From: Gracilibacillus oryzae
Lineage (GTDB): Bacteria; Bacillota; Bacilli; Bacillales; Amphibacillaceae
Length of the DNA: 34,853 nt
NCBI RefSeq assembly: GCF_009498735.1
Contig: NZ_ML762427.1
Coordinates: forward strand, 61,081 to 95,933
Reading direction: 5' to 3'
The notes under the pieces are model-generated. The model was not told the DNA's origin and did not search any database. It saw only the letters and a list, made by a program, of their open reading frames with translations. Positions 1-34,853 of the stretch are shown one piece after another. Position 1 is the first letter of the stretch. Every line of letters begins with the position of its first letter. The position numbers and the translations under genes are program-made.

Positions 1-1013
1 AATGCCCCTTTTAATGTTTCTACAGTATCAAACATGCCTTCTTTATCTTCCTGCATATCTTTATTATAGGCAATCGGCAAGCCTTTCAGTGTTGTAAGCA
101 TTCCGATCAAGTGACCATAGACACGACCAGATTTCCCGCGCACAAGTTCGGCGACATCCGGATTCTTTTTCTGTGGCATCATACTGCTGCCTGTACAGAA
201 AGCATCATCTAATTCAACAAAATTAAATTCAGCACTTGACCATTGCACAAGCTCTTCACTTAATCTGGAAAGGTGCATGATTGTAAGTGATGCATTTGCC
301 AGAAATTCGACGACAAAATCACGATCACTTACGGCATCTAAACTATTTTCCACCACTCCATCAAAATTCAACTGCTCTGCAACAAAATGGCGGTCGATCG
401 GAAATGTTGTACCAGCTAAGGCACCTGCACCAAGCGGTGAGCGATTAACCCGCTTGAAGCTGTCCTTTAAACGTTCCACATCACGTTCAAACATAGATAC
501 ATATGCCATCATATGATGGGCGAACAATACTGGCTGCGCTCTTTGCAAATGGGTATAGCCTGGTAAGATTGTATCAAGATTATTTTTCGCTTGTTCCATA
601 AGAGAGTCTTGTAACTTAGACAACAGCTCTACGATTGTAACAATCGAGTCTCTCAGATATAAACGCATATCTAATGCAACCTGATCATTTCTGCTCCGGC
701 CTGTGTGTAATTTACCACCAACTGCGCCCACTTCATCAATTAACAGTTTTTCCACATTCATATGAATGTCTTCATTTGCTTCTGTTAGTTCGGCTTCCCC
801 TGCTGCTATCTTTTCAGCGACAACCTTCAATCCTTTTTTAATCGTCTCTGCATCTTCTCTTGGAATAATTTCACATTTCGCAAGCATTTCCACATGGGCA
901 AGACTGCCTTGAATATCATATTGCGCCAATTTCTGATCAAAGCTAATCGAAGCTGTATATTCATCTACTAATTCATTTGTTGGTTTTGTAAACCGTCCGC
1001 CCCATAATTTCAT
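1..1013 (-). CDS. argH: Argininosuccinate lyase, 3' part outside window
   Basis: Catalyses the last step of arginine synthesis, splitting argininosuccinate to arginine and fumarate in the cytosol. The translation begins [14 protein letters not shown] and contains the family motifs [13 protein letters not shown] near residue 105, [10 protein letters not shown], and the fumarase/aspartase signature [12 protein letters not shown] near residue 280. About 337 residues are present; the remaining C-terminus (family length about 460) lies beyond position 1. The ATG overlaps the argG stop by four bases (ATGA, 1010-1013), so the two genes are translationally coupled in one operon with argG first. No internal damage is visible. 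Confidence 0.96.
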
Positions 1014-2269
1014 TGTTTCACAGATTCCTTCATATCAATTTTTGTTTTTTCCATGATTTTCGCTTTATCCGCATGGACATTATTTACTGTTGAGTGAACT
1101 TTTGTCGGCAGACCCCAAAGCTTGATAAATCCAAGTGCTGCTTCATGATCAAACTCATCCCCACTGTTATATGTTGCAAGGTTGAAATCATAAAGGGAAT
1201 TATCAGACTTACGGCCGACAACAAATGCTTGCCCTTTGTATAATTGCACTTTCGCCACACCATTTACATATTTTTGTGTTTCTGCAATAAATGCTTTTAA
1301 TGCTTCAGTTAATTGAGTGAACCATAATCCGTCATAAATTGCTTGCTCTAATTGCTGTTCAACGACAGGTTTGAATTTTGTTACTTCTCTTGGAAGCGTA
1401 AGTGATTCAATTTCCTGATGTGCTTTAATCAATGTAATCGCTGCTGGTGCTTCATAAATCTCACGTGATTTGATCCCTACCAGACGGTTTTCCACATGGT
1501 CAATTCTGCCGACACCATGCTTACCAGCAATTTCATTTAATTCTAAGATCAACTCATGTAAAGGATATTCCTGGCCATTAATAGCTACTGGTTTCCCTTG
1601 TTTAAATTCAATTTCGATTACTTCCGGATCATCAGGTGCGTCAACAGGATCTACTGTTAATTCATAAGCATCTTTCGGTGCTTCAGCCCATGGGTCTTCT
1701 AAAATTCCACATTCATTTGCACGACCCCATAAGTTCTGGTCTACACTGTACGGGCTGTCTAAGTCGATCGGAATTGGAATGCCGTTCTCCTGAGCATATT
1801 TTATTTCTTCATCTCTTGTCATTTTCCATTCACGAACTGGAGCAACGATTTTCAGCTCAGGATTTAATGATGTAAATGCAACATCAAAACGCACTTGGTC
1901 ATTCCCTTTACCTGTACAACCATGAGCAACAGCAACCGCTCCTTCTTTTTCTGCGATGTCAACAAGTACTTTCGCAATCAAAGGACGGGAAAGTGCTGAA
2001 ACAAGCGGATATTTCTTTTCATACATTACATTTGCCTGAAGTGCAGGTAATACGAAATCTTCAGCAAATAACTGCTTTGCATCAACGGAATAAGATTTAA
2101 TTGCCCCAACATCAATTGCTTTATTTTTGACAAATTCTAAATCTTTGCCTTCCCCAACATCTAAACCTACTGCGATAACATCATAATCATATTTATCTTG
2201 TAACCATTTAATTGCAACAGAAGTATCAAGTCCCCCAGAGTATGCTAAAACTACTTTTTCTTTACTCAT
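1010..2269 (-). CDS. argG: Argininosuccinate synthase
   Basis: Joins citrulline and aspartate with ATP to make argininosuccinate. The N-terminal PP-loop AYSGGLDTS is at residues 9-17, followed by conserved blocks [14 protein letters not shown] near 115 and [13 protein letters not shown] near 173. The protein has 419 residues, slightly longer than the usual 400-410 because of a short charged tail ending KESVKQ. The start is supported by AAGGAGAG eight bases upstream of ATG. It is the first gene of an argG-argH operon with an ARG box over the promoter, so repression by ArgR/AhrC with arginine is expected. Confidence 0.97.
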
Positions 2270-2329
2270 TTATATATCTCTCCTTAAGTCTATTATCGAA
2301 TGATTATTATTTTTTGTGTTTATTAATTA

Positions 2330-2343
2330 TGTATTATTATGCA
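2330..2343. promoter_or_regulatory. ARG box (ArgR/AhrC operator)
   Basis: On the minus strand this reads TGCATAATAATACA, which fits every fixed position of the ArgR/AhrC half-operator pattern TGNATWWWWATNCA. It overlaps the -10 element of the argG promoter, so a bound repressor would block RNA polymerase. The pattern match is seen; binding is inferred. Confidence 0.7.
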
Positions 2344-2364
2344 CCATTTAGTATATTAATTCAA
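2336..2364 (-). promoter_or_regulatory. argGH promoter, sigma-A type
   Basis: Minus strand: -35 TTGAAT (2359-2364), a 17-base spacer, then -10 CATAAT (2336-2341). The predicted start gives a leader of about 60 bases before argG. The -10 lies inside the ARG box. Confidence 0.65.
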
Positions 2365-2462
2365 TAGCTTTATGGAAAATTTTTAATTAATTTTTCATAA
2401 ATACTTTTAGAAACTGACAAAAAGCCTGTTCTCAGTGAATATACAGACAAATGAATAAATAT

Positions 2463-2514
2463 AAAAAAACAACTGCAATATGCCGCCTCCAGAAAAGGAA
2501 GCATATTGCAGTTG
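2463..2514 (-). terminator. Terminator after the DUF4064 gene
   Basis: Minus strand: a perfect 14-bp stem CAACTGCAATATGC / GCATATTGCAGTTG (2501-2514 with 2470-2483) with a 17-base loop, followed by seven Ts (2463-2469). It closes the ABC exporter/DUF4064 operon and insulates argG. Confidence 0.9.
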
Positions 2515-2533
2515 CCTAAATAGTTAGTATAAT

Positions 2534-2968
2534 TTAATATTCATTCATACTCACTTCTTGGCTTTCTTTACGGACCAGCCCCATAATCCCTGGTATGATG
2601 TAAAAAATACCAGCAAAGATCCCTGAACCTGCTGTTATTAATATTGTCAGTCCTCCAACAATGAGTAAGATAATTCCAGCAGGCTTCGGTCTTTTATTTC
2701 CTTTAAACATAAAGGCAGCGATTATACCCAACACCATACAAATCACCGAAACTGCTATTAATACCCAGCCGATCACACCAATTGATGTATACATTATCTC
2801 TGTAATCCTTACTTCCTCATCTGTCATCGTATCTGGATTAACCATCATAATTTCATTTAATAATTCTTGATTCCCGTCTAAAGCGATGAAAGTCCCTCCA
2901 AAAATTGCTCCAAATGAATAAACAAACACCCCAATTATAATTAATACAACTTCAACTGTTCTTCTCAT
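2534..2968 (-). CDS. DUF4064-like small membrane protein
   Basis: A 144-residue protein of unknown function with about three hydrophobic segments (roughly residues 5-30, 68-90 and 97-128) and a short charged C-terminus. The N-terminus MRRTVEVVLIIIGVF resembles DUF4064 proteins of Bacillaceae, a call made from memory of the family. It starts 14 bases after the permease stop with AAAGGGGAAG as ribosome site, so it is the last gene of the ABC exporter operon and may act with it. A terminator follows. Confidence 0.6.
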   Translation of the reverse strand: MRRTVEVVLIIIGVFVYSFGAIFGGTFIALDGNQELLNEIMMVNPDTMTDEEVRITEIMYTSIGVIGWVLIAVSVICMVLGIIAAFMFKGNKRPKPAGIILLIVGGLTILITAGSGIFAGIFYIIPGIMGLVRKESQEVSMNEY

Positions 2969-2982
2969 TTTCTTCCCCTTTC

Positions 2983-3936
2983 TTAGCTGCCGGCTATATC
3001 ACGTTTCGTAAAGGATAGCCAGGATATTAATAAAAATGCGGTATAGTAAATAATTAACACGGTAACGGAAAATCCTAATGTCATTCCTTCCATTAACGGT
3101 GTTCCATTACCTGTATATTGCCTCAAGTTTGTATTAGCAAAGAGAATGAATTTTGACCATTCATACTGAGATAATACACCTACTAATGTATTGCCTGCGA
3201 ACATTAAGAATATTGCTAATCCAATTGCCATCCCGCTGTTTTTAAACAATGTAGAAATCATAAACGCAAACGTAGTCATGATGATTAAATTCACCATCGA
3301 TAATCCGTATTCCATAATGATTTCTGAGAAAATCGAAACCTGTTCAAATCCAGTTGCTGTTGCCTGGACAATGGATGGATTTACCCCATTCATGCCGAAG
3401 AAAACCGCTCCAACAAGCAAATTGAATATGAAGAGAAATACCAGCATGGAAATTGCGAACAATAGCACTGTCACATACTTTGATAATAATATTTTCGACC
3501 TGGAAATCGGTCTGATCAACAGGAGTTTTATTGTTCCCCATCTGAATTCACTTGCGACAATTCCTGCTGACACAATAATGGTAAACAGTGTAATGAGCAT
3601 CGACAGCCCGGCATTCTCTAATGTTAATTGCCATGCATCATAAGAGGCTGGTTTCATATCATTTTGGATATAAAACTCGTTTTTGGCTATATCAGCGTCA
3701 TACGCCCCCTCCATAAATTCATCCTCACTTGCAATTTCCCTGTATTCTTCATTTTCAGCCTGCAGTTCTGTTTTCCAATCTGCTCCATACTCTTCTATTC
3801 CCACATCAGAAAAAAAGAAAACGATCAGGCCAGATATCAAAATAATACTTCCTAATATAATGTACATTGTCCATGTAGAGAATCTGCTGTACAGTTTTAT
3901 ATGCTCATTTTTTAATAATGATAGAAAATTATGCAA
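2983..3936 (-). CDS. ABC-2 type exporter permease
   Basis: Membrane subunit paired with the ATPase immediately upstream. One N-terminal membrane segment is followed by an extracytoplasmic region of about 80 residues (SDVGIEEYGADWKTE onward) and then five or so hydrophobic segments, the usual ABC-2 layout. The in-frame ATG at 3951 has no ribosome site; a TTG at 3934-3936 has GGAGAG seven bases upstream, formed inside the end of the ATPase gene, so I choose TTG (317 residues). The start then overlaps the ATPase stop by eight bases. Substrate unknown; the pair resembles bacitracin-type BcrAB exporters. Confidence 0.8.
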   Translation of the reverse strand: MHNFLSLLKNEHIKLYSRFSTWTMYIILGSIILISGLIVFFFSDVGIEEYGADWKTELQAENEEYREIASEDEFMEGAYDADIAKNEFYIQNDMKPASYDAWQLTLENAGLSMLITLFTIIVSAGIVASEFRWGTIKLLLIRPISRSKILLSKYVTVLLFAISMLVFLFIFNLLVGAVFFGMNGVNPSIVQATATGFEQVSIFSEIIMEYGLSMVNLIIMTTFAFMISTLFKNSGMAIGLAIFLMFAGNTLVGVLSQYEWSKFILFANTNLRQYTGNGTPLMEGMTLGFSVTVLIIYYTAFLLISWLSFTKRDIAGS

Positions 3937-4846
3937 TGGTATTCTCTCCAATCACTTCAAAGAACTTATCTTCCAAACTGGATTGTTTTGAATGAATCTC
4001 AAAAACTTGTATTCCCTGATGGACCAACTCCATATTAATCTTCGGAATCAAATCCTTAGTCGTATGTATGATAATAAATTTATCTTCTTCCATAACAGAA
4101 GTCTCAAAAGCAGACTGAATGACTTGGATTGCGTCTTCTTTAGGAGAAGCTTCAATATAAACTTTTAAATCCTGATCTTTTGGAGAACTTCCCTCCACTT
4201 CTTGTACTGTAATCATCTCACCATTTTTAATAATTCCAATACGATCACACATTAATTCAATTTCAGCCAGCATATGACTGGAGACAATCACGGCAACATT
4301 TTCTTCCTCTGCCAGCCTTCTGATATACTGCCTGATTTCTCTTATTCCAGCTGGGTCTAATCCGTTTGTCGGCTCATCCAGAATTAATACAGAGGGACGG
4401 TGAAGCAAGGCTTGAGCAACTCCTATCCGCTGCCTCATACCTAATGAATATTTACCGACTTTCTCATGTATGGCTTTCTCTAAGCCTACTAAATCAATCA
4501 CTTCTCTAATCCTGTCATCCGTAATCCCAGGAATCATGCGGGCATAATGCTTCAGATTTTTCCAGCCGCTCATAAAAGGATACATCTCCGGATTTTCCAC
4601 AATTGCCCCAACATGACGAATCGCTTCCTTAAAATCGTGCTTCACGCTCATACCATTTATATGAATATCCCCAGATGTTATGCTAATCAGTCCTACCATC
4701 ATTCGAATCGTTGTCGTCTTACCCGCCCCATTAGGACCAAGAAATCCAAAGACTTCTCCAGGGAAAATTTCAAAACTGATATCTTTAATTATTTCCTTCT
4801 TCCCAATATTTTTACGAACGTTCACCAACTTCATAGCTGGATTCAT
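3929..4846 (-). CDS. ABC exporter ATP-binding protein (BcrA-like)
   Basis: Cytoplasmic ATPase of 305 residues. Walker A GPNGAGKTT is at 37-45, the signature LGMRQR at about 135-140, Walker B VLILDEP at 153-159 and the switch histidine at 191. The C-terminal region of about 85 residues after the nucleotide-binding domain is typical of the BcrA/DrrA group of drug, peptide or bacitracin exporters. It heads the ATPase-permease-DUF4064 operon; ribosome site GGAGGTG five bases before ATG. No two-component genes adjoin it, so the inducing signal is unknown, but an operator-like repeat cluster lies upstream (4946-5033). Confidence 0.88.
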   Translation of the reverse strand: MNPAMKLVNVRKNIGKKEIIKDISFEIFPGEVFGFLGPNGAGKTTTIRMMVGLISITSGDIHINGMSVKHDFKEAIRHVGAIVENPEMYPFMSGWKNLKHYARMIPGITDDRIREVIDLVGLEKAIHEKVGKYSLGMRQRIGVAQALLHRPSVLILDEPTNGLDPAGIREIRQYIRRLAEEENVAVIVSSHMLAEIELMCDRIGIIKNGEMITVQEVEGSSPKDQDLKVYIEASPKEDAIQVIQSAFETSVMEEDKFIIIHTTKDLIPKINMELVHQGIQVFEIHSKQSSLEDKFFEVIGENTIA

Positions 4847-4912
4847 TCTTACACCTCCATCATTTTCACACTATTTCTTACGGTGAAAAACCTGTGAAAG
4901 TTTCAAATTAAC

Positions 4913-4941
4913 TTGATTTTTTAAAATAAATAATTTATGAT
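4913..4941 (+). promoter_or_regulatory. Plus-strand promoter facing a gene-free region
   Basis: TTGATT (4913-4918), a 17-base spacer and TATGAT (4936-4941) form a good sigma-A promoter pointing away from the ABC exporter. No coding sequence follows it; a plus-strand terminator at 5063-5099 does. Confidence 0.5.
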
Positions 4942-4945
4942 AGTA

Positions 4946-4982
4946 TATATAACATTTAATGTTATATAACTTAACATTAAAT
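4946..4982. promoter_or_regulatory. Inverted-repeat operator cluster
   Basis: Two overlapping palindromes share a half-site. TATATAACATT-T-AATGTTATATA (4946-4968) is perfect around one central base. ATTTAATGTTA-N7-TAACATTAAAT (4954-4982) has perfect 11-bp arms. A further half-site TAATGTTAA lies at 5025-5033. The cluster sits on the predicted +1 of the plus-strand promoter and upstream of the ABC exporter, as expected for a repressor of one or both directions. The regulator is not identifiable here. Confidence 0.55.
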
Positions 4983-5099
4983 TGCAAAAAAAGAATAGTA
5001 AGAATGCTATCCCATTTTGAAATATAATGTTAAGCCTATCTTATTTGTTCTATCTTTACTTTGACAGCAAACTTGCACTGTTTGTTGTCGTTTTTTTTT
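4948..5099 (+). ncRNA. Candidate small RNA, about 150 nt
   Basis: The stretch is bounded by the plus-strand promoter (4913-4941) and a strong plus-strand terminator (5063-5099) and has no credible reading frame. A 33-codon frame from ATG 5028 lacks a ribosome site. The RNA would begin with a stable 5' hairpin made by the operator palindrome (4954-4982). Its half-site 4971-4979 could instead pair with 5025-5033, giving an alternative fold. Its existence is inferred from these borders only. Confidence 0.4.
5063..5099 (+). terminator. Plus-strand terminator with no upstream gene
   Basis: Stem GACAGCAAAC / GTTTGTTGTC (10 bp, one G-T), a seven-base loop, then G and nine Ts (5091-5099). It has no T-run in the minus direction, and no plus-strand coding gene precedes it. 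Confidence 0.8.
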
Positions 5100-5110
5100 A
5101 CTTAAAACGC

Positions 5111-5225
5111 GTGTTCAAAAGTCTGAAATGAGAAGCAAGAAGGTTGAAGCAGTGCGGCGAGAAGCAGACTCGCAAACCAGCGAAGAGATTCACCGCCGCT
5201 TAACATTTGACGGCTTTTTGAACAC
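5111..5225. repeat. Dispersed intergenic repeat, copy A
   Basis: An element of 115 bp with terminal inverted repeats (GTGTTCAAAA on the left, CTTTTTGAACAC on the right). Internal blocks GAAGCAAGAAGG, GCAAACCA, CGAAGAGATTCA and CATTTG recur in the same order in the inverted copy at 16972-17099. It has no coding capacity and resembles MITE-like intergenic repeats of Bacillaceae. It sits just downstream of the kinase gene. Confidence 0.7.
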
Positions 5226-5256
5226 CTTCTTAAACAGTGTCAGGAGACACCCATCA

Positions 5257-6045
5257 TCATTCTTCCTGAAATGCTCCATGATTTACTGACCCGATCCCTT
5301 TACCAAATGACAAACTGTGTTTAATAGCTTCGTGGACAAATTTCTTACTTACATACACCGCTTCTTTTAATGACTTTCCTTTTGCTAATTCTGCTGTTAA
5401 ACATGCGGCGAAACTGCACCCTGCACCACTTGTATGAATGGTGTCAATCGCTTCCGCTTCCATCCATTCCCACTCTTTGCCGTCATACAGTATGTCGATT
5501 GCTTTGCCATCGATGACACCGCCTTTTATTACAACAGCTTTTGCACCTTGAACGAATAATCGTTTTGCATAGGCTTCTAACTCCTCTTTTGTTTCCGGAA
5601 TCTTGTCATGTAACATATGGGCAGCTTCCAGACGATTCGGTGTAATAACGGTAGCTAATGGCACCAGTTTTCTAATTAAACTTTCAATTGCATGATCTGC
5701 TAAAAGCTGTGATCCCATTTTGCCTACCATTACAGGATCAACAACCAATACTGGCGGTGGATATTCCTGCAGAAGCTCTGCCACTCTCTCTATAATCTCT
5801 TCAGAGAAGAGCATCCCTGTTTTCACAGCATCTACTCCAACCATCTCAGTGGCTGCGAAGAACTGTGCTTCAATCTCTTCCATTTCTCTTATAAAGATCC
5901 CTTGTTTTGTTCTGGAATTATTAGCTACTGTTGCCGTTATAGCCGTCATTCCATATACCTTTCTCTCTTGAAAAACTTTCAGGTCTGCTTGTATCCCTGC
6001 ACTCCCTTGTGCTGCAGCACCTGCAATCGTCAGAACTCGCTTCAT
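5257..6045 (-). CDS. pdxK: Pyridoxine / hydroxymethylpyrimidine kinase (PdxK/ThiD-like)
   Basis: A ribokinase-fold kinase of 262 residues, closest in pattern to B. subtilis PdxK, which phosphorylates pyridoxal and hydroxymethylpyrimidine. Conserved parts include GIQADLK near 17, DAVKTGML near 75, VVDPVM near 102, VITPN near 134 and the active-site loop HTSGAGCSFAA near 206, with the cysteine typical of the ThiD/PdxK branch. The N-terminal substrate loop is unusual: AGAAAQGSAG instead of the canonical AGSDSSGGAG. A second, canonical thiD lies at 8726. Ribosome site GAGGTG seven bases before ATG. It starts 17 bases after the DUF456 gene, so they form an operon. Exact substrate unsure. Confidence 0.75.
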   Translation of the reverse strand: MKRVLTIAGAAAQGSAGIQADLKVFQERKVYGMTAITATVANNSRTKQGIFIREMEEIEAQFFAATEMVGVDAVKTGMLFSEEIIERVAELLQEYPPPVLVVDPVMVGKMGSQLLADHAIESLIRKLVPLATVITPNRLEAAHMLHDKIPETKEELEAYAKRLFVQGAKAVVIKGGVIDGKAIDILYDGKEWEWMEAEAIDTIHTSGAGCSFAACLTAELAKGKSLKEAVYVSKKFVHEAIKHSLSFGKGIGSVNHGAFQEE

Positions 6046-6062
6046 TTGTCAACACCTCGATG

Positions 6063-6545
6063 TTATATGTAGATTGCAACAAAAAAGAAAACGATCATCA
6101 CTATTTGGATAATAACTTTGGCAATCGTTCCACTCAAGAATCCGAATAATGAGCCGATGGATGCCCTCAGCGCCTCATTTGCACCTTTCTTCTGAATCAT
6201 TTCTGTAACAAACACAAGTACAAACGGCACAATAATAATACCAAACGGCGGAATAATAAATGAGCCAACAATTACTCCTATCGCTGCCATCCGCTCTCCC
6301 CATTTAGAACCGCCATACTTTTTTACAAAATAACTGTTCGCAATAATATCGGAAACAATCAGTACAATAGTCAGAATTACCGTTACAATCCAGAAAATCC
6401 AGCCGATATTCTCTGATGTTAATAAAAACTGATAAAGCAAAAAGCCAATCCACAACACTAAAACAGATGGAATAATTGGGAAGATAATCCCGACAAAAGA
6501 TAAAACGAAAGCTGCAATAATTAATATCCACCATAAAACGTCCAT
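6063..6545 (-). CDS. DUF456 family membrane protein
   Basis: 160 residues, almost wholly hydrophobic, with four or five membrane segments broken by a short charged stretch (VKKYGGSKWGER near residue 75) and the glycine/proline-rich run GSFIIPPFGIIIVPF typical of DUF456 (YqgC-like) proteins. Function unknown. Ribosome site AAAGGAGG five bases before ATG. It is the first gene of a two-gene unit with the downstream PdxK-like kinase. Confidence 0.8.
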   Translation of the reverse strand: MDVLWWILIIAAFVLSFVGIIFPIIPSVLVLWIGFLLYQFLLTSENIGWIFWIVTVILTIVLIVSDIIANSYFVKKYGGSKWGERMAAIGVIVGSFIIPPFGIIIVPFVLVFVTEMIQKKGANEALRASIGSLFGFLSGTIAKVIIQIVMIVFFFVAIYI

Positions 6546-6654
6546 ACAATTCCTCCTTTATGCTTCACTGCTCCCCAAGAGCCCAAACAAACACGCTCCC
6601 AAAATGCTGTTCAAACTTTATCCAAATTCTATCATATATTTCATCTGACAAACA

Positions 6655-6684
6655 GAAAAAGCCTTACGTCTGTGCGCAAGGCTT
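6655..6684 (-). terminator. Terminator after the PfpI-like gene
   Basis: Minus strand: AAGCCTTGCG / CGTAAGGCTT stem (10 bp, one G-T) with a six-base loop and a short T-run. It lies just after the stop at 6696 and ends the thiamine/PfpI transcription unit. Confidence 0.8.
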
Positions 6685-6695
6685 CTCGATGTTTC

Positions 6696-7220
6696 TTATT
6701 TCTCTGCTATTACATCAGCAAATGCTTTGACATACGGCGGCAAATCAGGCGGCCTTCTGCTTGAAACAATGTGTCCGTCCACTACCACTGCTTTATCAAA
6801 CCATAAGGATCCAGCATTTGTCATATCGTCTTTTATACCAGGGGTACTTGTTACTTTCTTACCTCTGAGAATACCTGCAGAAATAAGTACCCAGCCAGCA
6901 TGGCATATTTGCCCGATCGGCTTTTTGGCTTGATCCATCGCACGCACCATATCCAGTACTTCCCGATATCTGCGCAGCTTATCTGGCGCCCATCCTCCCG
7001 GAACGAGAATAGCATCATAATCATCAGCATTCACTTCTGCAAAAGAATAATCCGATTCTGCAGGAACACCATATTTACCGATATATTTATGCTTCGCTTC
7101 TTTCGCTACTAAATCAACTTGTGCACCCTCTTCACGCAATCTTAAGACAGGATACCATAATTCTAAATCTTCAAAATCATCTTCCAGTAATGCAATAACT
7201 TTCTTTCCCTCTAATCGCAT
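6696..7220 (-). CDS. DJ-1/PfpI family protein (type 1 glutamine amidotransferase fold)
   Basis: 174 residues of the PfpI/DJ-1 superfamily, whose members are described as intracellular proteases, chaperones or glyoxal-adduct deglycases. The nucleophile elbow GQICHAG carries Cys106 and His107; the acidic partner is probably Glu17 in EDDFEDLE; the ILVPGGWAPD loop is typical. Ribosome site AAAAAGGAGG upstream of ATG. It begins 37 bases after thiE with no terminator between, so it may be read through from the thiamine operon. The family assignment is secure; the biochemical role is open. Confidence 0.88.
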   Translation of the reverse strand: MRLEGKKVIALLEDDFEDLELWYPVLRLREEGAQVDLVAKEAKHKYIGKYGVPAESDYSFAEVNADDYDAILVPGGWAPDKLRRYREVLDMVRAMDQAKKPIGQICHAGWVLISAGILRGKKVTSTPGIKDDMTNAGSLWFDKAVVVDGHIVSSRRPPDLPPYVKAFADVIAEK

Positions 7221-7257
7221 ATGAATTCAACCTCCTTTTTCTTCTAGTCTATCAAAA

Positions 7258-7920
7258 TCACTCGGCATTTATCGAATAAGAAGGTATATATTGATTATAT
7301 TTTTTAAAAAGTTCAGCTGTTTGTCTTGGTTTTTCGACCTGACTAATGGCAGAAATGACAGACACACCGTCAGCTCCTGCTTTCCTTAACCGTAAAACGT
7401 GTCCAAGTTTAATTCCGCCAATGGCGACAATAGGTATGTCACCTGCAATTGCCCGAATGCCAGCAAGACCTTCCACTCCGATCGGTTGTTTGGCATCCTC
7501 TTTTGTAGCCGTACCATAGATTGGACCAACCCCTATGTAGTCAGCCCCATCTTTAATCGCCTGGCGGGCTTCTTTCTCGTTCGTTGCGGATACACCGAAG
7601 ATCCAGTTATCAGGACAACGTTGCTTTAGCTGGATTAATGGCTCATCATCTTGTCCAACATGAATTCCATCAGCTTCTATTTCTATCGCTAAGTCGACTT
7701 CATCATTTACAATAAAAGGAACATTGTATCGGTGACACAATTCTTTCATTTTACTGGCTAATGTTCGTTTCTCTTCCCCAATGAGTGCTCCTGCTCCTTT
7801 TTCACGGAATTGAAAGATCGTAATCCCGCCTTGCAACGCTTCCTCAAGAACAGCTAATGGATCTCTGTTGGTATTATTACTTCCCATAATAAAATACACT
7901 TGGAGTAATTCTCTATTCAT
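7258..7920 (-). CDS. thiE: Thiamine phosphate synthase
   Basis: Joins HMP-pyrophosphate and thiazole phosphate to make thiamine phosphate. A TIM-barrel protein of 220 residues with QFREK at 37-41, the ND pair at 72-73, HVGQDD at 87-92, GVGPIYGTATKEDA near 132 and the phosphate loop AIGGIK near 166. The QFREK and GPIFxT-type motifs separate ThiE from the TenI branch. Its ATG shares one base with the thiM stop (TGATG) and has GGGAGTG upstream. Last thi gene of the riboswitch-controlled operon. Confidence 0.95.
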   Translation of the reverse strand: MNRELLQVYFIMGSNNTNRDPLAVLEEALQGGITIFQFREKGAGALIGEEKRTLASKMKELCHRYNVPFIVNDEVDLAIEIEADGIHVGQDDEPLIQLKQRCPDNWIFGVSATNEKEARQAIKDGADYIGVGPIYGTATKEDAKQPIGVEGLAGIRAIAGDIPIVAIGGIKLGHVLRLRKAGADGVSVISAISQVEKPRQTAELFKKYNQYIPSYSINAE

Positions 7921-8723
7921 CAGTCCCGTTCACTCCCTAAATTTTCAAAAACGACTTTTGCCTTTTCCGCAACTAATTCATCAGTAACAGCATACAGCTG
8001 GTTCAGCAATTCAATTTGGAAGTCGCCCGGCAAGTGAGCTTTCCCTGCAGCTTCTTCTGCAGCTACTCCATAACAATAGACAGCCTGAGTCATTGCCTTA
8101 AATGTATCCTTTTCCACCGCAAGAAATGCTCCAACAATGGAAGACAATAAACATCCTGCACCAGTAACTTTCGTCAGTAATGGGTGGCCGTTTGATATAA
8201 CAGCTTTTCTAGTTCCATCTATTATATAATCTAACGGACCTGTTATCGCCAATGGCACCTGTAACTTTTTGTATGCTAATGAAACAAGTTCATCCATGTC
8301 AAATTCTCCCGAAGAGTCCACTCCTTTTACTTCGACAGAAACACCTGCTAAATTGGCAAGTTCTCCAGCATTGCCGCGAATTGCACTCACATTTACCTGC
8401 TCCAGAATAGCCTGAGCTGATTTCGTCCGGAAAGGAGTGGCTCCAACACCTACTGGATCAAACACGACTGGAACGCCCGCTTCGTTTGCAGCCTTGCCTG
8501 CACTTATCATTGATTCCACTTGCTCTTTCGTTAATGTGCCAATATTTAAAACTACTGCATTTGCAATACTTGCCATTTCTCCTGCCTCTTCTTTCGCATT
8601 AGCCATCACAGGGGATGCCCCTAAAGCATACAATCCATTTGCCGTAAAATTCGTTACAACAACATTTGTAATGTTATGGATTAACGGCTGCTGTTTTCTA
8701 ATTTTCGCTAATAAATCTGTCAT
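7920..8723 (-). CDS. thiM: Hydroxyethylthiazole kinase
   Basis: Phosphorylates the thiazole alcohol for salvage into thiamine. 267 residues from ATG 8723, chosen because AGGAGGG sits five bases upstream, overlapping the end of thiD; a longer in-frame start at 8768 would extend into thiD and lacks support. Family motifs are PLIHNITNVVV near 13, VFDPVGVGATPFR and the active-site loop VTGAGCLLSS with its cysteine. It lies two bases after the thiD stop and overlaps the thiE start by one base. Confidence 0.95.
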   Translation of the reverse strand: MTDLLAKIRKQQPLIHNITNVVVTNFTANGLYALGASPVMANAKEEAGEMASIANAVVLNIGTLTKEQVESMISAGKAANEAGVPVVFDPVGVGATPFRTKSAQAILEQVNVSAIRGNAGELANLAGVSVEVKGVDSSGEFDMDELVSLAYKKLQVPLAITGPLDYIIDGTRKAVISNGHPLLTKVTGAGCLLSSIVGAFLAVEKDTFKAMTQAVYCYGVAAEEAAGKAHLPGDFQIELLNQLYAVTDELVAEKAKVVFENLGSERD

Positions 8724-8725
8724 GT

Positions 8726-9538
8726 TTATCCCTCCTGATTTGGCAGTCCTTGTAATCGATAACCCCACTGATTCGTAGGACCATTGCCATTTCCTAATTC
8801 TAATGAATAACGGATTGCATCTGTAATGTACGCTTTCCCAGTCTTAACCGCTTGCTTCACTGATCTTCCTTTTGCTAATTCAGCTGTAATAACGGCAGAA
8901 AATGTACAACCAGTGCCATGTGTATGATGAGTATTCAGTCTTTCTGATGTGAAATAGGTAAACTCTCTCCCATCATAAAGCACATCCTTTGCATCCCCTT
9001 CAAGATGACCACCTTTCACTACAACCGCTCCTGCTCCGAGCTGCTCTACAATTACTTTTGCCGCTTTCTCCGCATCTTCCTGTGTGTTGATTGAAAAACC
9101 AACTAAAAATTCTGCCTCTGGTACATTCGGTGTAACAACTGTTGATAATGGAATAAGCATGTTACGAATAACAGACCTGGACTCTTCTTCCATCAATGAA
9201 TGACCACTTTTGGCAACCATAACAGGGTCAATAATATAAGGAACATTGGAACCTTTTAATTTCTCAGCAATCAGTTCCATCATGTCAATTGTTGCGATCA
9301 TCCCTGTTTTTACTGCATTTGGTTTTATGTCATTCCAGACTGAATCAAACTGCTTCTCAATAAAGGAAATTGGCAGATGCTCCACCTGTTCAACTCCTAA
9401 TGTGTTTTGTGCAACTACTGATGTAATAACACTCATCCCATAAACTTCTCTTTCTTGAAATGTCTTTAAATCCGCCTGAATTCCAGCCCCGCCAGACGGA
9501 TCTGTTCCCGCAATGGTTAATGCACTTTTAACTCCCAT
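8726..9538 (-). CDS. thiD: Hydroxymethylpyrimidine (phosphate) kinase
   Basis: Phosphorylates HMP and HMP-phosphate to the pyrophosphate used by ThiE. 270 residues with a canonical substrate loop AGTDPSGGAGIQADLK near 10-25, NAVKTGMIA, IIDPVMVAKSG, VVTPN and the loop HTHGTGCTFSAV. ATG 9538 is preferred over GTG 9556 because GAGGAGAGG precedes it. First gene of thiD-thiM-thiE, a salvage-type set; no thiC, thiG or thiS is present here, so this locus recycles HMP and thiazole. Transcription passes through a TPP riboswitch. Confidence 0.94.
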   Translation of the reverse strand: MGVKSALTIAGTDPSGGAGIQADLKTFQEREVYGMSVITSVVAQNTLGVEQVEHLPISFIEKQFDSVWNDIKPNAVKTGMIATIDMMELIAEKLKGSNVPYIIDPVMVAKSGHSLMEEESRSVIRNMLIPLSTVVTPNVPEAEFLVGFSINTQEDAEKAAKVIVEQLGAGAVVVKGGHLEGDAKDVLYDGREFTYFTSERLNTHHTHGTGCTFSAVITAELAKGRSVKQAVKTGKAYITDAIRYSLELGNGNGPTNQWGYRLQGLPNQEG

Positions 9539-9573
9539 TAATAAACCTCTCCTCACCCTTATATAAAAATTGG

Positions 9574-9618
9574 AAAAACTCGCATTCGCTCGCCCCTTTG
9601 GCGAACGTGTCAGTTTTG
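9574..9618. other. GC-rich imperfect hairpin in the thiD leader
   Basis: Minus strand: outer AAAACT / AGTTTT arms, an internal loop, then CGTTCGCC / GGCGAGCG (8 bp, one G-T) around a five-base loop, followed by TTTTTCC. It lies between the riboswitch terminator and thiD and looks like a second weak terminator or a short palindromic repeat. It is an AT-poor island in an AT-rich leader. Confidence 0.5.
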
Positions 9619-9694
9619 CTTATACTTTTGACTTTCTAATCTCTACTGCGTCGATCAATACTTCCTTGCAGAAATTTTATACTCCCTCATGTGC

Positions 9695-9727
9695 AAAAAA
9701 GCCGTCCCATTAGAAATGGAACGGCTT
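9695..9727 (-). terminator. Expression-platform terminator of the TPP riboswitch
   Basis: Minus strand: AAGCCGTTCCAT / ATGGGACGGCTT (12 bp, one G-T), a five-base loop and six Ts. Its 5' arm contains TTCCATT (9715-9721), which can pair instead with AGTGGAA (9758-9764), the 3' strand of aptamer stem P1. The switch therefore chooses between anti-terminator (no ligand) and terminator (TPP bound). Confidence 0.9.
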
Positions 9728-9759
9728 GATAAACACAGAATAGTATTTCACGGCCTATT

Positions 9760-9850
9760 CCACTTTCCTACGCTGGTGTTAACCAGTTCAGGTTCAAAGG
9801 GATCAAGAACATAATTCTCATCTCAGCCATTTAAATGGCACCCCTAGTGG
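9760..9850 (-). ncRNA. TPP riboswitch aptamer (THI element)
   Basis: Minus strand reads CCACTAGGGGTGCC, then GGCTGAGATGAGAA, CCCTTTGAACCTGAACTGG, and ACACCAGCGTAGGAAAGTGG. These are the conserved THI-box blocks, including CTGAGA and ACCTGA. P1 pairs CCACT (9846-9850) with AGTGG (9760-9764). It directly precedes the riboswitch terminator and controls thiD-thiM-thiE and perhaps the PfpI gene. Confidence 0.97.
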
Positions 9851-9864
9851 ATTGCACATATGTA

Positions 9865-9894
9865 ATTTTATTACTAATCAGTTGATAAAACCAA
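9865..9894 (-). promoter_or_regulatory. Probable promoter of the thiamine operon
   Basis: Minus strand TTGGTT (9889-9894), an 18-base spacer and TAAAAT (9865-9870). It overlaps the last codons of the signal peptidase gene and would start the transcript just before the aptamer. The fit is moderate. Confidence 0.45.
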
Positions 9895-10426
9895 AGGATT
9901 CTAGTGGCCAAATACGCATTTTCACATCACCAATTACTGATTCCTGTGTTATGAAACCAAACGAACGACTGTCTTTACTCACTCGTCGATTATCACCTAA
10001 TACAAACAGCATTCCTTCTGGAACCACTTCTTCTCCAGTCAACTGATACAATGTAAAGTCTGGCGTCAGATTTTCTTCAGCCGAGATTTTACTTTTATAA
10101 TCATTCAAGTATTCTTCTTCATATACTTTCCCGTCAATAATTAGCTGGTCATTTTTCATTTCCACCGTTTCACCAGGGAAACCAATCACTCTTTTCACAT
10201 AATTATCAGCAGTATCCGGAGCTTCGAAAGCTATTTCATCAAATCGGTCAATTTGACTTATTTTGCTTAGAATAATTCTGTCTCCATCTTCTAAGTTAGG
10301 CATCATAGATTCACCTTTAACAATGGAAGGAGTAATTAAGAAATGGCGGCACAATAACACAATTACCACTGCAATCAGCAATGCTTTCAACCATGACAAC
10401 AATTCAGCAACAAATTTATTTTCCAT
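9878..10426 (-). CDS. sipT: Type I signal peptidase
   Basis: Cleaves signal peptides from exported proteins at the outer face of the membrane. 182 residues: one N-terminal membrane anchor (about 12-28), the nucleophile Ser40 in GESMMP and the general base Lys78 in YVKRVIGFPGE, then GDNR(R)VSKDSR near 144. The single anchor is typical of Bacillus SipS/SipT enzymes. Which paralogue it is cannot be told from sequence alone. It lies between the thi operon and a divergent exporter gene, with a TATAAT -10 at 10468-10473 (minus strand) but a poor -35. Confidence 0.93.
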   Translation of the reverse strand: MENKFVAELLSWLKALLIAVVIVLLCRHFLITPSIVKGESMMPNLEDGDRIILSKISQIDRFDEIAFEAPDTADNYVKRVIGFPGETVEMKNDQLIIDGKVYEEEYLNDYKSKISAEENLTPDFTLYQLTGEEVVPEGMLFVLGDNRRVSKDSRSFGFITQESVIGDVKMRIWPLESFGFIN

Positions 10427-10502
10427 CGTCTACCTTCTTTCGCTAATTATCAGATATTCCCTTTGTAATTATATTGTGGTATTCTAGTTAACATTATTTA
10501 TT

Positions 10503-10532
10503 TTAACATAATCATCTAATTTATAGTATAGT
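10503..10532 (+). promoter_or_regulatory. Promoter of the CynX-like exporter gene
   Basis: TTAACA (10503-10508), an 18-base spacer and TATAGT (10527-10532), giving a leader of roughly 90 bases. Confidence 0.45.
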
Positions 10533-10626
10533 GTATTTAATTTATCTAAACAATAATTTAAGTATCAAGCGAACCTTATCAGGATGCTTAGCGCTGTGAG
10601 AAAAACAAGGAACAAGGAGCAAATAC

Positions 10627-11808
10627 ATGTCTAAAAGTCAAAAATGGAAGTATAGCATTTTTATAGCAGGAATCATCATCCTTGCATTCAATTTACGTCC
10701 TGCCATCACATCTGTCGGTCCAATCATCGGCATTATCAGGGATGATCTGTTATTAGAAAACTGGAATGTTGGATTGATTACAAGCTTGCCTTTACTGGCA
10801 TTTGCTTTTATGTCACCAATTGCGCCCAGAATTGCCAACAGATTTGGTAATGAACGGGCTTTATTGTATGGATTAATTATTTTACTTATCGGTATCTTGA
10901 TTCGATCATTGGCAACACTGCTATTTCTTTATATTGGTACAACTCTGGCAGGTGTCGGCATAGCTATTATCAATGTTATCCTCCCGAGTTTAATAAAGGG
11001 AAGTTTTCCAACAAAGATCGGTTTAATGACAGGTCTTTATACAACTTCTATGTCTATTTTTGCTGCTTTAGGTTCAGGGTTTTCAGTCCCATTGACGGTA
11101 GAGTATGGATTAGGCTGGAAGATTTCATTAGCAAGCTGGAGTATCGTTGCAATTGCAGGTATTATCATCTGGTTAATTGCTATGAGAAATACGCCAACAG
11201 AACATGACGTAAAACTTTATGAACCAAGCGGAAGGAAGCTTTTGCGTTCCGCAATGGCATGGCAAGTGACATTATTCATGGGTTTACAGTCATTTTTATT
11301 TTATGTGACAATATCCTGGCTAGCAGAAATATTAACAGCCAAAGGATTTGATGTAGCAACAGCTGGATGGTTTGTTGCCTACATGCAATTAATCAGTCTG
11401 CCAGCAACTTTTTTAACACCCATCATTGCTGGAAAGCTAAAAAATCAGAAAGTTGTCGTTTATGCATTTGGAGCATGTGCCCTTATCGGATATACTGGTT
11501 TGTTCATCAACACTTCTGTTATTTTCACAACAATATGGATTACATTGATTGGTATTGCATTAGGTGCGAGCATCAGTCTGGCGCTTGCATTATTAGGGTT
11601 GCGGACAGAGAATGCCAGACAAGCTGCAGAACTGTCAGGAATGGCGCAATCATTCGGTTATCTTCTCGCATCAGTAGGTCCCATATTTATTGGATTTCTA
11701 TTTGATTTAACAGGAACCTGGAACTTGTCAATAACATTTATTCTGATAGTTGCCATTGTAATGATTGGTTTTGGAGTTGGTGCGAGCCGAAACAAATATG
11801 TCTTATAA
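10627..11808 (+). CDS. MFS transporter, CynX/NimT family
   Basis: A 393-residue, twelve-segment major facilitator protein. The N-terminal block NLRPAITSVGPI and the first-loop GNERALLYG resemble CynX/NimT (cyanate or nitroimidazole) transporters such as B. subtilis YeaN. The substrate cannot be inferred; no cyanase or similar gene is near. Ribosome site AAGGAG eight bases upstream of ATG. Transcribed divergently from signal peptidase I, and followed within two bases by a promoter for the next small gene. Confidence 0.85.
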   Translation: MSKSQKWKYSIFIAGIIILAFNLRPAITSVGPIIGIIRDDLLLENWNVGLITSLPLLAFAFMSPIAPRIANRFGNERALLYGLIILLIGILIRSLATLLFLYIGTTLAGVGIAIINVILPSLIKGSFPTKIGLMTGLYTTSMSIFAALGSGFSVPLTVEYGLGWKISLASWSIVAIAGIIIWLIAMRNTPTEHDVKLYEPSGRKLLRSAMAWQVTLFMGLQSFLFYVTISWLAEILTAKGFDVATAGWFVAYMQLISLPATFLTPIIAGKLKNQKVVVYAFGACALIGYTGLFINTSVIFTTIWITLIGIALGASISLALALLGLRTENARQAAELSGMAQSFGYLLASVGPIFIGFLFDLTGTWNLSITFILIVAIVMIGFGVGASRNKYVL

Positions 11809-11810
11809 GG

Positions 11811-11839
11811 TTTACTTTTTCTCCATCCAGGCGTATAAT
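11811..11839 (+). promoter_or_regulatory. Promoter of the small membrane-protein pair
   Basis: TTTACT (11811-11816), a 17-base spacer and a consensus TATAAT (11834-11839), placed just after the CynX-like stop and about 40 bases before the 100-residue gene. Confidence 0.65.
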
Positions 11840-11877
11840 GTACACCTAGCTTGATATTTAGATTGGGGGCGGTAAAA

Positions 11878-12180
11878 ATGCAAAGAATCGTTGCCCTGAC
11901 ACTACTATTTCTGATTATTTTCATCCCAGTACATCTGACTGAAAATACCTTAACAGAACAAACAGTCAAGATCACTGTAGCAAAAGACGTCCAAGATAAT
12001 GAATTCAATCCAGTAAACAGTGGATCAGATAAATTCGTAAATTTTTATCTGCCAATTATCATTATACTGATTGCAGCAATTAAATACTATCGTACACATA
12101 CTTATAATCAACCTTTACAACGAAAGCTGCTGGCGCGGTTTTACCAGTCAAACTATCTGGTTCCAGTCTCCCTGAAGTAA
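11878..12180 (+). CDS. Small two-segment membrane protein, unknown
   Basis: I do not recognise this protein. From ATG 11878 it has 100 residues: a hydrophobic N-terminal segment (about 4-18) that could be a signal peptide or anchor, a polar stretch of about 35 residues probably outside the cell, a second segment (about 56-68), then a basic tail (RKLLARFYQ). The start is chosen because GGGGGCGG lies about seven bases upstream; an ATG at 11851 lacks a ribosome site. It has its own sigma-A promoter and is followed by a 40-residue gene in the same unit. Confidence 0.65.
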   Translation: MQRIVALTLLFLIIFIPVHLTENTLTEQTVKITVAKDVQDNEFNPVNSGSDKFVNFYLPIIIILIAAIKYYRTHTYNQPLQRKLLARFYQSNYLVPVSLK

Positions 12181-12207
12181 AAATATTTCGGGAGAGGAGG
12201 AATAAGA

Positions 12208-12330
12208 ATGATCTGGTTTCGTATCGCTATGATCGCTATGTTTTCTGTAACAGCATTATCTGTAACAGTATACCAAGGTATTGAAGTATTCCACGCATTT
12301 CAGGATTTGTATTCTAATCGTGTAAAATAA
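12208..12330 (+). CDS. 40-residue hydrophobic peptide, unknown
   Basis: ATG is preceded by the strong ribosome site GGAGAGGAGG. The product MIWFRIAMIAMFSVTALSV... has one membrane segment (about 3-23) and a polar end with EVFHAFQDLYSNRVK. It begins 27 bases after the 100-residue gene and is followed directly by a strong terminator, so the two form a dicistronic unit. No family recognised. Confidence 0.6.
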   Translation: MIWFRIAMIAMFSVTALSVTVYQGIEVFHAFQDLYSNRVK

Positions 12331-12341
12331 TATAAACATTT

Positions 12342-12375
12342 AAAAAAACGCACATCTCAGGATGTGCGTTTTTTT
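12342..12375. terminator. Bidirectional terminator
   Basis: Perfect 15-bp arms: seven As, then CGCACATC, against GATGTGCG then seven Ts, with a four-base loop. It ends the plus-strand small-gene pair and the convergent ohr gene. Confidence 0.93.
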
Positions 12376-12376
12376 A

Positions 12377-12796
12377 TTAAACCGCTGTTGTTTTTAATTC
12401 TACGTCAATATTTCCTCTAGTAGCTTTAGAATATGGACAGAATTCGTGAGCTGCTTTTGCAAGCTCTTCTGCTTCTTCTTGTGAAACACCTTTGATTTCT
12501 ACATTCAGTACAACACCAATTTTGAAACCATTGTCTGCTTCATCTTTAATTAAGCTTACTTCTGCTGTAATGGAAGAGTCAATTTCTTTCTTTTGTTTTG
12601 ATGCCATTAAGTTTAATGCCCCATCATAACAGGCAGAATAACCTGCTGCAAATAACTGCTCAGGGTTGGAACCTTGTCCATCTCCACCGCCTGCAGGGTT
12701 GACTAAATTAACATCAATGATTCCGTCATCTGATTTTACATGACCTTCACGACCGCCTTTTGCCGTTGCTTTTGATGTAAATAATACATTACTCAT
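12377..12796 (-). CDS. ohr: Organic hydroperoxide resistance protein (Ohr/OsmC family)
   Basis: A thiol peroxidase that reduces organic hydroperoxides. 139 residues with the Ohr cysteines Cys56 (GYSACYDGAL) and Cys120 (EFCPYSKATRGN), plus Arg16 and Glu46, which match the usual active-site Arg/Glu. FCPYSKATRGN marks Ohr rather than OsmC. ATG 12796 is chosen over GTG 12805 because AGGAG lies eight bases upstream. A promoter TTGGAA-18-TAGAAT is present (12852-12881). No ohrR adjoins it, so the regulator must be elsewhere. Confidence 0.92.
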   Translation of the reverse strand: MSNVLFTSKATAKGGREGHVKSDDGIIDVNLVNPAGGGDGQGSNPEQLFAAGYSACYDGALNLMASKQKKEIDSSITAEVSLIKDEADNGFKIGVVLNVEIKGVSQEEAEELAKAAHEFCPYSKATRGNIDVELKTTAV

Positions 12797-12851
12797 TCTA
12801 TCCACTCCTGTACTTTAGAATTAAAAACCATTTGAACTGGTCTCTATTTTT

Positions 12852-12881
12852 ATTCTAACAATACTTTACCTCTTCTTCCAA
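12852..12881 (-). promoter_or_regulatory. ohr promoter
   Basis: Minus strand TTGGAA (12876-12881), an 18-base spacer, and TAGAAT (12852-12857) preceded by TGT, an extended -10. A near-palindrome ACCATTTGAACTGGT (12827-12841) lies downstream in the leader and could be an operator. Confidence 0.5.
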
Positions 12882-12938
12882 AAAATAAACCTCATTCCAG
12901 ATACTTTTTTCCAAATTGCTGCTGCTAAAACATATTAC

Positions 12939-12967
12939 TTTACACAAAATAAAATTGTTGCCATATT
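12939..12967 (+). promoter_or_regulatory. Possible promoter of the alcohol dehydrogenase gene
   Basis: TTTACA (12939-12944), a 17-base spacer and CATATT (12962-12967), about 40 bases before the start codon. Confidence 0.4.
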
Positions 12968-13009
12968 TAAAAGGAAGAAGTAAAGCTTCTTATTCAAGGA
13001 GGTTATAAA

Positions 13010-14176
13010 ATGCAAAATTTTGTTTTTCAAAATCCAACAAGACTCTACTTTGGTAAAGGCCAATTAAGCCAGCTAAATGAAGAGCTAAAAAACTATGGTC
13101 AGAATATTTTGCTTGTTTATGGTGGAGGAAGCATCAAGAGAAGCGGACTTTACGACCAAGTAATAGACATATTGAACAATGCGGACAAAAAAGTGTTTGA
13201 ATTAAGCGGTGTGGAACCGAATCCGCGTGTCACTACTGCCCGAAAAGGGGTTGAAATCTGCAAAAAGGAAAAAATTGATTTCATTATCGCTGTCGGGGGC
13301 GGAAGTACTATTGACTGTACGAAGGCAATAGCTGTCGGAGCTAAGTCAGATGATGATATTTGGGATATTGTAACAAAAAAAGCAGCTGCAACTGGCGCTT
13401 TGCCGTTCGGAACTGTTTTAACATTAGCTGCTACTGGTTCTGAAATGAACGCCGGATCTGTTATCACAAATTGGGAGACAAAAGAAAAGCATGGCTGGGG
13501 AAGTCCATTTTCCTTTCCAACGTTTTCTATATTAGATCCAGCATTTACAACAACTGTACCAAAGGACCAGACAATTTACGGTATTGTCGACATTATGTCC
13601 CACGCATTGGAACACTATTTCCATCATGAAACAAATACATTACTGCAGGACAGAATGGTAGAAGGTATTCTGCAGACAATGGTGGAGACAGCCCCGGCAT
13701 TAGTCGAGGACTTACAAAACGAAGAATTGCGTGCCACTGTACTGTATAATGGAACAATGGCATTAAATGGAATGGTAAACATGGGCTATCATGGTGATTG
13801 GGCTACACATAACCTCGAACATGCGGTTTCTGCTGTACATGATATTCCTCACGGAGGCGGATTGGCCATCTTATTCCCGCATTGGATGACCTATTCCATT
13901 GACGAGAATGTATCAAGATTTAAACAATTAGCCGTTCGCGTATTTACTGTAGATCCTGAAGGGAAAACAGACAAAGAAGTCGGAATGGAAGGTATCAAGA
14001 AGCTTAGAGAATTCTGGAACAGCATTGGTGCCCCATCCAAATTAAGTGATTATAATATAACAGAAGATTCCATTGAAGAGATGGCAGATAAGACGGTTAT
14101 TGCCAGACCAACATTTGGTAACTTCAAACAATTAAACCGACAAGATTCTATCGAAATATATAAGCAATCACTATAA
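13010..14176 (+). CDS. Iron-containing alcohol dehydrogenase (YugJ/butanol dehydrogenase type)
   Basis: A cytosolic NAD(P)H-dependent alcohol/aldehyde oxidoreductase of the type III family, 388 residues. The nucleotide-binding GGGST is at 96-100; metal ligands are probably Asp194, His198, His267 and His281 ([22 protein letters not shown]), spaced as in FucO-type enzymes. Closest to YugJ/YugK and clostridial butanol dehydrogenases by pattern. Ribosome site AAGGAGG seven bases before ATG. Single gene with its own terminator. The physiological substrate is unknown; aldehyde detoxification is possible beside ohr. Confidence 0.9.
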
Positions 14177-14182
14177 GAAAAG

Positions 14183-14218
14183 ACCGGGCATTTTTACACT
14201 TTGCCCGGTTCTTTTTTT
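14183..14218 (+). terminator. Terminator of the alcohol dehydrogenase gene
   Basis: ACCGGGCA / TGCCCGGT stem, 11-base loop, then TC and seven Ts. It begins six bases after the stop codon. Confidence 0.92.
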
Positions 14219-14272
14219 ACCGGTAGATGTATTTTATTTTGAAGAACAACTGATAATAAATACAATTACAAC

Positions 14273-14316
14273 AAAAAAAAGAGAGGATTTCCATCCAAAT
14301 AGATGAAAACCCTCTC
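14273..14316 (-). terminator. Terminator of the YtzI-like gene
   Basis: Minus strand GAGAGG...CCTCTC with an inner ATC/GAT pairing and eight Ts at 14273-14280. An outer inverted repeat GAACAACTG (14244-14252) / CAGTTGTTC (14332-14340) encloses the whole terminator. Confidence 0.8.
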
Positions 14317-14351
14317 CACAATAGCAGGTGACAGTTGTTCCGACTTTTCGA

Positions 14352-14531
14352 TTATCTATTTCCGCCGTTATGTCCCTGACTTTTGTTATTATCATCATCT
14401 TCTTCATTTTCCCTGTCATCCGGCAATGGATCGATCGTCTGTTTATATCCATATCCTTTATTCAACGTCATAAGGGAAAGTACTAAGACAGCAACTACAA
14501 CCGCAACACAAACTACAATAACCATCCACAT
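14352..14531 (-). CDS. YtzI-like small membrane protein
   Basis: 59 residues: one N-terminal membrane segment (about 3-21) followed by the block NKGYGYKQTIDPLPDD and an acidic, hydrophilic tail ending GHNGGNR. The KGYxYKxTIDPLP motif recalls B. subtilis YtzI, whose role is unknown; that match is from memory. ATG 14531 has GAGG about eight bases upstream, and a strong terminator follows the stop, both supporting a real gene. Confidence 0.6.
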   Translation of the reverse strand: MWMVIVVCVAVVVAVLVLSLMTLNKGYGYKQTIDPLPDDRENEEDDDNNKSQGHNGGNR

Positions 14532-14594
14532 ATTAACAACCTCATCCCCTCAAAGTCATCCGTCTATTATATCACAAAAGATTTTAATTCCCGA

Positions 14595-14622
14595 ACGCTT
14601 TTTCAGTCTCAATCATAATATA
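14595..14622 (+). promoter_or_regulatory. Possible sigma-K/sigma-E-like promoter
   Basis: CATAATATA (14614-14622) fits the mother-cell sporulation -10 pattern CATANNNTA, with AC 17 bases upstream (14595-14596), close to the sigma-K layout. It would read the 35-residue gene. AT-rich matches of this size arise by chance. Confidence 0.3.
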
Positions 14623-14684
14623 AAGTAAGTAATGCTGATTTGGCAATACCTCTTCACATTACAATTGAACAATAAGGAGTTAAT

Positions 14685-14792
14685 ATGATGAACAATTCAA
14701 ATAATACTTCTGTCAGCCGGCCAAAGAAATCCCGCAGAAGAAAGTCTTGCAGCTGTAATAGCTATAAAAAACAGCAAAATAACTCTAGATAA
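14685..14792 (+). CDS. Basic 35-residue Ser/Cys-containing peptide, unknown
   Basis: Two adjacent ATGs (14685, 14688) follow AAGGAG. The product begins MMNNSNNTSVSRP and continues with KKSRRRKSCSCNSYKK: strongly basic, with a CSC pair and no membrane segment. It overlaps the end of the convergent DUF1360 gene by eight bases. No family recognised. The composition and a possible sporulation promoter suggest a small spore or nucleic-acid-binding peptide, which is inference only. Confidence 0.5.
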   Translation: MMNNSNNTSVSRPKKSRRRKSCSCNSYKKQQNNSR

Positions 14793-15132
14793 AGTAAGAA
14801 ACAATCACTTCAATAATAGCGGCAACCGCAGCTACTGCTAAGATAATAATAATCGGTAAAAAGACAGTCGAAAAAAAGTGCAAACCGATAAACAATAAGA
14901 TTGATACCCAAATACCTACACACCAGTGACAGCTCAGTAATTCCCCGATCCATCTTCTCAATCCAGTTCCTTTATAGGAAATAACTTCTTCTACTGTTCC
15001 ATCAGGGAAGATTTTTTCTTCCCTTTCAAAAAATGGAGCACGCAGGAAACCGGTGATTTTATCATATACAATTAATCTTGTTAATCGGAAAGCAGCTAAG
15101 GATAATAGTACAAAGGAAAGCCATGTGATCAT
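14785..15132 (-). CDS. DUF1360 membrane protein (YjcA-like)
   Basis: A protein of 115-121 residues with an N-terminal hydrophobic segment, a conserved middle part (FRLTRLIVYDKITGFLRAPF, then ELLSCHWCVGIW with two cysteines) and two C-terminal membrane segments. This matches the DUF1360 pattern; B. subtilis YjcA, linked to sporulation, is in this family. ATG 15132 has AGGTG six bases upstream; ATG 15150 is a possible longer start. It lies downstream of the BASS transporter gene on the same strand. Confidence 0.8.
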   Translation of the reverse strand: MITWLSFVLLSLAAFRLTRLIVYDKITGFLRAPFFEREEKIFPDGTVEEVISYKGTGLRRWIGELLSCHWCVGIWVSILLFIGLHFFSTVFLPIIIILAVAAVAAIIEVIVSYFI

Positions 15133-15189
15133 ATGGACACCTACTTTCATTTTTACTATTATCCTATTTTATTTTTCTGCACTTCATGA

Positions 15190-16131
15190 CTAATTCGGTT
15201 TTATCTTTTTCTGTAAGAACTTGCTGTATATCGATGCAAGTATTTGCTGAAACAACATCCCAACTACTACCGGTACTGCCACTGCACCCGGAAAATACTG
15301 CACAGCAATTACCGCACCTGCACTAATATTCCGCATTCCGCCACTAAATGTTAAGGAGATAACATCCTCTTGTGTCCTTTTTAACGTTTTGCCGATAAAC
15401 CATGCTAATAAGTAACCTGTCCCTGCAATGAAAAACATACATACTGCGATTTTAATCAGTTTAAGATCAACAGATTTCAAATAGGGAGCAACTGCTGCAC
15501 TATTAATCATGATCACAATAGCTAACGTTAACTTGGAAAAAGGCGCTAATCTTGGACTCCATACTTCATGCACCTTACCCCTTGTCATCTCATGCAGAAT
15601 CATACCCAGCAATGACGGGATAACAATCATAATAAGCAGGCCTTTCATCATCCCCCATACTTCCAGCTCTATCCCTTGCCCCGCAAACAAGGATAAAGCA
15701 AATGGCACAATGAATGGGGACAGAATGGTATCAATTAAAATAATCGATAATGTTAATGCAACATTTCCTTTATTCATTGATACCCAAATAAAACTGGTAA
15801 TACCTGTCGGGATAATCATCGCAAGGACGAATCCGGTTATTGTTAACATATCACCATGAAATGTCAGCATACCTATTCCCCATGCCCATAGCGGCATGAT
15901 GATATGAAGTAAAACAAGTGCAATAATGATCGATAATGGATGGGCAATCACCCGATGCAGTGCAACAAAGTTCAAACTTAAGCTTCCGGCAAACGTCATA
16001 AAAGCAAAAATATAAGTAACAAGTCCTTCTAAATGAATAAAAAATGGTGCAAACAAAACACCGATAACGACACTGGCTGGTGCAATAAAAGGCATAATTC
16101 GTTGCAGAATCTGATTAAGCTGACTTAACAT
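15190..16131 (-). CDS. Bile acid:sodium symporter family (BASS) transporter
   Basis: A 313-residue integral membrane protein with nine or ten hydrophobic segments. The motifs FAFMTFAGSLSLNF near 40, PTGITSFIWVSMNKGN near 108 and FSGGMRNISAGAVIA near 262 match the two crossed-helix regions of the BASS fold (YocS-like). Substrate unknown; relatives carry organic anions such as pantoate or keto acids. A gap of 26 bases separates it from the ATPase gene upstream on the same strand, so the two may be co-transcribed. Confidence 0.85.
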   Translation of the reverse strand: MLSQLNQILQRIMPFIAPASVVIGVLFAPFFIHLEGLVTYIFAFMTFAGSLSLNFVALHRVIAHPLSIIIALVLLHIIMPLWAWGIGMLTFHGDMLTITGFVLAMIIPTGITSFIWVSMNKGNVALTLSIILIDTILSPFIVPFALSLFAGQGIELEVWGMMKGLLIMIVIPSLLGMILHEMTRGKVHEVWSPRLAPFSKLTLAIVIMINSAAVAPYLKSVDLKLIKIAVCMFFIAGTGYLLAWFIGKTLKRTQEDVISLTFSGGMRNISAGAVIAVQYFPGAVAVPVVVGMLFQQILASIYSKFLQKKIKPN

Positions 16132-16157
16132 ATATGTAATTCTCCTAAAATGTAATA

Positions 16158-16934
16158 CTATTTCCTTTTCTTAATCGAAGGTCTTTGGTCATTCCAATTC
16201 ACTTCCACTTCCACTCCAAAAAATTCGGATAATTTACTGCTTGTGATTATTTCCTTACTTTCCCCTTGGGCAAAAACAGTCCCTTTCTTCAATAGAAGGG
16301 TTTTATTAAAAACCGGCAAAATTTCTTCTACATGATGAGTTACATAGATAATGGAAGGTACCTTCTTGCTTGCAATCCGCTCAATGGACTCTAACAATGC
16401 TTCTCTTGCAATAAAGTCAAGGCCATTGGTTGGTTCATCCAATATCAACAGCTTTGGTTCACCCATTAACGCCCGCCCAATCATCACACGCTGCCGCTCC
16501 CCTTGTGACAGCATACGGAATGGCCGATTAGCATACTCATAGCAACCTAACTCCTTCAATAATTGTTTGGCTTGATCCCTCATTTTATCTGTCGGCTCTT
16601 CATACAGTCCGATAGAAGCAAATGCCCCACTCAAGATAACCTGATATGCAGTATCTGTTCCATATATTTTTTCTTTGATGGTTGATGATACTAATCCAAT
16701 TTGCTGTCGCAGCCGCTCTCCCAATATATCTTGTCCAAATTGCCTGCCAATAACATTCACATTCCCGGTTGTAGGAAAATAATAAGCACAAAGCATATTC
16801 AATAAGGCTGTTTTTCCAGCTCCGTTCAGACCAAGTAAGGCCCAATGTTCCCCATTCTCTATTTTCCAATTTACATCTTGAAGAATCCATTTCCCCTCTT
16901 TTTTCAATCCTACTTGCTCCAGATTCAAAACCAT
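16158..16934 (-). CDS. ABC-type ATP-binding protein (YlmA-like)
   Basis: 258 residues with Walker A GLNGAGKT at 35-42, signature LSQGE at 142-146, Walker B LLILDEP at 162-168 and the switch histidine in THHVEE. The N-terminus (LEQVGLKKEGKWILQDVNW) and length resemble B. subtilis YlmA, a solitary ATPase related to ModF/PhrA. No permease adjoins it; the BASS protein next door is not an ABC permease. The partner is therefore unknown. Ribosome site GAGGTG five bases before ATG. Confidence 0.8.
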   Translation of the reverse strand: MVLNLEQVGLKKEGKWILQDVNWKIENGEHWALLGLNGAGKTALLNMLCAYYFPTTGNVNVIGRQFGQDILGERLRQQIGLVSSTIKEKIYGTDTAYQVILSGAFASIGLYEEPTDKMRDQAKQLLKELGCYEYANRPFRMLSQGERQRVMIGRALMGEPKLLILDEPTNGLDFIAREALLESIERIASKKVPSIIYVTHHVEEILPVFNKTLLLKKGTVFAQGESKEIITSSKLSEFFGVEVEVNWNDQRPSIKKRK

Positions 16935-16971
16935 GTCATCACCTCACTATCCAGTATACACCCCTAAAAGA

Positions 16972-17099
16972 GGATGTTCAAAAAGTTACCAAATGATAAG
17001 TAATGAATCTCTTCGTTGGTTTGCAAGTCAACTCCTCAATTATCCAAAACCTGGGTTTTGATACTCCTCACTGTACCACCTCGACCTTCTTGCTTCTTA
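16972..17099. repeat. Dispersed intergenic repeat, copy B
   Basis: Inverted relative to copy A. Read on the minus strand it shares AAGAAGCAAGAAGG, GCAAACCAACGAAGAGATTCA (one change from copy A), CATTTG and CTTTTTGAACA. It carries extra internal sequence including CAAAACCCAGGTTTTG, a small palindrome absent from copy A, and lacks copy A's GTGTTCAAAA end, so it seems truncated on one side. Confidence 0.7.
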
Positions 17100-17141
17100 T
17101 TTACAAACAAAAAAATTTTATCATTTAGTTCAAAAAAACTA

Positions 17142-17170
17142 TTGAAAATGATTCTCATTATCGTTATAAT
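17142..17170 (+). promoter_or_regulatory. Fur-type promoter
   Basis: TTGAAA (17142-17147), an exact 17-base spacer, and consensus TATAAT (17165-17170). The spacer is filled by a Fur box, so this promoter should be silent in iron-rich cells. Confidence 0.8.
17144..17162. promoter_or_regulatory. Fur box
   Basis: GAAAATGATTCTCATTATC matches 16 of 19 positions of the classical Fur consensus GATAATGATAATCATTATC. It lies between and over the -35 and -10 elements of the promoter reading toward 17177. Confidence 0.82.
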
Positions 17171-17176
17171 AAGATC

Positions 17177-17304
17177 GTAGCACAAACCAGTGCATGAAAC
17201 ATTCCCTTTACACATATCTTTTGTTACCCCCAATCAACAAAAGTTTTAGGATGTTTCCCAATCCTTTGAGAGCAACTATTTTACATAGCTGCCTCTTTTT
17301 TTTT
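17177..17304 (+). ncRNA. Candidate Fur-regulated small RNA with C-rich loops
   Basis: About 128 nt between the Fur promoter and a terminator ahead of katA. Hairpin 1 is a perfect 8-bp stem CTTTTGTT / AACAAAAG (17218-17243) with a ten-base loop holding five Cs. Hairpin 2 (AGGAT / ATCCT, 17248-17265) shows TTTCCC in its loop. Hairpin 3 (17268-17295) is followed by nine Ts. C-rich unpaired stretches that can mask Shine-Dalgarno sites are known in Firmicute riboregulators such as the Fur-controlled FsrA of B. subtilis. A 45-codon frame inside has no ribosome site. Homology to FsrA is not established. Confidence 0.6.
17268..17304 (+). terminator. Terminator between the Fur-box transcript and katA
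   Basis: An imperfect stem (GAG, GCA and CTA paired with TAG, TGC and CTC) with loop TTTTACA, then nine Ts (17296-17304). It would stop the Fur-promoter transcript before the PerR/katA region, or act as an attenuator for read-through into katA. Confidence 0.65.
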
Positions 17305-17313
17305 GCGCTTTAA

Positions 17314-17328
17314 TTATAATTATTATAA
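17314..17328. promoter_or_regulatory. PerR box
   Basis: TTATAATTATTATAA is identical to the B. subtilis PerR consensus TTATAATnATTATAA (7-1-7 palindrome). It ends seven bases before the katA -35 element. Confidence 0.82.
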
Positions 17329-17335
17329 ATAAATA

Positions 17336-17363
17336 TTGATTTTTATAAAAATTGTATTATAAT
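17336..17363 (+). promoter_or_regulatory. katA promoter
   Basis: TTGATT (17336-17341), a 16-base spacer and TATAAT (17358-17363), giving a leader of about 30 bases before the katA ATG. A degenerate second PerR-like half-site overlaps the -10. Confidence 0.65.
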
Positions 17364-17399
17364 TAGATATACATTATTCATTAAGGAGAGGTGCTTTTT

Positions 17400-18869
17400 A
17401 TGAGTCAAGAGAAAAAATATTTAACAACAGCTTCAGGTGCGCCTGTTGGTGACAATCAAAATTCTATTACAGCCGGGTCTAGAGGACCTACTTTAATCCA
17501 GGACGTACATTTACTTGAAAAGCTGGCACACTTTAATCGTGAAAGAGTACCTGAACGTGTTGTGCATGCGAAAGGTGCAGGAGCACACGGTTATTTTGAA
17601 GTGACAAATGACGTTTCTAAATATACAAAAGCAGCATTTTTATCAGAAGTCGGCAAAAAGACGCCGATGTTCATCCGTTTTTCAACTGTTGCAGGAGAAT
17701 TGGGCTCAGCAGATACAGTACGTGACCCGCGCGGTTTTGCGGTTAAATTCTATACAGAAGAAGGAAACTACGATTTAGTTGGAAACAATACACCTGTCTT
17801 CTTTATCCGTGATGCAATCAAATTCCCTGATTTCATCCATACACAAAAAAGAAACCCGCAAACAAACTTAAAGGATGCAAACATGGTTTGGGATTTCTGG
17901 TCATTATCACCAGAGTCACTACATCAGATAACTTATCTGCACTCTGACCGCGGGATTCCGGCAACCCTTCGCCATATGAACGGTTATGGAAGCCATACAT
18001 TTAAATGGGTAAATAATGAAGGAGAAGCTGTCTGGGTCAAATATCATTTTATCGCTGATCAAGGTGTGAAAAACTTAGACCCGAAAGTTGCCGATGAGTT
18101 AGCTGGTACGAATCCTGATTACCATACAGAAGATTTATTTAATGCGATTCAGGAAGGCAATCATCCGTCCTGGACATTAAAAGTTCAAATTATGCCAGTG
18201 GAAGATGCCAATACGTATCGCTATGACCCATTTGATGTCACAAAAGTCTGGCCACATGCGGATTATCCACTAATTGAGGTTGGCCGTATGGTATTAGATC
18301 GTAATCCGGAAAACTATTTTGCAGAAGTGGAGCAAGCTGCCTTCTCACCTGGTCACTTTGTACCTGGTATCGAAGCATCTCCAGATAAAATGCTTCAAGG
18401 CCGTTTGTTTGCTTATTCTGATGCACACCGTTACCGAATTGGTGCCAATCATGAAGCAGTGCCGATTAACCGCTCTAAAGCACCAGTGCACAATAATCAG
18501 CGTGATGGTCAAATGCGCTTTGACGGTAATGGCGGGAGTGCACCTAACTATGAACCAAACAGTTTTACTCATACACCAAAAGAAACACCAGAGAATAAAA
18601 TTAGTCCATTCGAAGTAAGCGGCTTAGCAGACAGTGTTGCTTACGATAGTGATGACCACTATTCTCAGCCACGCGCTCTATTCCGTGATGTAATGAACGA
18701 CGAGGAGCGTGAACGGTTAATTCAGAACTTCGCCGATCATTTGAGTGGAGTAACAAGAGAAGGAATTGTGGAACGTCAATTAGAAAACTTCTATAAAGTT
18801 GACCCAGCTTTAGCAGAAGGTATTGCAGCAAAATTAAATGTAGCAGTACCGGCACACTTAAAGAAATAA
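17400..18869 (+). CDS. katA: Catalase, monofunctional heme type
   Basis: Breaks down hydrogen peroxide. 489 residues of the small-subunit clade: catalytic His56 ([11 protein letters not shown]), distal Asn129 (VGNNTPVFF) and the heme-ligand tyrosine at 339 in [23 protein letters not shown] is also conserved. ATG 17400 is preceded by AAGGAGAGG; a GTG nine bases earlier is not needed. Monocistronic, with a perfect PerR box upstream and terminator hairpins behind, so induction by peroxide is expected. The Fur-box transcript just upstream suggests a second, iron-linked input. No signal peptide, so cytosolic. Confidence 0.97.
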
Positions 18870-18923
18870 GCTAGATCAATCAACTGGTTACACCCTTGGT
18901 ATGACTGGGGTGAACCCTCTTTT

Positions 18924-18960
18924 AAAAAGAGATCAACAACCTTGTTGGTCTCTTTTTTTT
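18924..18960 (+). terminator. katA terminator
   Basis: AAAGAGATCAACAA / TTGTTGGTCTCTTT stem (one T-G) with a two-base tip plus closing pairs, running into eight Ts. An earlier hairpin GGTT-CACCC / GGGTG-AACC lies between it and the stop codon. Confidence 0.88.
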
Positions 18961-19001
18961 ATTACCGTTCAGCAGTTTTTCAATAAAATTTTCAAATATA
19001 C

Positions 19002-19027
19002 GTTTTCCCCTTTATAAGTTGGGGTAT
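19002..19027 (+). promoter_or_regulatory. Sigma-B-like promoter of the ectoine operon
   Basis: GTTTTC (19002-19007), a 14-base spacer and GGGTAT (19022-19027) fit the general-stress sigma-B consensus (GTTTAA - 12 to 15 - GGGTAT). No convincing sigma-A promoter is seen before ectA. The leader would be about 215 bases. Osmotic and general-stress induction is inferred. Confidence 0.6.
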
Positions 19028-19044
19028 ATTTACATTGTGTTTGA

Positions 19045-19059
19045 GAGCAAATTTTGCTC
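19045..19059. promoter_or_regulatory. 15-bp palindrome in the ect leader
   Basis: GAGCAAA-T-TTTGCTC, perfect around one base, lies about 18 bases after the sigma-B-like -10. It could be an operator or a short RNA hairpin. The regulator is unknown. Confidence 0.4.
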
Positions 19060-19112
19060 ATTTGTAAGAATACATGACAATATGGAAGGATTTATAAATG
19101 TTATTGTTATTG

Positions 19113-19170
19113 AACCGCTCTCAGCATAAGAGATGATGATTAATACAGTTTTATCACTGTATAAGCGGTT
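19113..19170 (+). other. Three-helix folded element in the ect leader
   Basis: An outer stem AACCGCT (19113-19119) / AGCGGTT (19164-19170) encloses a small CTC/GAG hairpin (19120-19132) and an ATACAG / CTGTAT hairpin (19143-19162) with an eight-base loop. No T-run follows, so it is not a terminator. It sits about 80 bases before ectA and could act at RNA level. The fold was found by eye. Confidence 0.45.
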
Positions 19171-19251
19171 TGAGATTATTTCCATTTCCCGATAACATAT
19201 ATTATGTACTAATTACGACACGGGAGATTACCAAATGTGAAAGGAGTAATT

Positions 19252-19764
19252 GTGATTAATACACATAATAAACAAGCTCCAGAACTGGAAGCAGTACTGA
19301 GTCATCCTGCAAAAGAAGACGGAGCAGCGATGTGGGAATTAGTAACCAAATCCACATTGGATACCAATTCTTCATATAAATACATTTTAATGTCTGAATA
19401 TTTCAATGAGACATGTGTTGTAGCAAAACAAAATAACCAAGTGGTTGGTTTTATCACCGCATTTATCCCTCCGAAAAAGCAGGATGCCATATTTATTTGG
19501 CAAGTGGGAGTGGATGCTTCACAAAGAGGCAAAGGAATTGCATCTAAAATGCTCCATTTTTTATTAAAAAGCAAGGCATGTAAAGATGTTTCTTTTGTAG
19601 AGGCAACCATCACACCATCTAATCGTGCTTCACAATCACTATTTCAAAAATTAGCGCGAGATTTCAATACCGAAATCCGATCATGCGAGTTCTTCACAGA
19701 AGATGTGTTTCCAGGTGAAGATCATGAAGAAGAGTTAAAGTTTATTGTGGGCCCTCTTGCATGA
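19252..19764 (+). CDS. ectA: L-2,4-diaminobutyrate N-acetyltransferase
   Basis: Second step of ectoine synthesis: transfers acetyl from acetyl-CoA to diaminobutyrate. A GNAT-fold protein of 170 residues with the acetyl-CoA loop QRGKGIA at 91-97 (VGVDASQRGKGIASKML) and the EctA-type end region TPSNRASQSLF. GTG 19252 is chosen because AAAGGAG lies five bases upstream; GTG 19237, with a poorer site, would add five residues. First gene of ectA-ectB-ectC behind a sigma-B-like promoter and a long structured leader. A strong hairpin follows the stop. Confidence 0.95.
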   Translation: MINTHNKQAPELEAVLSHPAKEDGAAMWELVTKSTLDTNSSYKYILMSEYFNETCVVAKQNNQVVGFITAFIPPKKQDAIFIWQVGVDASQRGKGIASKMLHFLLKSKACKDVSFVEATITPSNRASQSLFQKLARDFNTEIRSCEFFTEDVFPGEDHEEELKFIVGPLA

Positions 19765-19765
19765 C

Positions 19766-19800
19766 ATAATAACTGAATATTCATAATTTTCAGTTATTAT
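19766..19800 (+). other. Intercistronic hairpin between ectA and ectB
   Basis: Perfect 12-bp stem ATAATAACTGAA / TTCAGTTATTAT with an 11-base loop, starting two bases after the ectA stop. There is no T-run, so it is more likely a processing or stability element than a terminator. Confidence 0.6.
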
Positions 19801-19861
19801 GAATCAGCCCCTATTACAATGATTACCATTAATTTACCATATATATTAGGAGGAAGAATTA

Positions 19862-21130
19862 ATGTCTAAAAATATCGATATTATTAATCAATACGAATCT
19901 GTTGTGCGCAGCTATGTACGAAACTTCCCTACTGTGTTTACAAAAGCAAAGAAGCATAAAATGTGGGACGAGGACGGAAAGGAATATTTAGATTTCTTTT
20001 CTGGTGCAGGCGCATTGAATTACGGACACAACGATGACCATATGAAGCAAAAGCTTGTAGATTACATTATGAATGATGGTATTACTCATTCATTAGACAT
20101 GGCATCAACTGCGAAAGCTGACTTTTTGCAAAAATTCCAGGATGTTATTCTTAAACCACGTGATTTAGATTATAAAGTGATGTTCCCCGGACCAACTGGA
20201 ACAAACACTGTAGAAAGTGCTTTGAAATTAGCACGTAAAGTAACAGGACGCACGGATATTATCAGTTTTACTGGCGGGTTCCACGGAATGACAATTGGAT
20301 CGTTATCTGTAACAGGTAATTCCATGAAACGCCAGGGTGCCGGTATTCCATTACAGAATACAGTAACAATGGCTTATGATAATTATGTTGACCATGACAC
20401 ACTTGTTTATCTTGAACGTTTCCTTGAAGATAATGGAAGTGGTGTGGCAATCCCGGCTGCAATGATCGTAGAAACGGTACAAGGTGAAGGTGGTATTAAT
20501 GCTGCTCGATTTGAATGGCTTCGTAAAGTCGAAGAAATCTGCCGCCGCTGGGGTATTCTGTTAATTATCGATGATGTCCAGGCAGGTATTGGCCGTACTG
20601 GTACATTCTTCAGTTTTGAAGCTGCTGGTATTCAACCTGATATTGTATGTTTATCCAAATCATTAAGTGGTTATGGCTTGCCGCTTGCTGTAACTCTCAT
20701 TAAACCTGAGTTAGATATCTGGAAACCAGGTGAGCATAATGGAACATTCCGTGGAAATAACCACGCATTCATTACGGCAACAGCAGCACTTGATTTCTGG
20801 AAAGATGATTCCTTTGAGAAAGAAATCCATCAAAAATCTGAAATTATGTACTCTTTCCTGCAAAAAATCGTTGCAGACTATCCTGAAATTAAAGGAGAAG
20901 TGCGCGGTCGCGGATTTATGGTTGGTATTGCTTCAGAAGTGGAAGGATTAGCAGAGAAAGTTACAGCTAAATGCTTTGAATATGGTCTGATTATGGAAAC
21001 TGCCGGACCAAACGACGAAGTATTTAAACTGTTCCCTGCTCTCAATATTCCAAAAGAAGATCTGGTAAAGGGATTAGAAATCATTGAAGAAAGTGTGAAA
21101 AATCTAGTAAAGGATCCAGTAGCTAATTAA
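19862..21130 (+). CDS. ectB: Diaminobutyrate-2-oxoglutarate aminotransferase
   Basis: First step of ectoine synthesis: makes L-2,4-diaminobutyrate from aspartate semialdehyde and glutamate. A class III PLP enzyme of 422 residues: PLP-phosphate contact GPTGTN near 110-115, Asp237 in [13 protein letters not shown], and the Schiff-base lysine 266 in LSKSLSGYG. Ribosome site AGGAGGAAG before ATG. 97 bases separate it from ectA, with a perfect hairpin in the gap; ectC follows 70 bases later. Confidence 0.97.
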
Positions 21131-21200
21131 TTCAGGTTACTTTTTTCCAACTAGGTTTTAAATAGATAAAGTTAATATACCAGAGGAGGACGATTTAGAC

Positions 21201-21587
21201 ATGAAAGTAGTAAAATTACAAGATATTTTAGGTACAGAGCATGATGTAGATGGAGGTAACTGGGTTAGCCGCCGTCTAATCAATAAAGACGTTGGTATGG
21301 GTTACTCTGTCAACGATACGATTATTAAAGCAGGGACCGAAACACATATCTGGTATAAGAATCACCTGGAAACAGTTTACTGTATCGAAGGTGAAGGCGA
21401 AGTCGTTACACTAAGCGATAATAAAGTATGGCCTATTGCAAAAGATACGCTTTATGCATTAGATAAAAATGATGAGCATTTATTGCGTGCAAAGACAGAT
21501 ATGCGTATGGTTTGTGTATTTAACCCGCCATTATCAGGCAAGGAAGTACATGATGAAAATGGTGTATATCCTGTAGATGAGGATTAA
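21201..21587 (+). CDS. ectC: Ectoine synthase
   Basis: Closes N-acetyl-diaminobutyrate to ectoine. A cupin protein of 128 residues; Glu57, Tyr85 and His93 occupy the positions described as iron ligands in EctC of Paenibacillus lautus, so the active site looks intact. The region [18 protein letters not shown] is the family hallmark. Ribosome site GAGGAGG before ATG. Last gene of the operon with a clear terminator; no ectD hydroxylase gene follows, so this locus would yield ectoine rather than hydroxyectoine. Confidence 0.97.
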
Positions 21588-21633
21588 TATTTCAATTATC
21601 CCCCATAATTGATTGATATAACATTTCTTATCC

Positions 21634-21666
21634 AAAAAACTCCCTTTTTAATTGGGGAGTTTTTTA
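21634..21666 (+). terminator. Terminator of the ect operon
   Basis: Six As and CTCCC pair with GGGAG and six Ts (11 bp), with a ten-base loop, 46 bases after the ectC stop. Confidence 0.9.
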
Positions 21667-21722
21667 TTTTGGCATATAATAAGTAAATACGAGACAACTA
21701 ATTTTCAAATGAGGTGTATTAT

Positions 21723-22148
21723 ATGAGTAATAAAAATATTGATGATTATATTCAAGAAGGGATTTACGGGCCAAAAGAAACAAATCCTGATGAACGTAGA
21801 GTTTTTCTTGGATCACTTAGAGAAAGAGTTATTCTTGTGCTGAAACAATCAGAGGTTCGCGGCGAGAAAGGATTAAACGAATTAGAAAAAGAGATGAAAA
21901 ATTATCCGAACGCTAAGCTGTTAATTAATGGCGATATGAACTTTCGCTTTTTTAAGCCATACCGTGAACTTGCCAGAAATGCGAATATTACTTATACTTC
22001 TGTAAATGACCAAGAATCAACCACGGAATATGGTTTAGTGCTGACAATGGACCATGCCATCGATAAAGAGGACATCTTTTTACATGAGAATAAAACAAAG
22101 GAAGAGAAACAGGAGAAAAAAAGCTGGTGGCAAAAACTGTTCGGTTGA
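21723..22148 (+). CDS. YueI family protein (DUF1694)
   Basis: 141 residues, soluble, highly charged, ending in a lysine/glutamate-rich tail and KSWWQKLFG. The blocks DDYIQEGIYGPKETNPDERR and FLGSLRERVILVL are typical of YueI/DUF1694 proteins, whose function is unknown. ATG 21723 is chosen since GAGGTG precedes it; a GTG nine bases earlier overlaps that site. Single gene between two terminators. Confidence 0.85.
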   Translation: MSNKNIDDYIQEGIYGPKETNPDERRVFLGSLRERVILVLKQSEVRGEKGLNELEKEMKNYPNAKLLINGDMNFRFFKPYRELARNANITYTSVNDQESTTEYGLVLTMDHAIDKEDIFLHENKTKEEKQEKKSWWQKLFG

Positions 22149-22157
22149 TAACGAAGG

Positions 22158-22188
22158 AAAACAAAGAGCCATTGCAGCTCTCTGTTTT
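22158..22188. terminator. Convergent-gene terminator
   Basis: AAACAAAGAGC / GCTCTCTGTTT stem (one mismatch) flanked by As and Ts, usable on both strands between the YueI-like gene and the aminotransferase gene. Confidence 0.75.
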
Positions 22189-22193
22189 ACCAA

Positions 22194-23390
22194 TTAGATA
22201 TACTCATTTGCTGACTCTAATACCTTTACTAATTTCTCCATTCCTTCTCTAATTAAATTAGGTGAAGAATTGGTGAAGTTCAGCCTTAATGTATTTTGTT
22301 CTGGATCAGATACATAAAATGGCGCACCTGGGACGAAGGCTACCCCTTCTTTCACCGCCACATCCAATAATGTGGTTGTATTGATTGATTCAGGTAAGGT
22401 TACCCAAAAAAACATCCCGCCTTTTGGCTCAATATATTCTAAACCTTCCAGCTCTACTGTATCTAATAATTCTTTCATTACAAGCATTCGTTCCAAGTAA
22501 GTTTCTCTTATTGTTTGAATATGGGCATCAATATCAAAATCATTCAGCAGGTGAACTAATGCATGCTGGCTAATGGAATTAGTATGCAAATCTGTAGCCT
22601 GCTTTGCCTGAGCCATTATCCGGATAATCTGATGCGGGCCAACGATCCAGCCAATTCTCATTGCGGGGACAACGGTTTTTGAGAATGTGCTTGTATATAA
22701 GACGATATCATTTTCATCTAGTGAAGCTATCGATGGCGGAGCAGCCGCCTGATCAAATTGCAATTCCCCATATGGATCATCCTCAAAGATTACAACATGA
22801 TGTTTATTTGCTAATTCTAACAGTTTTAGCCGGCGTTCCAATGACCACACTTTCCCTGTCGGATTTGAGTATGTCGGGACAACATAAATGCATTTTGGCT
22901 TCAGCTTAATTATCTTTTCTTCCAGATCTGAAATAACCATACCGTCATCATCTGATTCAACTGCAACAACATTCGCTTCATATGACTCAAATACTTGCAG
23001 TGCTGCTAAATATGTTGGATTTTCTGCTAAAATGATATCTCCCTTATTAAACATCACTCTTGAAAACAGATCAATGGCTTGCTGGCTTCCAGAAGTAATG
23101 AGTATGTCTTCTGCATTTCTTGTTAATCCTTTTTTTTCCATTCTTTCCGCTAAAGCATTTCTCAATGCAGCTACGCCTTCTGTTTCTCCATATTGTAATG
23201 CTTTATTATTACTTGTTATCGCTTTATGAAAGGCTTTATCTACAGCTTCGGTTGGAAACAGACTCTCTTCAGGCAGACCGCCCGCAAAAGAAATGATGTT
23301 CCCTTGATTAATTACTTTCAAGATATCTCTTACCGCTGAAGACTTCAGATGTTTTACCTTTTCAGAAAATCCATATTTCAATTCATTCAT
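22194..23390 (-). CDS. PLP-dependent aminotransferase (2-aminoadipate/aromatic type)
   Basis: A 398-residue fold-type I aminotransferase. Asn176 (SNPTGK), Asp204/Tyr207 (EDDPYGEL), the Schiff-base Lys238 (STFSKTVVPAMRIGW) and the C-terminal Arg of LRLNFTNSSP are present. The FAGGLPEESLFP start and ITSGSQQAIDLF are typical of the LysN/AadAT and MocR-related group; here no DNA-binding domain is attached. The amino acid used is not certain. Start ATG follows AAGGGGGATG. A CodY-like box lies about 20-35 bases upstream. It is downstream of an amino-acid-type ABC importer on the same strand. Confidence 0.87.
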   Translation of the reverse strand: MNELKYGFSEKVKHLKSSAVRDILKVINQGNIISFAGGLPEESLFPTEAVDKAFHKAITSNNKALQYGETEGVAALRNALAERMEKKGLTRNAEDILITSGSQQAIDLFSRVMFNKGDIILAENPTYLAALQVFESYEANVVAVESDDDGMVISDLEEKIIKLKPKCIYVVPTYSNPTGKVWSLERRLKLLELANKHHVVIFEDDPYGELQFDQAAAPPSIASLDENDIVLYTSTFSKTVVPAMRIGWIVGPHQIIRIMAQAKQATDLHTNSISQHALVHLLNDFDIDAHIQTIRETYLERMLVMKELLDTVELEGLEYIEPKGGMFFWVTLPESINTTTLLDVAVKEGVAFVPGAPFYVSDPEQNTLRLNFTNSSPNLIREGMEKLVKVLESANEYI

Positions 23391-23410
23391 CCCCCTTAAA
23401 AAAATAACTA

Positions 23411-23425
23411 AAAATTCTGAATATT
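23411..23425. promoter_or_regulatory. CodY-like box before the aminotransferase gene
   Basis: Minus strand AATATTCAGAATTTT matches 12 of 15 positions of the CodY consensus AATTTTCWGAAAATT, located in the leader or promoter of the aminotransferase gene. Confidence 0.45.
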
Positions 23426-23488
23426 ATATTTTTAGAAAAATCATTTCGCTCATCTTTTAGTAACGAATGACGAGTAATGTGTTAGAAA

Positions 23489-23518
23489 AGACAGTTACTT
23501 ATTAATAAGTAACTGTCT
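23489..23518 (-). terminator. 30-bp perfect palindrome, probable terminator of the ABC operon
   Basis: AGACAGTTACTTATT followed immediately by its exact reverse complement. On the minus strand it is followed by TTTTCT, so it probably ends the ABC importer operon ten bases past the ATPase stop, though the T-run is short. Confidence 0.6.
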
Positions 23519-23527
23519 CCCACACTA

Positions 23528-24322
23528 CTATCCAAGCACCGCTCTGTCGCTCTCCATTTGTTTCCCGCGAATACGTTGGAATTCCTGTAATAATTTTTCG
23601 ATTGTTAATGCCTGTTTTTCCTCGCCTGACACTTCCAGGATAATTTGACCTTTATCCATCATGATCAAACGATTGCCAAGATCTAAGGCTTGCTGCATGT
23701 TATGTGTTACCATTAATGTCGTTAAACCGAATTGATCCACAACTTCACCTGTTAAGTTTGTAATCAATTCTGCTCTTGATGGATCCAATGCAGCAGTATG
23801 TTCATCTAATAATAGAATATTCGGCTCTGTGAAAGTCGCCATTAATAAAGATAATGCTTGCCTTTCCCCACCTGAAAGCATACCGACTTTAGCATTCAGC
23901 CGATTTTCCAGTCCTAAATGAAGTGTTTCTAAATGTTCTTTAAAGATCGTTTTTCTTTTTTTCCCGACACCCATCTTTAAGGAACGTTTTTTATTCCGTG
24001 AATAAGCCATTGCTAAGTTCTCTTCAATTGTCATGGTTGGTGCTGTACCTGCCATCGGATCCTGGAAAACCCTGCCGATATACCGTGAGCGTTTGTATTC
24101 CGGAAGCATTGTTACATCATTATTATCTATGGTAACCGATCCGATATCCGGCTTTAATGAACCTGATATCATGTTCATTAATGTAGATTTACCTGCACCA
24201 TTACTTCCGATAACTGTAACAAAGTCACCTTTTTTTAAATGAAGGTTAATATCCTGCAATGCGTTCTTCTCATCTAATGTACCTTCATTAAAGGTAATCG
24301 ATATATTCTTCATATTAAGCAT
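23528..24322 (-). CDS. ABC importer ATP-binding protein (COG1101 type)
   Basis: A 264-residue ATPase: Walker A GSNGAGKST at 39-47, signature LSGGE at 149-153, Walker B LLLDEHTAALD with His rather than Pro after the glutamate (DEH at 173-175), a feature of this subfamily. Its start overlaps the permease stop by eight bases with GAGGAGG upstream. Together with the next two genes it forms an importer of the TrpXYZ-like type, reported to carry aromatic amino acids in streptococci; the ligand here is unproven. Confidence 0.88.
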   Translation of the reverse strand: MLNMKNISITFNEGTLDEKNALQDINLHLKKGDFVTVIGSNGAGKSTLMNMISGSLKPDIGSVTIDNNDVTMLPEYKRSRYIGRVFQDPMAGTAPTMTIEENLAMAYSRNKKRSLKMGVGKKRKTIFKEHLETLHLGLENRLNAKVGMLSGGERQALSLLMATFTEPNILLLDEHTAALDPSRAELITNLTGEVVDQFGLTTLMVTHNMQQALDLGNRLIMMDKGQIILEVSGEEKQALTIEKLLQEFQRIRGKQMESDRAVLG

Positions 24323-25304
24323 GATTAGCCTCCTCTCTGCTGGCTAACATGGCTCGTTTTTTCTTCTTCCGAGTTGCCTCTTTTCTTGCTGCGATAATTT
24401 TTGGTGTAATTAATGCGGCGATAACGATAATTGCTGTAATTAATTTCGTGTCCCCAGCTTCAAGGAAGTCAATTTTAAGTGCCAATGTCAGCACAATCCG
24501 ATAGACAATTGCCCCACCAATTACAGCCAGTGTGGTTCTTGCAATCGTCTTCGTTCCGAAAATAGCTTCACCGATAATAACAGAAGCAAGGCCGATTACA
24601 ATCATTCCAATTCCCATACCAATATCAGTAAACCCGCCATATTGAGCAATCAATGCACCAGATAAATCGACCAATGCATTTGAAATTCCCAAACCGACAA
24701 TTGTTAAGGTATCTGTATTAGCAGAGAAACTGCGGATCATTTTTTCATTATCACCTGTAGCTCTTAATGCCAATCCTACTTCTGTTTTCAGGAAATAATC
24801 TGTTAGAAACTTAATTGCCAATGTAACGATTATCATAATAATTGCAACTGACCATGTTGAAGGTACATTCTCTACTCCTAAAGCAGATAACATATTGTTC
24901 AAGGCAGTATCAATTCCTAAAGAACCCCACCATCCTTCCATTTGTCTGAAGATAGTCGGTTCATTAAGCAGCGCCACATTTGATTTACCCATAATCCTTA
25001 AATTGATAGAATATAAGGCAATCATCATTAATATACCAGATAATAGTGGGTTGATCTTTCCTTTCGTATTCAAAATACCTGTAATCATTCCTGCAATAAA
25101 GCCAGCTACAAACGCATAGAAAGTAGCCAGAACTGGCGGTACTCCATTAACAATCGATATGGCAGCAACAGCACCACCTGTTACAAAACTGCCGTCTACT
25201 GTTAAATCAGGAAAATCTAAAATACGAAACGAAAGATAGACCCCTAAAGCCATCAGCGCATAAATAATACCTGCTTCAAAGGCGCTGAATATGGAAATAA
25301 ACAT
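24315..25304 (-). CDS. ABC importer permease (COG4120 type)
   Basis: A 329-residue membrane protein with about nine hydrophobic segments, related to branched-chain amino-acid permeases. The N-terminus MALGVYLSFRILDFPDLTVDGSF is split as in COG4120 proteins; a basic tail (RKEATRKKKKR) faces the cytosol. It lies between the binding-protein gene and the ATPase gene and overlaps the latter. A stem-loop (25395-25432) separates it from the binding-protein gene. Confidence 0.88.
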   Translation of the reverse strand: MFISIFSAFEAGIIYALMALGVYLSFRILDFPDLTVDGSFVTGGAVAAISIVNGVPPVLATFYAFVAGFIAGMITGILNTKGKINPLLSGILMMIALYSINLRIMGKSNVALLNEPTIFRQMEGWWGSLGIDTALNNMLSALGVENVPSTWSVAIIMIIVTLAIKFLTDYFLKTEVGLALRATGDNEKMIRSFSANTDTLTIVGLGISNALVDLSGALIAQYGGFTDIGMGIGMIVIGLASVIIGEAIFGTKTIARTTLAVIGGAIVYRIVLTLALKIDFLEAGDTKLITAIIVIAALITPKIIAARKEATRKKKKRAMLASREEANHA

Positions 25305-25394
25305 CTTTATCTTCCTTTCTGTTCTGCTAGAAAACTCTATATTTTCTTTTACTATATATCACAAAGTTTGTTTTTAAAAGCTATTTTTTGAGAA

Positions 25395-25432
25395 AACCTC
25401 GACATGAATGATCTCAATCCAATGTCGAGGTT
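25395..25432 (-). terminator. Intercistronic stem-loop in the ABC operon
   Basis: Minus strand AACCTCGACAT / ATGTCGAGGTT (11 bp) with a 16-base loop, followed by TTCTC, a weak T-run. Placed after the binding-protein gene, it fits a partial terminator or 3' stabiliser that makes more binding protein than permease. Confidence 0.6.
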
Positions 25433-25440
25433 ATATTTTT

Positions 25441-26508
25441 CTATTCTGCTGGTTCGACTAGCTCTGCTTCTTCTTCCCAAGCAGCATCCCACTCGACACC
25501 TTGTGCTTCGGCAGCAGATTTATTCAGATAAAAATCTAGATTTGGCGGGTTTTCTACAGGGAAGTCTGCAGGTGTTTTTTCACCTGTTAAAATCTCTACC
25601 GCCATTTCTCCCGTACGGTAACCAATATCATAATACAAGAAACCATATGCAGCGAATCCGCCACGTGCTACTGAATCAGGTTCTCCAACAATTAATGGAA
25701 TATCCTGCTCCTCCGCTACACCTACAACTGTTTCAAGCGCTGAAACAACAGTATTATCTGTAACAATATATATCACATCAGCTTCACCAACTAATGAAGT
25801 CGCTGCTTGTTGCACTTCTGAGGAATTACCAACAGTTGCTTCTGCTAAACTTAAGCTTGTTCCATCAATTGCTTCTTTAACAGCCTCAATCTGTGCTACT
25901 GAGTTTGCTTCCCCAGCATCGTAAATAACACCAACAGTCGAGCCTTCGAAATTATTTTCAATGAATTCAATCGTATTGGTAATAGCCTCTGGATGCAAAT
26001 CAATAACACCTGTAATGTTTCCGCCAGGCTGTTCATTTGATTCTACTAAACCTGCATCAACTGCATTTGTTACAGATGTGAATAAAATCGGGATATCACT
26101 TGTTGCTTGTAATACACTTTGCGCACTCGGTGTGGAGTTAGCAAAAATTAAATCAACACCATCAGCAACAAAGTTATTCGCAATCGTAATGGCATTGTTT
26201 TGGTCATCTTGTGCATTTTCAAACTTATATTCGACATTTAGTCCGGCATCTTTAATTGCAGCCTGAAAACCTTCATAGGCAGCATCCAAAGAAGGGTGTT
26301 CCACAATCTGAGTTGCACCGATTACATATGTTTCATCAGAAGCAGCTTCTTCGCCATTACCTTCTTCCTGCGAAGATTCCTGCTCAGCAGCATTCTCGCC
26401 TGAAGAGTCACTATTTGTATCCTCTTCATTGCCTTCTGAGCCACATGCAGCCAGGACAGCTACACTAAGAAATGCTACTAATAATAGCCATAGCCCTTTT
26501 CTCTTCAT
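25441..26508 (-). CDS. ABC importer substrate-binding lipoprotein (TrpX-like, COG2984)
   Basis: 355 residues: signal peptide with lipobox LAAC (Cys22), an acidic Ser/Glu-rich linker (about 25-60), then a periplasmic-binding fold (TYVIGATQIVEHPSLDAAYEG, then NITGVIDLHPEA and GVIYDAGEANSVAQ). Attached to the outer face of the membrane. ATG 26508 follows GGGGGA and gives a clean signal peptide; a longer in-frame start at 26562 falls in the promoter. It leads the importer operon, and two overlapping CodY-like boxes lie just before the ribosome site. The ligand is probably an amino acid, by family. Confidence 0.9.
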   Translation of the reverse strand: MKRKGLWLLLVAFLSVAVLAACGSEGNEEDTNSDSSGENAAEQESSQEEGNGEEAASDETYVIGATQIVEHPSLDAAYEGFQAAIKDAGLNVEYKFENAQDDQNNAITIANNFVADGVDLIFANSTPSAQSVLQATSDIPILFTSVTNAVDAGLVESNEQPGGNITGVIDLHPEAITNTIEFIENNFEGSTVGVIYDAGEANSVAQIEAVKEAIDGTSLSLAEATVGNSSEVQQAATSLVGEADVIYIVTDNTVVSALETVVGVAEEQDIPLIVGEPDSVARGGFAAYGFLYYDIGYRTGEMAVEILTGEKTPADFPVENPPNLDFYLNKSAAEAQGVEWDAAWEEEAELVEPAE

Positions 26509-26519
26509 TTCTTTTCCCC

Positions 26520-26543
26520 CATTTTCTAAAAATTTAGTAAATT
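26520..26543. promoter_or_regulatory. Two overlapping CodY-like boxes
   Basis: Minus strand AATTTTTAGAAAATG (26520-26534) matches 13 of 15 CodY consensus positions; AATTTACTAAATTTT (26529-26543) matches 11. They overlap by six bases, the arrangement described for native B. subtilis CodY sites. They lie between the -10 and the ribosome site, a position suited to blocking transcription. Confidence 0.55.
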
Positions 26544-26560
26544 CAAGATATTTAGATTTC

Positions 26561-26569
26561 ATTATAGCA
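26561..26569 (-). promoter_or_regulatory. Extended -10 of the ABC importer promoter
   Basis: Minus strand TGCTATAAT: consensus TATAAT with the TGn extension, no good -35. It is about 50 bases before the lipoprotein start codon. Confidence 0.5.
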
Positions 26570-26869
26570 TAGGTTCCTTGTTATCGGTATATTTTATTAC
26601 TATATTACTAGATTGAAATAATTGGGATAACCAGTATCACATCAGGCTTTCGCTTTTAAAATTGTCCATACTGAAATCCGGACTTTGAATCTGTCCGGAT
26701 TATTTGCTTTCTGTATATGAGATCTATCATCCTCTACTTAATGCCAGGCTTCCTGCTTTGGAAGAGAGACCTGTATGGAATAAATGATCGTGCCTAAAAT
26801 TACCTCAAATGATACTGTCTTTACATGATGAAATTCGATCTACTTATTGGTTTAGAGAACCCTAAAAAG
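26570..26869. other. Gene-free stretch before the second repeat
   Basis: No reading frame with a ribosome site on either strand. The only structure seen is a perfect stem AATCCGGAC / GTCCGGATT (26675-26683 with 26693-26701) without a clear T-run on either side. It is AT-rich and probably non-coding. Confidence 0.5.
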
Positions 26870-26989
26870 CTGGGGGAAAATGCGAGACTCCTATGGGAAC
26901 AGCACGAGCTGAAAATCCACTTGGTAAAGTGAGCTTCTTTACCAAGTTAGTTGAAGCCGTGCCCATGGAAAGCGAGTATTTTTCCCCAG
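26870..26989. repeat. Bacillaceae-type palindromic intergenic repeat
   Basis: A long imperfect hairpin: CTGGGGGAAAA at the left pairs with TTTTTCCCCAG at the right; inside, GCACG/CGTGC and ATGGG/CCCAT pair. The tip is a perfect hairpin CTTGGTAAAG / CTTTACCAAG with a seven-base loop (26920-26946). Blocks such as ATGCGAGACTCC and GAAGCCGTGCCC recur, from memory, in intergenic repeats of many halotolerant Bacillaceae. No coding capacity. Confidence 0.65.
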
Positions 26990-27100
26990 CGGCAAACTAG
27001 CACTATCTACATTAGTACATTAGTGAATGACGTCCTTGTGTATATATTTTCCGGTTTTTAGACTAACTATTTTTGTTATGTCTCAGCCTACTTTTTTAAA

Positions 27101-28792
27101 TTATATATCTTTTCTATTAATAAAATCTGTCACGGCACCTTGTGATGAGCAAGAAACGTTATGGGCATACTTACCTAGCACACCGCGTTTATAAAGCTCA
27201 GGCGCTGTCCAGTCAGCACGGCGTTTGTCCAGTTCTTCGTCAGAAACTTCCATAGAAATTTCTTTCAAATCAGAATCGATTGTAACAATATCGCCTTCCT
27301 GTAATAAGGCTATCGGGCCGCCAGTTTGTGCTTCTGGTGAAATATGGCCAACAACAAGTCCATGTGTACCACCAGAGAAACGGCCGTCCGTAAGTAAAGC
27401 TACTTTCTGGCCCAGTCCTTTACCGACAAGGATAGCAGAAATAGAAAGCATTTCCGGCATACCTGGTCCGCCTTTTGGTCCTACATAGCGGATTACTAGT
27501 ACATCGCCTTCTTTAATTTCATTGTTCATTACAGCTTCTGTCGCTTCTTCCTCTGTATTAAATACACGCGCAGGTCCTGTATGGCGTTTTACTTTTACAC
27601 CAGATACTTTCGCAACAGCACCTGTTGGTGAAAGGTTCCCTTTTAATACAACAAGCGGACCATTTTCACGGTATGGGTTGCTGAATGGGCGAATAATATC
27701 CTGTTCTTCCGTTAATACAGGAGCATCGGCATAATTTTCCGCAATCGTTTTACCAGTAACCGTTAAGCAATCTCCATGTAAGTAACCATTATCAAGTAAT
27801 AAACGCATAACAGCAGGAACCCCGCCGATTTTGAACAGGTCTTCCATTACATATTTACCACTTGGCTTCAAGTCAGCTAAGTGTGGCACTTTTGCCTGCA
27901 GGCGATTAAAATCATCCATTGTGACATCAACTTGGGCTGCATTGGCAATGGCAAGCAGGTGAAGCACAGCGTTTGTTGAGCCACCTAATGCCATTACTGC
28001 TGTAATCGCATTTTCAAATGCTTTCTTTGTTAAAATATCTTTCGGGTAAATGCCTTGCTCTAATAAATGATAAACAGCTTCTCCTGCTTTACGGCAATCT
28101 TCAAATTTCTCAGGAGACTCAGCTGGATTAGAAGAGCTTCCCGGTAAACTCATACCAAGTGCTTCCACTGCAGTTGCCATTGTATTGGCAGTATACATAC
28201 CGCCACATGAGCCAGCTCCCGGACATGCAGCACACTCAATTCCTCTTAATTCTTCATCATCAATATCACCATTATTATGTTTACCAACGCCTTCAAAAAC
28301 AGAAACAATGTCCAGTTTCTGGCCGTTGCGGTAACCTGGTGCAATGGTTCCGCCATATACAAAAACAGCTGGAACATCTGAGCGAGCAATAGAAATTAAA
28401 CAGCCAGGGATGTTCTTATCACAGCCGCCGATTGCTACATATGCATCAAGATTTTCTGCTCCCACTACTGTTTCAATCGAATCCGCAATAACATCCCGAC
28501 TCGGCAATGAATAGCGCATCCCAGATGTACCCATTGAAATACCATCAGATACAGTGATCGTATTAAAGATCATCGGTACACCACCAGCTGCTCTGGCACC
28601 ATCTTTTGCATTTATAGCTAAATCATCTAAGTGCACGTTACAAGGAGTAACCTCGCTCCATGTACTTGCTATCCCAATCATCGGTTTTTTGAAATCCTCA
28701 TCTGTTACACCTACTGCGCGAAGCATCGCACGGTTTGGTGCACGTTTAGAATCATCGAACACATGACTTTTGATACGTAAATCTTTCCCCAT
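27101..28792 (-). CDS. ilvD: Dihydroxy-acid dehydratase
   Basis: Third common step of valine, leucine and isoleucine synthesis: dehydrates dihydroxy acids to 2-keto acids. 563 residues with the iron-sulfur cysteines Cys51 (TPCNVHL), Cys124 (GGCDKNIPG) and Cys196 (GSCGGMYTA), and the signature [19 protein letters not shown] near the end. A single gene here, away from any ilvBHC-leu cluster. Upstream I find no T-box and only a weak CodY-like match, and no clear terminator downstream. As an Fe-S enzyme it is a plausible target of iron-sparing control, which is speculation. Confidence 0.97.
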
Positions 28793-28977
28793 TCCACTTT
28801 GCCTCCCTAATCTTTTTGAAAAACACAGCTAAAGCTCATTCTTTCCTGAAATGTTACAATATATAATAGGATGTAACTTTAGTTGAGAAATTCAGACATA
28901 TCTCTTCTCAATAATGATATGGTACCACATATTTTTTATCTACGAAATGCTCCTGGTATAATTGAAAGGAGAAAGTT

Positions 28978-29529
28978 ATGAAAATTCACACAATTCTCGT
29001 ATTATTATTATTAATTGCTGTGATTGTCTTTGGTTTATACAAATACAACCAGTATCAAGAATATATAAGCAGACCGATGCCAACGAATCTTCATCCATTA
29101 GTGGAAGATGCGAGGGATCAGCTTATTGATGAAGCAGAAAAAATCGGAATCTCCATTCTGATTACAGATGGATTTCGGTCTTCCGAGGAGCAGGAAGCAA
29201 TTTATGCTAAGGGACGCACAACAGAAGGCAGCATTGTAACATATGCCAAAGCTGGAGAGTCTTATCATAATTATGGACTAGCGATAGACTTCGCCATCCA
29301 GCCGAACCCAGGCGAAGCGATCTGGGATATGGAATATGACGGAAATAATAATGGGGAAAGTGATTGGATGGAAGTAGTAGCAATCGCCAAATCTTTAGGC
29401 TTCAGCTGGGGTGGGGACTTTTCCCAGTTCAAAGATTATCCCCACCTTCAAATGAATTTTGGATTAAGTATCCGCGAATTAAAGATGGGGAAACGGCCAA
29501 GAGATGTTATCGATAATAAGAATCTTTGA
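28978..29529 (+). CDS. cwlK: Membrane-anchored M15 peptidase (CwlK / VanY-like)
   Basis: A cell-wall peptidase of 183 residues: N-terminal anchor (about 5-20), then a M15 domain with Arg67 (DGFRSSEEQ), zinc ligands His97 and Asp104 in SYHNYGLAIDF, and His156 in YPHLQ. The pattern is that of B. subtilis CwlK (YcdD), an L-alanyl-D-glutamate endopeptidase; a D,D-carboxypeptidase is the alternative. Ribosome site AAAGGAG before ATG. Transcribed divergently from ilvD, apparently alone. Confidence 0.85.
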   Translation: MKIHTILVLLLLIAVIVFGLYKYNQYQEYISRPMPTNLHPLVEDARDQLIDEAEKIGISILITDGFRSSEEQEAIYAKGRTTEGSIVTYAKAGESYHNYGLAIDFAIQPNPGEAIWDMEYDGNNNGESDWMEVVAIAKSLGFSWGGDFSQFKDYPHLQMNFGLSIRELKMGKRPRDVIDNKNL

Positions 29530-29612
29530 TCAGTGGAGTTTTTTTATTAGCGTTACTTATCAGGCTGCTTCTCGTCTGTTGTCCCACATCCTTTCACACG
29601 TGAAGTAGCGGA

Positions 29613-30617
29613 TTACAGACGTTTACCGCGCTGATAGATGACAGTACTGTATAATTGCTCTGTCGCTTTGGGATTGATTAACATATGAGCATGGTTAACA
29701 GCAGTAATTGCTTCTGTATATCCTGATGCAATTAAGGTCGTTTTCCCTGGATACTGGACAATGTCACCAGCAGCGAATATCCCTTCTACATTCGTTTTCA
29801 TAAAGTGATCAACTGAAATTCTTCCTTTCGCTGTTGAAATGCCCCATGTCTCAAAAGGAGCTGCCTGCAATTCCAAGCCATGATAGGTAAGGAGCTTGTC
29901 TGCTTCCACTGTTTTCTCTTGGCCATTGTTATGAAGAAATGTGATTTTTTCTAACTCCTTATTAACTGTCAGAAAGTTCGTGATCTTGACATTATAATAT
30001 ACTTCAATGCCAGCCTCTTGTAGCTTAGCTAATTCCTCTTGCTTCGCTTGCAGGAAGGTATCATGGGAATTCAGGATCACTATATTTGATGCGATCTCCT
30101 GTAAATTAATGGCCCATCCAATCCCTACCTTACTATTAGAAGCAATAACCACTTTCTTGTCTTGATAGCTGCTTCGATCCATCAGGGAAGTCGGGACACT
30201 TGCTTTAAATCTGGAATCTGGGATCTCTGCCCATTCATCAGGTCTTCTTGTATGAAAAGTTCCTGTTCCTGTTGCAAGCATTACTGTTTCGGCTGATAAC
30301 TTCTTTCCTTTTGCAGTCATGAGTTGAAACTTATCATTTGTTTTCTCAATCTGTTCGACAAAGTCACCAACCAGTATTTCAGGTTCATGTCTGTTTGCCT
30401 GTTCAATCATTTGATCAACTAGTGTTTCACCAGTTATTTCGGGAAAGCCACCAACATCATAAATCAGTTTTTCAGGCAAAAACTGCATCACTTTTCCGCC
30501 TAATTGTTCCTGAGCTTCTATTAATACCACTTTCATCTGACGCATTGTTGCATAATAAGCAGCGAACAGCCCAGTAGTTCCACCACCGATAATGGCCAGA
30601 TCAAATTTCTCTCCCAT
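29613..30617 (-). CDS. Ferredoxin/flavodoxin-NADP reductase, YumC type
   Basis: A thioredoxin-reductase-like flavoprotein of 334 residues: FAD-binding GGGTTG at 11-16, the second nucleotide site around VVIASNSKVGIGWA, and the late motif FAAGDIVQYPGKTTLIASGY. There is no CxxC pair, so it is an FNR rather than a thioredoxin reductase. ATG 30617 is preferred over ATG 30626, which sits on the GAGG ribosome site. It begins 15 bases after fni on the same strand, so the two are co-transcribed; it may supply reduced flavin to Fni. Confidence 0.87.
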   Translation of the reverse strand: MGEKFDLAIIGGGTTGLFAAYYATMRQMKVVLIEAQEQLGGKVMQFLPEKLIYDVGGFPEITGETLVDQMIEQANRHEPEILVGDFVEQIEKTNDKFQLMTAKGKKLSAETVMLATGTGTFHTRRPDEWAEIPDSRFKASVPTSLMDRSSYQDKKVVIASNSKVGIGWAINLQEIASNIVILNSHDTFLQAKQEELAKLQEAGIEVYYNVKITNFLTVNKELEKITFLHNNGQEKTVEADKLLTYHGLELQAAPFETWGISTAKGRISVDHFMKTNVEGIFAAGDIVQYPGKTTLIASGYTEAITAVNHAHMLINPKATEQLYSTVIYQRGKRL

Positions 30618-30632
30618 TGTCCCCATCCTCTT

Positions 30633-31661
30633 CTAAATATTTTTCAAACGATTGGTTGCCTTTAATGCTTGTATATTCCTTGCACCAATACCGAACATTG
30701 CCATTTGTAATTCCAGTTCCCGTATTTCCATCCATTCTAAAACAGCGTCAATTGAGGTAATTGCATCTTTTAACACACCTCGCGCAAATCCCGCATGACT
30801 TGCACCTAAAGCAATCGCTTTCGCCGCATCTACTCCTGTACGGATACCGCCGCTTGCGAGTTTTTTCTGATTTGGCACAGCTTGTCCCACATCAACCAGA
30901 CATTCTGCTGTTGGATTTCCCCAGCCAGCAAAAGCTTCTGCAGCCTGTTTTTTGATTTTTTCGTTTGATCTTAGTTTCTCTATCTGACTCCAGGAGGTTC
31001 CTCCAGCACCTGCTACATCAATAAATGCTATCCCGGCCTCTGTCAGTTTCTTTGCAACCGAACCATCAATACCAAAGCCAACCTCTTTCACACCTACAGG
31101 GACAGACAATCGATGCACAAGTTCCTCTATCTTAGGCAACAAACAGGAAAAATTAGTGTCGCCTCCTGGCTGTATAATCTCTTGAATTGTGTTTAAGTGT
31201 AACACAAAGGCATCGGCCTCTGTCCACTCTAATATTTGCAAGCAATGATCGATTGTCATCCCATAATTCAGCTGCACTGCTCCGATATTTGCAATCACAG
31301 GAATCGATGGGGCATAACGCTTAATTTGAAAGGATGACCGGTATTTTTCACTTTCGACCATGACTCTTGTTGAACCAAGCGCAAAGATCCATCCCCTCTC
31401 CTCTGCCGCTGTAGCCAGATGACGATTAATCGTCTCAGCCAGCTCTGCTCCGCCAGTCATTGAACTGATAAGGAATGGCGTTTTTAATGAATGGTCAAAA
31501 AATGAAGTGGCAAGATCTATTTCTTCAAAATCAAGCTCAGGCAGGGCGTTATGAATAAACCGATACTTGTCGAACCCATTGGTTATCCCTTTTCCTAAAG
31601 CTTCTTCTTTCAAACTAAGTTCAATATGCTCACTCTTCCTTTTATGAATAGAATCTGTCAT
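30633..31661 (-). CDS. fni: Type 2 isopentenyl-diphosphate isomerase
   Basis: Interconverts IPP and DMAPP for isoprenoid synthesis; an FMN enzyme that needs reduced flavin. 342 residues: RKxEH motif at 8-12, SSMTGG at 66-71, the QPGGDTNF loop with the catalytic Gln, GAGGTSW near 218 and GGIRTGVDAAKAIALGA near 269. Transcribed first in a two-gene unit with the FNR gene, and divergent from pepT. Confidence 0.95.
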   Translation of the reverse strand: MTDSIHKRKSEHIELSLKEEALGKGITNGFDKYRFIHNALPELDFEEIDLATSFFDHSLKTPFLISSMTGGAELAETINRHLATAAEERGWIFALGSTRVMVESEKYRSSFQIKRYAPSIPVIANIGAVQLNYGMTIDHCLQILEWTEADAFVLHLNTIQEIIQPGGDTNFSCLLPKIEELVHRLSVPVGVKEVGFGIDGSVAKKLTEAGIAFIDVAGAGGTSWSQIEKLRSNEKIKKQAAEAFAGWGNPTAECLVDVGQAVPNQKKLASGGIRTGVDAAKAIALGASHAGFARGVLKDAITSIDAVLEWMEIRELELQMAMFGIGARNIQALKATNRLKNI

Positions 31662-31748
31662 TATAATCTCCTTTTAGTAATAATATGAGTAAATATGATA
31701 CTATCTATAATAAGTAATTTTCATCATAATATAAAGGAATGAGTATAA

Positions 31749-32981
31749 TTGAAAGAACAAATTATCGAACGGTTTACACGTTATGTAAAAATGAATACAC
31801 AGTCAAACGAAAACAATCCTGAATGCCCATCTACTGAAGAACAGTGGGAATTAGCCCATTTATTAGTTGAAGAGTTAAAGCAAATCGGGATGCAAGATGT
31901 AACAATCGATGAGAATGCTTATGTGATGGCAACATTGCCAAGTAATACGGAAAAAGATTTACCGACGATCGGATTTTTGGCACATATGGATACAGCTACA
32001 GACTTTACTGGAGATGGAGTAAAACCACAGGTTATCGATCATTATCCTGGCGGGGATATCCTTTTAAATGAAGCCAAACAAATTACGCTATCTCCAAGTG
32101 AATTTCCCGAACTTGAGAACTATAAAGGACAAACTATCATCACAACAGATGGCACCACATTACTCGGTGCAGATAATAAAGCAGGAATTGCTGAAATTAT
32201 GACAGCAATGGAATATTTAATTCAACATCCGGAGATCCCGCACGGAACGATTCGTGTTGCTTTTACACCTGATGAGGAAATCGGCAGAGGACCGCATAAA
32301 TTCGATGTTGCCGCATTTGGTGCAGACTTTGCCTATACGATTGATGGAGGACCAATTGGTGAACTGCAATATGAGAGCTTTAATGCTGCTGCAGCAAAAA
32401 TAACGGTAAAAGGAAACAATGTTCATCCTGGAACAGCGAAAGGGAAAATGATTCATGCATTGAAATTAGCCATGCACATACATGGACAATTACCAGCAGA
32501 CCAGGCACCAGAACATACCGAAGAATACGAAGGCTTTTATCACCTGCTTTCATTAGAAGGAGACGTGGAACAAGCCAAGCTGTACTATATTATCAGAGAC
32601 CATAACAGAGAGAAATTCGAACAGAAAAAACAATACATTCAATCATTAGTTGATGAGATAAATAAAACATATACGAATGCAGCAACACTCGAAATGAAAG
32701 ATCAATATTACAACATGGCGGAAAAAATTGAACCAGTCAAACATATTGTCGATTTAGCGTATGAAGCAATGGAAGCAGTTGGTGTCACACCACAAGTGAA
32801 ACCGATCCGCGGCGGTACAGACGGCTCCCAATTATCCTTTATGGGCTTGCCTACTCCTAACATATTTACTGGCGGCGAGAACTTTCACGGCAAATACGAA
32901 TATGTGTCAGTTGACCATATGTTAAAAGCAGTGGATACCATTGTAAAAATAGCAGAATTACAAACAAAGAAATCTTCTTAA
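31749..32981 (+). CDS. pepT: Tripeptide aminopeptidase (peptidase T)
   Basis: A cytosolic M20 zinc peptidase of 410 residues that removes N-terminal residues from tripeptides. Zinc-binding region [11 protein letters not shown] (His79, Asp81), bridging Asp142 in LLGADNKAG, and catalytic Glu176/177 in [12 protein letters not shown]. The start is TTG: the N-terminus [18 protein letters not shown] lines up with B. subtilis PepT, and no ATG fits better. AAAGGA precedes it by about ten bases, so initiation may be weak. Single gene with its own terminator. Confidence 0.96.
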
Positions 32982-32987
32982 ATAAAC

Positions 32988-33031
32988 AAAAGTAGTACAG
33001 ACCAAGTCAATGGTTTGTGCTACTTTTTTTC
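32988..33031 (+). terminator. pepT terminator
   Basis: AAAGTAG-ACA-GACCA pairs with TGGTT-TGT-CTACTTT (small internal mismatch), six-base loop, then a T-run. It starts seven bases after the pepT stop. Confidence 0.88.
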
Positions 33032-33135
33032 TTGTTGAAAGTCCTCTCTACTTTATTCAAAAGCCAGGAAATTGATCGCTACTATTGCATGATGAACTGA
33101 TTTTCAATCTTTATAAATTCTTAACGAAGATATTG

Positions 33136-33164
33136 TTGACTTATCAATCGCCCTGCCGTAAAAT
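33136..33164 (+). promoter_or_regulatory. Promoter of the tetR-MFS operon
   Basis: TTGACT (33136-33141), a 17-base spacer and TAAAAT (33159-33164). Inverted TGACCA (33172-33177) / TGGTCA (33201-33206) lies between it and the start codon, and TGAC-N6-GTCA (33172-33185) is a shorter palindrome; either could be the repressor's own site. Confidence 0.6.
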
Positions 33165-33220
33165 AATCCACTGACCAATAAGTCATTTTTTTATACCAAG
33201 TGGTCATGAGGGGTGAAAAG

Positions 33221-34057
33221 TTGAACAAAAAAACTGAAATCACAAAAGCAGCATTGGAACTATTTGCAAAAAAAGGTTTCAGCGAAACATCTGTACAGGA
33301 AATTGCAGATACTGTGAAAATTTCCAAGGGTAGTTTTTATAAATACTTCTCCTCCAAACGAGCACTGATGCTTGATTTACTGGAAGAATACCATCTTAAA
33401 ATCATGGACCGGATGAATGAATACGATTGGGCCAAAGAAACATCCAATCAGTCATTAGTAACCTATATTGAACTGGAAATCAAAGCATGGGTGGAACATC
33501 AGTCTTTCTTCTATGTATTATTCAAAGAGTTTCCACCAAAGTGTGATGTGGAGATTACAGAGCGGATTGAAAAACTTCATCAGACAACTATTACGAATCA
33601 CCGGGAAGTTTTTTCCCATATTTATGGTGAAAGATTAGAAAGCTATATCTCAGACCTTGTGCTTCTATTAGAAGGGATATTGAGAGAATCGATTACGCAA
33701 ATCATCATCCATAAACAGCAAGATATCTCACCTGCCAGTATAGCCAGATGGATCAGTCATCATATCAATGTCATTATTCAGCATATGGAAGAAAAAGAAC
33801 CATTGTTGCAATACAACAGACAAGACAGTATTCCTGAATTGATTCAGGATGTTAAGGATCTAATTTCAAGACTGGCCATTTCTTCAGAAAAAACGAAGTA
33901 TAATGAAACAATTACATTAATAGAATCAGAGTGGAAGAAAACTGACAGCAATCCCGTTTTAATGGAAGCATTATTACATTACTTAAAGAAGCATAAAGAC
34001 TTAAAAATAAAAATATGGCAATTAGAACAATTGCTGCTACAGGAGGATGAATCATGA
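33221..34057 (+). CDS. TetR/AcrR family transcriptional repressor
   Basis: 278 residues: an N-terminal helix-turn-helix (about 3-47: TEITKAALELFAKKGF, TSVQEIADTVKISKGSFYKYF) followed by a long helical ligand domain. It is longer than the usual 190-220 residues, with a C-terminal extension of about 70 residues rich in Lys/Glu. TTG 33221 is chosen because GAGGGG lies seven bases upstream; ATG 33206 overlaps that site. Its stop overlaps the exporter's ATG (ATGA), so it most likely controls its own operon and the pump. Confidence 0.88.
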   Translation: MNKKTEITKAALELFAKKGFSETSVQEIADTVKISKGSFYKYFSSKRALMLDLLEEYHLKIMDRMNEYDWAKETSNQSLVTYIELEIKAWVEHQSFFYVLFKEFPPKCDVEITERIEKLHQTTITNHREVFSHIYGERLESYISDLVLLLEGILRESITQIIIHKQQDISPASIARWISHHINVIIQHMEEKEPLLQYNRQDSIPELIQDVKDLISRLAISSEKTKYNETITLIESEWKKTDSNPVLMEALLHYLKKHKDLKIKIWQLEQLLLQEDES

Positions 34058-34853
34058 ACCAGCAAAAGAATATAGAAGAAGTAAGACGGGTACCAATGGT
34101 AGCAGTCATGCTGATCGGTGCTTTTGTAGGTATATTAAATGAAACATTATTAGCAACAGCACTGCCCAGTATAATGGAAGACTTTAATATTCACGAAACA
34201 CAAGTGCAATGGCTAACGACAGCCTTTTTATTAACAAACGGGGTTATGATCCCTATCTCCGCTTTTTTAATTGAGCGATTTACAACAAGACAATTGTTTA
34301 TCACCGCCCTTAGCATCTTTGGTTTAGGTACATTAGTTGCCTCTGTCTCACACAGCTTTGAATTGCTGTTAGCTGCAAGGGTGATCCAGGCATCAGGTTC
34401 AGGAATTATGCTTCCACTAATGATGACAGTAATGCTTGCGATATTCCCTGTGGAAAGACGTGGAGCAGCTATGGGTATGGCGGGTATCGTTATCTCCTTT
34501 GCTCCGGCAATCGGACCGACACTTTCCGGATGGTTACTCGAATTCTTCCCATGGAGAGGATTATTCTACGTCGTATTACCAATCGTTATTATTGCGATTA
34601 TTGTCGCTGCAATCTTTGTTAAAAATGTTACAAAACAAACCTTCCCGAAAATTGATATTATATCCATATTATTATCTTCTTTCGGTTTCGGTGGATTGCT
34701 TTACGGATTCAGCAGTATTGGTGGACATGGACCAGGAGAAGTTTCCTCTGGCATTAATGGCACAGCTATCGCCATTATCGTTAGTGGGGCGATAATTTTA
34801 ACACTGTTTATTATTCGCCAAATGAAAATCAAGAAACCAATGCTTGAATTCCG
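34054..34853 (+). CDS. DHA2-type MFS multidrug exporter, 3' end outside window
   Basis: The first 266 residues of a drug:proton antiporter of the EmrB/QacA (14-segment) type. Seen: ILNETLLATALPSIM in the first segment, WLTTAFLLTNG, the loop ERFTTRQLF, RVIQASGSGIMLPL and the antiporter motif APAIGPTLSGWL. The rest lies past 34853. AGGAGG is eight bases upstream, inside the end of the tetR gene, so the genes are translationally coupled. Closest by pattern to LmrB/YhcA-like exporters; drug range unknown. Confidence 0.92.
   Translation, partial: MNQQKNIEEVRRVPMVAVMLIGAFVGILNETLLATALPSIMEDFNIHETQVQWLTTAFLLTNGVMIPISAFLIERFTTRQLFITALSIFGLGTLVASVSHSFELLLAARVIQASGSGIMLPLMMTVMLAIFPVERRGAAMGMAGIVISFAPAIGPTLSGWLLEFFPWRGLFYVVLPIVIIAIIVAAIFVKNVTKQTFPKIDIISILLSSFGFGGLLYGFSSIGGHGPGEVSSGINGTAIAIIVSGAIILTLFIIRQMKIKKPMLEF

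Follow-up and report, generated by a model that had tools for sequence, protein, structure and literature searches.

Upstream of the haem catalase gene katA of Gracilibacillus, a promoter whose spacer is filled by a Fur box is followed by a terminator before any gene begins. This arrangement raises the question of what product the unit delivers and on which genes it would act. The unit lies at positions 17142-17304 of the window, i.e., the whole stretch of 34,853 nucleotides that was analysed. The original prediction, drawn up from the letters of the DNA, had placed an iron-sparing, Fur-controlled small RNA (sRNA) here. Conserved signals, a separate promoter for katA and antisense matches to the start regions of iron-enzyme genes support this proposal. 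We therefore consider that 17142-17304 encodes a Fur-repressed, trans-acting iron-sparing sRNA that would function like FsrA or IsrR, a reading to which we assign a probability of roughly 75%.

Architecture, fold and distribution of the candidate RNA

Judged by its signals, the region forms a separate transcription unit. The near-consensus promoter that had been foreseen is present and obtained the top score among 18 promoter-like sites in 15500-19500. The Fur box in its spacer agrees with the Fur consensus at 17 of 19 positions on the plus strand and at 16 of 19 on the minus strand; the presence of the box is thus confirmed, while the score of 16/19 claimed for it applies to the minus strand. 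It is the only site of the window with at most three mismatches (chance mean of 0.05 matches; 1 of 100 shuffles equals it). The expected hairpin with nine Ts ahead of any gene was found as well. This terminator was absent from the output of a simple terminator scan, probably because its stem contains internal mismatches. The unit would accordingly yield an independent non-coding transcript that ends at the terminator. All features of the locus are compiled in Table 1.

Table 1 Features of the sRNA locus and its surroundings, in window coordinates.
Feature	Position	Strand	Basis
Divergent ABC-transporter ATPase gene	16158-16934	-	Pfam ABC_tran
sRNA promoter, sigma-A type, TTGAAA-17-TATAAT	17142-17170	+	11/12 consensus letters
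Fur box GAAAATGATTCTCATTATC, fills the sRNA promoter spacer	17144-17162		17/19 letters (+), 16/19 (-)
Putative non-coding RNA, ~128 nt	17177-17304	+	Start inferred from -10 position, end from T run
5' stem GCAC/GTGC	17180-17193	+	Fold; ATCAC/GTGAT in many congeners
Long-range closing stem, 5' arm GAAACATTC	17196-17204	+	Fold, orthologues, pair counts
8-bp hairpin CTTTTGTT[ACCCCCAATC]AACAAAAG	17218-17243	+	Fold
Predicted seed GUUACCCCC	17223-17231	+	C run unpaired; antisense to iron-gene start regions
Long-range closing stem, 3' arm GGATGTTTC	17249-17257	+	Fold, orthologues, pair counts
Intrinsic terminator, stem and nine Ts	17268-17304	+	Sequence, fold; stem and T run in orthologues
PerR box TTATAATTATTATAA of katA, outside the sRNA	17314-17328		14/14 specified letters
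katA own promoter, TTGATT-16-TATAAT	17336-17363	+	Promoter scan; same core in other loci by eye
katA, haem catalase	17400-18869	+	Pfam Catalase 2.5e-203

The transcript of about 128 nt is structured, as had been proposed. It folds at -25.2 kcal/mol, compared with -12.9 ± 2.7 kcal/mol for shuffled sequences (z -4.5), and none of 200 shuffles folded as well. The minimum-free-energy fold contains the perfect 8-bp stem of the original prediction (CTTTTGTT/AACAAAAG), showing the loop ACCCCCAAUC with the five Cs inside. A second hairpin, which was to carry TTTCCC in its loop, does not appear in the minimum-free-energy fold of 17177-17304. Its segment GGATGTTTC pairs instead with GAAACATTC, better described as a long-range closing stem of 9 bp that encloses the 8-bp hairpin. 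The C run of the predicted seed is unpaired in all 20 folded orthologues (P unpaired at least 0.95). Pair counts over 17 sequences in 16 distinct rows, with G003, G004 and G005 left out, gave 96% paired cells in comparison to 37-56% when slid. Double changes were confined to two pairs, a number that 60 of 500 shuffles reached. Covariation is weak because the sRNA sequence itself is nearly frozen, and the structure given here is a model derived from folding and not from covariation.

Within Gracilibacillus, the promoter, Fur box, loop and terminator are kept, as the conservation check had demanded; outside the genus, the core model matched three genera only (E up to 0.01, strict filters). A DNA search of 17 genus genomes gave matches in all of them at E up to 1, and the sRNA is present in 16. 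The best match in the other one, G015, was rejected as sRNA, since it consists of a Fur box only, located before a transporter-like gene. The core covariance model, built from 12 sequences and run on 159 family genomes under strict filtering, by which weak matches may be missed, matched 21 genomes. Of these, 16 belong to the genus and four are spread over three further genera; the remaining one, G142, was rejected as a false positive for its lack of a Fur box and of such a loop and for its different neighbour genes. In an evenly drawn sample of the order, the model matched 5 of 397 genomes, all of the own genus. A named pattern scan returned 14 matches, ten from Gracilibacillus, three from Aquibacillus and one from Saliterribacillus. 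No plasmid match was found for the sRNA.

Apart from the length of the C run, TTGTTACCCCCAA is invariant in all 20 loci, and 62 core columns are invariant across the 12 closest sequences. The promoter spacer measures 17 in each of the 16 Gracilibacillus loci and 18 in each of the four loci of other genera. The Fur box scores 17-18/19 in 19 of 20 loci (15/16 in the genus, 4/4 outside) and 14/19 in G005. All 16 genus loci retain the promoter and the C-rich hairpin, followed by a PerR-like box (0-2 mismatches) and the katA start. The 5' stem and the terminator differ in sequence among orthologues, with the stem retained in most folds; the terminator of G004 differs from that of the other loci. 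In G003 (locus L020), the C-rich hairpin is directly followed by ~60 inserted bases that include a further terminator-like hairpin, an arrangement that might result in a shortened RNA.

No Rfam family reached its gathering score in the window RNA or in six related loci. Searching with the FsrA model (RF02273), as had been suggested, returned nothing in 16935-17420 even at an E limit of 10. The best match of this model in the whole genome scored 25.9 bits, compared to a cut-off of 80, and the cut-off was exceeded in none of 159 family genomes, while the B. subtilis control was found. The idea of an FsrA orthologue was hence rejected. Nine genomes showed weak matches, which by eye resemble ordinary terminators without Fur boxes. 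A match to mmgR (suhB) at 17219-17309 (21.9 bits, cut-off 41) was discarded as a C-rich and terminator resemblance. The RoxS/RsaE model (RF01820) had no match at 16935-17420 either. Of the proposed loop of the FsrA/RoxS type, a C-rich loop complementary to Shine-Dalgarno sites remains, but by Rfam the RNA is neither FsrA nor RoxS. A literature search, judged by titles, found no paper describing this RNA or its group. The region 17142-17304 probably encodes an undescribed small RNA, predicted to be made under iron shortage. It belongs to a conserved sRNA gene family that we did not find described, by mechanism of the ordinary regulator sort.

Predicted targets and their G-boxes

sdhC and aconitase were picked as candidates before looking, because FsrA regulates both, which PMC8216469 bears out. 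The Shine-Dalgarno region of sdhC contains GGGGGTA in 17 of 17 genus genomes. For citB, encoding aconitase, GGGGGTAA precedes the start in 17/17 and GGGGGTAAC in 16/17 of these genomes. The start of leuD carries GGGGGTAAC in nine of the 17, GGGGGTAT in one and an AAGGAGG-type sequence in the other seven. Over all nine of its nucleotides, the seed GUUACCCCC is exactly antisense to the Shine-Dalgarno regions of citB and leuD; with those of sdhC, sdhB, qcrA and a gene for a CDGSH Fe-S protein it shares matches of 7-8 nt. Another sdhC site, in which AGGGAAU would face AUUCCCU, was rejected, since it follows codons and is not intact in this genome.

Genome-wide, we searched for GGGGGTAA at 2-10 nt from a start codon, using the reversed pattern as control. 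This genome (G000) yielded 21 matches at 20 places versus 38 for the control, and G002 yielded 27 versus 29, so that the pattern is no commoner than its reversal in either genome. Thirteen of the 20 places in G000 open frames of 56 aa or more and were kept as gene starts; the seven dropped comprise six frames of at most 26 aa and the antisense strand of the sRNA itself (59 aa). Named partly by eye, the iron-linked starts among the 13 are those of aconitase, LeuD, the Rieske subunit, the CDGSH Fe-S protein and siroheme synthase (tetrapyrrole methylase), and the others belong to NadK, TruB, a rhodanese/metallo-beta-lactamase protein, a GNAT protein, UvrB, a 382-aa protein and two small proteins. 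Four of the 13 are thus Fe-S proteins or Fe-S enzyme subunits (LeuD, aconitase, Rieske, CDGSH), and one is the siroheme synthase. The probability of at least four Fe-S starts is ~5e-4 at an assumed Fe-S share of 3% and 3e-3 at 5%. LeuD, aconitase, Rieske, CDGSH, NadK and the rhodanese/metallo-beta-lactamase protein recur among the G002 matches, where a ResA-like protein and a siderophore-type permease are additional. Siroheme synthase is not among the G002 matches and reads GGGGGATAAC there.

When duplexes of the loop with 310 sampled start regions of G000 were ranked, the four best were LeuD, SdhB, siroheme synthase and SdhC, which were also the only regions of the 310 with GGGGGTA. After addition of shorter genes (384 regions), the same four were among the five best; rank 3 was taken by a small ORF of the window (11878, + strand). 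GGGGGTA stood before five of the 384 starts, the fifth being a ZapA-like gene. The sample consists of 20 stretches, one of which was chosen because it holds sdhC, and sdhC and sdhB were therefore not drawn blind. For G002 (364 regions, names by eye), the top ten include LeuD, HemA, SdhC, siroheme synthase, SdhB and a cytochrome oxidase subunit together with four genes without evident iron link, the very best being a Spo0E-like gene. Several strong loop duplexes belong to genes without iron link. In the sRNA-negative genome G043 (370 regions, names by eye), SdhC ranked second and HemA fourth. hemA, by eye the glutamyl-tRNA reductase gene, has a GGGGGTA box both in G002, which contains the sRNA, and in G043, which does not. 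Taking sdhC, citB and leuD jointly, the native loop did better than 299 of 300 complete shuffles; when the flanks alone were shuffled and CCCCC was left in place, it did better than 297 of 300.

We propose the following course of events. With iron, Fur would cover the spacer of the sRNA promoter, as the location of its box suggests, and without iron the RNA of ~128 nt would be transcribed. The closing stem and the 8-bp hairpin would then present ACCCCCAAUC as a single-stranded loop, whose GUUACCCCC segment is predicted to pair with Shine-Dalgarno regions rich in G (GGGGGUAAC or shorter versions of it) in the mRNAs of aconitase, the isopropylmalate isomerase small subunit, succinate dehydrogenase (sdhC, sdhB), the Rieske subunit and the CDGSH Fe-S protein. 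Pairing would block translation of these targets, and the shut-off of iron-using proteins would probably save iron.

On the level of sequence, the candidate RNA thus has the complementarity to iron-enzyme start regions that is expected of this functional kind, and the boxes are not exclusive to genomes bearing it. GGGGGTA is found at sdhC in 20 of 20 genomes with the sRNA, including 4/4 outside the genus, versus 33 of 47 sRNA-negative family genomes (GGGGGTAAC in 19). Kinship alone could explain this difference. As the box is widespread without the sRNA, it was rejected as proof of co-evolution between the two. G015, which lacks the sRNA, keeps boxed sdhC and citB. In box counts covering 51 regions out of 141 genomes with sdhC, the Shine-Dalgarno sequence has at least five Gs in 49/51 and GGGGGTA in 37/51 family genomes, in variable surroundings. 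A loop of 8 C facing an sdhC box of 8 G in G001 was rejected as compensatory change; homopolymer sequencing errors are likely, because citB of this genome has extra Gs and a broken reading frame. The presence of the box in 33 of 47 sRNA-negative genomes indicates that the G-boxes either predate this sRNA or do not depend on it. Where it is missing, they are either read by another C-rich RNA or kept for other reasons.

One such reader might be RoxS/RsaE. In this scenario, the sRNA is real and Fur-controlled, but it is chiefly RoxS/RsaE or another C-rich RNA that targets the G-boxed mRNAs, and the sRNA shares them in part or serves as a competitor or decoy. The frequency of the sdhC box in sRNA-negative genomes would fit, as would the wide occurrence of RoxS-like sequences: the model found these in 143 of 159 family genomes, in some of them 2-3 times, and always under the Rfam cut-off. 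Sub-threshold matches in so many genomes suggest that the Rfam RoxS/RsaE model is too narrow for this bacterial family. The match of this genome lies at G000:C1:299277-299384 (59.8 bits, cut-off 79). One C-rich RoxS segment ranks leuD first, citB sixth, and sdhC and qcrA ninth of 310, and the NAD kinase PpnKB is listed in the B. subtilis RoxS regulon in PMC8216469, with NadK being boxed here. However, the RoxS-like sequences of six relatives contain ACCCCUUU and CUCCCAUCCC, but not UUACCCCC, and even the best-pairing RoxS segment binds less strongly than the sRNA loop to citB (-12.8 versus -18.4 kcal/mol), leuD (-14.7 versus -18.9 kcal/mol) and the CDGSH gene (-11.2 versus -16.6 kcal/mol). The flank shuffles described above point in the same direction, as a CCCCC core in other surroundings nearly always performs worse than the native loop. 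We therefore regard a leading role of RoxS as unlikely and prefer the reading of an iron-sparing sRNA.

Tentatively, the G-box GGGGGUAA(C) at citB, sdhC, leuD, qcrA, hemA and the CDGSH gene may represent an old, shared 'iron-sparing address' of the family that outlives any one sRNA, with unrelated sRNA genes (FsrA, IsrR, this RNA and perhaps others) arising, getting lost and converging on it. We offer this as a possible rather than a favoured explanation.

katA and the neighbouring genes

The original prediction had the sRNA lodged beside a heme catalase gene, and the Pfam assignment of katA agrees with this. In 20 of 20 loci, the sRNA adjoins katA on its upstream side and on the same strand. 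Such constancy of position and strand would also suit a katA 5' leader or attenuator, in which Fur-controlled read-through ties iron to catalase. Past the terminator, however, come a PerR box and a promoter that belong to katA itself, hence the sRNA is not simply the katA leader; the 16 genus loci all have a PerR-type box and a promoter for katA beyond the terminator. Extra DNA separates the sRNA terminator from the katA promoter in G007, G014 and G013, and G003 gains its second terminator-like hairpin, which makes a leader very improbable. The PerR box has 1-2 mismatches in 15 other genus loci; 7 of 100 shuffles contain a match within one mismatch. katA is no predicted target of the sRNA either, since its start region ranks 176 of 310 in the duplex with the loop.

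That the transcript encodes a small peptide is scarcely credible: a stop-free frame of 37 codons runs from an ATG at 17194 to the transcript end, but by eye no Shine-Dalgarno sequence precedes this ATG, the longest frames of the 20 sRNA sequences (14-40 aa) differ in their starts and share no common or conserved ORF, and the loop is frozen at the nucleotide level.

On the other side of the sRNA, the ABC-transporter ATPase gene was found in all seven loci checked (window, G013, G005 and four non-genus loci; relatives by eye), the four non-genus loci having both katA and this gene as neighbours. In the window, a gene of the sodium/bile-acid symporter family (SBF; 15190-16131, - strand) adjoins the ATPase gene, and by eye an SBF-like gene follows it in other listed loci, too. 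The window also contains a TPP riboswitch aptamer (9748-9855, - strand, 84.4 bits).

Comparison with known small RNAs

If the preferred reading is true, the Fur-repressed iron-sparing sRNA would join FsrA and IsrR as a further Firmicutes sRNA of this function, in a group of halophilic bacilli whose searched genomes never attain the cut-off of the FsrA model. Its 9-nt antisense loop would be an unusually readable target code, with a predicted regulon testable gene by gene. It would further support repeated evolution of iron-sparing sRNAs onto the same mRNAs. With the sRNA gene in few genera and the target boxes more widespread, the system offers a clean case for asking which side evolves first.

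FsrA of B. subtilis is a Fur-controlled sRNA with C-rich regions, to which the Fur-box promoter (17/19) and the C-rich loop correspond here. Crosslinking recovered earlier FsrA targets, among them sdhC, citB, leuABCD, qcrB, resABC and gltAB (PMC8216469). Unlike the ~128-nt RNA described here, FsrA comprises 84 nt (PMC12871923), and the RF02273 model has no match at this locus. IsrR of Staphylococcus is Fur-repressed and, according to PMC9410917, has three C-rich regions, of which CRR1 contains four to seven C and lies in a stem-loop; its predicted targets include Fe-S protein mRNAs such as that of CitB. The same source gives IsrR a length of 174 nt and two Fur boxes, whereas the present RNA, at ~128 nt, has a single Fur box and a single strong C-rich loop. 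IsrR is stated to bind acnA and sdhC, and its binding to katA was shown by EMSA (PMC12607789), whereas katA is not a predicted target in our case. RoxS/RsaE likewise direct C-rich regions against mRNA start regions and have targets in central metabolism (PMC8216469), but a separate RoxS-like locus exists in this genome and the C-rich motifs differ in six relatives. The likeness to FsrA and IsrR, the latter compared by its published description, would be one of mode of action, and homology is claimed with neither.

RyhB and PrrF of proteobacteria follow a Fur-repressed iron-sparing logic. This logic would be common to them and the candidate sRNA, and no sequence relation is claimed. As stated in PMC9410917, RyhB and PrrF share Fe-S enzyme targets with such sRNAs, and only FsrA among them uses a C-rich motif to bind Shine-Dalgarno sites.
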